From contig NZ_AP024322.1 of the NCBI RefSeq assembly GCF_018408855.1, positions 1,550,001-1,614,000 of the forward strand: a stretch of DNA of 64,000 bases. The letters run 5' to 3'. Numbering within the stretch: position 1 is the first letter of the stretch; each line of letters begins with the position of its first letter. Position numbers and translations under genes: made by a program. This DNA comes from Caballeronia sp. NK8 (lineage in GTDB: Bacteria > Pseudomonadota > Gammaproteobacteria > Burkholderiales > Burkholderiaceae). Under the pieces are notes generated by a model. It saw nothing but the letters and a program-made list of their open reading frames with translations. It made no database searches and was not told the DNA's origin. Positions 1 to 64,000 of this stretch are shown piece after piece.

Positions 1-591
1 GGCGTGCTCATCACCGCGCTCGGCATGTATGCCAAGCGCAACCGGCAGCTTCTCGGCATCTCGAACGAATTCGAGCAGGCGTCGCTGCATGATCCGATGA
101 CGGGCCTGCCCAATCGCCGCAAGCTCTTCGCGGCGCTGGAGGAGGCGGCCAACGCGCTCGCGGATAACACGCGCGGCGCGGCGCGCATCGCCGTGCTGTA
201 TATCGATCTCGATGGCTTCAAGCGCGTCAACGATACGCACGGCCACCGCATCGGCGACGAGTTTCTGATCGCGGTATCGCGCCGTTTTCGCCAGACGGTG
301 CGCGGCGGCGATCTGGTCGCGCGCATCGGCGGCGACGAATTCGCGCTGCTCGTGCGCGAGTTTTCGAGCGATGGCGAGCTCGCCGCGATCGCGCAACGAA
401 TCATCGCGTGCGTCGGCGAGACCGACGCGCAGATGGGGCTGTCGATCGTGCGCGCGAGTATCGGCATCGCGAGCTTTCCGGATCGCGTCAACGATTACTG
501 GCGGCTCGTGGCCGCCGCCGACGAGACCATGTACACCGTCAAGCGCAATGGCAAGAACGGCTACGCGTTCGCGTCGGCGCCCGCTGCCTGA
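1..591 (+). CDS. GGDEF-domain diguanylate cyclase, 5' truncated by window edge
   Basis: The frame is already open at base 1, so only the C-terminal part of the protein is present and the true start lies outside the window. The visible part is one GGDEF domain that would make cyclic-di-GMP from two GTP. It begins with the helix and HDPMTGLPNRR motif at about residues 29-39 of the visible part. The intact active-site loop RIGGDEF follows, and five residues before it is an RGGD inhibitory (I-site) motif, so an active, product-inhibited enzyme is likely. The first residues (LITALGMYAKRN) look like the end of a membrane segment or linker, so a membrane-bound sensor upstream is probable. The product is clear; the sensory input cannot be seen. 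Confidence 0.93.
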   Translation, partial: GVLITALGMYAKRNRQLLGISNEFEQASLHDPMTGLPNRRKLFAALEEAANALADNTRGAARIAVLYIDLDGFKRVNDTHGHRIGDEFLIAVSRRFRQTVRGGDLVARIGGDEFALLVREFSSDGELAAIAQRIIACVGETDAQMGLSIVRASIGIASFPDRVNDYWRLVAAADETMYTVKRNGKNGYAFASAPAA

Positions 592-600
592 TACCTGTTT

Positions 601-1512
601 CTACGCGGCGGCGCGCAGATCCTCTTCGCCGCCCAGCGCGTCCGTCAGCGCCGACAGCATGCGCGCAAGCTCGCCCGTCATCAGGATGAAGTCGGACTCG
701 AAGCGCTCGTCGTCGTTGGTCGCGGTGGGATCGGCGGCTTCCTTGATGACGTCGAGCGCGCTTACGCGCTTCAACGTCAGCGACGGCGTGAGCACGTAGG
801 ACACGCGGTCGTTCCATGTCATCGCAAGACGCATGCACTGTTTGCCCGCTTCGATATGGCGGCGCATGTCCTCCGTTTCGAGCGCGTGGCCGACGTAGCG
901 CACCGTGGCGTTGCCCTCGCCGGTCGAGCGCAGTTCGGTATCGCGGTCGAGCGTGAAGCCGGCGGGCGCGTCGCCGGAGAGCAGCCACTCGGTCATCGCG
1001 GATACCGGCGCGCGCGCGGTGCGTACGCTCGCGAGCGGCAGATCGGTGACGGATTTCACGAGCAGGCCGATGATGTCGTCGCACAGCGTCGCCGATGCCG
1101 AATCGATCGCCAGCCAGCCGTTCACCGGATCGATCCACACCCGCGTGTCGCGGCGAATGCTGAAGGCGCGCGGCAGGAGTTCATCGGTGATTTGTTCTTT
1201 CAGCTCACGCAACTGCTTTCGGCCGGGTTTGAAGCCTTGCTGCTCTTCGAGCTCGGCCGCGCGCTCCTTCACGAATTGCGTGACGACCGACGCGGGCAAC
1301 AGCTTTTTCTCCGCCCGATAAGTGATGAGCATCTGACGATTCGCCGTGTAGACGAGCGCATCGTCGCCGCGCGGCGAAACCCAGCCGCGACGCTCGTTCT
1401 CGATGCTCGACGCGGCGCTGAAGGCAAGCGGCTCGAGCCACTGCTGCATTTGATTCGGCGTGACGGACCAGTGTGCGGGAAGACGGTGAAGCTGGAGATT
1501 CTTGAACCACAT
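601..1512 (-). CDS. rdgC: Recombination-associated protein RdgC
   Basis: The 303-residue protein starts [11 protein letters not shown] and has the typical RdgC length. It contains family-typical segments such as the LLPASVV region, a stretch rich in Glu and Lys ([19 protein letters not shown]) and [15 protein letters not shown]. RdgC is a ring-shaped, nucleoid-associated DNA-binding protein that limits RecA activity and is needed in recombination-deficient backgrounds. Its 3' end lies 9 bp from the 3' end of the GGDEF gene on the other strand, so the two are convergent. The gene is complete, with no sign of damage. Confidence 0.95.
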
Positions 1513-1586
1513 GGCGGGATTTCGATGTAGTCGGAAAGGGGCGCCATTCTATACGAGTGAGCGATTCGCGATGAGTCGGCCTGAAA

Positions 1587-1955
1587 GTGCGCGGTGTGCG
1601 GGGTTTTCGGTATATACGGCAATGCCGTATAATCGATACGATATACACGATCATCGAAACCGCGGTTTTCCAGCGCTACGCCGACGAAATCTGGCAAGAC
1701 CCGGAGCGCGAGGCATTCATCGTATGGCTTGCGAATAATCCGCTGGCGGGCGCCGTGATTCCCGGCACGGGAGGATTACGCAAGGTTCGCTGGACCACGC
1801 CCGGCAAAGGAAAGCGCGGCGGCGCGCGCGTCATCTACTACAACCTCCTGGACGACGGCGAGATCTGGCTCTTGATCGCATACTCAAAGACGAAATTCGA
1901 CAATCTGCCAGCAACTTTCCTCAACCAGCTTCGTGAGGCAATTCAACATGGATAA
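1587..1955 (+). CDS. HigB/RelE-type toxin of a type II toxin-antitoxin system
   Basis: The core of the protein (TIIETAVFQRYADEIW, then NPLAGAVIPGTGGLRKVRW, then GARVIYYNLLDDGEIWLL) matches the RelE/HigB mRNA-interferase family of COG4737 type. These proteins cleave mRNA at the ribosome when freed from antitoxin. The coordinates use the first ATG of the open frame. Family members, however, begin at the residues equivalent to YTIIET, whose codon is preceded by ATA at 1641. The ATG at 1587 and the GTG at 1596 lie upstream of the TATAAT promoter at 1628. So either a non-standard ATA start is used or a longer transcript exists. The gene overlaps the next one by 8 bp. Confidence 0.8.
   Translation: MRGVRGFRYIRQCRIIDTIYTIIETAVFQRYADEIWQDPEREAFIVWLANNPLAGAVIPGTGGLRKVRWTTPGKGKRGGARVIYYNLLDDGEIWLLIAYSKTKFDNLPATFLNQLREAIQHG
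1613..1633 (+). promoter_or_regulatory. Palindromic operator overlapping a TATAAT -10 box of the toxin-antitoxin operon
   Basis: A perfect inverted repeat with 9-bp arms (TATACGGCA-A-TGCCGTATA, 1613-1631) is followed immediately by, and overlaps, a consensus -10 hexamer TATAAT at 1628-1633. The -35 region (about 1605-1610) is weak. An operator over the -10 is the usual arrangement for autorepression by a type II antitoxin. If this is the promoter, transcription starts near 1640. Confidence 0.6.
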
Positions 1956-2235
1956 GGAACTCGAAGAATTTCAGGCCGACCTCCTTCAATCGGTTCGCGA
2001 CATGAAGAAGGGTCGTGCAGCACGCACGACCCGCGTCGAACCGACCGTCGCAGCGTTGGCGCGCGCGAAGGTCGGCGTGTCTCAGTCGGAGTTCGCCGCG
2101 TTGCTCGGTGTTTCCATCCGCACGTTTCAGGACTGGGAACAAGGCCGTCGCAATCCGACGGGCGCGGCTCAAACACTCTTGCGCGTTGCCGTGGCGCATC
2201 CCGAGGCGCTGCGCGATCTTCCGCGCGCGGCATAG
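1948..2235 (+). CDS. XRE-family antitoxin (HigA-like)
   Basis: The 95-residue protein begins MDKELEEF at the ATG overlapping the toxin stop (ATGGATAA), the usual translational coupling of such pairs. Residues about 45-75 form a helix-turn-helix of XRE type (GVSQSEFAALLGVSIRTFQDWEQGRRNPTG is the recognition region). The toxin-first order with a COG2944-type antitoxin fits a HigBA-like pair. The antitoxin should bind the toxin through its N-terminal half and repress the operon at the palindrome at 1613-1631. Confidence 0.85.
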   Translation: MDKELEEFQADLLQSVRDMKKGRAARTTRVEPTVAALARAKVGVSQSEFAALLGVSIRTFQDWEQGRRNPTGAAQTLLRVAVAHPEALRDLPRAA

Positions 2236-2247
2236 TGAACGGAGGGA

Positions 2248-3180
2248 TTACCGGGGCGTACGTCCCGGCACGATCCGCCACTGCAGATTCACCCCCGCCG
2301 CCGCGAGCAGAATGAGCACCGCCCCGGCCACTTGCAGCCATGCGAGCCTTTGCCCGAACGCGAGCCAGTCGACCACGATCGCGACCACCGGATAGATGAA
2401 CGACAGCGCGCCCGTCGTCGCGGTCGGCAGCTTCTGGATCGCGCCGTAGAGCAGCACGTACATGAGTCCCGTGTTGACGACGCCGAGCACGACGAGATCC
2501 GACCATCCGCCCAGCGACGCGGGCATCTGATCGAAGCGCGCGAACGGCGCGAGCATGACGATGCCGAACAGCACATGCAGCATCGCGATCAGATGCGGCG
2601 GCGTGCCCTTCAGACGCTTCGTGACGATCGACGAGATCGCGTAAAGAAAAGCCGCGCCGAGCGCATACGCGATGCCTTCGAGATACTGTCCCGGCGTCGC
2701 CAGCACGGCGGGCTCGACGCGCACCACCATCACGAGTCCGATGAACGCGATGCCGAGCCACGCGAGTGTCGACGCCGACACGCGCTCGCGCAGCACCAAT
2801 GCGCCCAGCGCGACGAGCATGAACGGCTGCGTGTTGTAGACAGTGGTCGCCATCGAGATCGACGCGCGCGAGTACGCGGCGAACAGCAACAGCCAGTTGC
2901 CGACGATCGCCACACTGCCGAGCGCGACGAGCCCGATCATGCGCCACGAGAAATAACGTTTCTTCAGAAAGCCCAGCGCCGCGCATACGGCGATGAGCGT
3001 CGCCCCGCCGAACACGCAGCGAAAAAACACCACGTTCCACGGCGTCTGTCCCGAGGACACGACCAGCCAGCCGATCGTGCCCGACATCAGCATCGCGAGC
3101 GACATCTCGATCGCGCCGCGGCGCAGCTCATTTGCGTTCGATGCGCCGCTAAAGCGCGCATTGATTCTGTCGGTGTTCAT
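2248..3180 (-). CDS. EamA/DMT-family transporter
   Basis: A 310-residue inner-membrane protein with about ten hydrophobic segments in two EamA repeats, as in the drug/metabolite transporter superfamily. Members export amino acids or other small metabolites by proton antiport. The substrate cannot be read from sequence. It is transcribed divergently from an Lrp/AsnC regulator (3293), an arrangement common for amino-acid exporters of this superfamily. That makes export of an amino acid under Lrp control a reasonable inference. Confidence 0.85.
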   Translation of the reverse strand: MNTDRINARFSGASNANELRRGAIEMSLAMLMSGTIGWLVVSSGQTPWNVVFFRCVFGGATLIAVCAALGFLKKRYFSWRMIGLVALGSVAIVGNWLLLFAAYSRASISMATTVYNTQPFMLVALGALVLRERVSASTLAWLGIAFIGLVMVVRVEPAVLATPGQYLEGIAYALGAAFLYAISSIVTKRLKGTPPHLIAMLHVLFGIVMLAPFARFDQMPASLGGWSDLVVLGVVNTGLMYVLLYGAIQKLPTATTGALSFIYPVVAIVVDWLAFGQRLAWLQVAGAVLILLAAAGVNLQWRIVPGRTPR

Positions 3181-3292
3181 TCTGGTTCTGCCATGCAGGT
3201 TTCGATGCCTTCAAGTCTATCGATGCGCTTTGCCCAAAACCATGCCTAAAATGAGGCACGCACATCTTTCGACCTTTGAATCGAAGGCCATC

Positions 3293-3763
3293 ATGGGAAA
3301 GAACCTAAGCATCCCGCCACCGACGGGTATCGACGCCATCGATCGCGAACTCATCGGCGTGCTCGCGAGCGACGGACGTATCGCGATCAGCGAGCTTGCA
3401 AAGCGCGTCGGCCTGTCGGCGCCGAGCACCGCCGAGCGCGTGCGACGGCTCGAAACGCAAGGCGTGATTCGCGGCTTCACCGTCGATATCGATCCGCGTG
3501 CGCTCGGTTACACGCTGCAGGCGATCGTGCGCGTGCAGCCGCTGCCCGGACAACTGCATCTCGTCGAAGAAGCGATCAGGCGTATCCCCGAATTCGTCGA
3601 ATGCGACAAGGTGACCGGCGACGACTGCTTCGTTTGCCGCCTCCATCTGCGCTCGATCGAACATCTCGACGATATTCTCTCGCGCGTCACCGAGCGCGCC
3701 GCGACGAGCACGGCCATCGTGAAGGCGACGCCGATCGAAAGACGTCTGCCTCCGCTCGGCTGA
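3293..3763 (+). CDS. Lrp/AsnC-family transcriptional regulator
   Basis: The start at 3293 (MGKNLSIPPP) gives 156 residues, the normal Lrp length; an open frame runs further upstream but overlaps the divergent exporter gene. The N-terminal winged helix (IDAIDRELIGVLASDGRIAISELAKRVGLSAPSTAERVRRLE in consecutive parts) is followed by an RAM/AsnC ligand-binding domain (ALGYTLQAIVRVQPLPGQ, then VTGDDCFVCRL). It probably senses an amino acid and controls the adjacent EamA gene. The intergenic region of about 110 bp would carry its binding site. Confidence 0.9.
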   Translation: MGKNLSIPPPTGIDAIDRELIGVLASDGRIAISELAKRVGLSAPSTAERVRRLETQGVIRGFTVDIDPRALGYTLQAIVRVQPLPGQLHLVEEAIRRIPEFVECDKVTGDDCFVCRLHLRSIEHLDDILSRVTERAATSTAIVKATPIERRLPPLG

Positions 3764-3828
3764 CTGGCGCGTTTTTACCTGCAGACGAACGGCGTTACAC
3801 TAGGGTCATGCGCGACAGGAGCGAACAC

Positions 3829-4149
3829 ATGAGTGACTTCGACGCCAACCGCACCTTCCGCGGGCTTCCGCTGACTGCTGAGCAGGATGCCGAAGTGCGG
3901 CACTACATCAAGAAAAAGAAGCAGCGCGGCGAACCGTGGGATACGCCGGAGCTGGAGGCGATGCTGCACGACATGCTGGAGCCGCCCGCCGACGAGGACG
4001 GCATCATCGACGACGACGCCGAAGAGGAAACGCGCTCGGTGGCGGAGCGCGCGTCGGCGTCCATCGACGAGGGCATGGACCCGATCGAAAACAGCGAGGA
4101 ATGGAACGCCGCGCGGGAAGCCGAGGCGATGAAAGGGCCGAGGCGCTGA
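3829..4149 (+). CDS. Conserved-looking acidic hypothetical protein
   Basis: This 106-residue soluble protein starts MSDFDANRTFRG. The start is supported by an AGGAG site at about 3817-3821; a further ATG at 3808 has poorer support. It has a short charged KKKKQRGEPWDTPELEAML segment, then a very acidic middle (DEDGIIDDDAEEETR). No known domain was recognised. It looks real from codon structure and from the terminator directly downstream. Confidence 0.6.
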   Translation: MSDFDANRTFRGLPLTAEQDAEVRHYIKKKKQRGEPWDTPELEAMLHDMLEPPADEDGIIDDDAEEETRSVAERASASIDEGMDPIENSEEWNAAREAEAMKGPRR

Positions 4150-4176
4150 AATGTCTTCTCGCGCCGCAACAAAGAC

Positions 4177-4202
4177 AAGGCGCCGGTCCGTGCCGGCGCC
4201 TT
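4177..4202 (+). terminator. Hairpin terminator after the acidic hypothetical gene
   Basis: Perfect 10-bp arms AAGGCGCCGG / CCGGCGCCTT enclose a 6-nt loop. They start 27 bp after the stop of the gene ending at 4149. The T-tract that follows is weak (TTGATCACTT). It could also act for the convergent small gene at 4232-4387. Confidence 0.6.
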
Positions 4203-4231
4203 GATCACTTACTTCAGGATGCACTACGCTT

Positions 4232-4387
4232 TCAATGCCTGTGCCGCCAGTCGCGCGGTGGATGCGAATCCAGCCAGCGTGCCTTCGGGGTCTGGATATG
4301 CGGGTGTCGGTGATGCATCACGAGAACCACCGCGATGCATAGCACCAGGACGATTCCCGCCAACAGGCTGATCATCGGCTCGGCCAT
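4232..4387 (-). CDS. 51-residue single-pass membrane protein
   Basis: A short gene on the minus strand starts MAEPMISLLAG and ends DWRHRH. A near-consensus ribosome site (GAGGAGGA, about 6 nt before the ATG) supports the start. One hydrophobic helix (residues about 6-24, LLAGIVLVLCIAVVLVM) is followed by a His/Arg/Pro-rich cytoplasmic tail with HHRHPH, WLDSHPPRDW and RHRH. The function is unknown. The His-rich tail could bind metal, but that is speculation. It is divergent from the methanethiol oxidase gene. Confidence 0.6.
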   Translation of the reverse strand: MAEPMISLLAGIVLVLCIAVVLVMHHRHPHIQTPKARWLDSHPPRDWRHRH

Positions 4388-4536
4388 CGCGTCCTCCTCT
4401 ATAGGTCTTGGAGCGATGCCTCTATTGTAGGCGCAGATCGTCGCGCCGGAGTCAGCGTCAGCGTGCCGCCTCCTTGTGTCCTATAGTGCTTTTGCACGTC
4501 TGCTTCGCAGTCAAGCAAATCCACTGGGAGACGCAC

Positions 4537-5931
4537 ATGGCAACATGGAAACCGGACCCGAGCTTCTATCCTTCCCCGCGCCTCGCGGCCAAGGCGCCGC
4601 GTGAAACACTCGCCTACGTGGCGACGTTCGATCCCGAGCGCAAGACGCCGGACAAAATCGCCGTCGTCGATGTCGATCCCGATTCACCCGACTATACGAA
4701 GATCGTCGGCGAACTCGCGATGCCCGATACCGGCGACGAACTGCATCACTTCGGCTGGAACGCGTGCTCGTCCTGTCTGTGCCCGAACGCGCCGCATCCG
4801 CACATGGAGCGGCGCTATCTCGTCGTGCCGGGGCTGCGCTCGTCGCGCATCCATATCCTCGACACGAAGCCCGATCCGAAGAAGCCCGTCATCGTGAAGA
4901 CGATCGAGCCTGAAGAACTCGCGGAAAAAACCGGCTATACGCGCCCGCACACCGTGCACTGCGGACCGGGCGGCATCTACGTCACGGCGCTCGGCAACGC
5001 CGAAGGCAAGGCGCCGGGCGGCGTGCTGATCCTCGATCAGCAGAGCTTCGATCCGCTCGGCCGCTGGGAGGTGGATCGCGGCCCGCAGCAACTCGCGTAC
5101 GACGGCTGGTGGCATCTCGGCTACGACACGATGGTCACGAGCGAATGGGGCACGCCCGACACCTTCGAGGACGGCCTCGTCCCCGAAATACTGCTCGGCG
5201 CGAAGTACGGACGCAAGCTGCATTTCTGGGACTTCACGAAGCGCAAGCACATTCAGGAAATCGACTTCGGCGACGAATATCAGCTCGTGTTCGAGCTGCG
5301 TCCCGCGCACGATCCGACCAAGGCATATGGCTTCGTCAACTGCGTGATCAGCCTGAAGGATCTGTCGTCGTCGATCTGGACCTGGTATCGCGACAAGGAC
5401 AAATGGGCGGTGAAGAAGATCATCGACATACCCGCCGAGCCCGCCGACGCCGATGCGCTGCCGCCGCTGCTCAAGGGCTTCGGCGCGGTGCCGCCGCTCG
5501 TCTCGGACATCGATCTGTCGATGGACGACCGCTTTCTCTACGTGTCGTGCTGGGGCACCGGCGACATGCTGCAGTACGACGTCTCCGATCCGTTCGCGCC
5601 GAAGCTGACGGGCAAGGTTCGCATCGGCGGCGTGGTCGCGCGCGCAACGCATCCGGGCGCGGCGAACGGTGCGTTGAACGGCGGCCCGCAAATGGTCGAA
5701 GTGAGTCGCGACGGCCGCCGTGTCTACTTCACGAATTCGCTGTACGGCGCGGTGGATGCGCAGTTCTATCCCGATGGCATCGAAGGCTGGATGGTGAAAC
5801 TCGACGCCGATCCGAACGGCGGCCTCGCCGTCGACGAGAAGTTTTTCATCGACTGGCCGAAAGGACAGCGGCCGCATCAGATCCGGCTGCAGGGCGGCGA
5901 TTGCTCGTCGGATTCCTACTGTTACCCCTGA
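4537..5931 (+). CDS. mtoX: Methanethiol oxidase / selenium-binding protein 56 family
   Basis: The 464-residue protein (start MATWKPDPSFYP) is full length for the SBP56/SELENBP1 family. It converts methanethiol to hydrogen sulfide, formaldehyde and hydrogen peroxide, and bacterial members are copper dependent. Visible landmarks are HHFGWNACSSCLCP at about residues 70-83 (the Cys pair and His of the family), RPHTVHCGPGGIYV, HPGAANGALNGGPQMVEVSRDG and the C-terminal PHQIRLQGGDCSSD. No signal peptide is evident. The family has periplasmic and cytoplasmic forms, so location is uncertain. An upstream frame extension to 4408 is not supported. The next gene follows after 20 bp and probably forms an operon with it. 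Confidence 0.9.
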   Translation: MATWKPDPSFYPSPRLAAKAPRETLAYVATFDPERKTPDKIAVVDVDPDSPDYTKIVGELAMPDTGDELHHFGWNACSSCLCPNAPHPHMERRYLVVPGLRSSRIHILDTKPDPKKPVIVKTIEPEELAEKTGYTRPHTVHCGPGGIYVTALGNAEGKAPGGVLILDQQSFDPLGRWEVDRGPQQLAYDGWWHLGYDTMVTSEWGTPDTFEDGLVPEILLGAKYGRKLHFWDFTKRKHIQEIDFGDEYQLVFELRPAHDPTKAYGFVNCVISLKDLSSSIWTWYRDKDKWAVKKIIDIPAEPADADALPPLLKGFGAVPPLVSDIDLSMDDRFLYVSCWGTGDMLQYDVSDPFAPKLTGKVRIGGVVARATHPGAANGALNGGPQMVEVSRDGRRVYFTNSLYGAVDAQFYPDGIEGWMVKLDADPNGGLAVDEKFFIDWPKGQRPHQIRLQGGDCSSDSYCYP

Positions 5932-5951
5932 CACGCCACGAGCCGCCTCGC

Positions 5952-6575
5952 ATGGACGCCGCCTCGCCCGCGCTCCTCTTCACCGCCGCGGGCCTCGGCG
6001 CGTTTCACGGTCTCAATCCCGCGATGGGATGGCTCTTCGCCGTCGCGCTCGGGCTCTATGCGCGCAGCCGCCGAGTCGCGCTCGTGTCGCTCGTGCCGAT
6101 CGCACTGGGTCATGCAGCGTCGGTCGCGCTCGTGCTGGCAGGCGCGCTCACGCTCGGCACGTTTATCGGCCACGACATGCTCGCGCGCGCTTGCGGGGCG
6201 CTTCTGATCGGCTGGGGCGCGTGGAGCGTGTGGCGCGGGCATCGCGGACGCCCGACCGTCGGCATGCGCACCGGGCTCGCAGGGCTCGCGCTGTGGTCCT
6301 TCGTGATGTCGAGCGCGCACGGCGCGGGGCTGATGCTCGTGCCGGCGCTCCTGCCGCTTTGCACGGGCAAGGTGGCCGGGCAGGCGTTCGAGGCCAGCGC
6401 GCTCGCGCTGACGGTGCATACCGGCGCGATGCTGGCGGTGATCGCCGCGATCTCCATGTTCGCGATGTCGGTTCAGGAGCGCGGCGGGCTCGGCTTCCTA
6501 CGCAGCGGCTGGATCAACATCGACTGGTTGTGGAGCGCCGCGCTGATCGGATGCGGCGTGTTTCTGCTCGTTTAG
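5952..6575 (+). CDS. Polytopic membrane protein linked to methanethiol oxidase
   Basis: The 207-residue protein starts MDAASPALLF, 20 bp after mtoX, so the two are probably co-transcribed. It has about six hydrophobic segments. The first bears FHGLNPAMGWLFA, which resembles the HxxxPxH-type motif at the start of NiCoT/RcnA and TauE-like metal or sulfur transporters. A second conserved-looking segment is SSAHGAGLM. A role in moving a product (sulfide/sulfite) or the metal cofactor of the oxidase is an inference from context only. The fold assignment is tentative. Confidence 0.65.
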   Translation: MDAASPALLFTAAGLGAFHGLNPAMGWLFAVALGLYARSRRVALVSLVPIALGHAASVALVLAGALTLGTFIGHDMLARACGALLIGWGAWSVWRGHRGRPTVGMRTGLAGLALWSFVMSSAHGAGLMLVPALLPLCTGKVAGQAFEASALALTVHTGAMLAVIAAISMFAMSVQERGGLGFLRSGWINIDWLWSAALIGCGVFLLV

Positions 6576-6632
6576 CCGATCGAATTTTGCGTACATCATG
6601 CGCGATGGCATTCTGCACGCATCGTGCGAAAT

Positions 6633-8129
6633 TCAATCCCGCCTCGACACCTCTTCCGGTCCCGGCAACGAAGCGGTGGTCCATCCACCGCCCAGTGCCT
6701 TCACGAGTGCGACGCTCGCCGCCATGCGCCGCCGCTCGATGCGCAACGCCGTGCGCTGATCCGACAGCACGATGGCCTGCGTCACGACCACGCTCAGGTA
6801 CGTGATCGCGCCGTTTTCGTAGCGGTTGCTCACCTTGCCCAGCGCGCGCTGGGCGGCATCGACCGCGTCGCGTTGTGCTTCGCCCTCGCGGCGCAACACC
6901 TCCAGCGCGTTCAAGTTGTCTTCGACCTGCCCGAATGCCGTCAGCACGGTCTGCCGGTAGTCGGCGACGCTCTCGTCGTAGGCCGCACGCGCCGCATCGC
7001 GGGCCGCCGCCCGGCCGCCGAAGTCGAGCACCGTGAACGCGAGTTGCGGCCCGAGCGACCAGAAACGGCTCGGCGCTTCGAGCCACGAACTCAGGCGCGT
7101 CGCTTCGAGGCCGCCCGTCGCGGCGAGCAGCAGGTTCGGGAAAAACGCCGCTGTCGCCACGCCGACGCGCGCATTCGCCTCCGCGACGCGCCGCTCCGCC
7201 GCCGCGATATCCGGCCGCCGTTCGAGCAACGCGGACGGCACGCTGAGCGGCAGCGCGGCGAGCGCCGCCGACGGAAGCGGAGAATGCGCTTCGTTGAGCG
7301 GCACGACATCGAGCGCGAAACCCGATGGCGACTCGCCGACGAGAATCGCGATCGCATTGACGAGGCTCGTGCGCGTGGTCTCCAGATCGATCAGTTGCGC
7401 CTGCGTCGCGCGCAATTGCTCTTCCGCCTGCGCGACATCCGATTCCGCCGCGACGCCGCCCGCGAAACGATCGCGAGTAAGCGCGAGCGCCTTGTCATAG
7501 GCTTGCAGCGTCGCCTGCAGCAGCCGCTCCTCTTCGACGACGCCGCGCAGATCGAAGTAATTCGTGGCGAGCTCGGCCTGCATCGAGAGAATCGCGCTTT
7601 GCAGATCCGCCGCGCTTGCCTGCGCCTCCGCTCGCCCGCCTTCGACGGCGCGCGAGATGCGGCCCCACAGGTCCGGCTCCCAGGAGATTTGCGCATCGAT
7701 CAGATAGTCAGGCACGGTGACGCCCGCACTCGATTTGTACAGCACATTCGACGACACGCGCGATTGATTGAACGCCGCGTTCGCGGTAACCGTCGGGAAA
7801 TAAGCTGAACGCGCCTGCGCGGCGGCCGCGCGCGCCCCGCGAAAGCGCGCGGCCGCCGCGGCCACGGTCTGATTCGCCGTCGCGACGCGTTCTTCGAGCG
7901 CGTTCAGTTGCGGGTCGCCATAGACTTCCCACCACGGGGCGCGGCGCGTCGTGTCGGCGGGTTGCGCGGGCTTCCAGTCTTGCGATGCCGTCGCGTCGAG
8001 CGGTATCGGCGACTTGTACGCGGCAGGCGCGGCCACCTCGGGCCGAACGTAGTCCGGCCCCGCCACGCAGCCCGCCAGCACGGAAATAGTTAGGAATGCA
8101 ACGAGTCGGATTGGTGCGCGCGTCATCAC
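6633..8129 (-). CDS. RND efflux outer-membrane lipoprotein, NodT/OprM family
   Basis: The 498-residue protein begins with a lipoprotein signal peptide (lipobox LAGC, Cys at about 21), then GPDYVRPEV, the hallmark of OprM/NodT/CusC factors. Two TolC-like repeats follow with typical segments WWEVYGDPQLNALEERV and LLERRPDIAAAERRV. It forms the trimeric outer-membrane tunnel of the tripartite pump. It is the last gene of the operon, and its start overlaps the end of the adaptor gene by 4 bp. Confidence 0.93.
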   Translation of the reverse strand: MMTRAPIRLVAFLTISVLAGCVAGPDYVRPEVAAPAAYKSPIPLDATASQDWKPAQPADTTRRAPWWEVYGDPQLNALEERVATANQTVAAAAARFRGARAAAAQARSAYFPTVTANAAFNQSRVSSNVLYKSSAGVTVPDYLIDAQISWEPDLWGRISRAVEGGRAEAQASAADLQSAILSMQAELATNYFDLRGVVEEERLLQATLQAYDKALALTRDRFAGGVAAESDVAQAEEQLRATQAQLIDLETTRTSLVNAIAILVGESPSGFALDVVPLNEAHSPLPSAALAALPLSVPSALLERRPDIAAAERRVAEANARVGVATAAFFPNLLLAATGGLEATRLSSWLEAPSRFWSLGPQLAFTVLDFGGRAAARDAARAAYDESVADYRQTVLTAFGQVEDNLNALEVLRREGEAQRDAVDAAQRALGKVSNRYENGAITYLSVVVTQAIVLSDQRTALRIERRRMAASVALVKALGGGWTTASLPGPEEVSRRD

Positions 8130-9346
8130 GATTCGCTTCCGTCCGGCTTCGCTGCGCCGCCATGCGCGCCTTCGCTCGCGCCCGCGCCGTTATCCGCGTG
8201 GCCGATGCGCACCGTCGCGCCATCGATGATGGAATCGGGCGGATTCACGATCACGCGTTCATCGCCATTCAATCCCGAGACGATCGACACACGCGTGCCG
8301 TAGTCCGTGCCGAGCGTGATCGGCAGCAGCTTCACGCGATTGTTCGCATCGACGCTCGCCGCATGCACGCCGTCGGGACGGAACAGCAGCGCGTTGCCCG
8401 GCAGCGTATAAGACGGGTTCGCGCTCGTGAGACGAAAGCGCACTTGCGCATACGCGCCCGCGAGCAATTCGCCGGTCGGATTCTTCACGTCGACCTCGAC
8501 GCGCATCGTGCGCGCGACCGGGTCCACTGCGCCCGCTGTGCGTACCGTCACGCCCTCGAACTTGCGGTTGCGATCCTCGTTGAGCAGCAGTTCGGCGGGC
8601 AGTCCCACCGCGATCATCCGCGCGTAAGCCTGAGGCACATCGACGAACACGCGCAAGGTGGAAGCATCCTGAATGTGAAAGAGCTCGCGGCCGGCCGCGC
8701 CGCTGCCCGCATCGATCAACTGGCCGACATCGGTGTTGCGCGCCGTCACGACGCCATCGAAAGGCGCATAGATCTTCTGAAACGAAACGAGCTGTTCGAG
8801 CCGCGATACGTTCGCCTGAGCCGCATTCAGCGCCGCTTCCTTGGCGAGCATGTCGCCGTTCTTCTCGTCCGTTTCCTGACGCGACACCGAGTTGTTCTTC
8901 AGCATCAGTGCCCAGCGTTCGGCCGTCGTCTTCGCGAGCAGATAGTTCGCGCGCGCGGTCTGCGCATCGGCGCGCGCCTGGCGAAGCTGGTCGTTGATTT
9001 CGGGTGCATCGATTTCCGCGAGCAACTGGCCTTTCTTCACCTTCGTGCCGATATCGACGGTCCAGCGCTTCAGATAACCATTGGTGCGCGCGAAGATCGG
9101 CGCATCGGAGTACGCGCGGATATCGCCCGCGAGCACGAGATCCTGGGACGCCTTCATGCGCGCCGGCTTGATGACCTCGACCGTCTGCGCGCCATGCTCG
9201 TTCGCATCGCGTTCGAGTTCCGCATGCGCCGCGCGCCTCGAAAAAATCCCTTGCGCGATGAGCACGACGACCACCACGAGCGCGATCGCGAGCCATAAGC
9301 GCCCTCGCCGTCCGTTGCCCGATCGTTGCGACCCCTGCTCTTCCAT
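8126..9346 (-). CDS. RND efflux periplasmic adaptor (membrane fusion protein)
   Basis: A 406-residue HlyD/AcrA-family protein. It has a single N-terminal membrane anchor at about residues 17-35 (LWLAIALVVVVVLIAQGIF) rather than a lipobox. A lipoyl half-motif (GYLKRWTVDIGTKVKKGQLLAEID), a coiled-coil hairpin and the second half (IYAPFDGVVTARNTDVGQL) follow. It links the inner-membrane pump to the outer-membrane factor. The gene is 14 bp downstream of the permease gene. Substrates are unknown. Confidence 0.93.
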   Translation of the reverse strand: MEEQGSQRSGNGRRGRLWLAIALVVVVVLIAQGIFSRRAAHAELERDANEHGAQTVEVIKPARMKASQDLVLAGDIRAYSDAPIFARTNGYLKRWTVDIGTKVKKGQLLAEIDAPEINDQLRQARADAQTARANYLLAKTTAERWALMLKNNSVSRQETDEKNGDMLAKEAALNAAQANVSRLEQLVSFQKIYAPFDGVVTARNTDVGQLIDAGSGAAGRELFHIQDASTLRVFVDVPQAYARMIAVGLPAELLLNEDRNRKFEGVTVRTAGAVDPVARTMRVEVDVKNPTGELLAGAYAQVRFRLTSANPSYTLPGNALLFRPDGVHAASVDANNRVKLLPITLGTDYGTRVSIVSGLNGDERVIVNPPDSIIDGATVRIGHADNGAGASEGAHGGAAKPDGSES

Positions 9347-9360
9347 TCTTGCTCCACCTG

Positions 9361-12561
<3,201 letters not shown>

Positions 12562-12814
12562 CTAAGTTCCGCCTGCCCCGTCTGGTGTTCGTTGTTCGAA
12601 TGCTGTTCGATTGCCGTGGGTTTCCCGAGCGAAAGCCCCCGCTACGATGACACATTTGAAGCTTACAAAACAATTTGCGCAAACGGTTGCGAGGGTTTAT
12701 GCGGAAGAATTTCTGCAGAAGAATGCGAGGCCGCACCGAAAATGGAACGAGCGCTCCAATTGGTGGGAAAGACGTTGCGCCCCGCGGAACGCGAGGCGCT
12801 TGACTCGATGAGGC

Positions 12815-14155
12815 TTAGACGGTTGCGGGTCGCAGGTCGAGCACGCGTTTTGCCTTGCCGGTCGCGGTCGTCGGCAGTTCGCCGGAATCGAGCACGCGCA
12901 CCTGCGTGGAAACGCCGACTATCGTCTTGACGCGCTGCTGAAGCTCGCGCGAAAGACCGGCGCGATCGCTGTCGTTCAGGCTCGCGCAGACTTCGGCGCG
13001 CGCTTCCACCGAAACCGACAACGAATCCATGTGACCCTCGCGCGACACACACAGTTGGTACTGACCCGAGAGACGCGGAATCGCAAGAATCAGCTCCTCG
13101 ATCTGGCTCGGGAACACGTTCACGCCACGAATGATGAGCATGTCGTCGGAACGGCCCGTGATCTTCGCGAGGCGGCGCATCGAGCGCGCGCTCGGCGGCA
13201 GCAACGACGTGAGATCGCGCGTGCGGTAGCGGATCATCGGCATCGCTTCCTTCGTCAGCGACGTGAAGACGAGTTCGCCCGTGCTGCCTTCGGGAAGCAC
13301 TTCGCCCGTGACAGGATCGATGATCTCCGGATAGAAATGGTCTTCCCAGATCGTCGGACCGTCCTTCGTTTCGATGCATTCGCAGGCGACGCCCGGGCCC
13401 ATGATTTCCGAGAGCCCGTAAATGTCGAGTGCCTGAATGCCTGCGCGCGTTTCGATCTCGCTGCGCAAACCCTGGCTCCACGGCTCCGCGCCGAAGATGC
13501 CGATCTTGAGCGACGTATTTGCCGGGTCCATGCCCTGACGCGCCATCTCGTCGAGCAGATTCAACATGTACGAAGGCGTCACGAGAATGATCTTCGGCTC
13601 GAAGTCGCGGATCAGCTGCACCTGCTTCTCGGTCTGGCCGCCCGACATCGGCACGACCATGCAGCCCAGACGTTCCGCGCCGTAGTGAATGCCGAGACCG
13701 CCCGTGAAGAGGCCATAGCCGAATGCGTTGTGCAGCGTGTCGCCCTTGCGGCCACCCGCGGCGCGGATCGAGCGCGCGGTCACGTTGGCCCAAGTGTCGA
13801 TGTCTCTCGCCGTGTAGCCGACCACCGTCGGCTTGCCCGTCGTGCCGCTCGAAGCATGCACGCGCACGACCTGATCGCGCGGCACCGCGAACAACCCGAA
13901 CGGATAGTTGTCACGCAAGTCGGTTTTCGTCGTGGTCGGAAAACGCGCGAGATCGGAGAGTTCGCGCAGGTCGTCGGGATGCACGCCTGCCGCATCGAAG
14001 GCGCGACGATAGTGCGGCACGTTCTCGTAAGCATGACGCAAAGACCATTTGAGGCGCTCGAGTTGCAGCGCCTGAAGCTCGTCCCGGCTCGCGCGCTCGA
14101 TCGGCTCCAGTTCGTTTTGCTGTGCAATGGATTGGACCACGGTTGTCTCCTGCAT
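12815..14155 (-). CDS. paaK: Phenylacetate-CoA ligase
   Basis: The 446-residue ANL-superfamily enzyme activates phenylacetate with ATP and CoA to phenylacetyl-CoA, the first step of the aerobic hybrid pathway. It shows the AMP-binding P-loop HASSGTTGKPTVVGYT at about residues 100-114, the IYGLSEIMGPG motif, and RTRDLTSLL with DDMLIIRGVNVFPSQIE. The C-terminus, AKRVLDLRP, is usual for PaaK. It is the last gene of the minus-strand paa block, 33 bp after paaH. Confidence 0.95.
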   Translation of the reverse strand: MQETTVVQSIAQQNELEPIERASRDELQALQLERLKWSLRHAYENVPHYRRAFDAAGVHPDDLRELSDLARFPTTTKTDLRDNYPFGLFAVPRDQVVRVHASSGTTGKPTVVGYTARDIDTWANVTARSIRAAGGRKGDTLHNAFGYGLFTGGLGIHYGAERLGCMVVPMSGGQTEKQVQLIRDFEPKIILVTPSYMLNLLDEMARQGMDPANTSLKIGIFGAEPWSQGLRSEIETRAGIQALDIYGLSEIMGPGVACECIETKDGPTIWEDHFYPEIIDPVTGEVLPEGSTGELVFTSLTKEAMPMIRYRTRDLTSLLPPSARSMRRLAKITGRSDDMLIIRGVNVFPSQIEELILAIPRLSGQYQLCVSREGHMDSLSVSVEARAEVCASLNDSDRAGLSRELQQRVKTIVGVSTQVRVLDSGELPTTATGKAKRVLDLRPATV

Positions 14156-14188
14156 GAAGGCTCGATGAATGAATGTTCGGGATTCGCT

Positions 14189-15703
14189 TCAGTGGAAGCG
14201 TTGGCCCGCGTAACGCAAGGCCGATATGAGTGGCGACGCGCGATAACGGTCTTCGCCGTAGTGCGCCGCGAGATGAAGCAGCACATCGTGAATCTGCCCG
14301 ATGCCGATACGCTCGCCCCACGCAAGCGGACCGAGCGGATAGTTCACGCCCTTCTCCATCGCGAGGTCGAGATCGGCGCTCGTGCAGACGCCCTGATTCA
14401 CCGCGTCCGCCGCTTCGTTGACGAGCATGGCGACGGTACGCATCACGGCCATGCCGGCGATATCGTTCAGCGGCACCACCGCATAGCCTGCCTTCGTCAG
14501 CGCGCCGGCGACGGCGGCGTAGGCGTCATCGGCGCACTGGCGTGCGCGCGTGAGCGCGACGCTTCGTGCATTCGCGTAGTCGAGCGCGAGATCGATCAGC
14601 ACGATGTTGTCGATGCCGGTCGCATGCGCGCGTTCAGTCGCGGTGCGTCCATCGGTGAGAAACAGATACGCATCGTCGATCTGCGCGATGAGGCCTGGAA
14701 GATCATCGCGGCACAGACTGGTTTCGCCGATACGTGCTTGCAGTTGCGCGTACAACGGTGCGCTTTCACCACGCACGATCTTCGAAGGCGTGCGCGTGTT
14801 CGTCTCGATGCGCGCGGCAGGCTTCACGGCATCGGCGGCGTAATCATAGAAACCACGGCCCGTCTTGCGGCCGAGAAAGCCCGCGTTCACCAGTTCCTGC
14901 TGGATCAGCGAAGGCGTGAAGCGCGGATCGTTGAAGTACGCGTTGAACACCGATTGCGTCACGGCGAAGTTCACGTCGTGGCCGATCAGATCCATCAGTT
15001 CGAACGGGCCCATTCTGAAGCCGCCCGAATCGCGCATGATGGTGTCGATGGAAGCTGCGTCCGCAGCCTGCTCGTTCAGAATGCGCAGGCCCTCGGCATA
15101 GAACGGCCGCGCCACGCGATTGACGATGAAGCCCGGCGTCGATTTCGTATGGACCGGCTTCTTGCCCCACACGGCCGCCGTGGCGTACACGGTGCGCGCG
15201 ACCTCATCCGATGTGGCGAGACCGCGCACGACCTCGACGAGCGCCATCAGCGGCGCCGGATTGAAGAAGTGCATGCCGACGACGCGCGACGGATGCTGCA
15301 ACGGCGCGGCGATCGCCGTGATCGAAATGGACGACGTGTTGGTCGCGAGAATGCAGTCCTGCGTCACGATGCTTTCGAGCTCGCCGAAGAGCGCGCGCTT
15401 GACGTCCAGACGCTCGGCGACGGCTTCGATGACAAGCGATGCCGTGCGCAAATCCGCGAGATTCGCAACGATGCGCAGGCGGTCGATGGCTTCCTGCCCC
15501 GCTGCCTGATCGAGCTTCTTCTTGTCGATCAAACGCTGCACGTTCGTTGCGATGCCGGCATGCGCCTTGTCGAGCGCTTTCGCATCGAGGTCGTAAAGCA
15601 GCACGGTGTGTCCGGCGAGCGCCGCGACTTGCGCGATGCCCGCGCCCATCGCGCCTGCGCCGATCACACCGATGATCGCCGATGCCTGAATCGCCTGTGT
15701 CAT
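14189..15703 (-). CDS. paaH: 3-hydroxyacyl-CoA dehydrogenase of phenylacetate degradation
   Basis: The start MTQAIQASAI at 15703 gives 504 residues, typical for PaaH; the frame runs open further upstream into paaJ but without support. The Rossmann motif GAGAMG is at residues 15-20. A 3HCDH catalytic domain follows with GMHFFNPAPLMALVEVV and a second, C-terminal copy of the helical domain. It oxidises 3-hydroxyadipyl-CoA to 3-oxoadipyl-CoA with NAD. The gap to paaJ is 11 bp, so co-translation is likely. Confidence 0.93.
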   Translation of the reverse strand: MTQAIQASAIIGVIGAGAMGAGIAQVAALAGHTVLLYDLDAKALDKAHAGIATNVQRLIDKKKLDQAAGQEAIDRLRIVANLADLRTASLVIEAVAERLDVKRALFGELESIVTQDCILATNTSSISITAIAAPLQHPSRVVGMHFFNPAPLMALVEVVRGLATSDEVARTVYATAAVWGKKPVHTKSTPGFIVNRVARPFYAEGLRILNEQAADAASIDTIMRDSGGFRMGPFELMDLIGHDVNFAVTQSVFNAYFNDPRFTPSLIQQELVNAGFLGRKTGRGFYDYAADAVKPAARIETNTRTPSKIVRGESAPLYAQLQARIGETSLCRDDLPGLIAQIDDAYLFLTDGRTATERAHATGIDNIVLIDLALDYANARSVALTRARQCADDAYAAVAGALTKAGYAVVPLNDIAGMAVMRTVAMLVNEAADAVNQGVCTSADLDLAMEKGVNYPLGPLAWGERIGIGQIHDVLLHLAAHYGEDRYRASPLISALRYAGQRFH

Positions 15704-15714
15704 GGTCGTGGCCC

Positions 15715-16917
15715 TCAGACGCGTTCGATCGCGATCGCGATGCCCTGCCCCACGCCGATGCACATCGTGCACAGCGCATAGCGGCCATTGCGGCGTTCGA
15801 GTTCGTACAGCGCCGTCGTGACGAGACGCGCACCCGAAGCGCCGAGCGGATGGCCGAGCGCAATGGCGCCGCCGTTCGGATTCACACGCGGATCGTCTTC
15901 CGCGAGTCCCAGTTGACGCAGCACCGCGATGCCTTGCGAAGCAAAGGCTTCGTTCAGCTCGATCACGTCGAACTGGTCGAGCGTGAGGCCCGTGCGCGCG
16001 AGAAGCTTTTTCGTCGCGGGTGCGGGGCCGATGCCCATGATGCGCGGCTCGACGCCAGCAGTCGCCATGCCGATGATGCGCGCGCGCGGCGCGAGTCCAT
16101 GACGCTTTGCCGCCTCTTCGTTCGCGATGATGAGCGCGCATGCGCCGTCATTCACTCCCGACGCGTTGCCCGCTGTAACGCTGCCATCGGGACGCACGAC
16201 GCCCTTCAGTTTCGCAAGCGTTTCGAGCGTGGTCTCGCGCGGATGCTCGTCGCGATCGACCGCAATCGATTCACCCTTCTTTTGCGGGACACTTACAGCG
16301 ACGATCTCCTGGGCGAACGTGCCGTCGGCCTGTGCGCGCGCCGCGCGTTGCTGGCTGCGCAGCGCGAAGCGGTCCTGCGCATCGCGCGAGATGCCGAAAT
16401 CGACAGCGACGTTTTCCGCTGTCTCGGGCATCGAATCGACGCCGTAACGCTCGCGCATCGCGCGATTGATGAAGCGCCAGCCGATGGTCGTATCGAAGAT
16501 GTCGGCGGAACGCGAGAACGCGCTCGATGCCTTGCCCATCACGAACGGCGCACGCGTCATGCTTTCGACGCCGCCCGCGAGATAGAGCGAGCCATCGCCT
16601 GCCTTGATCGCGCGCGCGGCGCTGCCGACCGCGTCCATGCCGGAACCGCACAGACGGTTGATCGTCGAGCCGGGCACGTCGATGGGCAAGCCCGCGAGCA
16701 GACCCGACATGCGCGCGACGTTGCGGTTGTCCTCGCCTGCCTGATTCGCGCAGCCGTAGATCACGTCGTCGACCTGCGTCCAGTCCACCGATGCATTGCG
16801 CTTCATGAGCGCGGTGATGGGCACGGCGCCGAGATCGTCGGCGCGCACGTCCTTGAAAACGCCGCCGTAGCGGCCGATGGGCGTACGAATCGCGTCGCAG
16901 ATGAAGGCTTCTGTCAT
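15715..16917 (-). CDS. paaJ: 3-oxoadipyl-CoA / 3-oxo-5,6-dehydrosuberyl-CoA thiolase
   Basis: The 400-residue thiolase starts MTEAFICDAIRTPIGRYGG. Acyl-accepting Cys90 lies in STINRLCGSGMDAV, GHPLGASGARL carries the His, and the second Cys is in the C-terminal CTMCIGVGQG. It cleaves 3-oxoadipyl-CoA to succinyl-CoA and acetyl-CoA. The same sequence family includes PcaF of the beta-ketoadipate pathway, so the position beside paaH and the paa genes decides the name. A gap of about 150 bp separates it from paaE. Confidence 0.92.
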   Translation of the reverse strand: MTEAFICDAIRTPIGRYGGVFKDVRADDLGAVPITALMKRNASVDWTQVDDVIYGCANQAGEDNRNVARMSGLLAGLPIDVPGSTINRLCGSGMDAVGSAARAIKAGDGSLYLAGGVESMTRAPFVMGKASSAFSRSADIFDTTIGWRFINRAMRERYGVDSMPETAENVAVDFGISRDAQDRFALRSQQRAARAQADGTFAQEIVAVSVPQKKGESIAVDRDEHPRETTLETLAKLKGVVRPDGSVTAGNASGVNDGACALIIANEEAAKRHGLAPRARIIGMATAGVEPRIMGIGPAPATKKLLARTGLTLDQFDVIELNEAFASQGIAVLRQLGLAEDDPRVNPNGGAIALGHPLGASGARLVTTALYELERRNGRYALCTMCIGVGQGIAIAIERV

Positions 16918-17064
16918 GACAAGTCTCGATGTAGTGGATGATCGATCACGACGAAGCCGCGCGATGGATGCATCGCTGGCGACTTCGGCTTGTATGGGTC
17001 TGGGAATGCGTCGGCTTCAAGCGCATCATTGCGATGCGCGTATTCACACGGATCAGGACGGCGC

Positions 17065-18153
17065 TTAGCGCTCGTCGAAACTCACGACCACGCGCTCGCT
17101 CACCGGATGACACTGGCAAGTCAGCACGAAACCATCATCGATTTCATGTTGTTCGAGCGTGAAGTTCTTTTCCATCTTCACTTCGCCCTCGAGCACTTTC
17201 GCGCGGCACGTGCAGCACACACCGCCCTTGCACGCGTACGGCAACGCGAGGCCCGCTTTCAAACCCACATCGAGCACGCTCACGCCTTTGTACGGCAGGC
17301 GCAGCTTGCGCTTCTTGCCGTCGATGATCAGCTCCAGATCCGCCGCAGGCGTGTTCTCCGTGATCTCGATGGCCGGCACCCCCGCCTGCGGCAACGGCGT
17401 GCCGAAGCGCTCGACGTGAATCTGCTTCAGTGCGACACCCGAGTCCTTCAATGCCGCTTCGGCCGCATCCATCATCGGGCCGGGGCCGCAGATGAACGCT
17501 TCGTCGATTTCTTCAGGCGAGAGCAGGCTTTCCAGAAACGCCTTGCACTTCGCTTCATCCAGCACGCCGTTGAAGAGCTCCACGTCCTGCAGATCATCCG
17601 ACAGCACGTGATACAGCGAGAAGCGATCCATATAGCGATTCTTCAGATCTTCGAGCTCCTCGGCGAACATGATCGCGTCCACGCTGCGATTGCCGTACAC
17701 CAGCGTGAAGCGGCTGGTCGGCTCCGTATCCAGCGTCGTCTTGATGATCGCCAGCACCGGCGTGATGCCCGAGCCGCCCGAGAACGCCACATACTGCTTC
17801 GCGTGATCCGCGTTCAGGTGCGTGAAGAAGCGGCCATCGGGCGTCATCACTTCGATCTCGTGGCCGGGCTTCAAGGTATCGAACGCGAAGTTCGAGAAGC
17901 GGCCGCCTCGCACACGCTTGATGCCGATGCGCAATTCGCCATCGCGATCGTAGTCGGTCACGCCCACGCAGATCGAATACGAACGGCGCGTTTCTTCGCC
18001 ATCGATATGCGTCTTGAGCGTCACGAACTGGCCCTGCGTGAAGCGAAACGCATCGCGCAGCGCGGGCGGCACCTCGAACGAAACAGTGACCGCATCGGCG
18101 GTTTCGGGTCGCACGTCACGGATGCGCAGCGGGTGGAATTGCGGAGTCGCCAT
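17065..18153 (-). CDS. paaE: Phenylacetyl-CoA epoxidase reductase subunit
   Basis: The 362-residue protein joins a ferredoxin-NADP reductase module (FAD and NAD binding; RRSYSICVG and AFSGGSGITPVLAI) to a C-terminal plant-type [2Fe-2S] ferredoxin (YACKGGVCCTCRAKV with the last Cys in LTCQC). It passes electrons from NADPH to the PaaABC oxygenase. Its start is 63 bp from paaD, and the gap holds a short tandem repeat. Confidence 0.94.
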   Translation of the reverse strand: MATPQFHPLRIRDVRPETADAVTVSFEVPPALRDAFRFTQGQFVTLKTHIDGEETRRSYSICVGVTDYDRDGELRIGIKRVRGGRFSNFAFDTLKPGHEIEVMTPDGRFFTHLNADHAKQYVAFSGGSGITPVLAIIKTTLDTEPTSRFTLVYGNRSVDAIMFAEELEDLKNRYMDRFSLYHVLSDDLQDVELFNGVLDEAKCKAFLESLLSPEEIDEAFICGPGPMMDAAEAALKDSGVALKQIHVERFGTPLPQAGVPAIEITENTPAADLELIIDGKKRKLRLPYKGVSVLDVGLKAGLALPYACKGGVCCTCRAKVLEGEVKMEKNFTLEQHEIDDGFVLTCQCHPVSERVVVSFDER

Positions 18154-18171
18154 GTTTTTCGGCTCGCTTCA

Positions 18172-18216
18172 GTTGATTCGGTTGATTCGGTGATTCGGTT
18201 GATTCAGTGATTCGGT
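18172..18216. repeat. Tandem repeat of GTTGATTCG-like units between paaD and paaE
   Basis: About six imperfect copies of a 7-9 base unit (GTTGATTCG, GTTGATTCG, TGATTCG, GTTGATTCA, TGATTCG) fill nearly the whole gap between the paaD stop and the paaE start. The copies directly adjoin the paaD stop codon. Such a tract is prone to slipped-strand length change, which would alter paaD-paaE spacing. Confidence 0.75.
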
Positions 18217-18741
18217 TCAGTACGGCTTGAAGTAATCGAACGGCTCGCGGCAATCGATGCAGCGATACAGCGCCTTGCACGCCGTCGAGCCGAACTGCGC
18301 CAGCTTCTCCGTGTGCGTCGAGCTGCAGCGCGGACAGGCGATCACCTCGGGCTTGCGCGGCACGAAACGGATCGGCTTCACGTTCGATACGGGCGCGCTG
18401 CCGCATTGACCTGTCGGCGGCGCGATGCCGTAGCGGCGCAGCTTCTCGCGCGCTTCATCGGTGATCCAGTCGGTCGTCCACGCTGGCGCCAGCACCGTCT
18501 CCACGCGATGCGCGCCGAGTTCAGCCTGATCGATCGCCTGCGCGATATCCTCGGCAATCTGCGACATCGCAGGACACCCCGAGTACGTCGGCGTGATCAC
18601 CACTTCGAGCACGCCATCGTCGCCGTGGCGCACATCGCGCAGAATGCCCAGCTCGCGAATCGATACCACCGGAATCTCCGGATCAGGCACCGCTTCGAGC
18701 ACGTGCCACGCGCGTTCGATGCTTGCGTCGGCCGTATTCAT
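18217..18741 (-). CDS. paaD: Phenylacetate degradation protein PaaD (FeS assembly factor)
   Basis: The 174-residue MIP18/DUF59-family protein has the typical N-terminus (VLEAVPDPEIPVVSIRELGILRDV) and TYSGCPAM motif. The PaaD-specific C-terminal zinc-ribbon-like part follows (CPRCSSTHTEKLAQFGSTAC, then CIDCREPFDYFKPY). PaaD is needed for the epoxidase in vivo and is thought to help build the iron-sulfur cluster of PaaE. Stop and start with paaC abut (18741/18742). Confidence 0.93.
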   Translation of the reverse strand: MNTADASIERAWHVLEAVPDPEIPVVSIRELGILRDVRHGDDGVLEVVITPTYSGCPAMSQIAEDIAQAIDQAELGAHRVETVLAPAWTTDWITDEAREKLRRYGIAPPTGQCGSAPVSNVKPIRFVPRKPEVIACPRCSSTHTEKLAQFGSTACKALYRCIDCREPFDYFKPY

Positions 18742-19542
18742 TTACCAGCTCGCGCCCGGATGCTGACGCGCCAGACTCTGCATTTCCGCCAGCAGATAGC
18801 CCATGTGCTCCGAATGCTCGCCGTGCTTGCCCGTCGTGATGTGCTGCACTTCGGCGGGCGCTTTGAGCGTGGCTTCTTCGAGCGCCGATGCAACCTGCTC
18901 ACGCCATGCCGCTTCGAACGCGCTCGCCAGCGGCGCGATGCCCGCATCGGCGACGGCCTGCTCGATCGCGTCGGTAGCGAAGAATTCGCGCGTGTACGGC
19001 ATCAGATAATCGAGCGCGGCCTGCGCACGGCGATGCGACTCGTCCGTGCCATCGCCGAAGCGCACCAGCCAGTCGCGCGCATGATGCAGGTGATAGCTCG
19101 TCTCCTTGATCGACTTCGCCGCGATCGCCGCGAGTTGCGCATCGCTCGATGTCTGCAGCGCGCTCCACACTTCGATCATCAGCGCCGAGTACAGGAAGTT
19201 GCGCACGATCGTCACCGCGTAATCGCGCTCGGCGCGTGTCGTGCCCGCCAGCGGACCGACGTGCGGCAACTCCGCGATCGTGTAGTTGGCGAACTCACGC
19301 TCGGTGCGGAAGTACGCGTAATCGTCTTCGGTTTTTTTCGTGCCGTTCAGCGATGCTTCGAGCGTCGCCGCGTGCGTATAAAGAAGCCGCGACTGACCGA
19401 TCAGATCCAGACTGATGTTCGCCAGCGCGATGTCTTCTTCCAGCGCCGGGCCGTGACTGCACCATTCGGCGTTGCGCTGGCCGAGGATCAGCGCGTTGTC
19501 CGCCAGACGCAGCACGTAGGCGAGATGTTGTTCCTGACTCAT
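18742..19542 (-). CDS. paaC: Phenylacetyl-CoA epoxidase structural subunit PaaC
   Basis: The start MSQEQHLAYVLRLADN gives 266 residues; the frame is open for a further 32 codons upstream inside paaB but lacks support. It is a ferritin-like four-helix protein of the PaaA_PaaC family, with RNAEWCSHGPALEEDIALANI and KSIKETSYHLHHARDW. PaaC pairs with catalytic PaaA but is not itself the main iron site. The gap to paaB is 13 bp. Confidence 0.94.
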   Translation of the reverse strand: MSQEQHLAYVLRLADNALILGQRNAEWCSHGPALEEDIALANISLDLIGQSRLLYTHAATLEASLNGTKKTEDDYAYFRTEREFANYTIAELPHVGPLAGTTRAERDYAVTIVRNFLYSALMIEVWSALQTSSDAQLAAIAAKSIKETSYHLHHARDWLVRFGDGTDESHRRAQAALDYLMPYTREFFATDAIEQAVADAGIAPLASAFEAAWREQVASALEEATLKAPAEVQHITTGKHGEHSEHMGYLLAEMQSLARQHPGASW

Positions 19543-19555
19543 GACGCTCCCGCCC

Positions 19556-19840
19556 TTACATGTGATTGATTTCGTCGGGCAGCACGAAGAACGTCGGATG
19601 CCGATAGATCTTGTCGGCCGCCGGCTCGAACAATTCACCCTTGTCCGCCGGGTCCGATGCCGTGATCGCCGCCGACGGCACCACCCAGATGCTCACGCCT
19701 TCCTGACGGCGCGTGTACACGTCGCGCGCCATGCGCAACGCCGCGCCCGCATCCGGCGCGTGCAGACTGCCGCAATGCTTGTGATCCAGTCCCTGCTTGC
19801 TGCGCACGAACACTTCCCAGATCGGCCATTCCTTGTTCAT
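19556..19840 (-). CDS. paaB: Phenylacetyl-CoA epoxidase subunit PaaB
   Basis: From MNKEWPIWEVFVRSKQGLDH the protein has 94 residues, matching the usual 95 of PaaB, so 19840 was chosen; a GGAG at 9 nt supports it. In-frame ATGs also exist at 19846, 19855 and 19861, the last overlapping the paaA stop as ATGA. PaaB bridges PaaAC heterodimers in the epoxidase complex. The motif HAPDAGAALRMARDVYTRRQ and the end YRHPTFFVLPDEINHM are conserved. Confidence 0.9.
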   Translation of the reverse strand: MNKEWPIWEVFVRSKQGLDHKHCGSLHAPDAGAALRMARDVYTRRQEGVSIWVVPSAAITASDPADKGELFEPAADKIYRHPTFFVLPDEINHM

Positions 19841-19857
19841 CTTCATCGTCTCCATGC

Positions 19858-20862
19858 TCATGCAGCTTGTTGGTGGGCGCGGACCTTCTGTTTCTCCGCG
19901 TAGGCAAGGGCCGCTTCGCGCACCCATGCGCCCTCGTCGTGCGCCTTCACGCGCGTGGCGAGGCGCTCCTTGTTGCACGGGCCGTCGCCGTTGACCACGC
20001 GCCAGAACTCTTCCCAGTCGATCTCGCCGTAGTCGTGCGCGTTGCGTTGCGCATTCCACTTCAGATCGACATCGGGCAGCGTGACGCCCAGAATCTTCGC
20101 CTGCTCGACGGTCGCGTCGACGAACTTCTGACGCAGATCATCGTTCGAGATGCGCTTGATGCCCCATGCGAAGGACTGGCCGCTGTGGATCGAATCCTTG
20201 TCGCTCGGGCCGAACATCATCAGCACCGGCCACCACCAGCGGTTCACCGACTGCTGCACGAGGTCTTTCTGCGCCTGCGTGCCTTTCATCATCGAGAGCA
20301 GCGCATCGAAGCCCTGGCGTTGATGGAACGACTCTTCCTTGCAGATGCGGATCATCGCGCGGGCGTACGGCCCGTAGGTGCAGCGGCACAGCGGGATCTG
20401 GTTCATGATCGCCGCGCCGTCGACCAGCCAGCCGATCACGCCGACATCGGCCCAGGTGGGCGTCGGATAGTTGAAGATGCTCGAATACTTGGCCTTGCCT
20501 GCGTGCAGCGCGGCGACCAGCTGATCGCGCGAGACACCCAGCGTTTCGGCGGCGCTGTAGAGATACAGGCCGTGGCCGCCTTCGTCCTGCACTTTGGCCA
20601 GCAGAATCGCCTTGCGCTTCAGACTCGGCGCGCGGCTGATCCAGTTGCCCTCGGGCTGCATGCCGATGATCTCCGAATGCGCGTGCTGCGAGATCTGACG
20701 CACCAGCGTCTTGCGGTACGCCTCGGGCATCCAGTCCTGCGGCTCGATCTTGCCGTCGGCTTGCATGATCGCGTCGAAACGGGTCTGGTCCGGCGAGGCG
20801 GCCGATGCGGCTGCGTCGCTTGACTGCGTGGGGCTCGGGAGGTCGAGGGATTGGGTGTACAT
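19858..20862 (-). CDS. paaA: Phenylacetyl-CoA epoxidase catalytic diiron subunit PaaA
   Basis: The 334-residue subunit carries the diiron ligands in two ExxH motifs: DEGGH at about residues 93-97 and EESFH at 176-180. It epoxidises the ring of phenylacetyl-CoA to the 1,2-epoxide. The first roughly 25 residues (Ser/Ala rich) extend beyond most homologues, but no better start is seen. It is the first gene of paaABCDE and has a promoter and palindromic operator just upstream. Confidence 0.95.
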
Positions 20863-20900
20863 GCGGGGCTCCGCCGTCTTTTTTGAGATGCGATGGAGCG

Positions 20901-20928
20901 AGTATAACTATTAACCGACCGTCCGGTT
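20901..20928 (-). promoter_or_regulatory. paaA promoter with PaaR-like palindromic operator
   Basis: On the minus strand a -10-like TATACT (20901-20906) lies about 40 bases before the paaA start. Just upstream is an imperfect palindrome with arms AACCG (20913-20917) and CGGTT (20924-20928), containing ACCGACCG. ACCGACCG-type palindromes are the sort of site bound by the TetR-family phenylacetyl-CoA-responsive repressor PaaR in Burkholderia. It sits between -10 and -35, so steric repression is plausible. The paaR gene itself is not in the window. Confidence 0.6.
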
Positions 20929-20952
20929 GATTAATTTTATTTGCAATCGTTC

Positions 20953-20979
20953 CGGGTTAAATAGCATCGCGTTAACCCG
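20953..20979. repeat. Inverted repeat upstream of the paaA promoter
   Basis: Perfect 8-bp arms CGGGTTAA and TTAACCCG are separated by 11 bases. It lies between the paaA operator and the DUF4148 gene terminator. There is no T-tract, so a protein-binding site is more likely than a terminator; the factor is unknown. Confidence 0.55.
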
Positions 20980-21014
20980 ATAAAAGCGCTTGTTTCGTTC
21001 TGGAAGACGAACGC

Positions 21015-21042
21015 AAAAAAGCCCAGCCGTTGCGGACTGGGC
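21015..21042 (-). terminator. Rho-independent terminator of the minus-strand DUF4148 gene
   Basis: On the minus strand a GC-rich hairpin with stem GCCCAG..CTGGGC (21021-21042), extended by an inner CCG/CGG pair, is followed directly by six T residues. It isolates the DUF4148 gene ending at 21182 from the paa operon downstream. Confidence 0.85.
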
Positions 21043-21181
21043 AAAACCACCGGTAATCCGGCGGCGGAGGTTGCTTCAATATTCGCGCACACCGCGTCTG
21101 GCGTGCATTTCGAGTTTTGTATGCAATCGACCAGGACGCGTCACATCACGCGGCCCGGTTCCGGCATCGCTCTGAACCGAT

Positions 21182-21496
21182 TCACTGACCGAAGAACACG
21201 CCCTGCGGATCGACGCGCTTGCTCGCGCGGCCCGATTGCGACGCCGCGCCCGTCGACGCTCCGTATCCTTCGGCCTGCGCCTGAGCGGGGCGCACGTCAT
21301 CGACGCGCGCTTCGGCTGCCTGCAGTTTCGCCGGGTACGACGCGTCTTCTGCGGCCGGCGAGTAACCGGCCTTCTCGAGTTGAACGAGTTCGGCGCGAAC
21401 TTCGGCACGGCTCACTGGTGCGCTCGATTGCGCAAACGACGCAAGCGGCGAGGACACGACAGCGGCTGCGATGACTACATTGACCCACGATTTCAT
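21182..21496 (-). CDS. DUF4148 small exported protein
   Basis: The 104-residue protein has a cleavable signal peptide (MKSWVNVVIAAAVVSSPLASFA) and then the DUF4148 core SRAEVRAELVQLEKAGYSPA, ending in a Gly/Ser-rich tail and FFGQ. DUF4148 proteins are abundant in Burkholderia-group genomes and of unknown function, presumably periplasmic. It is a paralogue of the divergent gene at 21877 (both end in a YFGQ or FFGQ tail). Confidence 0.88.
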   Translation of the reverse strand: MKSWVNVVIAAAVVSSPLASFAQSSAPVSRAEVRAELVQLEKAGYSPAAEDASYPAKLQAAEARVDDVRPAQAQAEGYGASTGAASQSGRASKRVDPQGVFFGQ

Positions 21497-21588
21497 GATG
21501 GACTCTCCCTGTTTTTCGATAGCGCCCGACTCGCTTCATGAATTCAGGCACGTCGAGCGGACGATCGAAGTCTAAGTGCACCGCAGCA

Positions 21589-21768
21589 AATGATCATTCG
21601 CGACAATCAGGAAGCATCTTTACGAAATCGGTAAAAGAATGGCGCGCATATGGGCGCGTGAGAGCGCAGCGCAGCATGTTGAAGCGATACCACCGCGATC
21701 CAGGCTTTCCACGCCTCGCATCGCAACAAAACACCGTTCCGATTATTTCCATCTCGACAATGATCATT
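21589..21768. promoter_or_regulatory. Twin AATGATCATT palindromes between two DUF4148 genes
   Basis: The 380-bp divergent region 21497-21876 holds two perfect copies of the 10-bp palindrome AATGATCATT, at 21589-21598 and 21759-21768, about 90 and 110 bp from the two start codons. A partial third copy (AATGATCTT) lies near 21782. No gene is seen in the gap. The arrangement suggests a shared regulator acting on both paralogues, but this is inference. Confidence 0.45.
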
Positions 21769-21876
21769 CAACGGAAACGAGAATGATCTTCGGAGGGCTC
21801 GTCTTTACACTCCGTTCACAAGCTGCTTAACACGAAACCGGCAGCACGAACAGACATCCGTATCGGAGGTAACACC

Positions 21877-22203
21877 ATGAAGACGCTCATTTCCGCAGTC
21901 GCCGTAGCTGCTGCTCTCGCCGTTCCCGCCCTCTCGTTCGCGCAGCAATCCGACGCGCCGCTCACACGCGCCCAGGTTCGCGCCGAGCTGGTTCAGCTCG
22001 AAAAGGCTGGCTACAACCCGAACATCAGCGACCCGTCCTATCCGTCGAACATTCAGGCGGCGCAAGCTCGTGTGAGCGCGCAAACGCTCACGCAAGCGCC
22101 GGTGCAATCGAGCGACTATGGTTCGGTCGCCAATGGCTCGTCGCAATCGGGCCGCACGACCGGTGTTCAACCGCGTGCGCTCGGCGCCTACTTCGGTCAG
22201 TAA
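21877..22203 (+). CDS. DUF4148 small exported protein
   Basis: A 108-residue protein with a signal peptide (MKTLISAVAVAAALAVPALSFA) and core TRAQVRAELVQLEKAGYNP. The rest is Ser/Gln-rich with SSQSGRTTG, and the end is GAYFGQ. A GGAG ribosome site precedes the ATG. It is clearly related to the divergent gene at 21182-21496, implying local duplication. The role is unknown; an envelope or periplasmic location is inferred from the signal peptide. Confidence 0.88.
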   Translation: MKTLISAVAVAAALAVPALSFAQQSDAPLTRAQVRAELVQLEKAGYNPNISDPSYPSNIQAAQARVSAQTLTQAPVQSSDYGSVANGSSQSGRTTGVQPRALGAYFGQ

Positions 22204-22224
22204 GCGATCGACGTCGGCTGAGTA

Positions 22225-22264
22225 GCGAAGGGGCGACATCGCAAGATGTCGCCCCTTCGCGTTT
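22225..22264 (+). terminator. Strong hairpin terminator of the plus-strand DUF4148 gene
   Basis: Perfect 16-bp arms (GCGAAGGGGCGACATC, 22225-22240, and its complement 22245-22260) enclose a GCAA tetraloop and are followed by GTTTT. This is an unusually long, stable intrinsic terminator 22 bp after the stop codon. Confidence 0.85.
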
Positions 22265-22311
22265 TGCATGCACCATGCACGATGGCATTTTGCATTCCGC
22301 ATGCTTGATTC
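22257..22311. repeat. GCATTTTGCA-like intergenic motif cluster
   Basis: A run of ATGC-rich words (TTTTGCATGC, GCACGATGGCATTTTGCA, GCATGC) lies in the intergenic stretch after the terminator. The word GCACGATGGCATTTTGCA is almost repeated at about 6602-6620 (GCGCGATGGCATTCTGCA). Related words occur in several other intergenic sites in this window, so this looks like a dispersed family rather than a local operator. Confidence 0.5.
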
Positions 22312-22359
22312 TGGTCAGCCGCCGCGGTCCCAGCCTCCAAACCAGCCCCGCCACCCGAC

Positions 22360-23475
22360 CTAATTCGCCGGAATCGTGACGACCGGCGACTTCGACGTAT
22401 CCGTGACTTCCGCAAGCGCCATCAGATTCTGCACGACCGTGAACGCGTACTTCGAATCGAAATCGCTGCGAGCGATCCAGTAGTTCGCCTTGTCGTACAG
22501 CACGCTCACGTAGGCATCCTGAGGGGGCTTCTCGCCCACCTTCACGATGATCGTCGGACGCGTCTCTCCGCCGATCAACCCGATGCCCGGCTTGGTCGCG
22601 CCGCTGCCCACCTGCTCGTCCGGCACGGCGATCTGCGCGCCCAGATCGGTGAGGATGCCGAGCACCGAGCGCGTGACCATCGGAATGCGATCCTGATTCG
22701 ACGATTGCCCGTACACGATCTCGTAGGTCTTCATCTTCGGCGAGAGATGCAAAAGCTTTCTCACGAGCGCGAGATCGTCGACGACTTCCTTGTTGTTGCC
22801 GCTGCGCGTCGCGCCGAGCGTGATGAAGACGCCGCCCTTGTCGGCGCTGTTGCCACCGCTGCCCTTGTCCTTCTTGCCGGCCTTGTCGTCATCGGTATTA
22901 CGTGACTCGATATTCAGTTCGCCCGCCAGTTGCAGTCTGCGCAGCGCCCGCAGCAGCAGGAAGAACTCGGGCGAACCCGATGCGTTCGGTCCACCGAGTG
23001 CATTGCCGTTCTGCAAGCCGCTGACCGATTGCGCGGTGATGCGTAAAAGCAAGTCGATCGGAATGCCGCTTTCCGCGAGCGGCATCACGAGCGTCGGCGA
23101 AAGCGGCCGGATATAGGCGCTCGCGTACGCGTCGCCGGTGGTCGGCGTGAACGTGAAGGTCGGATGATTCGAGTAGGAGACGCTGCCCGTCGCCTGCGCG
23201 TAGTTCGGCTGTGCGCCGGAGCCGGCGTTCAACACGACGCCGCCGGTGGTATCGAACGTATAGGCGGCGATGATGCTGCTCACGGTGAGAAACGAAGGCG
23301 CGTCCGCGAAACGCAATCCGACGATCGCGGCAAGAATTTCACGCTTTTTCGCATCGCCGAGGGCGCGGGCGTAGTCCACCTGATCGGCTTTCAGGCGGCT
23401 CGGGCCGATGCCCACGCAACCCGCTGCGAGAAAAGAGACGGAGAGAATGGCGAGCGATAAGGCTTTCCTTGTCAT
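22360..23475 (-). CDS. Unrecognised outer-membrane-type lipoprotein
   Basis: The start MTRKALSLAILSV (23475) gives 371 residues with a clear lipoprotein signal (LAAGC, Cys about 19), followed by a largely soluble region. No known domain was recognised. It has a Lys/Asp/Gly-rich low-complexity stretch (DDDKAGKKDKGSGGNSADKGG) at roughly residues 198-218, and near the C-terminus KANYWIARSDFDSKYAF. The frame is open for 34 codons upstream, but the signal peptide fixes the start. It may belong with the following small exported protein and the DUF2235 gene; the neighbourhood is the only clue. Confidence 0.75.
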   Translation of the reverse strand: MTRKALSLAILSVSFLAAGCVGIGPSRLKADQVDYARALGDAKKREILAAIVGLRFADAPSFLTVSSIIAAYTFDTTGGVVLNAGSGAQPNYAQATGSVSYSNHPTFTFTPTTGDAYASAYIRPLSPTLVMPLAESGIPIDLLLRITAQSVSGLQNGNALGGPNASGSPEFFLLLRALRRLQLAGELNIESRNTDDDKAGKKDKGSGGNSADKGGVFITLGATRSGNNKEVVDDLALVRKLLHLSPKMKTYEIVYGQSSNQDRIPMVTRSVLGILTDLGAQIAVPDEQVGSGATKPGIGLIGGETRPTIIVKVGEKPPQDAYVSVLYDKANYWIARSDFDSKYAFTVVQNLMALAEVTDTSKSPVVTIPAN

Positions 23476-23650
23476 GAGCGTTTGATCGAGGGTGAAAAGG
23501 AGGATCGTCGGCGCGCGGCCGCGGAGCACCCGGGCGACGGTCGCAAATTTCATACCTTTGGGTACAAACGATCTCATCCGGCGCGTTGCGCGCCGGTTTT
23601 AGAAGGCTTCGCGACTCAACGTATTGCGTCAGGCCGCGAGCGAAGCCCGA

Positions 23651-23857
23651 TCACGAAGCGCCGTGCTGCGCGTCCGAATGTGCCTGCTTCTCGCGCGAAG
23701 GCGCCTCGGCGATATTGCGTGCTGCTTCCTTGTGTTGGGCAACCAGCGCATCGAGACGGTCCTGCGCGAAACGCGGACCCTCGTCGCGAGCGAAAGCTGG
23801 TGCGGCGAGCGTCGCTGCCGTGAGGACGATGATCGTGGCGATAGGCGTTCTTTTCAT
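23651..23857 (-). CDS. Small secreted protein of unknown function
   Basis: The 68-residue product has a clear signal peptide (MKRTPIATIIVLTAATLAAPAFA), leaving a mature peptide of about 45 residues. The mature part is charged and predicted helical (FAQDRLDALVAQHKEAARNI), with a His/Ser-rich end. It was judged real from the signal peptide and its placement in an otherwise empty gap. No family was recognised. Confidence 0.6.
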   Translation of the reverse strand: MKRTPIATIIVLTAATLAAPAFARDEGPRFAQDRLDALVAQHKEAARNIAEAPSREKQAHSDAQHGAS

Positions 23858-24126
23858 GATTCACCCCGCGATATTGGATGCGGCAGCCCCCAGTGCGGCC
23901 GCCCGACTAGCATCGCACATCGGCCCCGAGGCTGCGCGACGCGCGCTCGCGTCTGCGCTACTCGCATCCCTCGTCTTTCCGCCAAAATCCAGCGCGCCCC
24001 GGCATGCGCCACGTTTTGCACCGTTCGCGTGCTTGCGCATTGTTCGCGGATTACCTATTCCTTACTTCGGGGCATCTTTTGTCATACCGGCGCCGACAAG
24101 ACCGGAACACCGCGGAGACCGCGCTC

Positions 24127-25173
24127 ATGAATCTCGCCATCTTCTTCGACGGCACGTGGAACGAGCCCAACGATCGCACCAATGCGTATCTGCTCTACAA
24201 GCTCGCGCCCGAGACGGACCAGCAGGAAACCTTCTATGTGGCGGGCGTCGGCACGCAAGGCAATGGATTATTTTCGCTCGCCAACAAATTTCTCGGCGGC
24301 GCATTCGGCGACGGCCTGAGCGAGAACATCAAGAGCGGCTATGCATGGCTGTGTCAGCGCTACAAGCCGGACGCGAAGATCTACATCTTCGGCTTCAGCC
24401 GCGGCGCGTATTCCGCGCGCAGCCTGGCCGGACTGATCCGCAAGTGCGGACTCGCGAACGACTGGAGTCCGCCTTCGATCGATCAGGCGTACGGCATCTA
24501 TCGCGACAAGGACGTGGGGCCTTCGGATCAGACGGTCGTCGACTTCCGCAAGCAGTTCACGCGCGAAGTCGATGTCGAATTCATCGGCGTGTGGGATACG
24601 GTCGGCGATCTCGGCATCCCGCTCGATGGCCTGCCCGTTCCGGGCTTTTCGAGCTACTACAAGTTCCACGACACGACGCTCTCGAACCGCACGAAGGCGG
24701 CTTATCACGCGATCGCGGCGAACGAGTTCCGCTCGCTCTACAAACCGACGCTGTGGACACCCGGCACCGAAACGCGCGGCGGCGATCTGCCGCTCGAACA
24801 GCGCTGGTTCGCGGGCGCGCATGCGAACGTGGGCGGCGGATACGTCACGCCGCCGCGCACGCCCGAGGATCTGCTGCCGCTCATTCCCGCCGAATGGCTG
24901 CGCCAGAAGGCAGCGGACAAGGGTCTCGAGATTGACGGTCCGATCAAGATTCCTCAGCAAGCGTTCCAGTCACAGCCGATCGATTCGTATGCCGAATTCA
25001 CCGCGCATCATCCGTTTCTGCAAGTGGTGTGCAAGAAGCAGGCGCGCGTAGCCGGCAATGCGCTCAACGAAACGATCGACCCGAGCCTGCTCGCGCGCCT
25101 CGCGACGCCGGGTTTCATCGACATGTATCCGGCGCTCGTCGCTCAGTTGAAGGCATTGCCAGTCGGAACATAA
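24127..25173 (+). CDS. DUF2235 alpha/beta-hydrolase (phospholipase-like)
   Basis: From MNLAIFFDGTWNEPNDRTN the protein has 348 residues with the DUF2235 core: the N-terminal FFDGTWN, the nucleophile elbow GFSRGAYSARSLAG (Ser in GxSxG), DTVGDLGIP (Asp) and WFAGAHANVGGGY (His). DUF2235 proteins include Tle-type phospholipase effectors of type VI secretion, as well as many uncharacterised housekeeping members. No vgrG, tssD or adaptor gene is near, so secretion is not shown. The membrane protein gene at 25379 follows in the same direction after about 205 bp. Confidence 0.88.
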   Translation: MNLAIFFDGTWNEPNDRTNAYLLYKLAPETDQQETFYVAGVGTQGNGLFSLANKFLGGAFGDGLSENIKSGYAWLCQRYKPDAKIYIFGFSRGAYSARSLAGLIRKCGLANDWSPPSIDQAYGIYRDKDVGPSDQTVVDFRKQFTREVDVEFIGVWDTVGDLGIPLDGLPVPGFSSYYKFHDTTLSNRTKAAYHAIAANEFRSLYKPTLWTPGTETRGGDLPLEQRWFAGAHANVGGGYVTPPRTPEDLLPLIPAEWLRQKAADKGLEIDGPIKIPQQAFQSQPIDSYAEFTAHHPFLQVVCKKQARVAGNALNETIDPSLLARLATPGFIDMYPALVAQLKALPVGT

Positions 25174-25203
25174 ATTCAGGAATCCGCATCGTATGATGAT
25201 GTT

Positions 25204-25277
25204 GTGTGCGCATGCACGCACACGTCGTAGCAAAACGATGCCTAAAATTCCTCTACCAAACGTTTGCGCTGCAAACG
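25204..25277. repeat. Two short inverted repeats between the DUF2235 gene and the membrane-protein gene
   Basis: Arms GTGTGCG / CGCACAC around CATGCA (25204-25223) lie 30 bp after the DUF2235 stop. A second perfect palindrome, CGTTTGC-GCT-GCAAACG, is at 25261-25277. The first may end the upstream transcript. The second, about 100 bp before the next start, may be an operator. Neither has a T-tract. Confidence 0.4.
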
Positions 25278-25378
25278 ATCGCGGATAGTTGCAGATGAAA
25301 TCATCTGCGCGACGCGCACGATCCAGACCGATGTCCGCCCGCAGCCCATGCTTCGCCCGGACTTGAAGGGAGACCGGC

Positions 25379-26938
25379 ATGAGCACACCTTCCACGACGG
25401 ACTTCGTCGAACACGGCGCAGCGGGCGTCATGGACAACGACGACAACGGCGACTTCAGCGACGGACAGCCCGGCCCGCGCGCGGAGGCGGACATCGTCAA
25501 GTGCGAGGCGCTCATCTCGCACGCGGCCGAAACCGGCACGCTTCTCGACAAGGCCGATGTCGACGCGGTGCGCGGCGCGCGCGCCGCCTTCGACCAGGGC
25601 ATCTGGAGCCGCGCGATCGGCAGCGCGTTCTATGGCGCGATGAGCCGCATCGCGGCGTCGGTGCAATATCCGGGGCGGCGCATCGTCGACGATCTCGATC
25701 ACTGCCGCGACATGGTTTCGTACGGCGCGCAGAACGGCAGGCTGCTCGATGAGCAAGATATCGAAGCCATGTCGAAAGCGCGCGCCGCGCAGCAGGACCA
25801 CACGTGGAGTCCCGAGATCGAGAGCGCGTTCTACGCGGCGATGAGCCGTATCGCGCATGCGGTGACGCCGGTCGTCGCGGAAACGGCGGGCAGCGAGGCT
25901 AGACAAGGCGCGCGGCGCGCGATCCGCATCTACACGCATTCGGCGATCGCGCTGACGTTGCTGGTCGTATCGCTGTCGTGCCTGCTGTTCGTCGCGAACC
26001 AGGTATCGACCGATATCTCGACTGTCGTCAAGCAGAACGACGCGGCCGCGCTCACGCTGCACAACCAGTTGCAGGCGCACGCGGTCGCAATCGCCGAAGC
26101 CGCCGCGAAAAAGGATGCGGTCGCCTTGATCGCGCTGCAAAACTCCCAGCCCGCGCTGCAGATCAAGGAAGAGTTGCAGAGCTTCGCGACCAACAACCGG
26201 CAGCTTTTCGCGGACGTGTCGCGCATCAGCGCGTTCACGACGAGCCTCGGTCTCGGCGCGATCCGCAGCCCGTACAAGGCGCCCTGCGACGCCGAAGAGA
26301 ACGTGCTGAATTTTCAGGGCGCGTATCGCACGTCGCATTCGCCGAAGTACTACGGCGGCAAGGTGGCGAGCGGCGACTGGCAATGCAATCCGGATGTTGC
26401 GCGCAAGGTGCTGGAAATCACGCTGCCACTGCTCGCGAAACCCAACGCCGAACCGGGCGACACCAATCCGCCGACCGATCTCGATGCGGTCGCGCAAGGC
26501 TTTCAGAAGATCGCGGTGTATCAGGACATTCGCGCGATGGCGCTGTATGCGAACGACATCATCCTGTCGATCGTGGGCGCGGTGACGGGCTTCCTGCTGC
26601 CGGTGCTGTATGCGTGGCTCGGCGCGTGCGCCGCGATTCTGCGGCAACTATCCGCCGATTCAGCGGCCAATACCTTCCACCCCGAGCACTCGAAGGTGGC
26701 GAACCGCGCGCACGTGACGAGCGCGATCATCGTCGGCATTTCGATCGGTCTCTTCAGCAAGCTGCTCGAAGGCGGCAAGGACGTGTCGCCGCTCGCGATC
26801 GCGTTCGTTGCGGGTTATGCGTCAGACAAGTTCTTCTATTTCGTCGACCGGCTCGTCGGCGCGATGTTTCCGCCCCGCAGCGATGCGCCGGCGCGCGCCA
26901 CGCGTAACGCGCCCGCGCGACCGCCTTCACGACCCTGA
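25379..26938 (+). CDS. Unknown membrane protein with duplicated N-terminal module
   Basis: The 519-residue protein has two roughly 50-residue copies of a helical module. They are CEALISHAAETGTLLDKADV..SAFYGAMSRIAASV at about 42-95 and CRDMVSYGAQNGRLLDEQDI..SAFYAAMSRIAHAV at about 110-162. A membrane helix follows at about 186-205 (IALTLLVVSLSCLLFVAN), then an extracytoplasmic alpha-helical region of about 190 residues. Two or three more membrane segments come near 400-480 (DIILSIVGAVTGFLLPVLYA and following), and a basic/Pro-rich tail ends the protein. No known family was recognised. The layout suggests a membrane sensor or pore component. It is probably linked to the DUF2235 gene upstream. 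Confidence 0.75.
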   Translation: MSTPSTTDFVEHGAAGVMDNDDNGDFSDGQPGPRAEADIVKCEALISHAAETGTLLDKADVDAVRGARAAFDQGIWSRAIGSAFYGAMSRIAASVQYPGRRIVDDLDHCRDMVSYGAQNGRLLDEQDIEAMSKARAAQQDHTWSPEIESAFYAAMSRIAHAVTPVVAETAGSEARQGARRAIRIYTHSAIALTLLVVSLSCLLFVANQVSTDISTVVKQNDAAALTLHNQLQAHAVAIAEAAAKKDAVALIALQNSQPALQIKEELQSFATNNRQLFADVSRISAFTTSLGLGAIRSPYKAPCDAEENVLNFQGAYRTSHSPKYYGGKVASGDWQCNPDVARKVLEITLPLLAKPNAEPGDTNPPTDLDAVAQGFQKIAVYQDIRAMALYANDIILSIVGAVTGFLLPVLYAWLGACAAILRQLSADSAANTFHPEHSKVANRAHVTSAIIVGISIGLFSKLLEGGKDVSPLAIAFVAGYASDKFFYFVDRLVGAMFPPRSDAPARATRNAPARPPSRP

Positions 26939-27247
26939 TTCGTCGAGTTCGAATTCGATGCTCGGATAGTCCTGCAGCCGCCCGCTCACTTCGGCCTCGC
27001 GCCCGCTCGTGAAAAGGCCGTCGAGATAGTCGAACGACAGTTCGCCCGCGAGCGCCTTCAGCGCCAGTTCTGCGCTGCGCTTCGGTTCGGTTTTGATATC
27101 GCCCGAATCCATGCAGGCGCAGAATTCCCCGTTCTTCGAATCGATCCCGCCGATGTCGATCACCTTGCCGTCGACATTCTGGGCGAGCACGCGCTGCTCC
27201 ACCGCGAATAGCCTGAACGGGCGTTCCCTGCTCTCACGATTGGCCAT
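26927..27247 (-). CDS. Hypothetical small soluble protein
   Basis: The 106-residue protein starts MANRESRERPFRLFAVEQRV. It is soluble, with a mixed charge pattern (IDIGGIDSKNGEFCACMDSGD), and ends EFELDESGS. No domain was recognised. Its 3' end overlaps the 3' end of the convergent membrane-protein gene by 12 bp. The longer open frame upstream of 27247 lacks support. Confidence 0.6.
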   Translation of the reverse strand: MANRESRERPFRLFAVEQRVLAQNVDGKVIDIGGIDSKNGEFCACMDSGDIKTEPKRSAELALKALAGELSFDYLDGLFTSGREAEVSGRLQDYPSIEFELDESGS

Positions 27248-27396
27248 GGTGCGATTCTCCGGTGAGTGGACCGATCGAAACGATGCAGCAAGGGCCGCGC
27301 CCGTCGCGTGTGCGTCGCAGCATCGACTCGCCTTCCTGAGCGCGCTGCGCCGTCCTACAGTGAACCATCGGCAACGCAACGACAGGAGCAGTCACC

Positions 27397-28167
27397 GTGA
27401 ACGGAACCATGAGCGGCAAAGTCGCCGTGATCACCGGCGCGAGCCGCGGACTCGGACGCAACGCCGCATTGAAGCTCGCGCTCCAGGGCGCCGGCGTGAT
27501 CGGCACTTACAACCGCAACGAGGCGGCCGCGCAGTCGCTCGTCGATGAAATCGCGCACGCCGGCGGCAAGGCGGCCATGCTCGCGCTCGATGTCGCGCGC
27601 TGCGATACCTTCGCCGCCTTCGGCGACGCGCTCTGCAAGACGCTCGAAGACACCTTCGAGCGCGAGAATTTCGACTTTCTGGTGAACAACGCGGGCATCG
27701 GCATTCATGCGCTCTTCGCGGAAACGACGCCCGAGCAGTTCGACGAGCTCGTCAATATCCAGTTGAAAGGACCCTTCTTTCTGACGCAGACGCTGTTGCC
27801 CTATCTCCACGAGGAAGGCGCGATCCTCAACGTGTCGAGCGGGCTTACGCGCTTCGCGCTGCCGGGCTTTGCGGCGTATGCCGTGATGAAAGGCGGAATC
27901 GAGGTGTTCACGCGCTATCTCGCGAAGGAGCTCGGGCCGCACGGCATCACCGTGAACACCATCGCGCCGGGCGCGATCGAGACGGACTTCGGCGGCGGCG
28001 TCGTGCGCGACGATCACGATACGAACCGGTTCATCGCGGATAACACGGCGCTCGGGCGCGCGGGCGTGCCGGACGATATCGGCGGCGCGATCGTGGCGAT
28101 CCTCTCGGAGGGCAATCGCTGGATGACGGCGCAGCGCGTCGAGGTATCGGGCGGGATGTTCATCTGA
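27397..28167 (+). CDS. Short-chain dehydrogenase/reductase (FabG-like)
   Basis: A 256-residue classical SDR with the cofactor motif TGASRGLGRNAA near the N-terminus, NNAG at about 100, a catalytic Ser in NVSSGL, and YAVMK (Tyr-x-x-x-Lys). The end GWMTAQRVEVSGGMFI is typical. The start is the GTG at 27397, which has GGAG 8 nt upstream; ATG at 27409 is an alternative. The substrate is not predictable. The gene stands alone and ends at a shared terminator with the porin. Confidence 0.9.
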   Translation: MNGTMSGKVAVITGASRGLGRNAALKLALQGAGVIGTYNRNEAAAQSLVDEIAHAGGKAAMLALDVARCDTFAAFGDALCKTLEDTFERENFDFLVNNAGIGIHALFAETTPEQFDELVNIQLKGPFFLTQTLLPYLHEEGAILNVSSGLTRFALPGFAAYAVMKGGIEVFTRYLAKELGPHGITVNTIAPGAIETDFGGGVVRDDHDTNRFIADNTALGRAGVPDDIGGAIVAILSEGNRWMTAQRVEVSGGMFI

Positions 28168-28205
28168 CGCAGTGCTTCGTTACGATTGCGCGCCGCCCGT
28201 GGGCG

Positions 28206-28237
28206 AAAAAAAACCGGACGCCAGGGCGTCCGGTTTT
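28206..28237. terminator. Bidirectional terminator between the SDR and porin genes
   Basis: Perfect 13-bp arms (AAAACCGGACGCC, 28210-28222, and its complement 28225-28237) are preceded by A8 on the plus strand. The minus-strand porin transcript therefore ends in T8, and the plus-strand SDR transcript in T4. Confidence 0.85.
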
Positions 28238-28263
28238 CGTGCTGCGGTACTGCGAAGCGTCGC

Positions 28264-29511
28264 TTAGAAGCGGTGGATGATACCCACGCCCGCCGCGAAC
28301 ATGCTGCGCGATGCCGACGGCGCGCTCTGGAAGCCATCGCCGATCGTTGCGTTGGCCGCCGTCTGACGATTCGAGGCCGTGCCCGACGGAACTGCCAGCG
28401 TGTTGCCGTTCGCGCGCTGGAACGCTTCGAGCGCGTACAGGCCCGTGCGCTTCGAGAGCGAGTAGTACTGCGAGAGGTTGAACTGGTGGTACGAAGCCGC
28501 ATCGTTGATGCCGTTCGCCTTGCTGGCCCACGTGTAGCTGTAGCCCGCCGCGAAGTCCCATGCCGGCGTCGCCTTCCAGTGCAGCACCGTGCCGGCCGTG
28601 TTGAACACGGCTTCGTCGGTGAACAGCGAGTTCGTGCCCGGGATGTACTGAACGTTCGTGTACGTGACCGAGATGTCCCACGCGCTGTTGAACTGGTAGC
28701 CACCCGCAACGGCGAAGCGCTGCTGAGCCTGCGCGCGCTGATAACCGGCGGTGACCGCCGACACGCCCGGCTGACCGGCGCCGGTCGTGCTCGTCGTATC
28801 GTTGATGGTGGTCGACTGACCGCTGTAGATGCCGCCGCCGTTGGCCGCGTTGTTGATGCGCGAGAACGCCACCGCGCCGCCGATCGGGCCTTGCTGATAC
28901 TGGATCGCCGCCGACCAGGTCGAGCCCTGGTACACGCTGTCGGGCACGCCAGCGAGCGAGTACGAGCCGCTCACCGTGAAGCCGTAGAGCTTCGGCGACG
29001 TGTAGACGATCGAATTGTTCGCGCGGTAGATCGTGTCGAGGCCGTCCAGATCGCCCGGGTGCGCGCCGAAGTAGCCGGTCAGCCAGTTCGTCGGGCTATA
29101 CGGCGAAAGCAGCGTGTAGTACGAGGTGTACTGGCGGCCCAAGGTCAGCGTACCGTAGCCCGGGTTCGTCAGACCGACCCATGCCTGGCGGCCGAACATC
29201 GCGTTGGTGAACTGCTGGCCGCCGCTGTTGATGTCGAAGCCCGATTCCAGCTGGAAGATCGCCTTGTTGCCGCCGCCGAGATCTTCAGCGCCCTTCAGGC
29301 CGAAACGGCTGCCCGCCCAGATGCCCGAGGCCATCTTGACGTTCGAGCGGCCCGGGTTCGTCTTGGCCAGATTCGTCTGGCTGCTTTGATAGACGATCGA
29401 ATCGTCGACGATACCGTACAGCGTGACGCTGCTTTGCGCGAAGGCCGGCGCAGCGGCTGCGAACGCCGTGGCTGCGACGATTGCGCACTTGGTCATCGTG
29501 AAACCCTTCAT
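28264..29511 (-). CDS. Gram-negative porin, OmpC/Omp38-like
   Basis: The 415-residue outer-membrane porin has a signal peptide (MKGFTMTKCAIVAATAFAAAAPAFA) followed by QSSVTLYGIVDDSIVYQS, the standard Burkholderia porin mature start. Repeated beta-strand patterns follow, and the protein ends in a C-terminal Phe (GVGIIHRF) as required for BAM assembly. A GAGGAG site 6 nt before ATG 29511 supports this start over the internal Met at residue 6. Solute specificity is unknown. Confidence 0.94.
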   Translation of the reverse strand: MKGFTMTKCAIVAATAFAAAAPAFAQSSVTLYGIVDDSIVYQSSQTNLAKTNPGRSNVKMASGIWAGSRFGLKGAEDLGGGNKAIFQLESGFDINSGGQQFTNAMFGRQAWVGLTNPGYGTLTLGRQYTSYYTLLSPYSPTNWLTGYFGAHPGDLDGLDTIYRANNSIVYTSPKLYGFTVSGSYSLAGVPDSVYQGSTWSAAIQYQQGPIGGAVAFSRINNAANGGGIYSGQSTTINDTTSTTGAGQPGVSAVTAGYQRAQAQQRFAVAGGYQFNSAWDISVTYTNVQYIPGTNSLFTDEAVFNTAGTVLHWKATPAWDFAAGYSYTWASKANGINDAASYHQFNLSQYYSLSKRTGLYALEAFQRANGNTLAVPSGTASNRQTAANATIGDGFQSAPSASRSMFAAGVGIIHRF

Positions 29512-30011
29512 TTTTTCTCCTCAAGCGTTGGGCAGATACTTCCGTGCGAGTCTGGAACCGGTGCCGCCGTAACGGCTTTGATATGTTTCAACTCGTAACT
29601 TTTATCGGAGGCAAGTGTATGGCTTACAGACAGAATGCGAAAGAAAGACGCGCTTTTGTGTCGTTTTTTTTCACTGTCTGGTTAACCAGTATTTTCCGGC
29701 ACGCAGATATTGGGCAATCGGGCACGAAACTGACAGGAGGCTGACGAAAGCATGGCGTCGACTCAGCGCCTTCAGGGCTTCCCGAATGACATCCCAAACG
29801 CGCCAATCCGCCGTCAGGCCCGCTGTGCAAGGCCGTGACGGGACTCTGCGCTGCAAGACGCTCAGATGTTTATTGGGGTTCGAAAAGAAACCGGTCCGAA
29901 CGGACCGGAGATGGGGTGTCGATAAAGCTCGACCGCCAGAAAGACGGCCGGCAGCGCCGGCGCGTCGAAAGAATTTTGCAAGCTATCCTGCATTACGCCC
30001 GTGCGAATCCT
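29512..30011. other. 500-bp region upstream of the porin without a supported gene
   Basis: Open frames here have no coding look. The region should hold the porin promoter. It has a T8 run at 29665-29672 preceded by a weak hairpin on the plus strand, and the hairpin described separately at 29885-29908. A small RNA opposite the porin leader is possible but not shown. Confidence 0.4.
29885..29908 (-). terminator. Hairpin downstream of the 90-residue hypothetical gene
   Basis: Perfect arms CCGGTCCG (29891-29898) and CGGACCGG (29901-29908) are separated by AA. On the minus strand the stem is followed by TTTCTTTT. It lies about 100 bp after the stop of the gene at 30012, so it is a plausible terminator for it. 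Confidence 0.55.
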
Positions 30012-30284
30012 TCAGTGCTCGATCTTCCCCCGCAGCTCGCGCGCGGTTTCGAGCAGGCCTTCGTAGCCCGAGCGCGCATGTGAAGGCAGATCCGGATCGC
30101 CGACGAGCGTGCCGAGCGTTTCGATGATGCTGTAGAGGATGCCCTTGGCCGCGCTCGCCGCCATCTTGCCTGCCGCGTAGGATTCGTCGACGTGCGAAAT
30201 GGCCGCATCGAACTGTTCGACTTCGGGATGCGCTTCTCCGATCTCCGGGGCGTCGTCGCGCGGCTTGGTCGGATCGCTGTTCAT
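30012..30284 (-). CDS. Hypothetical small helical protein
   Basis: This 90-residue protein starts MNSDPTKPRDDAPEIGEAHP; GGAGG precedes the ATG at 30284. It is soluble and mostly helical, with a small-residue-rich segment (AAGKMAASAAKGILYSIIETLG) and an acidic N-terminus. No family was recognised. It is read in the same direction as the Rieske gene, 79 bp downstream of it. Confidence 0.6.
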   Translation of the reverse strand: MNSDPTKPRDDAPEIGEAHPEVEQFDAAISHVDESYAAGKMAASAAKGILYSIIETLGTLVGDPDLPSHARSGYEGLLETARELRGKIEH

Positions 30285-30363
30285 GATGATGGTCCTCCGT
30301 AGTGGTCTGCTTTCTGTATAGCGCCACCGCGCGAAGCATGCAATCGGCGCATCGCCGCACGCA

Positions 30364-31521
30364 TCAGGAAGCGGGCAGATCCTGCACTTGCTGGATGAAA
30401 TGAATCCGCCGCGTGTCGCCCGAGTTCCTGCCGGCGCCATGGGGCACGCCGCGTTCCATCAGGAGCGCGCGCAAATCGTTGATGACCGGAAAGACCTCGT
30501 GATTGTGATCCGCGCCCTGCCGGTCATGCGCTTCCTGCTCGCGCTCGACGATCCAGCGATCCTCCTTGAAGATGCGCTCGGTAAACCACACGAGCAGCGG
30601 CCATGCGGCGTCGAGCAGGACCGGCACCTTCGGACGGCGGATCGACAACAGCCCGAAGGTGCGGTTCGTGCGCTGCTCGGCGTCGAGCGGCACGTAGGCG
30701 ATCCACAGGTCCATGACCATGGTGTCGTCCTTGGTGCGGATCTTGAGCGTCTGATACGGATATTCGGTGCGAACGGTCATCACGTCCTTCTGGCCGTCGG
30801 CGGGCTTCGCGCCGCGCTTCTGACCGAACACGAGCGCCTCGCCGATCGGCTGTTTGCCCGCCTCGCGCGCGAAGGTGTAGTCGACTTCGATCCAGTCCTC
30901 GCCGCGCCGTCTGCCGAGCGAACGCGCGCGCATGCTGCCCATCTGCCGGCGATGCAGGAACTGATGGTTCATGTCCATCAGGTTTTCGTGCATGAAGGAA
31001 TAGTGGCAATTCACCGCGCGTCCGAAGCGGCGCGTCTTGTAGGCACGATCGGTGGCCGAGACGAGATCGGGGAATTTCGCGCCTTCGGCGAGCGCCGGGT
31101 CGCCCGGGAACACGAACACCAGACCGCCCGCCTCGCGGCACGGATATGCTCGCACGCCGTTGGGCAGACGCTCGCGGCCGAGATAGGGAACGTCGATGCA
31201 GCGGCCGGTGCAGTCGTAGGTCCAGCCGTGGTAGCAGCAGCGGATCGATTCACCGTCGACGACACCCGCCGACAATGGCACCTGCCGATGCGCGCAGCGG
31301 TCCTCGAGCGCGAACACCTTGCCCGATGCGGTACGCACGAGCACGATCGGGTCGCCTGCGAAACGCACGCCGTGCGCGCGGCCGGCCTTCACTTCGCGTG
31401 ACCACGCGAGCGGATACCAGTGATCGGGATGGATATCGACACGGCGCAGATCGCGCGGCGGGCGTGATGGTGCATCGATGGAACCGGCTTCCTGCTCGCC
31501 TTGGGGCAACGCTGCGTGCAT
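30364..31521 (-). CDS. Rieske [2Fe-2S] aromatic-ring oxygenase, terminal oxygenase component
   Basis: The start at 31521 (MHAALPQGEQE) is chosen because GGAGG lies 8 nt upstream; the frame also opens at 31569. The protein is 385 residues. The Rieske motif is CAHRQ (about 76-80) and CCYHGW (about 95-100). The mononuclear iron motif (ENLMDMNHQFLH) follows at about 180. It resembles the VanA-type or PobA-like one-component family, in which a separate reductase supplies electrons. No reductase is adjacent. The substrate is unknown. The LysR gene at 31646 is on the same strand and may regulate it. Confidence 0.85.
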   Translation of the reverse strand: MHAALPQGEQEAGSIDAPSRPPRDLRRVDIHPDHWYPLAWSREVKAGRAHGVRFAGDPIVLVRTASGKVFALEDRCAHRQVPLSAGVVDGESIRCCYHGWTYDCTGRCIDVPYLGRERLPNGVRAYPCREAGGLVFVFPGDPALAEGAKFPDLVSATDRAYKTRRFGRAVNCHYSFMHENLMDMNHQFLHRRQMGSMRARSLGRRRGEDWIEVDYTFAREAGKQPIGEALVFGQKRGAKPADGQKDVMTVRTEYPYQTLKIRTKDDTMVMDLWIAYVPLDAEQRTNRTFGLLSIRRPKVPVLLDAAWPLLVWFTERIFKEDRWIVEREQEAHDRQGADHNHEVFPVINDLRALLMERGVPHGAGRNSGDTRRIHFIQQVQDLPAS

Positions 31522-31645
31522 GTACAACGCCTCCGGTGAAAAGGAGATCGGATGGAGCGCCGCGGTCACATGCGGAGCAATGAACGACCATTCGCAGTCT
31601 ACACGGCGCCGGTGGTTTCGGCGCGCGCCGAAGCGCGTGCGGGCA

Positions 31646-32596
31646 TTACAACGGTTCGCCGAGATACGCGTGCAGATAGTCGATCAGCGCGCGCACCTTC
31701 GGCGGCAGAAAGCGGTTGGGCGGATACAGCAGCCAGACCGGCCCCTGATACGCGCGCGCCTGCATTTCCCAATCGGTGAGCACGGTTTGCACCCGGCCCG
31801 CGGCGAGCGCGTCGCGGGCGGCGAATTCCGGCAGCGCCGCGATGCCGAGGCCGGCTTCGGCCGCCTCCAGCCGCGCGCCCGCGTGATTGGCGATATAGCG
31901 CCCGCGCACCGCGACGGTCACCGTCTCGCCGCTGTTTGTGAAGCGCCAGCGATTGTCGTCGGCAGTTTCGCCCAGATGGATGCAATCGTGACCGGCGAGC
32001 TCGCGCGGATGCGCCGGCGCGCCGCGCTCGCGCACATAGCGCGCCGATGTGCACAGCACCCAGCGCACGCGCCCCAGTTGCCGCGCCGCGAGCCCTTGCG
32101 GCGGATGACTCGTCGCGCGGATCACGAGATCGATGTCGCTCGCGAGCGGGTCGATGTCGTGGTCGGCGAAGACGAGTTGCAGGTCGACGTCCGGCCAGGC
32201 GGCGAGAAACGCCGGCACGAGCGGATGAATGACGGATTTCGCATAAGCCGTGGGCGCCGACAGCGCGACGCGCCCCTGCGGCTTGCCCGACAGCTGACCC
32301 GCGGCATCGACCGCGCCGGACGCGGCCGCCGCCATGTCGCGGCAATGCCGGTAGACGTGATAACCCGATTCGGTCACGCGCACCTTGCGCGTCGAACGTT
32401 CGAGCAGGCGCGTGGCGAGCGCCTCCTCGAGACGCTTGATCTGACGGCTGACGGTCGATGGCGTGATGCCCAATTGCCGCGCCGCAACCGAGAAATTGCC
32501 CGCGTCGACGACGCGCGCGAACACGGCCATGTCGGGCATCAGATCGAAGAGATCGGCTGGATTCATTTGTGCATTCGCGACAATAAAGCTGTGCAT
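31646..32596 (-). CDS. LysR-family transcriptional regulator
   Basis: A 316-residue regulator with an N-terminal winged helix (MAVFARVVDAGNFSVAARQLGITPSTVSRQIKRLEEALATRL, in consecutive parts) and a periplasmic-binding-like effector domain. It is divergent from the EamA exporter at 32663, with a 7-bp-arm palindrome between them, so control of that exporter is the best guess. An internal Met at residue 11 (MNPADLFDL) is an alternative start. Confidence 0.9.
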   Translation of the reverse strand: MHSFIVANAQMNPADLFDLMPDMAVFARVVDAGNFSVAARQLGITPSTVSRQIKRLEEALATRLLERSTRKVRVTESGYHVYRHCRDMAAAASGAVDAAGQLSGKPQGRVALSAPTAYAKSVIHPLVPAFLAAWPDVDLQLVFADHDIDPLASDIDLVIRATSHPPQGLAARQLGRVRWVLCTSARYVRERGAPAHPRELAGHDCIHLGETADDNRWRFTNSGETVTVAVRGRYIANHAGARLEAAEAGLGIAALPEFAARDALAAGRVQTVLTDWEMQARAYQGPVWLLYPPNRFLPPKVRALIDYLHAYLGEPL

Positions 32597-32622
32597 CGGA
32601 ACCTGATTATCACCTCGACCGC

Positions 32623-32638
32623 ATCATTGGACAATGAT
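32623..32638. promoter_or_regulatory. Palindrome between LysR and EamA genes
   Basis: The perfect inverted repeat ATCATTG-GA-CAATGAT lies 25 bp before the EamA start and 26 bp before the LysR start. It is a reasonable LysR or autoregulatory operator. Confidence 0.5.
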
Positions 32639-32662
32639 CGCTCCCTTCATCGGAGTCGCCGC

Positions 32663-33592
32663 ATGATCATCGATCCACCCGCCCGACGCCTGCTTCCGCT
32701 ATCCGATCTGCTGCTGTTCGCCGTCGCGATGGTGTGGGGCAGCAGTTACGGCATCGTCAAGAGCGCGCTCGTGTTCTATCCGGTGCTGGCGCTGCTCGCG
32801 CTGCGCTTCGGGATCACGTTCTGTCTGCTTGCCGTGCACTTGCGGCATCTGCGGCACGCGAGCGCGGCGACCCTGCGCGGCGTGCTCGTCCTCGGCCTTC
32901 TGCTGCTGTCGATCTTTCTCGCCGAGACCTTCGGCGTGCTGCACACGCGCGCCGCGAACGCCGCGTTTCTGATCAGCCTGTGCGTCGTGTTGACGCCGCT
33001 CGTCGAGTGGGCGCTGCTTCGGCGGCGTCCCGGCGCGGCGGAGTGGCTCGCGGTCGGCGTGTCGTTCGCGGGCGCGTGGCTGCTCGCGGGCGACGGCGCG
33101 TTGTCCTTCGACTTCAATCCCGGCGATTGGCTGATCCTCGCCGCCGCCGTGCTGCGCGCGCTGGCAGTCTGCGTGACCAAGCGCGTGCTGCGCGCGGCGC
33201 CCTTGCCCGCGCTCACCGTGACGGCCGTGCAGGCGGGCGTCGTCGCTTCGGGAAGCGCGGCGATCGCCTTGCTCTTCGCGCCGTCGCAATGGCAGGCGTT
33301 GCCCGCGCTCGCCGGTCACGGCATGTTCTGGGGCTCGGTGCTGTATCTCGTGTGCGCGTGCACGCTGTTCGCATTCTTCGCGCAGAACTACGCGATCGGC
33401 CGCAGCAGTCCGACGCGCGTCTCTCTGTTGATGGGCAGCGAGCCCGCGTTCGGCGCGCTCTTCGCGAGCGTGTGGCTCGGCGAGCATGTGTCGATGGCGG
33501 GCTGGATCGGCGGCGGGATGATCGTCGCGGCCTCGCTGATGGCGACGGTGCCCTGGCGCGGGATGTTCGCGGCGCGTCCGAGTCAAGCTTAG
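32663..33592 (+). CDS. EamA/DMT-family transporter
   Basis: The start MIIDPPARRLLPLSDLL gives 309 residues; a longer open frame upstream runs through the LysR gene and is not used. About ten membrane helices form two EamA repeats (VAMVWGSSYGIVKSAL and the second repeat around VCACTLFAFFAQNYAIGRS, SPTRVSLLMGSEPAFGAL). It is an inner-membrane metabolite exporter or importer of unknown substrate, divergent from the LysR gene. Its stop abuts that of the convergent methyltransferase gene. Confidence 0.88.
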   Translation: MIIDPPARRLLPLSDLLLFAVAMVWGSSYGIVKSALVFYPVLALLALRFGITFCLLAVHLRHLRHASAATLRGVLVLGLLLLSIFLAETFGVLHTRAANAAFLISLCVVLTPLVEWALLRRRPGAAEWLAVGVSFAGAWLLAGDGALSFDFNPGDWLILAAAVLRALAVCVTKRVLRAAPLPALTVTAVQAGVVASGSAAIALLFAPSQWQALPALAGHGMFWGSVLYLVCACTLFAFFAQNYAIGRSSPTRVSLLMGSEPAFGALFASVWLGEHVSMAGWIGGGMIVAASLMATVPWRGMFAARPSQA

Positions 33593-34240
33593 CTATGCGC
33601 GCTTCTCGAACACCACGCTGAAGTTATTGGCCGGCATCGCGACTGTCTCCACCAGCGTGAAGCCGGCCTTTTCGCCCAGTTTCTCGACTGCCTCCATGTC
33701 GCGCACGCCCCAGCGCGGATCGTTCGCGCGCAACTGCTGATCGAAGGCGTCGTTGCTCGGCGCGGTGTGGGCGCCGTTGCGCCGGTAAGGCCCGTACAGG
33801 TAAAGTACGCCCCCCGCGCTCAGGCGCGCGCCCGCGCCGCGAAACAGCGCCTCGGCGGCTTCCCACGGCGCGATGTGAATCATGTTGATGCACACGATGC
33901 CCGCCGCGTTCGCGATCCCCCAGTCGTCATCGAGCACGTCCAGCGCGAGCGGCGCGTTCAGGTTCGCGAGAGCCGAGTGAGCGCGCCATGCGGCAATGGA
34001 AGCGCGCGCGTTCGCATCGGGATCGCTCGGCTGCCATACGACGCCCGGCAGCGCCGCGGCACAATGTGCGGCGTGCTGCCCGGTGCCGCTCGCGATCTCC
34101 AGCACGACGCCGCTTGACGGCAAAACGCGCGCGAGGACCGATAAAATCGCATCGCGATTGCGCTCGGCGGCGGGCGCGCGGCGGCGCACGGAAGGGTCGG
34201 GATGCTGGGTGTCGTCGGAGCCGGATGAAGCTGGGTTCAT
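33593..34240 (-). CDS. SAM-dependent methyltransferase-like protein, DUF938
   Basis: The 215-residue protein has the DUF938 pattern: RRRAPAAERNRDAILSVL at the N-terminus, a SAM-binding motif VLEIASGTGQHAAH, WQPSDPD, then CINMIHIAPWEAAEALF and GGVLYLYGPYRRNGAHT. DUF938 proteins are class I methyltransferase folds of unknown substrate. It abuts the convergent EamA gene without a spacer. Confidence 0.88.
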   Translation of the reverse strand: MNPASSGSDDTQHPDPSVRRRAPAAERNRDAILSVLARVLPSSGVVLEIASGTGQHAAHCAAALPGVVWQPSDPDANARASIAAWRAHSALANLNAPLALDVLDDDWGIANAAGIVCINMIHIAPWEAAEALFRGAGARLSAGGVLYLYGPYRRNGAHTAPSNDAFDQQLRANDPRWGVRDMEAVEKLGEKAGFTLVETVAMPANNFSVVFEKRA

Positions 34241-34447
34241 GTGTGTTCGATGCGCGTGCGCGCAGAGGGAGCGGGAGTCGCATCGAGCCTAACGGCGCGC
34301 ATCACGAAGCGTCAAGGGCCACGCTCGCGCGAAGGCAAAGGGTCGCCGGGTTGGCGCGTTTCGTGCTGCCGAATCGCGCCAACCCGGCGCGAGGAAAGCG
34401 CGTCCCGTGGGCAAACCTGTGTATGCTCCCGGTTGTCCCGCGTCCGC

Positions 34448-34522
34448 GTTTGCATTTCGCATGCATGCGCCTTGCATACCGAATGCCAGTTTGAATGCAT
34501 TGGAAACGCATGCAAAATGCCA
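34448..34522. repeat. Cluster of ATGC-rich motifs in a 359-bp intergenic region
   Basis: The stretch 34241-34599 between the methyltransferase and ankyrin genes has no supported gene. It contains at least seven ATGC words (TTTGCATTTCGCATGCATGC, CTTGCATACCGAATGCC, TGAATGCATTGG, GCATGCAAAATGCC) in about 75 bp. A related word follows the ankyrin gene at about 35163 (TTGCATGCATGATGCAA). It belongs to the dispersed motif family described in the findings. Confidence 0.5.
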
Positions 34523-34599
34523 GCGCGACACCGAGCGCGCCGAATCCATCCCGACGAACCGAGAACCGCGCACGCGGCGCGATCGACATGGAGTGAATC

Positions 34600-35136
34600 A
34601 TGCAGCACGACCCGAACCGCAGCCCCACGCCGCATTCGAACGATGGCCCCGACGACGACATGATCGCGTTCGCGAGCGAAGTGTTCGATGTCGCGCGCCG
34701 TGGCGATGCCGCGATGCTCGATGCGCTCCTGAGCAAGGGCGTGCCGCCCAACCTGCGCAACGACAAGGGCGACAGCCTCGTGATGCTCGCGAGCTATCAC
34801 GGCCACGCCGAAGCCGTGCGCGTGCTGCTCGGGCACAAGGCGGACCCGAACCTGCGCAACGACAATGGTCAGACGCCGATCGCGGGCGCCGCGTTCAAGG
34901 GCTTCGCCGACGTGATCGAAACGCTGCTGGATCACGGCGCGGATGTCGAAGGCGCATCGCCCGACGGCCGCACCGCGCTGATGATCGCGGCGATGTTCAA
35001 TCGCGTGGAGATCGTCGAGTTGCTGATCGCGCGCGGCGCGAATGCCGATGCGCGCGACGCCGGCGGTTTTTCCGCGCGTGACGCCGCCGAGAAGATGGGC
35101 GCACCCGACACGGCCGCGCGACTTTCGAAGGCATGA
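34600..35136 (+). CDS. Ankyrin-repeat protein
   Basis: The 178-residue soluble protein contains about four ankyrin repeats: FDVARRGDAAMLDALLSKG, DSLVMLASYHGHAEAVRVLL, TPIAGAAFKGFADVIETLL and TALMIAAMFNRVEIVELLI. An acidic N-terminal tail precedes them. Ankyrin repeats mediate protein binding. Similar short proteins often sit next to catalase or are stand-alone in Burkholderia. No partner is evident here. GGAG lies upstream of the ATG. Confidence 0.9.
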   Translation: MQHDPNRSPTPHSNDGPDDDMIAFASEVFDVARRGDAAMLDALLSKGVPPNLRNDKGDSLVMLASYHGHAEAVRVLLGHKADPNLRNDNGQTPIAGAAFKGFADVIETLLDHGADVEGASPDGRTALMIAAMFNRVEIVELLIARGANADARDAGGFSARDAAEKMGAPDTAARLSKA

Positions 35137-35282
35137 AGCCGTCCGCTCGACGCGATGTTCTTTGCATGCATGATGCAATCCGCTGAACGAACGACGCCCC
35201 ATCTGCGTCGAAGCGTTCTGACCAGCATCGATCCAATAACGAACCAGACAAGCAGGTGACCCGGAACCATGGAGCTTTTGCG

Positions 35283-36410
35283 ATGACAGGCGGTTTCTCG
35301 CATCGGGGTGACGTCGTCGATGCCGCCGCACGCCTGATTCTGCGTACGGCGGCACTGATCATCGCGATCGGACGCGGGTTGCGCGCGCTGCGTCTGACCA
35401 CGAGCCTGTCGATCGCCGCCGCGTTCGCGCTCTCCGCTTGCGGCCTGATGCCTCAGCAGACGCCCGCGCCGATCGTCGAGCATTCCTATATCCCGGCGCC
35501 CGAAGAGACTGGCTCCGGCGAGCCCGAAGAGCCCTTGCCCGCCGTGCAGGCCCCGGAACCGGCTTCCGCCGTGAAGCCCGCGCCCGCGCCGAAGCCGAAG
35601 CGCCGTGTCGTCAGGCCGAAACCGCCGGAGCCTGCTGTCGCCCCGCCGCCCGAGCCACCGGAACCGCCGCCTCCGCCGCAAATCATCTCGACACGCATCA
35701 TGCAGCACGAGCAACTGCACGGCCTGCTCGACGCCGAGGTGCAGCGCGCCGACGGCAAGGTCGTCGGCCGCGCGGTGGACATGTACGTCGATGCCGGCGC
35801 AAAGCCGAAGCTCATGATGGTGAATCTGTCGGGCTTCCTCGGCGTCGGCGACCGCAAGGTGAACTTCCCGTGGTCGGCCTTCCGCTTCACGCCGAATTCG
35901 AAGACCGCGCCGATCACCTTCGTGCCGCCCGCGCCGGCCGCCAAGGGCAAGCCGGCGGAACCGGCGCCGAAGCCTCAACCGGTCGCCGAGGCGCCGGCGA
36001 GCCTGCTGCAACTCGTCGATTCGACGGTGACGCAAAAGAGCGGCGCGCGTATCGGGCGCGTGGTGGACGTGCTCGTCGACTCGCAGGCTCAGCCGCAGGC
36101 GCTCGTGCTCGATCTGTCCAGCTCGCTCGCGGGCGACAAGCGGCATGTGGCCGCGAACTGGGGCGACCTGCACGTGCTCTCGCGCAACAAACAATGGCAA
36201 CTGCAGATGGATTTCAACGACGCGCAACTCAAGGCCGCGCCGACCTACGCGCCCGAGCAGCCGATCAAGATCGTGTCGCCGATCGTGCCCGCCCCCGCGC
36301 CGGCTTCGACCGCGAGCGCTGCATCGGCGCCGGCAGCTTCGGCAGTGTCGGCAACGTCCGGCTCCGTGTCGGCGCAGGCGCCGGCTTCGGGTGCCCGCCC
36401 GGCCAGATAA
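35283..36410 (+). CDS. Lipoprotein with two PRC-barrel-like domains
   Basis: The start at 35283 (MTGGFSHRGDV) has GGAG 8 nt upstream and gives 375 residues. After a hydrophobic stretch the lipobox LSAC is at about residue 52, unusually far from the start, so the N-terminus may be shorter. A Pro/Ala/Lys-rich linker (about 65-130) precedes two similar PRC-barrel-like units: LLDAEVQRADGKVVGRAVDM near 145 and LVDSTVTQKSGARIGRVVDV near 245. The tail is Ala/Ser/Pro low complexity. The function is unknown; it is probably an envelope-associated scaffold. The MFS gene follows after 31 bp. Confidence 0.75.
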   Translation: MTGGFSHRGDVVDAAARLILRTAALIIAIGRGLRALRLTTSLSIAAAFALSACGLMPQQTPAPIVEHSYIPAPEETGSGEPEEPLPAVQAPEPASAVKPAPAPKPKRRVVRPKPPEPAVAPPPEPPEPPPPPQIISTRIMQHEQLHGLLDAEVQRADGKVVGRAVDMYVDAGAKPKLMMVNLSGFLGVGDRKVNFPWSAFRFTPNSKTAPITFVPPAPAAKGKPAEPAPKPQPVAEAPASLLQLVDSTVTQKSGARIGRVVDVLVDSQAQPQALVLDLSSSLAGDKRHVAANWGDLHVLSRNKQWQLQMDFNDAQLKAAPTYAPEQPIKIVSPIVPAPAPASTASAASAPAASAVSATSGSVSAQAPASGARPAR

Positions 36411-36441
36411 CGGATAACGAGATCGAGAACCGATTCACAAC

Positions 36442-37683
36442 ATGGTAATTGCACGCAGTCTGCGCGCGCTCGACTGGCTGAATTTCTTTGTCGCCAACGT
36501 GCAGACCGGCTTCGGCCCTTTCATTGCTTCGTACCTCGCGGCCAACAAGTGGACGCAGGGCGAGATCGGCCTGATGCTTTCCGTCGGCACGATCAGCGCG
36601 ATGGCGAGCCAGTTGCCGGCAGGCGCGCTCGTCGACGCGATGCGCAACAAGAAGTTCGCCGCGCTCTCCGCGATCATCGCGATCATCGTGAGCGCGCTGC
36701 TGCTCGCCGCGAGCCCGACCTTCGTCCCGGTGTTCGCCGCCGAAGTGCTGCATGGCTTCGCGAGCTGCATGCTCGTCCCTGCGATGGCGGCGATCTCGCT
36801 CGCCCTCGTCTCACGCGCGGATCTCGGCGACCGGCTCGGCCGCAATGCGCGCTGGGCGTCGATCGGCAGCGCTTTGACGGCGGCGTTGATGGGTGCGTTC
36901 GGCGAGTATCTGTCGCTGCGCTCGGTGTTCTTTTTGACGGCCGCGCTTGCGTTGCCGGCGATCGTCGCGCTGCGCATGATTCATTACGATCTGGCGCCCG
37001 TGGTGCCGCGCGCGCCGCCGGGCAAGCCGAAGTTGACGCCCGAAGGTGAAGAGCGCGAATCCTTGCGCGAGTTGCTGAAGGACAGACGGCTTCTGATCTT
37101 TGCGGCGTGCGTGGTGCTCTTTCATCTCTCGAATGCGGCGATGCTCAATCTCGCCGCGGGCGAAGTCACTGCGCACATGGGCGACAACGTTCAACTCGTG
37201 ATTGCGGCGTGTATCATCGTGCCGCAGTTCATCGTTGCGGCGATGTCGCCGTGGGTCGGACGGCAGGCGCAGAAATGGGGGCGCAGGCCGGTGCTGATCC
37301 TCGGCTTTTGTGCGCTGCCGGTACGGGCGATTCTTTTTGCGGGCGTGAGCAGCCCTTACCTGCTCGTGCCGGTTCAGATGCTCGATGGCATCAGCGCGGC
37401 GGTGTTCGGTGTGATGCTGCCGCTCATCGCGGCGGATGTCGCGGGCGGCCGTGGGCATTACAACCTGACGATCGGATTTTTTGGACTTGCTGCGGGGGTG
37501 GGGGCTACGCTTTCCACAGCGGCGGCTGGGTTTGCCGCGGATCGCTTTGGCACTGCGATGAGCTTTTTCGGCCTCGCCGGGGCCGGGGCGCTTGCGGTGT
37601 TGATGGTGTGGCTGGCGATGCCGGAGACGCGGGGGGCGCATGGGGTGAAGGAGGAACCGGCTAAGCCGCCGGTGGAGGCTTGA
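36442..37683 (+). CDS. Major facilitator superfamily transporter
   Basis: A 413-residue protein with 12 predicted membrane helices. The segment QTGFGPFIASYLAANKWTQG near the start and the loop DRLGRNARWASIG resemble MFS proteins next to metabolic genes in Burkholderia. The substrate is unknown. The end is a Lys/Glu/Pro-rich tail (VKEEPAKPPVEA). It stops 22 bp before the palindromic repeat element at 37706. Confidence 0.88.
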   Translation: MVIARSLRALDWLNFFVANVQTGFGPFIASYLAANKWTQGEIGLMLSVGTISAMASQLPAGALVDAMRNKKFAALSAIIAIIVSALLLAASPTFVPVFAAEVLHGFASCMLVPAMAAISLALVSRADLGDRLGRNARWASIGSALTAALMGAFGEYLSLRSVFFLTAALALPAIVALRMIHYDLAPVVPRAPPGKPKLTPEGEERESLRELLKDRRLLIFAACVVLFHLSNAAMLNLAAGEVTAHMGDNVQLVIAACIIVPQFIVAAMSPWVGRQAQKWGRRPVLILGFCALPVRAILFAGVSSPYLLVPVQMLDGISAAVFGVMLPLIAADVAGGRGHYNLTIGFFGLAAGVGATLSTAAAGFAADRFGTAMSFFGLAGAGALAVLMVWLAMPETRGAHGVKEEPAKPPVEA

Positions 37684-37705
37684 TGGTTTTTTGTGTTGGG
37701 ATTTT

Positions 37706-38329
37706 GGGTTGATTAGGGTTACGTAGAATCCTGATTTCGTGTCGGTTTATTAGCACTGCCCCTGTGCGGGGCGGCAGTCACTTTCTTTGCTGCTGCAAAG
37801 AAAGTAACCAAAGAAAGCAGCTTTCCCCATCCAAAGTACTTCATGCCGGCCCCGGCACAGGCGAACAGTCTTGGCACAGCAGTAGCGAGTGCCCTCAAAG
37901 GCCAGACCGGGCTTGGACCGCGCACGGTCTGCCACATCGCGCCACAAAACAAACTGGTTCAGCACGAAATGGCTCCGGCCCGCTACGCGGCCGATGGGCT
38001 AATCGGGTCTGCGTGGGCTTCTGCGTTTCTCTTTTCTCGTCGGTTTCCCTTGCATACCCAACGGCAGCGCGTAGCGCTGTGCCGATGCTATTTCGTGCTG
38101 AACCAGCGCACTAGAAGAACTAGCTAGTCAGACCGTGCGCGGTCCACGCCCGGTTAGGCCTACGAGGGCACTCGCTACAGAGGCCACGAACAACGAGAAG
38201 AACACCCAAATTGCGTGTGACCGCGGGCGTCTCGAGCTGCTTTCTTTGGTTACTTTCTTTGCAGCAGCAAAGAAAGTGACTGCCGCCCCGCACAGGGGCA
38301 GTGCTAATAGACCGACACGAAACCGGGAT
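37706..38329. repeat. Giant imperfect palindrome, copy 1 of a dispersed repeat (~620 bp)
   Basis: The two halves of this stretch are reverse complements of each other over about 300 bp each. The ends (about 37728-37820 and 38240-38329) match almost perfectly, each carrying CACTGCCCCTGTGCGGGG and a local hairpin CTTTCTTTGC-TGCT-GCAAAGAAAG (37781-37804 and, with an AGCA loop, 38253-38276). Inner parts also pair, for example GCGAGTGCCCTC with GAGGGCACTCGC and TTCAGCACGAAAT with ATTTCGTGCTGAA. A second copy is at 49176-51087. It lies between convergent genes 22 bp after an MFS stop and is not protein coding by appearance. Confidence 0.9.
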
Positions 38330-38364
38330 CCAGCGACAACAACAACAAACCAACAACAACAACC

Positions 38365-39747
38365 TCACCTCAACGGCCTCAACCCCTCAAGCAAAGTCGG
38401 AATCAACTCACTCACTGTAGGATGAATATGCATAGCCCGCTGCAGCGTAGAAAACGGCGCATCCGCATTCATGCTATCGATGAAAGTATGAATCACCTCA
38501 TCCCCTTCAATGCCATAAATCGCCGCACCTAAAAACCGCATCGATTGCGCATCGACGAGCGCCTTCATGAACCCATCCGTCTCCCCGCGCTCCCGCGCGC
38601 GCCCCACGCGAGTCATCGGCATCGTTGCGATGAGCGCATCCCGTCCATCCTTGCGCACCTCCTCCTCGCTCATGCCCACCCGCGCAAACGGAGGATCGAC
38701 AAAAACCGCATAAGCCATGATGCGCGTATCGGCGCTGCGCGATTCCCCATCGAGCAGATTCGAAGCAATGATCTCGTAATCGTTCCACGACGTATGCGTA
38801 AACGCCCCGCGCCCGTTCACATCGCCCAGCGCATAGACGCCTTCGACACGAGTGCGCAACTGCCCGTCCACATCGATCATGCCGTGCCGGTTCACCGCGA
38901 TGCCCGCATGCTCCAGCCCCAGATCGTCGGTGTTCGGCGTGCGGCCCGTCGCGAACAGCAGATGCGATGCGTCGATCGTGTCAGCACCGCTCGATATGCG
39001 TACGCCTCCCGCCGACGGCTCCACGCGTTCGATCCGCGCCCCGAAGCGAAACTCGATGCCCTCGCGCACGAACACATCCTGCATCGCGCGCGCGACGTCC
39101 TCGTCCTCACGCGCCAGAATGCGATCGCCCCGCACGAGCAAGGTCACGCGACTGCCGAAGCGGCGGAACATCTGCCCGAATTCGAGCGCGATATAACTCG
39201 CCCCGACAATCACGAGATGCTCCGGCACCTCGGTCAGTTCCAGGATCGTCGAATTGGTCAGATACGGCACGCGCCCGAGCCCGTCGATCTCCGGCACCAC
39301 CGCGCGCGTGCCCGTGTTGATGAACACGAGATCGGCGTCGATGTCCTGCGTCGAGCCATCGCTCGCTTCGATCGAAAGCGCATGCGGCCCCGTGAAGCGT
39401 CCGTGCCCCTTGAACACGGTGAGGTTCTCCGTGCCGCGCAGCCACTTCTCGATACCCGTGCGCGAGCCGCCGATCACCTCGTCCTTGCGTGCCTTCACGC
39501 GCGCCATGTCGATGGTGATATCGCCGCCGATCATCACGCCGTATTGCGCCGCCGTGCGCGCGACATGCGCAGCCCGCGCGCTCGCAACATAGGTCTTGGT
39601 CGGCGTGCAGCCGACGTTCACGCAGGTGCCGCCAAACAGATGCCGCTCGATCACCGCCGTGCGCCTGCCGCTTTGCGCGAGCCGCACGGCAAGCGGCGAG
39701 CCGCCCTGCCCTGTGCCGATGACCACCGCATCGAAATGCTGTGACAT
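38365..39747 (-). CDS. FAD-dependent pyridine nucleotide-disulfide oxidoreductase (MerA/Lpd-like)
   Basis: The start at 39747 (MSQHFDAVVIGTGQGG) gives 460 residues. FAD-binding GTGQGG is near residue 11, and the redox disulfide is GGTCVNVGC (Cys42, Cys47). NAD-binding GASYIALEFG, FAD-binding GVYALGDVNG and the C-terminal HIHPTVSELIP (His-x-x-x-x-Glu dyad) are intact. It has no N-terminal MerP-like domain and no C-terminal Cys pair, so mercuric reductase activity is doubtful. It is probably a general disulfide or quinone reductase. It is divergent from the antiporter gene. Confidence 0.85.
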   Translation of the reverse strand: MSQHFDAVVIGTGQGGSPLAVRLAQSGRRTAVIERHLFGGTCVNVGCTPTKTYVASARAAHVARTAAQYGVMIGGDITIDMARVKARKDEVIGGSRTGIEKWLRGTENLTVFKGHGRFTGPHALSIEASDGSTQDIDADLVFINTGTRAVVPEIDGLGRVPYLTNSTILELTEVPEHLVIVGASYIALEFGQMFRRFGSRVTLLVRGDRILAREDEDVARAMQDVFVREGIEFRFGARIERVEPSAGGVRISSGADTIDASHLLFATGRTPNTDDLGLEHAGIAVNRHGMIDVDGQLRTRVEGVYALGDVNGRGAFTHTSWNDYEIIASNLLDGESRSADTRIMAYAVFVDPPFARVGMSEEEVRKDGRDALIATMPMTRVGRARERGETDGFMKALVDAQSMRFLGAAIYGIEGDEVIHTFIDSMNADAPFSTLQRAMHIHPTVSELIPTLLEGLRPLR

Positions 39748-39944
39748 GCTGGTTCTCCCCCGGCCGTATGCGCCGCCGACGCAACCGACCGTGCGAATGA
39801 AGCGGATGACGAATGAAGATGCCGCAACCGAATTGCATCTTACGCGCATGCAGATGAGCGGTCAGACGCCCTGCCCGACGCACGTCCAGCGGGCACGGGC
39901 ATGGCTCGTGCTGTCGATGAACGGTACACGAAACAAAGGCATTC

Positions 39945-41258
39945 ATGATCGAGACGATCTGGTTTCTCGTCGTCGGCGGCCTGCTCATTTTGATGGGCCT
40001 CGCCAGTTCGACTTTCAAGCGCCTGCCGATCAGCACGGCGATGTGCTATCTCGCGATCGGCGTCGCGATGGGCCCCGGCGCGGCCAATCTGCTGAAGCTC
40101 GATCTCACGACCGATGCGACCGTCCTGCGCCGCATCACCGAAGTCGCGATGCTGGTGTCGCTGTTCGCGATCGGCCTGAGACTGCGCGTGCCGCCCACCG
40201 ACCGCCTCTGGTTTCTGCCAGTCCGCCTCGGCCTCGTCGCGATGGTGCTGACGGTCGCCGCGCTCACGCTCTTCGCCGCCTACGCGCTCGGGCTCAGTTG
40301 GGGCCCGGCGCTGTTGCTCGCCGCGATGCTCGCCCCGACCGATCCCGTCCTCGCGCACGACGTGCAGGTGGAAACGCCCGGCGACATCGACATGCTGCGC
40401 TTTTCGCTGACGGGCGAAGGCGGCCTGAACGACGGCATCGCGCTGCCCTTCGCGCTGCTGGGCATCGCGGTATGCCGCTTCGAGACGACGCCGGGCGAGG
40501 CGCTGCACTGGGACTTCGCGTTGCAGGCCGTGTGGGGTATAGCGGGCGCGCTGGCGATCGGCTGGCTGCTCGGCGCGGTGTCGGTGCGGCTCGTCGCGTA
40601 TCTGCGCACGCGCCACGGCCAAGCGCTCGGGCCGGAGGGTTTCTATGCGCTCGGGCTGATCGCGCTGTCTTATGGCGTCGCGGAGTTGCTGCATACGTAT
40701 GCGTTTCTTGCGGTGTTCGCGGCCGGCCTGTCGATGCGTCGTGTCGAGCAGAAGACCAGCGGCGGCAAGTCCGCGCGCGAGGCAGTCGGCAACATCGATG
40801 CAGACGATGTCGGCGCCGCCGCGGCCGATCCCGAGCGCGCGCACGCCTTCATGGCCGAGCGCGTGCACGGCTTCACGATCGAGCTGGAGCGCATCGCCGA
40901 AGTCGCGATCATGCTGATCGTCGGCGCCGTGCTCGCGACGATGTGGCGCGATCTCTTCACCTGGCAGGCCGGCGCGCTGATAGTCGCGCTGTTCTTCGTG
41001 CTGCGGCCCGCGGCGGTCGAGGCATCGCTCATCGGTTCGCGCGCGGCGGGGCCGCAAAGGCGGCTGATGAGCTGGTTCGGCATACGCGGCGTCGGCTCGT
41101 TCTACTATCTGCTGTACGCGCTGGAACATGCGCCGCATGACGTGGCCGCGCCGCTCGCGCCGCTCGTCGTCGCGACGATCGCGGCTTCGGTCATCGTGCA
41201 CGGCATCACCGCGACGCCGCTCATGAACCGCTATCAGCGCGCACGCAAAGACGCATGA
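39945..41258 (+). CDS. CPA1-type Na+(K+)/H+ antiporter
   Basis: A 437-residue membrane protein with about 12 helices and CPA1 features: the acidic ion site in LAAMLAPTDPVLAHDVQV, then EGGLNDGIALPFALLGIAV. The sequence SFYYLLYALEHAPHDVAAPL lies near the C-terminus. It exchanges monovalent cations for protons across the inner membrane. The stop overlaps the next gene's ATG (ATGA), so the P-loop kinase gene is translationally coupled to it. Confidence 0.9.
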   Translation: MIETIWFLVVGGLLILMGLASSTFKRLPISTAMCYLAIGVAMGPGAANLLKLDLTTDATVLRRITEVAMLVSLFAIGLRLRVPPTDRLWFLPVRLGLVAMVLTVAALTLFAAYALGLSWGPALLLAAMLAPTDPVLAHDVQVETPGDIDMLRFSLTGEGGLNDGIALPFALLGIAVCRFETTPGEALHWDFALQAVWGIAGALAIGWLLGAVSVRLVAYLRTRHGQALGPEGFYALGLIALSYGVAELLHTYAFLAVFAAGLSMRRVEQKTSGGKSAREAVGNIDADDVGAAAADPERAHAFMAERVHGFTIELERIAEVAIMLIVGAVLATMWRDLFTWQAGALIVALFFVLRPAAVEASLIGSRAAGPQRRLMSWFGIRGVGSFYYLLYALEHAPHDVAAPLAPLVVATIAASVIVHGITATPLMNRYQRARKDA

Positions 41259-41860
41259 TCTTTTATCGAGGTCCATCAGGCGTGAAGCATCTGATCTTCT
41301 TCTGCGGCCATGCGGGCACCGGCAAGACGACGCTCGCCAAACAGCTGTTCGCGCCGCTCATGCAGGCGACCGGCGAGCCTTTCTGCTTACTCGACAAGGA
41401 CACGCTCTACGGCGCGTATAGCGCGGCGGCAATTGGCGCGCTCACGGGCGATCCGCACGACCGCGACAGTCCGCTCTTCATCGCGCATTTCCGCGATCCG
41501 GAATACCGTTGTCTCATCGATACCGCCGCGGAAAATCTTGCGCTCGGCGTGAGCGTCGCCGTGGTCGCGCCGCTGACGCGTGAAGTGCGCGCCTCACGCC
41601 TGTTCGATCGCGCATGGCTCGGCATCGGCGATGATGTGGCCGTTCGCGTCGTCTGGGTGCACGTGGATGAGGATATGGCGCGCGAGCGCATCGTCGCGCG
41701 CGGCGATCCGAACGATGCGTACAAGCTCGCGCACTGGGAGGAATATCGTCAGCGGCTTTTCGTGCCGGACGCGGCGCTCGCGCAGACGCTCGTCATGTTC
41801 GACAATACCGAAGCCGACGACGACGCGCGCGAGGCACTGCTCGCGCGCCTGATCCGTTAA
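41255..41860 (+). CDS. P-loop kinase-like protein (AAA_33/Zeta-toxin-like fold)
   Basis: The 201-residue protein contains an intact Walker A, FFCGHAGTGKTTLAKQLF, at about residues 14-31, and a lid-type region with VDEDMARERIVARGDPNDAY. These are signs of small nucleotide-dependent kinases. Start MIFYRGPSG overlaps the antiporter stop by 4 bp. The phosphorylation target is unknown. Its 3' end overlaps the convergent dehydrogenase by 4 bp. Confidence 0.75.
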   Translation: MIFYRGPSGVKHLIFFCGHAGTGKTTLAKQLFAPLMQATGEPFCLLDKDTLYGAYSAAAIGALTGDPHDRDSPLFIAHFRDPEYRCLIDTAAENLALGVSVAVVAPLTREVRASRLFDRAWLGIGDDVAVRVVWVHVDEDMARERIVARGDPNDAYKLAHWEEYRQRLFVPDAALAQTLVMFDNTEADDDAREALLARLIR

Positions 41861-42972
41861 GCAGCCGCCAGTTGCCGCGCCGTCGCCACCGCGTTCGCGC
41901 CTTCGTACAGCTTGCCGAAGCGGTTGTTGAGGAACGCATCGAGCGGCACCTGCTCCTGACGCACGAAGCCGCTTTGCGGCAGCACGCCTTCGCGGAACAG
42001 ATCGAGCTCCGCGCAGATCGCGCCGGCGGTCGTGATCTGGATCGCGCTCATCGGCACGCCGCACACGTCCTTCGCGAAAATCTTGCGCGTGAACACGTCC
42101 TGCACGAGTTGCCCGCGGCGCATGCCCGTCACCGTGACGAAGATCAATACGACGTCCTGCGCCGTCGATGGCACTGCGCGCTTGAGCATCGACTTGAGTC
42201 CGTCGCGATCGGTGGACATGCGCAGATCGTCGAGCAGGAACTTCATCAGGTCGCGATGGCCGGGATAGCGCACCGACTTGTAATCGAGTGTCTCGACCTT
42301 GCCCGCGAGCGTCTCGCACAAGGTGCCGAGGCCGCCCGACGTGTTGAACGCTTCATACTCGATGCCGTCGAGCGAAAAATGCTCGACGCCTTCGAGCGGC
42401 TGCACCCACTGCGTGCGGCCTTCGCGGATCGCCTCGCACGGCTGGCAATACTCGTTGATGAGGCCGTCGATGCTCCACGTCAGGTTGTACTTCAGCGCGT
42501 TGGTCGGAAACTCGGGCAGCGCGCCGACGCGCATCTTCACCTCGCGCACGTCGTCGAGGCGCTTCGCCAGATCGTGCGCGACGATGCCGATGAAGCCCGG
42601 CGCAAGACCGCATTGCGGCATGAACGCGAGCTCGGAATCGTCAGCGATGGCGCGGATCGCGTGCGTCGCGCGCACGTCTTCGGTCAGATCGAAATAGTGG
42701 ACGCCCGCCGCTTTCGCCGCCGACGCGACGTTGATCGCGAGGTAATACGGCAGCGCGTTGACGAGCGCATCGAAGCCGATCAGCGCCTGGCGCAACGCGG
42801 GCGTATCGGCGGAATCGACGCGGCGCGTCGGGATACCCTGCGCATCGAGCAGCGCGAGCGCATGCTCGTCGCGATCGAACGCGACGACTTCGAAATCCCC
42901 CGTTTCACGCAGCAAATGGGCAATGCTCTGGCCGATCAATCCGGCGCCGACGAGGGCCACTTTCATATTCAT
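41857..42972 (-). CDS. Saccharopine/lysine dehydrogenase-family protein
   Basis: The 371-residue protein starts MNMKVALVGAGLIGQSIAHLL, an NAD-binding Rossmann motif, followed by the saccharopine-dehydrogenase-like region (CGLAPGFIGIVAHDLAKR, TWSIDGLINEYCQPC). This resembles lysine 6-dehydrogenase or carboxynorspermidine-type enzymes that act on lysine or a related diamine. An Lrp/AsnC gene lies just upstream on the same strand, supporting amino-acid-responsive control. The precise substrate is unproved. Confidence 0.82.
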   Translation of the reverse strand: MNMKVALVGAGLIGQSIAHLLRETGDFEVVAFDRDEHALALLDAQGIPTRRVDSADTPALRQALIGFDALVNALPYYLAINVASAAKAAGVHYFDLTEDVRATHAIRAIADDSELAFMPQCGLAPGFIGIVAHDLAKRLDDVREVKMRVGALPEFPTNALKYNLTWSIDGLINEYCQPCEAIREGRTQWVQPLEGVEHFSLDGIEYEAFNTSGGLGTLCETLAGKVETLDYKSVRYPGHRDLMKFLLDDLRMSTDRDGLKSMLKRAVPSTAQDVVLIFVTVTGMRRGQLVQDVFTRKIFAKDVCGVPMSAIQITTAGAICAELDLFREGVLPQSGFVRQEQVPLDAFLNNRFGKLYEGANAVATARQLAAA

Positions 42973-43061
42973 CTCCTTGGTGTGTGAGTTTCGCCAATCG
43001 GCTTCTTCACACAGTTTAGGAGCGCGTGAATATTGATCACAGACGCAAAATGATGCGCTTC

Positions 43062-43109
43062 GACGAGGTTTTTCGTCATTTTGACCATTCGATACGACGA
43101 TTCGTATCG
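43062..43109. promoter_or_regulatory. Paired palindromes between the Lrp and dehydrogenase genes
   Basis: A perfect 8-bp-arm inverted repeat CGATACGA-N4-TCGTATCG (43090-43109) lies just after the Lrp stop. A smaller repeat GACGA..TCGTC (43062-43077) is closer to the dehydrogenase start at 42972. There is no T-tract, so operators for the Lrp protein are more likely than a terminator. Confidence 0.5.
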
Positions 43110-43114
43110 TTGCC

Positions 43115-43585
43115 TCAGCCGACGCGGTCGATCTTGCGCGCGAGGATGATCGACGTCGTAGTCCGCTCGACGCCTTCCAGCGCGCCGATCTCGTCGAGCA
43201 GATCGTTCAGGCGGTCGGGGGAATCGGCGCGCAGCCAGGCGACGTAATCGAACTCGCCGCTCACCGCGCAGAGCAACTGGATCTCCGGCATGCGCGCGAA
43301 GCGCTTTTGCAGATCGCGGCCGTACTTCGGCGTGAGCTTGATGCCGACATACGCCTGTATGCTCGCATCGAGCACGTCCTGGCCGAGCCGCACGCCGTAG
43401 CCCGCGATCACGTTGTTCTTTTCCAGCCGGGCGATGCGCGCGATCACCGTCGTGCGCGCGACACCCAGTTGCCGCGCAAGATTCGCGACGCTCTCTCGCG
43501 CGTCCATCTGCAGGAGCGCGACCAGATTGCGATCGATGTCGTCGAGCTGATCGAGGCGCGGCGGTCTCATGAGGGCGTCGTCCAT
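43115..43585 (-). CDS. Lrp/AsnC-family transcriptional regulator
   Basis: The 156-residue protein has an N-terminal winged helix (LDDIDRNLVALLQMDARESVANLARQLGVARTTVIARIARLE, in consecutive parts) and an AsnC-type domain with QAYVGIKLTPKYGRDLQ and CAVSGEFDYVAWLRADS. It is likely to control the lysine/saccharopine dehydrogenase 142 bp downstream in response to an amino acid. Confidence 0.9.
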   Translation of the reverse strand: MDDALMRPPRLDQLDDIDRNLVALLQMDARESVANLARQLGVARTTVIARIARLEKNNVIAGYGVRLGQDVLDASIQAYVGIKLTPKYGRDLQKRFARMPEIQLLCAVSGEFDYVAWLRADSPDRLNDLLDEIGALEGVERTTTSIILARKIDRVG

Positions 43586-43695
43586 GGAATTTTGTGTTTC
43601 GCGTTATGCGTTTTGAATGCCATCGGGCATCCGGTGTTTTGTGTTTTGCATTATGGCCGAGACGACGGCGCGAATCGAACGCCGATCAGATGCCG

Positions 43696-44586
43696 TCACA
43701 CGCCGAGCTTCGCCACCATGAAATCGACGAAGCTCGCGAGCTTGGGTGTCGCGCGCGTGTCGCGCGGATAGACGAGATGCACGGGCGATGGCTTCGGCAG
43801 GAAGTCTTGCAGCACGGCGACGAGCGCGCCGCTCTTCAGTTCATCCTCGACGAGCGCATGCGGCTGAAGCACGAGACCGAAACCCGCGAGCGCGGCCTTT
43901 CTGAGCGCCTGGCCGTTGTTCGTGCGAAAGCGCGACGACTGCGTGCGGTGCGCGTGCATCGCCTCATCCTCGCCTTCGAGCCGCCAGCCCGCCTCGCGGC
44001 CCTGATGCACGAAGCCGAGGCACTCGTGGCGCGCGAGATCGGCGGGCGTCGCGGGCGTGCCCACGCGCGCGAGATATGCGGGCGCTCCGCACACGGTCAT
44101 CGCATACGGTTTGAGCGGGCGCGCGACGAAGCTCGAATCGGCGAGCGTGCCGATACGCACAGCGGCATCGAAGCCTTCTTCGACGATATCGACCATGCGA
44201 TTCGTGAGATCGAGTTCGACCGTGATCTGCGCGAACGCCGCGAGAAACTCGGTCACGGCGGGTGTGACGAACTGCACGCCGTACGTGAGCGGCACGGTCA
44301 CGCGCAATACGCCACGCGGCGTCGCGCTCATGGATTCGGCGAGCGAATCGGCCGCATCGACTTCCGCGAGAATGCGGCGGCAGCGCGCGTAATATTCGCG
44401 GCCGATCTCGGTCAGGCTCTGACGGCGCGTCGTGCGTACGATGAGGCGCGCATCGAGCCGCGCCTCCAGCGCCTGCAGATGCTTGCCGGCCATCGGCGCG
44501 GAGATGGAGAAGCGCTCGGCGGCGGCGCTCAGGCTGCCCGCCTCCACGATGGCTACGAAGACCCGCATGCTCAACAAGGTATCCAC
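43696..44586 (-). CDS. LysR-family transcriptional regulator
   Basis: The start is taken as GTG 44586 (VDTLLSMRVFVAIVEAGS), giving 296 residues, the usual length; ATG 44685 would add a 33-residue tail unlike the family. The winged helix with SLSAAAERFSISAPMAGKHL, in which MAGKH replaces the more common PSVSR, is followed by an effector domain. It is divergent from a Spy-like periplasmic gene at 44750. Targets are unknown. Confidence 0.88.
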   Translation of the reverse strand: MDTLLSMRVFVAIVEAGSLSAAAERFSISAPMAGKHLQALEARLDARLIVRTTRRQSLTEIGREYYARCRRILAEVDAADSLAESMSATPRGVLRVTVPLTYGVQFVTPAVTEFLAAFAQITVELDLTNRMVDIVEEGFDAAVRIGTLADSSFVARPLKPYAMTVCGAPAYLARVGTPATPADLARHECLGFVHQGREAGWRLEGEDEAMHAHRTQSSRFRTNNGQALRKAALAGFGLVLQPHALVEDELKSGALVAVLQDFLPKPSPVHLVYPRDTRATPKLASFVDFMVAKLGV

Positions 44587-44749
44587 TGCGTAATTTTCCA
44601 GAGACGTATCGAATGTAAGCAGTTGTGGCAATGCGGCCGAATCCGCATGCAATCGTGATACTAATATCCGCCGATGGTGTGCCATCGCGCTGCCTTTTCA
44701 TGCAGCTTACGAAGCACGCCGCTTTCCTTATCGATCGAAGGTAACCCGA

Positions 44750-45268
44750 ATGAAAAGAACACTCGTTGCATTGGCCGCATTTTGCGCATTGAGCCCGGTA
44801 TTCGCGCAATCGTCGGCGCCCGCGGCGGCATCGGCGCCGGCCATGCAGGCCACGGCATCCGCACCGGCCGCCAGCAAGCGCGAGGCGCGCGTCGAAGAGC
44901 GTATCGCGGAACTGCATTCGAGCCTCAAGATCACGCCGCAGCAGGAAGACCAGTGGTCGAAGTTCGCCGACGTGATGCGCGACAACGGCCGCACGATGGC
45001 CGATCTGTATCGCCAGCGCATCGCGCAGCGCAAGACCATGTCCGCGCTCGACGACATGAAGCAATACGAGCAGATCACGCAGGCCAACGCCGATGGCACG
45101 AAGCGTCTCGTCGAAGCGTTCGAGCCGCTTTACGCGAGCCTTTCGCCCGAGCAGAAGAAGCTGGCCGATACGAGCTTCCGCGACGAGCACGGCAAGTCGC
45201 GCCAGAATCGCGCGCATCGCCACCCGCATGCGGCAGCAGCGGATGCCGCTTCCGCGACGAAGCCCTGA
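44750..45268 (+). CDS. Periplasmic LTXXQ-motif protein (Spy/CpxP-like)
   Basis: A 172-residue protein with a signal peptide (MKRTLVALAAFCALSPVFA), an Ala/Ser/Pro-rich spacer, then a helical domain with KITPQQEDQWSKFADVMRDN and LSPEQKKLADTSFRDEHG, two copies of the L-S/T-x-x-Q type motif. Spy/CpxP proteins are periplasmic chaperones or stress sensors. The C-terminus is His/Ala-rich. A strong terminator follows. Confidence 0.87.
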   Translation: MKRTLVALAAFCALSPVFAQSSAPAAASAPAMQATASAPAASKREARVEERIAELHSSLKITPQQEDQWSKFADVMRDNGRTMADLYRQRIAQRKTMSALDDMKQYEQITQANADGTKRLVEAFEPLYASLSPEQKKLADTSFRDEHGKSRQNRAHRHPHAAAADAASATKP

Positions 45269-45286
45269 ACGAGCGCAGGGCCGAAC

Positions 45287-45317
45287 AGCCCGCATCGCAC
45301 GATGCGGGCTTTTTTTC
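45287..45317 (+). terminator. Rho-independent terminator of the Spy-like gene
   Basis: Perfect 10-bp arms AGCCCGCATC and GATGCGGGCT around a GCAC loop are followed directly by a T-tract (T8 counting the last stem base). Confidence 0.9.
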
Positions 45318-45387
45318 GTCCGCCGGGTGCAAAATGGCGCGAATGCCGTTACGATCCCGCACCGTCAATGCCATACCGAATCGCACC

Positions 45388-45816
45388 ATGCTCCCTCTGT
45401 CTCAGCTCGATCTGTCCACTGATCCCGCCGCGCGCCGCGTCGTGAAGGACGAAGCCGTCGCCGTCGAATTCGCCGTCGTCGCGGGCGAGTTGATGAGCCT
45501 CGAAGGGCCGAACCGCTACGCGAGCGGCGATGCGATCGTCACCGGCAGCGGCGGCGAGCGCTGGGTCGTGTCGCGCGAGCGCTTCGATGCGAAGTACGTG
45601 CCCGAAGGCGGCATCGCGCACGGCGAAGCGGGCACCTATCGCAACCGGCCGAGCGTCGTGCTCGCGAAGGAGATGCACGCGCCCTTCTCCATCGCGCGAT
45701 CCGCGGCGGGCGACATTCTCACCGGCGACGCGGGCGACTGGGTCATGCAATACGCGCCGGGCGACTACGGCGTCGTGAAGGCCGCGCGCTTCGCGAAGGT
45801 CTATCGCGTCATCTGA
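45388..45816 (+). CDS. PGDYG-domain protein
   Basis: The start MLPLSQLDLSTDPAARRVVK gives 142 residues; the long upstream frame crosses the terminator and is not used. The C-terminus has the name-giving motif YAPGDYGVVKAARFAKVY. PGDYG proteins are small soluble proteins of unknown function. It is convergent with the DUF3022 gene, the stops being 7 bp apart. Confidence 0.82.
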   Translation: MLPLSQLDLSTDPAARRVVKDEAVAVEFAVVAGELMSLEGPNRYASGDAIVTGSGGERWVVSRERFDAKYVPEGGIAHGEAGTYRNRPSVVLAKEMHAPFSIARSAAGDILTGDAGDWVMQYAPGDYGVVKAARFAKVYRVI

Positions 45817-45823
45817 AAAAACT

Positions 45824-46189
45824 TCAGGCGAAGTCCTCGCCCATCTCGATGTCCACTTCACGCGGCACGGTCTCGCCGTTCGCGTACGTCTCTTCGAGCG
45901 AGCCTAGCGTCGCTTCCACATACGCGCGCAGCACCGCGTAGCTGCGCGCGTGCAGGCGCGGCGGCAGCGCACGATAACGCGCGAGCGCGGCAGGTTCGAA
46001 GCGCACGTCGATGGTGATGCGCCGCGCGGTCGAACCGAAGCGCATCGCCACGTAGTGAATCGCTAGCGACGTGCGGCCCGCGTCGTCCCGCCGCTCGGCG
46101 AACTGCGTCTGTTCGGGAAAGAGATCGCTGATCACGCGCGCGAGCATCTCGATGTCCGCGCTCGGGCAGTCGTATTGATAGTCGTCCAT
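45824..46189 (-). CDS. DUF3022-like hypothetical protein
   Basis: A 121-residue soluble protein (MDDYQYDCPSADIEMLARVIS) that appears to be the Burkholderia-restricted DUF3022 family. It contains RRITIDVRFEPAALARYRAL and an acidic end (EVDIEMGEDFA). No function is known. The gene lies 27 bp downstream of the YhfC-like gene on the same strand. Confidence 0.7.
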   Translation of the reverse strand: MDDYQYDCPSADIEMLARVISDLFPEQTQFAERRDDAGRTSLAIHYVAMRFGSTARRITIDVRFEPAALARYRALPPRLHARSYAVLRAYVEATLGSLEETYANGETVPREVDIEMGEDFA

Positions 46190-46216
46190 TCGATGTCGAT
46201 ATTCGATTGATGCGCT

Positions 46217-47008
46217 TCACGCGCCCTGCGCAGCGGCACGCCGATAGTAGCGCACGAGCGCCACCGCGACGATCACGCCGAGCACGAGGTACACAGCGTC
46301 AGCGGCGATGAGCGGCACGAGCCCCGCCTGGAAGAGCGCGGCGGGCAAGCCGACGAGCGCATGCGCGGCGACGAGAAATGCGAGCGCATGACGCGAACGC
46401 TCGCGCAGCATCTGCCACATCAGCGCGGAAAAACCGATCTGCAGCACGAACGCGCTCGCGCGCTCGACGAGAAAGATGCCGGCCGACACGGGCGACAAAG
46501 TCATCAGCACCAGATGAATGCGCGCGAGCGCTTCGAGCGGCGCGCTTTCGAAGTGCGTGTCGAGCGTGCCGCGATTCGCGAGCACCGCATAGACGATCCA
46601 TTGCACCTGCACGAGCACGCCGACGATCCACGCTTCCGCCCCGCCGTGCCCGATGCCGTAGCCGAGCCCCGGGCCATGACGATCGAGCGCGCCCAGCTCA
46701 CGCGAGATGAGCCATTTCATCGCAAGAAAACGTCCGACCTCTTCGCACAAGCCGGCCGCGATCGCACCATAGACGACGAACACCGCGGGATACCTGAGCC
46801 ACACCGACGTAGCGGGATTGCTCAGCATGAAGCCGTGCAGCGCGCGTTCGATGACCATCGCGAAGAGCGCGAATACGGCGATACCGAGAATCGCCTCGCG
46901 CGGCATGATGGAAAAACGCGGGCGCAGCTTCTTGTACAGCACGATGGGCATCGCTGCAATGATGAGCGTCGCGAGCGCGAGGCTCAGCAACGTCGAAACA
47001 CTGACCAT
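46217..47008 (-). CDS. YhfC-family intramembrane protease-like protein
   Basis: The 263-residue protein has about eight membrane helices. The segment AAGLCEEVGRFLAMKW, with an EExxR-type motif, and GYGIGHGGAEAW, with a His, match YhfC proteins, which are distant relatives of CAAX/glutamic intramembrane proteases. Catalytic activity is inferred. It directly follows ptxS (stop 47009, start 47008, no gap), so it may be co-transcribed with the 2-ketogluconate regulator, which would be an unexpected partner. Confidence 0.82.
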   Translation of the reverse strand: MVSVSTLLSLALATLIIAAMPIVLYKKLRPRFSIMPREAILGIAVFALFAMVIERALHGFMLSNPATSVWLRYPAVFVVYGAIAAGLCEEVGRFLAMKWLISRELGALDRHGPGLGYGIGHGGAEAWIVGVLVQVQWIVYAVLANRGTLDTHFESAPLEALARIHLVLMTLSPVSAGIFLVERASAFVLQIGFSALMWQMLRERSRHALAFLVAAHALVGLPAALFQAGLVPLIAADAVYLVLGVIVAVALVRYYRRAAAQGA

Positions 47009-48088
47009 TCAGATTCCTTGTGATGCGGGTTGAGTCGCGCGTATCGTGGATGCGCGCACGACGAGTTCGCCCGGCAGCAGGCATTCGCGCGCGGCCATCG
47101 CGGCGCCGCCGAGCCGTTCGTGGAGAAATTCGACCGCGCGCCGGCCGATATCGTAGGTCGGCTGACGCACCGTCGTCATGCCGGCGAGCTGCGCCCATTC
47201 CGAATCGTCGATCGACATCAATGCGACGCTCGCCTGCCAGTCCGCGCCGTGACGTTCCTTCAGATGCACCGCGACGCGCAGCGCAACCGGCCCGTTCGCC
47301 GCGAAAAGCGCGACGCGCCTGCCCTTCGCTCTTGCCGCCGCGACGCGCGTGTCGAGTTCGGCGAGCGCGGCGCCTGCATCGGCGAGATCGATCACGAGCG
47401 TCGAGCCGCTGGCGTCGAGCGCCGCGACGGTCTCGCGAAACGCGGCCTCGCGCAAGCGCCGCGAACTGATATGCGTGACGGGCTGAACGATGAAAAGCAG
47501 CTCGTCGAAGCCTTCAGCGACGAGATGACGCGTGGCGAGTTGCACGGCGGCGGGGTTATCGAGCCCGACCATATCGGTGATGAAGCCTTCGACCGAACGA
47601 TCCACCAGCACGACCGGAATGCCGCCTTGCGCGAAGCCTTGCAGCAGTTCTTCCTTCACGCCGAGCGCGTTGACGATCACGCCTTCGACGCGATAGGTCG
47701 TGAGCAGTTGCAGATAGCGCCGTTCCATATCGATCTCGTTGGCCGCGTGGCAGATGAGCGGCATGTAGCCGAGCGCGTGGCACGCGGCTTCGACGCCTTG
47801 CAGCACTTCGACGGAATACGGATTCGTGAGATCGGCGAGCAGCATGCCGATCAGGCGGTTGCGGCCGCGCTTGAGGCCGCGCGCCATCTGATTCGGCCGA
47901 TAGTCGAGCTTGGCGATGGCCGCTTCGATGCGTTCGCGCAGGTCGGGCGACAGCACGCTCATCTCGCCGTTCAGATAGCGCGAGATGCTCGTCTTGCCGG
48001 TGCCGGCTTCGCGGGCGACATCGGTGATCGTCGCGCGGCGCGCGCCGAATGTGGCCGGGCGGTTCGTCAGTGTGGGATCGTCGGACAT
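47009..48088 (-). CDS. ptxS: LacI-family repressor, PtxS-like
   Basis: The 359-residue LacI repressor has the helix-turn-helix ATITDVAREAGTGKTSISRYLNGE, written here in two parts (ATITDVAREAGTGKTSI, SRYLNGE), and a hinge with NQMARGLKRGRN, then a periplasmic-binding-like effector domain. The TGKTSISRYLNGE signature and the position at the end of kgu genes identify it as PtxS, the 2-ketogluconate-responsive repressor. The start at 48088 has no clear ribosome site. An upstream overlapping ORF with a good site is described separately. Confidence 0.88.
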   Translation of the reverse strand: MSDDPTLTNRPATFGARRATITDVAREAGTGKTSISRYLNGEMSVLSPDLRERIEAAIAKLDYRPNQMARGLKRGRNRLIGMLLADLTNPYSVEVLQGVEAACHALGYMPLICHAANEIDMERRYLQLLTTYRVEGVIVNALGVKEELLQGFAQGGIPVVLVDRSVEGFITDMVGLDNPAAVQLATRHLVAEGFDELLFIVQPVTHISSRRLREAAFRETVAALDASGSTLVIDLADAGAALAELDTRVAAARAKGRRVALFAANGPVALRVAVHLKERHGADWQASVALMSIDDSEWAQLAGMTTVRQPTYDIGRRAVEFLHERLGGAAMAARECLLPGELVVRASTIRATQPASQGI

Positions 48089-48138
48089 AGTGGTCGTGGG
48101 CCCGCGCCTCGCTCTCGAGCGCTGCGCGATGCTGTCAT
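48067..48138 (-). CDS. Possible 23-residue leader ORF overlapping the ptxS start
   Basis: On the minus strand an ATG at 48138 has AGGAG 7 nt upstream, a better ribosome site than ptxS itself has. The ORF (MTASRSARERGAG...) runs out of frame and stops at 48067, 22 nt inside ptxS. It could be a translated leader that couples or limits ptxS translation. Alternatively it could mark a frameshift relative to an ancestral longer PtxS N-terminus. No homologue is recognised. Confidence 0.3.
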   Translation of the reverse strand: MTASRSARERGAGPRPLCPTIPH

Positions 48139-48192
48139 TATCGTTCTCCTCGCATCGCGCATGTTAGCGCATGCCCGCGCGACCACGCGTTT

Positions 48193-49161
48193 TCAGCGCT
48201 TCAGGACTTCGCGATTGACGATGTTTGTCGTGAGCGTGCCGTCCAGTGCCCCGACGAGGTTTTCCGCGGCGTTGCGCGCCATCGCGTGACGCGTTTCGTG
48301 CGTGGCCGAGCCGATGTGCGGTAGTGCGACGACGTTGTTCATCGCGAGCAGCGGCGAATCGGCGGGCAGCGGTTCCTGTTCGAACACGTCGAGGCCGGCG
48401 CCGCGAATCGTGCCGTTCTTCAGCGCTTCGATGAGCGCGTGTTCATCGACGGTCGGTCCGCGCGATGCGTTGATCAGGATCGCGCTTCGCTTCATCTTCT
48501 TCAGTTCATTTGCGCCGATGAGTCCGCGCGTGTCGGGCGTCAGCGGCACTTGCAGGCACACGAAGTCGGATTGCGCGAGGAGTTCATCGAGTTCGACGCG
48601 TTTGGCGCCGTATTCCTTTTCTGCCTGCTCGTTTGCGCTGCGGTTCGTGTAGAGCACGTTCATGCGAAAGCCGAGCGCCGCACGGCGCGCGACCGCCCCG
48701 CCGATGCGCCCGAGCCCGACGATGCCGAGCGTCTTGCCTTGCACATCGACGCCGAATTGAGCCTCGCCGATGCTCGCCTTCCAGTTGTCTTGCTTCACCC
48801 ATTCGGCAAGTTCGACGACGCGGCGTGCGCTGGTGAGGATCAGCGAGAAGACGGTGTCGGCGGTGGATTCGGTTAGGACGTCGGGGGTGTGGGTGAGGAT
48901 GATGCCGCGGCGCGTCAGGTCCTCTACGTCGAACTGGTCGAAGCCTACTGAGATCGTCGACAGCGCTTTCAGGTCTTTTGCGCCTTCGATCATGGCGGGG
49001 GTGATCTTTATGCTCGCGCCGATGGCTCCGTTGGCTTGCTTCAGTGCCGCTATGAAGGCGGCTTCGTCTTTTGGATCGACGCTTTTCACCTCTGCGTGCT
49101 CGCGTAGGTAGGCTTCCACGTCGGAAGGTAGGGTTTTGTAGGCTACGATTTTGTGGGTCAT
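48193..49161 (-). CDS. kguD: 2-ketogluconate reductase / D-isomer-specific 2-hydroxyacid dehydrogenase
   Basis: The 322-residue enzyme has NAD(P)-binding GLGRIGGAVARR, an Arg in LINASRGPTVDEHALIE, and a His in ALPHIGSATHETRHAMA. It would reduce 2-ketogluconate 6-phosphate to 6-phosphogluconate. The position next to kguE, kguK, kguT and ptxS supports kguD over general glyoxylate reductase (ghrB). The start has no strong ribosome site, and the repeat element begins only 15 bp upstream, so its native promoter or leader has probably been separated from it. Confidence 0.85.
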   Translation of the reverse strand: MTHKIVAYKTLPSDVEAYLREHAEVKSVDPKDEAAFIAALKQANGAIGASIKITPAMIEGAKDLKALSTISVGFDQFDVEDLTRRGIILTHTPDVLTESTADTVFSLILTSARRVVELAEWVKQDNWKASIGEAQFGVDVQGKTLGIVGLGRIGGAVARRAALGFRMNVLYTNRSANEQAEKEYGAKRVELDELLAQSDFVCLQVPLTPDTRGLIGANELKKMKRSAILINASRGPTVDEHALIEALKNGTIRGAGLDVFEQEPLPADSPLLAMNNVVALPHIGSATHETRHAMARNAAENLVGALDGTLTTNIVNREVLKR

Positions 49162-49265
49162 TTTTGGATTGCTTCGGGTTGCTTAGGCTTTCGTAGAATC
49201 CTGATTTCGTGTTGGTCGGTTAGCACTGCCCCTGTGCGGGGCGGCAGTCACTTTCTTTGCTGCTG

Positions 49266-50547
49266 TGTATAGACCGGGGACATGGTTGACACTTTCGTCG
49301 GGGACATCGTTGACACTTTGATCATGGGGTATCGGGCTGGTTTGGGTCAAACGTCATGAGTCGGTGATGCGCGAAATAGAGGTCGTAGGCATCGGCAATC
49401 GTGCTGCTCGGTCGCGCCGCGATGTGCAGTCCGTGCAGTGCACTGGATACGCGCAAGCGGTGCTTTCCAAACGTTACCCTGCCGTTCCAGCCCACCAGCA
49501 GAACCTGATCATCCGGTCCGTATTCGAGCGGCGGCAGGCGGCTGGGCATCGCCCGCGCACTGGGCCGATAGCGCGTGATCGGCGTCGCCATGCCGATGCC
49601 CGCGTGCGGGCGCTCAAAGTTGTAGCTTTGGCGCCAGCGGTCGAATTCAGCCTGCACCTGATCGGGCCCGGTGAAGCTGCGGTGATTCAGCACCTCGGCC
49701 TTGAGCGAGCGATGAAAGCGCTCGTCCTTGCCGTTGGTCTGCGGGTGATAGGGACGGCTATGGCTCATACGAATACCCAGCCGAATGCATCGGATGGCCA
49801 ACTCGGTCAATTCGCCAGGCTTGCTTGGCGTGCCCCACGGCGCGCCGTTATCGGCGTTGATCTGTTGCGGCAGCCCGTAACAGGCGAAAGCGTTTCGCAG
49901 GTGCGTGTACACCGTCTCGGTGTCCTGGCTGCAGCACGCCTGCAGCACGAGGTTGAAGCGCGAATGATCGTCGAGCACGGTGAGCGGGTGGCAGCGCCTT
50001 TGATCGAGCATGCCGAAGTGGCCCTTGAAATCGATTTGCCACAGCTCGTTAGGCTCGGCGCGCTCGAAACGGGTCCAGGCGGTGGCCGCGTCCGAAGCCT
50101 TCTCGCCGATGCATCCATGGCGCTGCAAAATGGCATTGACCGTGCTGTGCGAAGGCACGCCTTGCAGGCCTTGATCCTTCAGGCGCCGGCTGATCTTGTG
50201 CGCGCTCCAGGCCGGATGCTGGCTTCGCACCTCCAGCACCCGCGCTTCGAGTTCGTCACAGGTTCGATTCGGGCTGCTGTGCGGACGTCTGGAGAGATCG
50301 CCCAGCGCCTCGCGGCCCCCGGCCTGATAGCGGTTGACCCACTTGTATCCGGTCTGCCGGCTGATGCCAAAGCGTTGGCACAGCTCGTTGAAAGCAATCT
50401 CTTGTTGCATGGCCAGGGTCACGAATTCAAGGCGAAGTTGCATGGTGTCCTGCGGGTTCCAAGGCATGGTCGGGTCCGGGCATCGAGATGCCCGAAAGTG
50501 TCAACCATGTCCCCGCGGATCTGTCAGCTATGTCCCCGGTCTATACA
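49266..50547. mobile_element. Complete IS481-family insertion sequence, 1282 bp, with target duplication
   Basis: The ends are imperfect inverted repeats starting TGTATAGACCGGGGACAT on both sides. They extend inward about 50 bp with repeated GGGGACAT and GTTGACACTT words. It is flanked by the 6-bp direct repeat CTGCTG (49260-49265 and 50548-50553). Removing the IS and one repeat restores the hairpin found intact in copy 1. It therefore transposed into the palindromic element, inside a hairpin loop. It encodes one transposase. Confidence 0.92.
49322..50467 (-). CDS. IS481-family transposase
   Basis: A full-length 381-residue transposase. An N-terminal helix-turn-helix (ELCQRFGISRQTGYKWVNRY) and a second helical domain are followed by the rve integrase core. 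The DDE triad is visible as Asp in LWQIDFKGHFG, Asp in INADNGAPWG and Glu in NGKDERFHRSL. No frameshift or stop is seen, so it may be active. It is read on the minus strand within the IS. Confidence 0.93.
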   Translation of the reverse strand: MPWNPQDTMQLRLEFVTLAMQQEIAFNELCQRFGISRQTGYKWVNRYQAGGREALGDLSRRPHSSPNRTCDELEARVLEVRSQHPAWSAHKISRRLKDQGLQGVPSHSTVNAILQRHGCIGEKASDAATAWTRFERAEPNELWQIDFKGHFGMLDQRRCHPLTVLDDHSRFNLVLQACCSQDTETVYTHLRNAFACYGLPQQINADNGAPWGTPSKPGELTELAIRCIRLGIRMSHSRPYHPQTNGKDERFHRSLKAEVLNHRSFTGPDQVQAEFDRWRQSYNFERPHAGIGMATPITRYRPSARAMPSRLPPLEYGPDDQVLLVGWNGRVTFGKHRLRVSSALHGLHIAARPSSTIADAYDLYFAHHRLMTFDPNQPDTP

Positions 50548-51105
50548 CTGCTGCAAAGAAAGTAACCAAAGAAAGCAGCTCGAGACGCCCGCGGTCACAC
50601 GCAATTTGGGTATCCTTCTCCTCACCCGTGGCCTCTGTAGCGAGTGCCCTCACAGGCCACATCCGGCTTGGACCGCGCACGGTCTGCCACATCGCGCCGC
50701 GTGCGTGGCTGGTTCAGCACCTAATGGCTCCGGCCCGCTGCGCGGCCGACCGGTCCATCGGGACTGCGCGTGCTTCTGCGTTTCTCTTTTCTCGTTGGTT
50801 TCCCTTACATACCCAACGGCAGCGCGTAGCGCTGTGCCGAAGCTATTTCGTGCTGAACCAGCGCGCACAAAACGACTAGCTTGTCAGACCGTGCGCGGTC
50901 CAAGCCCGGTTAGGCCTGCGAGGGCACTCGCTACTGAGGCCACGAGCAAGGAGAAGAATGCCCAAATTGCGTATGACCGCGGGCGTCTCAAGCTGCTTTC
51001 TTTGCCTACTTTCTTTGCAGCAGCAAAGAAAGTAGGTGCCGCCCCGCACAGGGGCAACGCTAACCGACCAACAAGCTATCGGGATCCGGCGAGAAGAAAC
51101 AAAAA

Positions 51106-52386
51106 TCAAGACCGCACAACCACCCCAGCCCCCACCGCACCCTGCGGCCTAACCGCCAAAGTAAGCCACACAGCCAGCAACAACGCCACACTCATGAACA
51201 CGTAAGAGGCAGCCGGCGACCCCGTCGCCCCATTCAGATAGCCAACAAAATACGACCCGACGAACGAGCCCAGCGCCCCCATGCTATTGATGAGCGCCAT
51301 CGCCCCACCCGCGACATTCTTCGGCAAAAGCTCCGGCACGATCGCAAAGAACGGCCCATACGGCGCATACATCGCCGCCCCCGCAATGACGAGCAGCGTA
51401 TAGGAAGCCCAGAAGTTCGTCGAGCCGAGCAGATACGATCCCGCGAACGCGACCGCGCCGATCAGCAGGAACGGCCATACGAATGCCTTGCGCGCCTGCA
51501 GCTTGTCCGACGCCCACGACGCCAGCAGCATCGCGATGGTCGCGGCAAGATACGGCACCGCCGACAACCAGCCCGTCTCGACCATCCCGAGCGTCGAGCC
51601 GTTCTTCAGAATCGACGGCAGCCACAGCACGAAACCATACACGCCGATGCTCCAGCAGAAATACTGCGCGCACAGCTTGATCACCGCCGGCGACTTGAAT
51701 GCCTCGCGATAGTTCTTCACCGGCTTGATCGCGGCCTGTTCGGCGCGCAGGGTCGCATCGAGATCGTTCTTCTCCTGGTCCGTCAGCCACGTCACCTGCG
51801 CGGGCTTGTCCTTAACGATGAACCACCAGATCACCGCCCACACGACCGCCGGCAAACCTTCCGCGATGAACATGTGACGCCAGCCGAACGAATTCACCAG
51901 ATAACCCGAAACGACCGACATCCACAGCACCGTCACCGGATTGCCGAGAATCAGGAACGTATTGGCACGCGATCGCTCGGATTTGGTGAACCAGTTCGCG
52001 ATGAAGACGAGCATCGCCGGCATCACCGCGGCCTCGACGACGCCGAGCACGAAGCGGATCGCCATTAACGACGGAATGTTGCTCACCATGCCCGTGAGCG
52101 TCGCGCACCCGCCCCACAGGACCAGGCTCCAGAACACGAGCTTCTTCACGCTGCGGCGCTCGGCATAGATCGCGCCGGGAATCTGAAAGAAGAAGTAACC
52201 GAGGAAGAACAGCGCGCCGATCAGCGACGACAAGCCCTTGCTGATGCCGAGATCGTGATTGATGCCCGCGGCTGCGGCGAAGCCGTAGTTGGCGCGGTCG
52301 AGATACGCGAGGCTGTACGTGATGAAAACGATCGGCATGATCGCCCACCAGCGGCGCGCCGCAAGCTTGGGAGTCGTAGATTGCAT
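51106..52386 (-). CDS. kguT: 2-ketogluconate transporter, MFS
   Basis: The start MQSTTPKLAARRWWAIMP (52386, GGAG 6 nt upstream) gives 426 residues with 12 membrane helices. It is of the anion:cation symporter type (AYLDRANYGFAAAAGINHDLGISKG, shown as AYLDRANYGFAAAAG and NHDLGISKG; FLGYFFFQIPGAIYAERRS). The KguT assignment comes from the kguE-kguK-kguT order. It imports 2-ketogluconate. The IS-bearing palindrome starts 19 bp after its stop, cutting it from kguD. Confidence 0.87.
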   Translation of the reverse strand: MQSTTPKLAARRWWAIMPIVFITYSLAYLDRANYGFAAAAGINHDLGISKGLSSLIGALFFLGYFFFQIPGAIYAERRSVKKLVFWSLVLWGGCATLTGMVSNIPSLMAIRFVLGVVEAAVMPAMLVFIANWFTKSERSRANTFLILGNPVTVLWMSVVSGYLVNSFGWRHMFIAEGLPAVVWAVIWWFIVKDKPAQVTWLTDQEKNDLDATLRAEQAAIKPVKNYREAFKSPAVIKLCAQYFCWSIGVYGFVLWLPSILKNGSTLGMVETGWLSAVPYLAATIAMLLASWASDKLQARKAFVWPFLLIGAVAFAGSYLLGSTNFWASYTLLVIAGAAMYAPYGPFFAIVPELLPKNVAGGAMALINSMGALGSFVGSYFVGYLNGATGSPAASYVFMSVALLLAVWLTLAVRPQGAVGAGVVVRS

Positions 52387-52431
52387 GGTTGTCTCCGAAC
52401 GCAATTCGGTTGAGTCTTTCGGTTGCTGGCT

Positions 52432-53433
52432 TCAGGCCAGATCGAACGCGGCTTTGGCCGTCTTGTCGTTGGAATCCTGTGCTTCGAGCAGGTCGAGCGC
52501 GGCGCGCGTCGGCAGTCCTTCGCTGTCGCCGATCACCTGAATCGCCAGCGCGCCGATGCGGTTGCCACGCGCGATCGCATGACGCACGTCGCGCCCTTCG
52601 AGCAGCGCGCTGACGACGCCGACCGCGAAGCCATCGCCCGCGCCGACCGTATCGACGACATCGACGACCGGCACGCCCGGCACGATGCCCGCATCGCCAT
52701 CCGCCGTGCGGAAGTACGCGCCGTGCGCGCCCAGCTTCACGACGACGCCCTTCGCGCCCCGGTCGAGATAGAACGCGGCGATGTCTTCCGGCTTCGCGTA
52801 GCCCGTCAACGTCAGACCCTCGGCCACGCCCGGCAACACCCAGTCGGCGAGCGCGGCGAGCGCGTTGAGCGACTCGGCCATCGCCTCGCGCGACGGCCAG
52901 AGCGTCGGGCGCAGATTCGGATCGAACGAAATGGTCTTGCCAGCCGCACGCATTTCGCGGGCCATGTGAAACGCGAGTTCGCGCGAAGTCGCGGAAATGG
53001 CGGGCGCGACACCCGTCAGATGCAGATGACGCGCGCCGAGCACGTAGTCGGCGGCGTAATCGTCGAGCGAAAGGTGACTCGCGGCCGAACCCTTGCGGAA
53101 GTATTCGACGGCCGGATCGCTGCCGTCGTCGCACTTGCCCTTGAGCTGGAAGCCAGTCGGAAAACGCTCGTCGATCGTGACGCGGCGCGCGTCGATGCCC
53201 TCGGCGGCGAGCACGTCCAGCACGTAGCGCCCGAACGAGTCGTTGCCGACACGGCTCATCCAGCCCACCTTGAAGCCGAGCCGCGACAGGCCGATCGCGA
53301 CGTTCAGGTCCGCGCCCGCGACGCGCTTGGTGAACTGACCGGCCTTCGCGAGATCGCCGGTGACGGCCGCGACGAACATCGTCATCGCTTCGCCGTAGGT
53401 GACGACGTCGAGAGCTTCAGGCTTGGCTTGCAT
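52432..53433 (-). CDS. kguK: 2-ketogluconate kinase, PfkB family
   Basis: From MQAKPEALDVVTYGEAMTMF the protein has 333 residues. PfkB motifs are GADLNVAIGLSRLG near the N-terminus and DTVGAGDGFAVGVVSALL near the C-terminus, with the catalytic Asp in GAGD. It phosphorylates 2-ketogluconate at position 6. The frame is open for 35 codons upstream, but AAAGGAC precedes 53433. 2-Dehydro-3-deoxygluconokinase (KdgK) is the closest alternative; neighbours favour kguK. Confidence 0.85.
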   Translation of the reverse strand: MQAKPEALDVVTYGEAMTMFVAAVTGDLAKAGQFTKRVAGADLNVAIGLSRLGFKVGWMSRVGNDSFGRYVLDVLAAEGIDARRVTIDERFPTGFQLKGKCDDGSDPAVEYFRKGSAASHLSLDDYAADYVLGARHLHLTGVAPAISATSRELAFHMAREMRAAGKTISFDPNLRPTLWPSREAMAESLNALAALADWVLPGVAEGLTLTGYAKPEDIAAFYLDRGAKGVVVKLGAHGAYFRTADGDAGIVPGVPVVDVVDTVGAGDGFAVGVVSALLEGRDVRHAIARGNRIGALAIQVIGDSEGLPTRAALDLLEAQDSNDKTAKAAFDLA

Positions 53434-53452
53434 GTCGGGTCCTTTGCAGATG

Positions 53453-53505
53453 AATGCTGAATGCAAAATGCTTAATTCAAAATGCCGCTCAAAATGCCGA
53501 GATGC
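53453..53505. repeat. AAAATGC-type motif cluster spanning the kguE stop
   Basis: Words GAATGCTGAATGCAAAATGC, then TTCAAAATGCC and CTCAAAATGCC, lie between kguK and kguE and run over the kguE stop at 53489, so the last codons of kguE use the motif. It is related to the other ATGC clusters in this window. Confidence 0.45.
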
Positions 53506-54298
53506 GCGCGACCTGGCGTGCGGCGTCGAGCGAGACATCGGCGGCGGGAATGAACGGATATTCGATGCCGCGCGGCACGTCGCCCGGCAAGTGCGCGAGG
53601 AGCGTCGCGAAACGCGCGTCGCCGTTCGCAGGCGCGGCGGCGAAGCGGCGCGCGCCCTCGCCCATCACCGCCTTGCAATGCACATAGGCGACATGCGGTG
53701 CTAGGCGCGTGGCGGCGTCGAGCGGGTCCTGTTCGGCCCAGTGCCAGTTGCCGGTGTCGAACGTCATCGCGAGGCCGCTCCCGGCCGGCAGCGCGGCGAA
53801 GAGCGCGTCGAACGCGCCGATAGTGCCGCCCGCCTTCAGTTGCCCGTTTTCCACGACGACGCGCGCTTTCGACGCAACGATTGCCGTCATCAGGCGATCG
53901 AGCGTGGCCGGATCGGTCGCGACGCCGCTTTCGGTGCCACCCAGTTGCAACTTCACGATGCGCGCGCCGAGCGCCGCGGCTTCGTCGATGGCGAGGGCAA
54001 GCGCGTCGGCATCGAGCGCGCCGTCGTCGCGGAACAGCGTGGCGGGCGTCGAGTACACGGCCCACAAGCCCTGCGCGCGGATTCGCTCGCCAAGTTGCGC
54101 GAGCGCTTCGGCCTCCGCATCGGCATCGCTTGCGAACAGTTCGCGACGCACCTCGAAGCCATCCGCGCCCGCGCGCGCCGCAGCGGCAGCCCATATGGCG
54201 TGGCCATCGCGCCGGATCGCGTCCGCGCCGAAGGCGCTTGCGACGATCACGACTTCGGTGCGCTTCTGATCGATATCGGACATTGAGTGTGCTTGCAT
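53489..54298 (-). CDS. kguE: 2-ketogluconate utilisation epimerase-like protein KguE
   Basis: The 269-residue TIM-barrel protein of the xylose-isomerase/AP-endonuclease-like family shows VVVENGQLKAGGTIGAFDAL, FDTGNWHWAEQDPLD and YVHCKAVMGEGARR, which carry likely metal or substrate ligands. KguE is the first gene of the kgu operon in pseudomonads, and its exact reaction is unsettled. MSDIDQKRTEV (54283) is an alternative start. A PtxS-type operator lies 32 bp upstream. Confidence 0.82.
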   Translation of the reverse strand: MQAHSMSDIDQKRTEVVIVASAFGADAIRRDGHAIWAAAAARAGADGFEVRRELFASDADAEAEALAQLGERIRAQGLWAVYSTPATLFRDDGALDADALALAIDEAAALGARIVKLQLGGTESGVATDPATLDRLMTAIVASKARVVVENGQLKAGGTIGAFDALFAALPAGSGLAMTFDTGNWHWAEQDPLDAATRLAPHVAYVHCKAVMGEGARRFAAAPANGDARFATLLAHLPGDVPRGIEYPFIPAADVSLDAARQVARISAF

Positions 54299-54329
54299 CG
54301 GGTAGCGGTTTCGGCCCCAAAAACGGCTT

Positions 54330-54343
54330 TGGAACCGGTTCCA
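54330..54343 (-). promoter_or_regulatory. PtxS operator of the kgu operon
   Basis: A perfect 14-bp palindrome TGGAACCGGTTCCA lies 32 bp before kguE. It differs at one position per half-site from TGAAACCGGTTTCA, the PtxS site described in Pseudomonas. PtxS bound here would block kguEKT transcription until 2-ketogluconate is present. A TTGAAA -35-like hexamer lies just upstream on the minus strand. Confidence 0.75.
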
Positions 54344-54431
54344 TAAACGTTTTTCAAAAAGGACGCCGCAGCGCCCCTGTTGAGAACGAATGGTGCGTCA
54401 GACCGCCATCGACGCGCCATAGTGGAATTCC

Positions 54432-55322
54432 CTAGCCGAGCAGACCCGGCTCCTCGCACAACTCCAGGAAACGCGCCGCCACGCGCGAAGGCGTCGCCGC
54501 GTGCGGCAGCAGGATCGAGAACCGTCGCGTGAGGGGCTGCGGCGCGATACGCATGCGCTGCAGCGCGCTGTCCTCATGCCGGATCGACATCGCCGAGACG
54601 AAGCCGATGCCCATGCCCGCGCGCACCGCTTCCTTCACGCCCTCCACGCCCGCGATTTCGATCGCGACGCGCATGGGCGCGTCGCTCTCTGCGAACGCGC
54701 GCTCGATGACCTGCCGCACGCCCGAGCCCGGCTCGCGCAGCACGAGGGGATGCTTGCCCAGCGCCTCGAGCGTGACCGAATCGCCGCCGCCCGCGAGCGG
54801 GTGGCCGTTCGGCAGGATCGCGACGATCTCGTCCTCGCGCCATGACGTGACCGTCGTGCCGAGCGGCAGATCGCTTCCGGGCGAGCCTTCGACCAGCGCG
54901 ATATCCAGCGAGCCGAGCGCCGCGACGATGTCAGCCGTATTTCCGTCGATAGTCGTCACCACGACCTCCGGAAAGCGCTTGTGAAACGCCGCGATCAGAT
55001 ACGGCAGCAGATAGCTCGCGGGCGTCGTGCTCGCGCCGATGCGCAGCGTGCCGCGCTCCAGCCCGCGCAGCGCGTCGCGCAGCGCATGCGCCGCGCGGAA
55101 AGTTTCGCGCAGGCGCTCCGCATGGCCGAGCAACTGTTCACCGGCGGCGGTCAGACGCACGCCGCGACCGTCGCGCTGGTATAGCGGCTCGCCGAACTCA
55201 TCCTGCAGCAGCCGCAGCTGGCCCGACACGGCCGGCTGCGACAGATGCAGTGCCACCGCAGCGCGGCTGATATTGCCATGCTCCGCGACCGTTGCGAAAG
55301 TTATCAGTTGTTCCGGGGTCAT
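54432..55322 (-). CDS. LysR-family regulator, YeiE/CysB-group
   Basis: A 296-residue regulator with helix-turn-helix GNISRAAVALHLSQPAVSGQLR and effector domain IGASTTPASYLLPYLIAAFH (shown in parts under 20 residues where possible). This type is usually found divergent from a YeiH-family exporter, as here, and YeiE is a sulfite-responsive regulator in enterobacteria. It probably controls the exporter and soeABC. Inverted repeats of LysR type lie in the 116-bp gap. Confidence 0.85.
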   Translation of the reverse strand: MTPEQLITFATVAEHGNISRAAVALHLSQPAVSGQLRLLQDEFGEPLYQRDGRGVRLTAAGEQLLGHAERLRETFRAAHALRDALRGLERGTLRIGASTTPASYLLPYLIAAFHKRFPEVVVTTIDGNTADIVAALGSLDIALVEGSPGSDLPLGTTVTSWREDEIVAILPNGHPLAGGGDSVTLEALGKHPLVLREPGSGVRQVIERAFAESDAPMRVAIEIAGVEGVKEAVRAGMGIGFVSAMSIRHEDSALQRMRIAPQPLTRRFSILLPHAATPSRVAARFLELCEEPGLLG

Positions 55323-55344
55323 GTATCTTAAATATCACCTAAAC

Positions 55345-55395
55345 CGATATATGTCATTCTAAATCACGATTTTTCATATTCATATATCGAGAATA
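55345..55395. promoter_or_regulatory. LysR-type operator region between the YeiE-like and YeiH genes
   Basis: Perfect 9-bp inverted repeats CGATATATG (55345-55353) and CATATATCG (55381-55389) are 27 bp apart. Overlapping the second is TATTC-N9-GAATA (55377-55395), a T-N11-A type LysR box. The spacing suits a regulatory site plus an activation site before the YeiH gene. Confidence 0.6.
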
Positions 55396-55438
55396 GGATT
55401 AGCCCATCGACGTATCCAACTTACCAACGGGTTCCCTC

Positions 55439-56503
55439 ATGTCCACGCTTCAATCCGCCCGCCCTCTCGCACCAGCCGCGTCCTCCACACGCGGACAGCT
55501 CAACGGGATTCTTTTCGTTGCGTTGTTCGCGGCAGCGGTCACGCGGCTCGCCTCCCTGCCCGCCATCGCCGGGCTCGGGATCAGCCCGCTGATCGTCGGC
55601 ATCGTCGCGGGTGCGATCTATGGCAACGCGCTGCGCCACGGCATGCCCGATAGCTGGGCCGCCGGCGTCAACTTCTCCGCGCGCAAGCTCCTGCGCATCG
55701 CGGTCGCGTTCTTCGGGCTGCGCGTGAGTCTGCAGGAAATTGCGCAGGTCGGCGTGTCGGGCTTCACGGTGTCGGTGCTGGTCGTTGTCAGCACGCTCGT
55801 GATCGGCACGTGGGCCGGCATGAAGCTGATGAAGCTCGATCGCGACACGGCGCTCCTCACGGCGGCCGGCAGCGCGATCTGCGGCGCGGCCGCGGTGCTC
55901 GCGTTCGAATCGACCCTGCAATCGAAGCCGCACAAGAGCGCGATGGCCGTCGGCAGCGTCGTGCTGTTCGGCACGCTCTCGATGTTCCTCTACCCGCTCG
56001 CGCTCAACGCCGGCTGGCTGCATCTCGATACGCTCGGCGCCGGCCTGTTCTTCGGCGGCACCATCCACGAAGTTGCGCAGGTCGTCGGCGCGGCGAGCAA
56101 CGTAAGCCCCGAGGCGACGCACATTGCGACCATCGTCAAGATGACGCGCGTGATGCTGCTGGTTCCGGTGCTGCTCGTGATCGGCTTCTGGATCAACCGT
56201 TCGCGTGCCGGCGATTCGTCGCAAGGCAAAGGCAAGATCGCGGTGCCCTGGTTCGCGCTCGGCTTTCTCGCGCTCGTCATCGTGAACTCGCTGCACGTGC
56301 TGCCCGATACCGCGACGAGCACCATCAACATGCTCGACACCTTCGCCCTCACGATGGCCATGACCGCGCTCGGCATGGAAACGCGCATCGCGCAGATTCG
56401 TGAAGCCGGCCCGCGTGCTCTCGCCACTGGCGCGATCCTGTATGTGTGGCTGATCGGCGGCGGCCTCGCGATCACACTGGGCGTCGAAAAGTTGTTCGGC
56501 TGA
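55439..56503 (+). CDS. yeiH: YeiH/PSE-family putative sulfate (sulfur oxyanion) exporter
   Basis: The 354-residue protein has about ten membrane helices and the family pattern ISPLIVGIVAGAIYGN, LRIAVAFFGLRVSLQEI, GSAICGAAAVLAFES and GGTIHEVAQVVGAAS. The PSE family is proposed to export sulfate or sulfite. Its position before soeABC fits removal of oxyanions made by sulfite oxidation. A hairpin at 56524-56560 separates it from soeA, with 69 bp in total. Confidence 0.87.
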   Translation: MSTLQSARPLAPAASSTRGQLNGILFVALFAAAVTRLASLPAIAGLGISPLIVGIVAGAIYGNALRHGMPDSWAAGVNFSARKLLRIAVAFFGLRVSLQEIAQVGVSGFTVSVLVVVSTLVIGTWAGMKLMKLDRDTALLTAAGSAICGAAAVLAFESTLQSKPHKSAMAVGSVVLFGTLSMFLYPLALNAGWLHLDTLGAGLFFGGTIHEVAQVVGAASNVSPEATHIATIVKMTRVMLLVPVLLVIGFWINRSRAGDSSQGKGKIAVPWFALGFLALVIVNSLHVLPDTATSTINMLDTFALTMAMTALGMETRIAQIREAGPRALATGAILYVWLIGGGLAITLGVEKLFG

Positions 56504-56523
56504 TCGATGCCTTGAAGCAGCAA

Positions 56524-56560
56524 TCGCGCGAGACGTCCCCTCTCGCGCGAAATCGTTTTT
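56524..56560 (+). terminator. Hairpin with T-run between yeiH and soeA (possible attenuator)
   Basis: Perfect 9-bp arms TCGCGCGAG (56524-56532) and CTCGCGCGA (56542-56550) with a 9-nt loop are followed by AATCGTTTTT. It sits just before the soeA ribosome site (AAGGAG). It may reduce read-through from yeiH into soeABC. Confidence 0.65.
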
Positions 56561-56572
56561 GAAGGAGCACTC

Positions 56573-59509
56573 ATGGAACACGGCGCTCGCACCCAGAACG
56601 AGAAGCTCGATGTCAAGACCACGACGTGCTACATGTGCGCGTGCCGCTGCGGCATCCGCGTGCATCTGCGCGACGGCGAAGTCCGCTACATCGACGGCAA
56701 TCCGAACCATCCGCTCAATCAAGGCGTGATCTGCGCGAAAGGCGCCTCGGGCATCATGAAGCAGTACTCGCCCGCGCGTCTCACGCAGCCGCTGATGCGA
56801 AAACCCGACGCACTACGCGGCGAAGCGCAGTTCGAGCCCGTCTCCTGGGAGGTCGCGCTCGACACGCTCGAAAAGCGTCTCGCACATCTGCGCGCCACCG
56901 ATCCGAAGAAATTCGCGCTGTTCACAGGCCGCGACCAGATGCAGGCGCTCACCGGCCTCTTCGCGAAAAATTTCGGCACGCCCAACTACGCGGCGCACGG
57001 CGGCTTCTGCTCGGCCAACATGGCGGCCGGCATGATCTATACGATCGGCGGGTCGTTCTGGGAATTCGGCGGCCCCGATCTCGATCGCGCGAAGCTCTTC
57101 TTCATGATCGGCACGGCGGAAGATCACCATTCGAATCCGCTCAAGATCGCCATTTCGAAGTTCAAGCGCGCGGGTGGCCGTTTCATCGCGATCAATCCGG
57201 TACGCACCGGCTATGCGGCCATCGCCGATGAATGGGTGCCGATTCGCCCCGGCACCGATGGCGCGCTGTTCATGGCGCTCATCCACGAATTGATCGCCGC
57301 CGATGCCTGGGATCACGAGTTCGTCACGCGCTACACGAACGCCGCCGAATTGCTCGACATGAACGAAACGAGCGACACGTTCGGGCTTTTCGTGAAGAAC
57401 GGCGACGCGCCCGAGTCCAACGCGCTCTTTCCGCAAAATCATCTGTGGTGGGACGCGAAGACGAATCGCGCGGTCCCGCATCATGCCGATGACGCCGAGC
57501 CTGCGCTCGACGGCCGCTACACGCTCGACGACGGCACGCCGGTCACGCCGTCCTTCGCGCTGCTGCGCGAGCAAGTGGCATCGTGCACGCCCGAATGGGC
57601 CGCCGACATCACCGGCATTCCCGCCGCGACGATCAGACGTCTCGCCGCCGAGATGATCCAGGTGGGCCGCGATCACAAGATCACGCTGCCGATCGAATGG
57701 ACCGACTGCTGGGGCAGAAAGCACGACACCGTGACCGGCAATCCCATCGCCTTCCACGCGATGCGCGGGCTCGCCGCGCACTCGAACGGCTTCCAGTCGA
57801 TCCGCGCGCTCGCGGTGCTGATGTCGCTGCTCGGCACGATCGACCGCCCGGGCGGCTTCCGTCACAAGTCGCCGTTTCCGCGCGCCGTGCCGCCATCGGC
57901 GAAACCGCCGAATCATCCCGATCAGGTCAAACCGAATACGCCGCTCGCGAGCGGCCCGCTCGGCTGGCCCGCCGCGCCCGAGGACCTGTTCATTCACGAC
58001 GACGGCACGCCCGTTCGCATCGACAAGGCGTTCTCGTGGGAATATCCGCTCGCGGTGCACGGCGTGATGCACAGCGTCATCACGAACGCGTGGCGCGGCG
58101 ATCCTTATCCCATCGACACGTTGATGATCTTCATGGCCAACATGGCCTGGAACTCGTCGATGAACACGATGGAAGTGCGCAAGATGCTCGCCGACAAGAA
58201 CGACAACGGCGAGTACAGGATTCCGTTCATCGTCGTGTGCGATGCGTTCCAGTCGGAGATGACCGCGTTCGCCGATCTCATCCTGCCCGACACGACCTAC
58301 CTCGAACGCCATGATGCGATGTCGATGCTCGACCGTCCGATCTCCGAGTTCGACGGTCCCGTCGATTCGGTGCGCGTGCCGGTCGTGCCGCGCACCGGCG
58401 AATGCCGGCCGTTTCAGGAAGTGCTGGTCGAACTCGGCGGCCGGCTCAAGCTGCCCGCCTTCACGACGCCCGAAGGCACGCGCAAGTATCGCGACTATCC
58501 GGACTTCATCGTCAATCATCAGACCGCGCCGGGATCGGGCGTCGGCTTTCTGATGGGCTGGCGCGGCAAGGACGGCAAGGATGCGCTCGTCGGCGAGCCG
58601 AATCCGAACCAGTGGGAAGAGTACGCGAAGCACGATTGCGTCTATCACTACACGCTGCCCGAGTCGCTGCAATACATGCGCAACTGCAACGGGCCGTATC
58701 TGCAATTCGCCGTCGACAAGGGGTTTCGCAAGTTCGGCGAGCCGATCCTGATCCAGCTCTACTCCGACGTGATGCAGAAGTTCCGCCTCGCCGCGCAGGG
58801 ACGCACGCAAGGCAGGCAGCCGCCCGATCGTCTGCGCGCGCGCATCGAGCAGTATTTCGATCCGCTGCCGTTCTGGTACGCGCCGCTCGAACTCGAGACG
58901 ACGAATCTCGATCGATACCCGCTCGCGGCCGTCACGCAGCGCCCGATGGCGATGTATCACTCGTGGGATTCGCAGAACGCGTGGCTGCGGCAGATCCACG
59001 GCGAGAACATGCTGTTCATGAATCCGCGCATGGCGAAGGCGAACGGCATCGAGGATGGCGGCTGGATCTACGTCGAATCGCAATGGGGCAAGGTGCGCTG
59101 CATGGCGCGCTATAGCGAAGCGGTCGAGCCGGGCACGGTGTGGACGTGGAACGCGATCGGCAAGGCGTCGGGCGCGTGGAGCCTCGGCCCCGACGCCAAC
59201 GAATCGCAACGCGGCTTCCTGCTCAATCACCTCATCACGGACGAGCTTCCGGCGTCCGGGCGCGAAGGCATGCGCTTCTCCAACTCGGACCCGATCACGG
59301 GCCAGGCGGCGTGGTACGACGTGCGCGTGCGCGTCTATCCCGCCGAGGCCGATGCGCGCCACACGCTGCCGCAATTCGCACCGATGCAGGCAGCGCCCGG
59401 CATGACCGGTTCGGTTCAACGCGTCGTGCAGACCTATTTCGCCGGACGCGGCGAGTTCGCGGCGCGCTTGCGCAACGTCCTCAAGCGAAACACGACCAAC
59501 CAGAACTGA
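56573..59509 (+). CDS. soeA: Sulfite dehydrogenase (quinone), molybdopterin subunit
   Basis: The 978-residue complex-iron-sulfur molybdoenzyme has an N-terminal [4Fe-4S] site from Cys19, Cys22, Cys26 and Cys54 (TCYMCACRCG, GVICAKG). A likely Mo-ligand Cys146 is in HGGFCSANMAAG. No twin-arginine signal is seen, so it should face the cytoplasm, as SoeA does. Sulfite is oxidised to sulfate, with electrons passed through SoeB and SoeC to quinone. The related PsrA/PhsA (polysulfide, thiosulfate) and DmsA families are alternatives, but lack of a Tat signal and the YeiH neighbour favour SoeA. Confidence 0.87.
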   Translation: MEHGARTQNEKLDVKTTTCYMCACRCGIRVHLRDGEVRYIDGNPNHPLNQGVICAKGASGIMKQYSPARLTQPLMRKPDALRGEAQFEPVSWEVALDTLEKRLAHLRATDPKKFALFTGRDQMQALTGLFAKNFGTPNYAAHGGFCSANMAAGMIYTIGGSFWEFGGPDLDRAKLFFMIGTAEDHHSNPLKIAISKFKRAGGRFIAINPVRTGYAAIADEWVPIRPGTDGALFMALIHELIAADAWDHEFVTRYTNAAELLDMNETSDTFGLFVKNGDAPESNALFPQNHLWWDAKTNRAVPHHADDAEPALDGRYTLDDGTPVTPSFALLREQVASCTPEWAADITGIPAATIRRLAAEMIQVGRDHKITLPIEWTDCWGRKHDTVTGNPIAFHAMRGLAAHSNGFQSIRALAVLMSLLGTIDRPGGFRHKSPFPRAVPPSAKPPNHPDQVKPNTPLASGPLGWPAAPEDLFIHDDGTPVRIDKAFSWEYPLAVHGVMHSVITNAWRGDPYPIDTLMIFMANMAWNSSMNTMEVRKMLADKNDNGEYRIPFIVVCDAFQSEMTAFADLILPDTTYLERHDAMSMLDRPISEFDGPVDSVRVPVVPRTGECRPFQEVLVELGGRLKLPAFTTPEGTRKYRDYPDFIVNHQTAPGSGVGFLMGWRGKDGKDALVGEPNPNQWEEYAKHDCVYHYTLPESLQYMRNCNGPYLQFAVDKGFRKFGEPILIQLYSDVMQKFRLAAQGRTQGRQPPDRLRARIEQYFDPLPFWYAPLELETTNLDRYPLAAVTQRPMAMYHSWDSQNAWLRQIHGENMLFMNPRMAKANGIEDGGWIYVESQWGKVRCMARYSEAVEPGTVWTWNAIGKASGAWSLGPDANESQRGFLLNHLITDELPASGREGMRFSNSDPITGQAAWYDVRVRVYPAEADARHTLPQFAPMQAAPGMTGSVQRVVQTYFAGRGEFAARLRNVLKRNTTNQN

Positions 59510-59521
59510 AAGGAGACCATC

Positions 59522-60244
59522 ATGACTCAAATGGCCCTGGTGATCGATTTGAACGTGTGCGTCGGATGCCACGCGTGCGTGACGAGTTGCAAGGAGTGGA
59601 ACACGTCCGGTGAAGCGGGCAGTCTCGCCGATCAGCGCCCTTACGACGCCGATCCCTCCGGCACGTTCTTCAATCGCGTGCAGACGTATGAAGCGGGCGA
59701 GTTTCCGCTCGCCGACACGATCCATTTCCCCAAGTCGTGCCTGCACTGCGAGGACCCGCCGTGCGTGCCCGTCTGTCCGACCGGCGCGAGCTACAAGCGC
59801 AAGGAAGACGGACTCGTGCTGGTGGACTTCGACAAGTGCATCGGCTGCAAGTACTGCGCGTGGGCGTGTCCCTACGGCGCGCGCGAACTCGACGAAGAGC
59901 GCAAGGAGATGACGAAGTGCACGCTGTGCGCGGATCGCATCTACAACGAGGCGTTGCCCGAACGCGATCGCAAACCGGCGTGCGTGCTCGCGTGTCCCAC
60001 ATCGGCGCGGCTGTTCGGCGATATCCACGATCCCGAATCGGTCGTGTCGAAAGCGATCGAGGAACGCGGCGGCTATCAGTTGATGCCCGAATGGGACACG
60101 AAGCCCGCGAATCACTATTTGCCACGGCGCCCGGTGAACTCGTGCAGCAGCGGCGGCTCGTGCGGTTGCCAAAGCCAGGAAAGCACCGAAGCCCTCGAAG
60201 CGCACGGCGATCTGAACCTCGCGTCGATGGCCGTGCGCGTCTGA
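59522..60244 (+). CDS. soeB: Sulfite dehydrogenase iron-sulfur subunit
   Basis: The 240-residue protein starts MTQMALVIDLNVCVGCHACV. It contains four ferredoxin-type clusters of Cys: CVGCHACVTSC, CLHCEDPPCVPVCPTG, CIGCKYCAWACPYG, and CTLCADRI with CVLACPTSARLF. The C-terminal tail is Cys/Ser/Gly-rich (CSSGGSCGCQSQ), which is unusual and could be an extra metal or redox site. It lies 12 bp after soeA. Confidence 0.93.
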   Translation: MTQMALVIDLNVCVGCHACVTSCKEWNTSGEAGSLADQRPYDADPSGTFFNRVQTYEAGEFPLADTIHFPKSCLHCEDPPCVPVCPTGASYKRKEDGLVLVDFDKCIGCKYCAWACPYGARELDEERKEMTKCTLCADRIYNEALPERDRKPACVLACPTSARLFGDIHDPESVVSKAIEERGGYQLMPEWDTKPANHYLPRRPVNSCSSGGSCGCQSQESTEALEAHGDLNLASMAVRV

Positions 60245-60264
60245 TCTTTCATCGGAGCTCAAAC

Positions 60265-61203
60265 ATGAAACCCGCGTTTTCCGTCGTGTTCCTCACGACA
60301 TTGAGCGGCGCCGCGCAAGGCTTGCTGATCGCGCTCGTCGGCGTCGAAGTGTTCGCGAAGCTCGGTTTGACCGGAGCGCCCGCGCAGCTGTTCTTCGTCG
60401 TCGGCGCGGCCTTGTCGGTCGTGCTCGGCGTGCTTGGGCTGATCGCTTCGTTCTTTCACCTCGGGCATCCCGAGCGCGCGTGGCGTGCCATCGCGATGTG
60501 GCGCACGTCGTGGCTGTCGCGCGAATGTCTGTGTCTGCCCGCCTTCCTCGGATGCAGCGCGCTGTATGGCATCGCGCACTGGCTGGGCGCGCCGTGGTCG
60601 CTTGCGATCGGCGTGATCGGCGTGTTTGCGTCGGCGGCGCTGTTCGTCTGCACGGCGATGATCTACGCGTGCCTGCGCTTCCTGCAGGAATGGGCGACGC
60701 CGCTCACGATGGTCAACTTCGTGCTGCTCGGCTGCGCGTCAGGATTCACGCTCGCGACGGCATGCGCCGCGTGGCTCGCACCGTCGCTCGCAGCGGGTCT
60801 TGCGGCTTGCGCATGTACGTTGACGCTCGCGGGCTGCGCGACGCGCGTCGCTGCGTTGAAGCGCAACGCGCGTCTGCGGCCGAAGTCGACCGTGCAGAGC
60901 GCGACGGGCATCAAGGGGCCGAACGTCGTGCAGAAATCGCGCGGCTTCACGGCGGGCGCGTTCAATCTGCGCGAGTTCTTTCATGGACGGTCGCCCGAAG
61001 CGATCGCGCGCATCAAGTGGACGTTTCTGGTCGGCGCGTTCGGCGTGCCGTTCGTGCTGATGCTGCTCGGCATCAGCACGCAGTCCGTCGCGCTGTTCTG
61101 CCTCGCGTCGGTCACGCAGTATCTGGGACTCGTCGCCGAGCGATGGTTTTTCTTCGCCGAAGCGCGGCATCCGCAGAATATTTACTACGCGCGCGCTTCG
61201 TGA
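60265..61203 (+). CDS. soeC: Sulfite dehydrogenase membrane anchor subunit
   Basis: The start MKPAFSVVFLTTLSGAAQG gives 312 residues. About eight to nine hydrophobic helices and the segment SFFHLGHPERAWRAIAMWRTSW match the DmsC/SoeC anchor, which docks SoeAB to the membrane and passes electrons to quinone. It lies 20 bp after soeB. The end is RHPQNIYYARAS. A strong inverted repeat follows. Confidence 0.92.
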   Translation: MKPAFSVVFLTTLSGAAQGLLIALVGVEVFAKLGLTGAPAQLFFVVGAALSVVLGVLGLIASFFHLGHPERAWRAIAMWRTSWLSRECLCLPAFLGCSALYGIAHWLGAPWSLAIGVIGVFASAALFVCTAMIYACLRFLQEWATPLTMVNFVLLGCASGFTLATACAAWLAPSLAAGLAACACTLTLAGCATRVAALKRNARLRPKSTVQSATGIKGPNVVQKSRGFTAGAFNLREFFHGRSPEAIARIKWTFLVGAFGVPFVLMLLGISTQSVALFCLASVTQYLGLVAERWFFFAEARHPQNIYYARAS

Positions 61204-61231
61204 TAGATCACACCGTTATTACGGATACCTT

Positions 61232-61262
61232 AATACATATGCCGCAATGCGGCATATGTATT
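61232..61262. terminator. 15-bp inverted repeat after soeC
   Basis: Perfect 15-bp arms AATACATATGCCGCA (61232-61246) and its complement (61248-61262) share a single central base. It lies 29 bp after the soeC stop and 47 bp before the convergent repeat-protein gene end. There is no T-run, so a shared stop for both strands is likely but not certain. Confidence 0.65.
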
Positions 61263-61308
61263 GCCCGGTTAGCGAATCAGCGCTGACATGTCGGACCGAA
61301 GCGTCACG

Positions 61309-64000
61309 TCACCATGAGAATCCGAAGTCTCCGCCGTAACCGAAATCGTTGTCGAACCATCCCCAGTCCCAGTCGTCTTCGCCGCTGCCATAGCCGTCGC
61401 TGAGAGAGAAGTTGTAAGCATTGCCTCCCGAGGACACGACCATCCCGTTGTTGCCGTAGTCAACCCAACCAGTCTCGTAGCCCGTCGGTCCATATGTAGT
61501 GGCGTCATAGCCGCCGCCCGCCCCATACGTGAACTGAGTGAAGCCCGTGAGCTGGCCACTGCTGTTGAAGGCGTCGTACTCGGTCTCCTGACCGTTGCCG
61601 TTGAAGATGATGGCATCTTGCGAGTTGTCGCTATTGAACAGGTGGGCAATCATGCTGCCGTCGTTGCCGTACTGGTCGTACTCCGTCTCCCGCCCTGTCG
61701 TGTGGTCAAAAAAGTAATCGTCCGTTTTCTGACCACCCGAGTTGAACTTTGCGAACTCGATTTCGTTCCCGAATGAATTGTAGACAGTAGCGGTCTGTGA
61801 ATTGTCCGCACCGAAGGTTCTGACAATGGTCTGCGTGCCCGAATATTCGCTTAATTGAGTCTCGCGGCCCGATGCGTCATAGAAGGCGTCGCTCGTGATC
61901 TGACCGTTCGTGCCGTAGGTTGCATATTCGGACACGTGACCGGATGGATCGAAGATAGCCGCGTTCTGAGTGCCATCCGGATTGAATACATGCGCGACGC
62001 CGCCGCCCGAACTGTTGTAGTCCGTTTCCTGCAACTCACGCCCGGTGCCTCCGTCGAAGATGATGTCCTGAGTCAGTTTTCCACTGGTATCGAACGACGC
62101 CTGTTCCGTCTCGTGGCCGGCGCTGTTGTAGACGATCGCGTTCTGGGTGCCATTGATGTTCAGGATATGGTTGACCTGGCTGCCATCGGCGTTGATATCG
62201 TTTTCTTGCGTTTCGCGGCCCGTGTTCGAATCGAAGAACACGTCTTGCGTCATCTTGCCATTCGTACCGAACGTAGCGTATTCAGTTTCGTGGCCACCTG
62301 CGTTATAGACGATCGCGTTCTGTGTGCCGTTGGCGTTGAAGATGTGATCGATCTGACTACCGTCGGCGTTGAGGTCGTTCTCTTGTATCTCTCGGCCGGT
62401 GTTCGAATCAAAGAAGACATCTTGTGTCATCTTGCCATTCGTGCCGATCGTGGCGTATTCGGTCTCGTGGCCAGCCGCGTCATAAACGGTCGCGTTCTGC
62501 GTCCCGTTTGTGTTGAAAACATAGTCAACCTGACTACCGTCGGCATTGAGGTCGTTCTCTTGCGTTTCGCGCCCCGTGTTCGCGTCGAAGAAGACGTCCT
62601 GCGTCATCTTGCCATTCGTGCCGTAGGTCGCGTACTCGGTCTCGTGGCCAGCCGTGTTGTAGACGATCGCGTTCTGCGTGCCGTTGGCGTTGAAGATGTG
62701 ATCGATCTGACTGCCGTCGGCGTTGAGGTCGTTCTCTTGGGTTTCGCGACCCGTATTCGAATCGAAGAAGACGTCTTGCGTCATCTTGCCATTCGTGCCG
62801 TATGTCGCGTACTCGGTCTCGTGGCCTGTCGAACTATAGAGGATCGCATTCTGCGTGCCATTGGCGTTGAAGATGTGATCGACTTCGCTCCCGTCCGCGT
62901 TGATGTCGTTTTCCTGCATCTCGCGACCCGTGCCAGCGTCGTAGAAAAAGTCCTGGGTCAGTTTGCCGTCCACGCCATATGTCGCGTGTTCGGTCTCCTG
63001 GCCGGCGGCGTTATAGACGACTGCATTCTGTGAACCATCCGCATTGAGCAGATAGTCGGTCTGACTGCCATCCGGGTTGAAGTGATTTTCCTGCGTCTCG
63101 CGACCGGTAGTGGGGTCGAAGAATACGTCGAGCGTCTTCTTGCCGTCGACACCGAAGACGCCATATTCGGTTTCATGGCCGGCGGCATTGTAGACGGTTG
63201 CATTCTGCGAACCGTCTGCATTCAGCATGTAGTCGACCTGGCTGCCGTCAGCGTTGAAGTGATTCTCCTGGGTCTCGCGGCCGGTGGCGGCGTCGAAGAA
63301 CGCGTCCAGAGTCTTTTTGCCGTCGGTGCCAAAGGTGGCGTATTCGGTTTCATTACCCGACGTGTCGTAGGCGATGGCTGCCTGTGAGCCATCGACGTTG
63401 ATCTGGTAGGCGACTTCAGAACCGTCGGCGTGGAACTGATCTTCGCTGGTCAAGCGCCCTTGAGCATCGTAGATGTCTGCGTTGTAGCTGCCATCCGCTT
63501 GATGAGAGTAATTCGTTTGAGAAATGACGTTCCCGAACTGATCTCTCGTCGTGGAAGAACTGATCGTGCCGTTGTTAAAGTATTGCGAATCGGTCGAACC
63601 GTTCGCGTAATTCTCGGTCATCGAACTGAATTGCCCATCACCGTTGGGGTCGGAAAAGCTAACACTGGATGGCGGTGTTGGCGCCTGTGCAGTGGCTCCT
63701 CGCGACGAACCGTATACATCGTAGTACGGTTTATCGATTGCACTACCCTTTAACGTAGCGAAGATGCCCATTGCATCTTCGATCATCAGGTTCCGATCGA
63801 CGTCAGATTTCGCTCCGTCGGCGACGTCTTGCGAATGTTGTGCATCCAACAGGCCCTGAAGTCCGTCGCTGCTTCCATCGGGGTTATTTGCCCCAGCAAG
63901 ATAAATTTGCATCCCATTCGGATCGGTCTTCATGATCTCCTGCTGGACGATATAATTATTGTAGACCGCCTCACCTTCTCGATGGAGTCCGATCATAGCG
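61309..64000 (-). CDS. Large acidic repeat protein with ~59-residue YD/RHS-like repeats, 5' end possibly outside the window
   Basis: An open frame of at least 895 residues reaches the window edge. A Met is present at 63996, but the codon before it is also open, so the true start may be further up. From about residue 165 to 820 it is made of near-identical 59-residue (177-bp) units, ten of them marked by [ST]GRE. A typical unit contains GHETEYATYGTNGKMTQDVF, FDSNTGRETQENDLNADGSQ and IDHIFNANGTQNAIVYN. The repeats look like relatives of YD/RHS or MORN-like beta-solenoid repeats, but the family is not certain. The protein is acidic and ends in an aromatic/Gly-rich tail (DDWDWGWFDNDFGYGG..FSW). 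No Cys or membrane segment is visible. Surface or secreted use is likely but unproved. Confidence 0.7.
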   Translation of the reverse strand, partial: AMIGLHREGEAVYNNYIVQQEIMKTDPNGMQIYLAGANNPDGSSDGLQGLLDAQHSQDVADGAKSDVDRNLMIEDAMGIFATLKGSAIDKPYYDVYGSSRGATAQAPTPPSSVSFSDPNGDGQFSSMTENYANGSTDSQYFNNGTISSSTTRDQFGNVISQTNYSHQADGSYNADIYDAQGRLTSEDQFHADGSEVAYQINVDGSQAAIAYDTSGNETEYATFGTDGKKTLDAFFDAATGRETQENHFNADGSQVDYMLNADGSQNATVYNAAGHETEYGVFGVDGKKTLDVFFDPTTGRETQENHFNPDGSQTDYLLNADGSQNAVVYNAAGQETEHATYGVDGKLTQDFFYDAGTGREMQENDINADGSEVDHIFNANGTQNAILYSSTGHETEYATYGTNGKMTQDVFFDSNTGRETQENDLNADGSQIDHIFNANGTQNAIVYNTAGHETEYATYGTNGKMTQDVFFDANTGRETQENDLNADGSQVDYVFNTNGTQNATVYDAAGHETEYATIGTNGKMTQDVFFDSNTGREIQENDLNADGSQIDHIFNANGTQNAIVYNAGGHETEYATFGTNGKMTQDVFFDSNTGRETQENDINADGSQVNHILNINGTQNAIVYNSAGHETEQASFDTSGKLTQDIIFDGGTGRELQETDYNSSGGGVAHVFNPDGTQNAAIFDPSGHVSEYATYGTNGQITSDAFYDASGRETQLSEYSGTQTIVRTFGADNSQTATVYNSFGNEIEFAKFNSGGQKTDDYFFDHTTGRETEYDQYGNDGSMIAHLFNSDNSQDAIIFNGNGQETEYDAFNSSGQLTGFTQFTYGAGGGYDATTYGPTGYETGWVDYGNNGMVVSSGGNAYNFSLSDGYGSGEDDWDWGWFDNDFGYGGDFGFSW

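Follow-up and report, generated by a model that had tools for sequence, protein, structure and literature searches.

The 64,000-nucleotide stretch of Caballeronia sp. NK8 DNA analysed here (the window) carries two copies of a palindromic element of about 620 bp that recurs throughout the genome. The element is real, abundant and structured. Our preferred reading is that of a lineage-specific, outsized REP/BIME-like repeat, in which a chain of hairpins forms an imperfect palindrome of ~600 bp that lies mostly just behind stop codons and that is old, bound to its slots and homogenised by recombination. We put the probability of this reading slightly above even (about 0.53).

Architecture of the element

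Copy 1 (37719..38338, 620 bp) sits between convergent genes. The stop codon of a plus-strand MFS transporter gene (36442..37683) ends 35 nt before it, and that of a minus-strand gene for a pyridine nucleotide-disulphide oxidoreductase (38365..39849) lies 26 nt past it. The first-pass annotation described this region as a giant imperfect palindrome, and three pairs of inverted arms can indeed be located in it: outer arms of 119 nt (37704-37822 and 38235-38353, 88%), inner arms of 50 nt (37882-37931 and 38129-38178, both assigned to the plus strand, 90%) and innermost arms of 26 nt (37954-37979 and 38081-38106, 88%). The whole is a set of nested hairpins within one palindrome, running from the ends through hairpin A (GCCCC-TGTGC-GGGGC), hairpin B (ACTTTCTTTGCTGCTGCAAAGAAAGT) and the inner arms to an asymmetric central loop. 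On the left, the arm core (37758..37788, minus strand) consists of half of hairpin B followed by hairpin A, and hairpin B occupies 37777..37808 (plus strand), which in other copies is the landing site of insertion sequences. On the right, hairpin B is at 38249..38280 and the arm core at 38269..38299 (both plus strand).

A very long RNA stem had been anticipated for this region. As RNA, 37706-38353 has a predicted folding energy of -414 kcal/mol, far below the mean of 20 dinucleotide shuffles (-226 kcal/mol, sd 7.8; z = -24). A protein-coding reading was rejected: the element shows no coding sign, and the 116-aa ORF within it is without a Pfam match.

Copies, ends and core across the genome

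The genome holds at least 55 such palindromes, spread over five of its seven contigs, so the description of the element as dispersed stands. They were recognised as facing pairs of arm motifs in regions gathered by means of the core motif, with three mismatches at most; 47 are intact and the other 8 are interrupted by an insertion of more than 1 kb, and four single unpaired arm motifs occur in the same regions. The arm motif itself is found 57 times in forward and 54 times in reverse orientation, and because the 55 copies derive from part of these occurrences, their number is a minimum. BLAST against the same genome, made without reference to the core, gives at least 40 distinct copies, mostly matched on both strands (40 of 87 candidates scored). 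Copies lacking the palindrome were to have spoken against the first-pass annotation; 39 of these 40 carry the core in both arms and belong to the 55. Intact copies measure 521-563 bp across their arm cores (40 of the 47 fall within 537-545 bp), or ~620 bp including the ends.

Pooling of the 110 arm ends reveals a conserved edge ~39 nt outside the GCCCC motif, which corresponds to 37719 and 38338 in copy 1. Both sides share one consensus, TTTCGCCGGATCCCG, in inverted orientation and with variants in individual copies. Conservation drops at one position, beyond which there is a composition bias only: A content is 6% over the 22 nt outside the edge, on gene-3' and gene-5' sides alike, compared with 21% after stop codons (29 stop codons within the window). 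Likeness between the two arms is 0.95 in the outer core and falls to 0.55-0.6 in an inner segment, a conservation of the core that is partly by construction because the 55 copies were gathered with that motif.

Position relative to genes

The copies are intergenic, as had been suggested from the two in the window. Among 54 classified copies, the flanking genes are convergent in 26, tandem in 28 and divergent in none, compared with 9, 36 and 8, respectively, among 53 pairs of adjacent genes in the window, a small background that itself includes two copies of the element (P of zero divergent = 1.5e-4; Fisher P for convergent = 9e-4). These calls cover all copies except C2_925685 and were made with a codon-score ORF finder whose training set was 14 genes of the window. 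In the one plasmid record of eight that is annotated at its copy, convergent genes flank the element, and the ORF finder had called the left side otherwise. Measured from ~6 nt inside the element edge, the median gap is 28 nt to gene 3' ends (80 sides) and 78 nt to 5' ends (29 sides). The 3' bias could be due merely to selection against insertions elsewhere.

Terminator-like sites are not in excess at the copies (one found, 1.0 expected). On a single strand, T and G prevail in the tract preceding the element and A and C in the one following it, which is the opposite of an intrinsic terminator. No promoter-like site was found in the element.

Copy 2 and insertion sequences at hairpin B

The second copy, first placed at 49176-51087, is the same element with corrected bounds (49189..51094), and it owes its length of 1.9 kb to an IS481-like element inserted in its left hairpin. 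This insert (49266..50547, 1,282 bp) lies within hairpin B and encodes a minus-strand transposase (49322..50467; rve and LZ_Tnp_IS481 in Pfam). Its PF13011 and rve domains, its ends (TGTATAGACC/GGTCTATACA) and a 6-bp target duplication, CTGCTG on either side (49260-49265 and 50548-50553), all agree with IS481. Copy 2 is flanked by tandem minus-strand genes, so that one side faces a stop codon and the other a start codon. The first-pass annotation gave gene edges 15-36 bp away for both copies; copy 2 is intergenic, with gaps of 11 nt to the stop codon of an MFS transporter gene (51106..52404) and 27 nt to the ATG of a D-2-hydroxyacid dehydrogenase gene (48193..49161). Given this short distance upstream of the ATG (window 49161-49189), the split copy may affect expression of the dehydrogenase gene.

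The genome yielded five long matches to this IS481-like insert (40 of 87 candidates scored), and every one lies inside a palindromic element and joins it in hairpin B. Three of them are near-identical; the other two are 76% and 64% alike, which makes three or more distinct IS481-like members that picked the same site. A Mutator-family transposase, which we take to be IS256-like, is inserted in hairpin B too, and an HTH_38/rve transposase, presumably IS30-like, is inserted twice directly beside it; one hairpin thus has three transposase types in or adjoining it. REP-targeting insertion sequences (IS1397, IS621 and ISPpu9) likewise insert repeatedly at a single position within a palindromic repeat, whereas the transposases here are IS481-like, Mutator-family and HTH_38/rve. 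Insertion sequences within REPs are known, and the searched portion of a 2006 paper on them names IS3, IS110, IS4, IS256 and IS5, with IS481 absent (PMC1525189). Hairpin B could serve as a safe landing site for insertion sequences. In two relatives, a further insert starting CAACTGTATTGA follows hairpin B of the element at the slot of copy 1.

Distribution in relatives and shared slots

Matches to the element occur in 27 of 41 genomes, including its own. Within the genus, 12 of 25 genomes have a strong match (best E < 1e-70) and the rest weak, short ones; two genomes of other families also have weak, short matches only. In a family-wide draw the arm motif is present in 25 of 150 genomes and 3 of 25 genera, and in an order-wide draw in 3 of 300 genomes. 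Thirteen plasmid records have a match (Paraburkholderia 8, Caballeronia 4, Burkholderia 1), on replicons of 0.9-2.6 Mb. Seven of eight plasmid copies show one long inverted self-match, and the eighth yields an arm of 365 bp. A phage origin was rejected, as a phage collection contained no match to the element. At four loci in relatives, draft contigs terminate in or near elements, and copy numbers from short-read assemblies are therefore likely undercounts.

Many slots are shared between species. Of 14 full copies compared in the closest relative, 12 are at slots that also carry a copy here (split here in two cases); at the slots of the other two, this genome has palindromes of ~90 and 30 bp whose ends are those of the element. 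This comparison runs from the relative to the present genome, and the reverse direction was viewed at single slots. Element orientation is conserved in 9 of 10 comparable orthologous pairs.

At the slot of copy 1, we compared 30 loci (our own and 29 from relatives), part of them readable across the slot. The readable relatives have long elements, elements split by insertion sequences, ~90-bp palindromes, palindromes of another kind or hardly any intergenic DNA. At five congener loci the slot is occupied by other palindromic repeats (GGCATTCAGAATGC-like, or TTTTGCATGC...GCATGCAAAA), as if some hairpin were favoured there. Two more slots were inspected over 260 nt per side, with 14 readable relatives each. 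The first has a long form in eight (one at a contig edge), a long form split by an insertion sequence in one, short forms of 88, 65 and 28 bp in three, a remnant in one and nothing in one. The second has a long form in 11 (one at a contig edge) and, in one relative each, a 66-bp form, a doubled end at a contig edge and nothing recognisable. One relative (L167) is without the element at two slots.

In a tree of 15 genomes at one locus, the short forms of these two slots are single tips that are sisters to genomes with a long form. Regrowth of short forms was considered and set aside, as collapse alone explains this tree. The slots would be old, and the short forms would have arisen by repeated collapse. 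Other configurations suggest that arms may grow by duplication besides collapsing: among relatives, L252 has a concentric copy, its first ends enclosed by a second set, L253 has a doubled end on one side, and in L256, from another genus, the arms are doubled in tandem. The mirrored spacer of L252 hints at possible copying between arms in that genome. The downstream flank of L256 carries a run of many CCAAAA units beside the doubled palindrome.

Similarity between copies and between arms

In multiple alignment, the elements of ten orthologous pairs are on average 0.814 identical, although their flanks are ~93-98% identical. Copies within a genome are 0.852 identical here and 0.853 in the closest relative; between the two genomes the average is 0.806, and about 0.81 for non-matched copies. 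The orthologue ranks first among the 47 copies in one of ten cases and second in two. The nearest match of the relative's 14 copies is in its own genome for ten and in this genome for four, one of which is the orthologue. The excess of within-genome likeness depends on the measure. In pairwise alignment with gaps counted, orthologues are 0.797 identical, paralogues 0.844 and 0.838, and other cross pairs 0.778, with the orthologue first in two of ten; with gaps ignored, orthologues (0.880) and paralogues (0.879 and 0.870) are equal. Orthologues are no closer than paralogues under either measure, as expected of concerted evolution. These comparisons support, indirectly, the upkeep of the copies by recombination, and the copies would be kept alike through recombination or gene conversion and not through ongoing transposition. 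Homogenisation of arms was considered for one genome (G311) but found no support; the arms of one copy there are about as close to other copies as to each other.

Compensatory changes across the stem, which the first-pass annotation had proposed to look for, did not appear among the 47 of 55 copies compared in this genome, the 8 split copies being excluded. Left arms resemble their own right arms (0.769) no more than those of other copies (0.7707), and 8035 of 10000 permutations reach or exceed the observed likeness. Nor does exchanging arms between copies weaken the predicted fold (-438.5 kcal/mol for 20 native and -439.8 kcal/mol for 60 swapped pairs). Pairing is thus a property of the family as a whole and is not kept by compensatory change in this genome.

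Comparison with known repeats and other explanations

Like REP/BIME repeats of the GTAG and CGTC families, the element is a dispersed intergenic palindrome near stop codons and a target of insertion sequences. According to the consulted part of PMC3733652, REPs are found near stop codons where the neighbouring genes are convergent or unidirectional, a location that the copies share (26/28/0 of 54), and part of PMC1590033 gives a similar location for stem-loops in general. The REP unit measures 20-40 bp, compared with ~600 bp for the element (short forms of 28-90 bp exist), and the element in its entirety is one palindrome. The unpaired GTAG/CGTC end tag of REPs is absent, both ends having the consensus given above. 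As for a cognate Y1 (RAYT) transposase, the genome has one PF01797 match, and its 3.3-kb locus is without the element core. These differences in size, tag and transposase count against the REP/BIME-like reading, as do the chance level of terminator sites, the lack of compensatory change and the location of copy 2 directly before a start codon as well. A literature search that left subscription papers mostly outside found no paper on the element in Caballeronia or Paraburkholderia among the titles listed, and term searches in the accessible text of PMC12306157, PMC1525189, PMC3733652 and PMC1590033 returned no mention of Burkholderia.

Several other explanations have to be weighed. The element may be a neutral or selfish repeat without function, its old insertions tolerated only behind genes and its copies kept alike by recombination, a serious but doubtful alternative. 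Such a repeat would fit arms that do not co-vary, the two empty slots of one relative and the patchy spread within the family. Long palindromes should be unstable in bacteria, yet long forms persist in most relatives at the two slots viewed; the retention of the core in both arms of nearly all BLAST-scored copies, and an outer core far more alike between arms than the inner segment (partly by construction), also argue against a functionless repeat.

We consider it rather unlikely that the element is a transposase-free repeat at fixed slots behind genes whose palindromes repeatedly collapse to short hairpins with unchanged ends, while copying from other copies in the genome keeps them alike and may even regrow them, so that spread and persistence would proceed via hairpin recombination and not transposition.

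MITEs such as Correia/NEMIS, and foldback elements, are non-coding, have inverted ends and reach high copy numbers. A MITE-like nature had been proposed in the first-pass annotation. In that case a transposase that leaves no duplication would have moved the element, or duplications would have decayed, and its position behind genes would reflect selection against other insertions. Its high copy number on most contigs, the single consensus of its inverted ends, which MITEs also have, and the concentric and half-doubled copies in relatives speak for a transposon. No target-site duplication is apparent in the 55 copies, however: the longest direct repeat at the ends averages 2.58 nt, no longer than with shuffled partners (2.68 nt, sd 0.06). 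All 14 full copies compared in the nearest relative match slots with some form here, and slots in relatives are full, short or without an element, instead of forming clean filled and empty pairs. Unlike MITEs and foldback elements, this one has slots shared between species and contents homogenised within genomes. No element core lies near the PF01797 gene, the sole transposase family sought as a partner. We regard a transposon as unlikely.

A source of double-stranded RNA, or cruciform DNA acting on replication or recombination, would suit the very stable predicted fold; we judge it improbable, since native arms fold no better than exchanged ones and the location at 3' ends would demand another reason.

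It is very improbable that the element is a family of small-RNA genes (Rfam RF02421, Bp1_684) with transcripts acting in trans: the two outer arms score 38.0 and 33.9 bits against the model (the arm with hairpin A aligning to positions 1-113), and a Burkholderia pseudomallei candidate was validated by RT-PCR with a suggested trans-acting role according to part of PMC3521395, but the scores are below the 44-bit gathering cut-off, there is no promoter-like site, and copies behind many different genes would better fit co-transcription. RF02421 models one arm, as a presumed small RNA; a term search found the word "repeat" absent from the main text of the source paper (PMC3521395).

Possible role and significance

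For the preferred reading of a REP/BIME-like repeat, we infer a role at mRNA 3' ends. Transcripts entering from either side would first form hairpins A and B and afterwards the long stem, a structure that could block or trim the 3' end of the mRNA, for example as an exonuclease barrier or an RNase III substrate. The folded element may in this way insulate neighbouring genes.

The matches to RF02421 raise the question of whether what this Rfam model treats as a small RNA is one arm of a repeat. This lineage maintains dozens of ~600-bp palindromes, many at the same places in a related species, despite their expected instability. If our reading is true, the element would offer a natural system in which to study the collapse of palindromes, the concerted evolution of non-coding repeats and the choice of harmless hairpin targets by insertion sequences.
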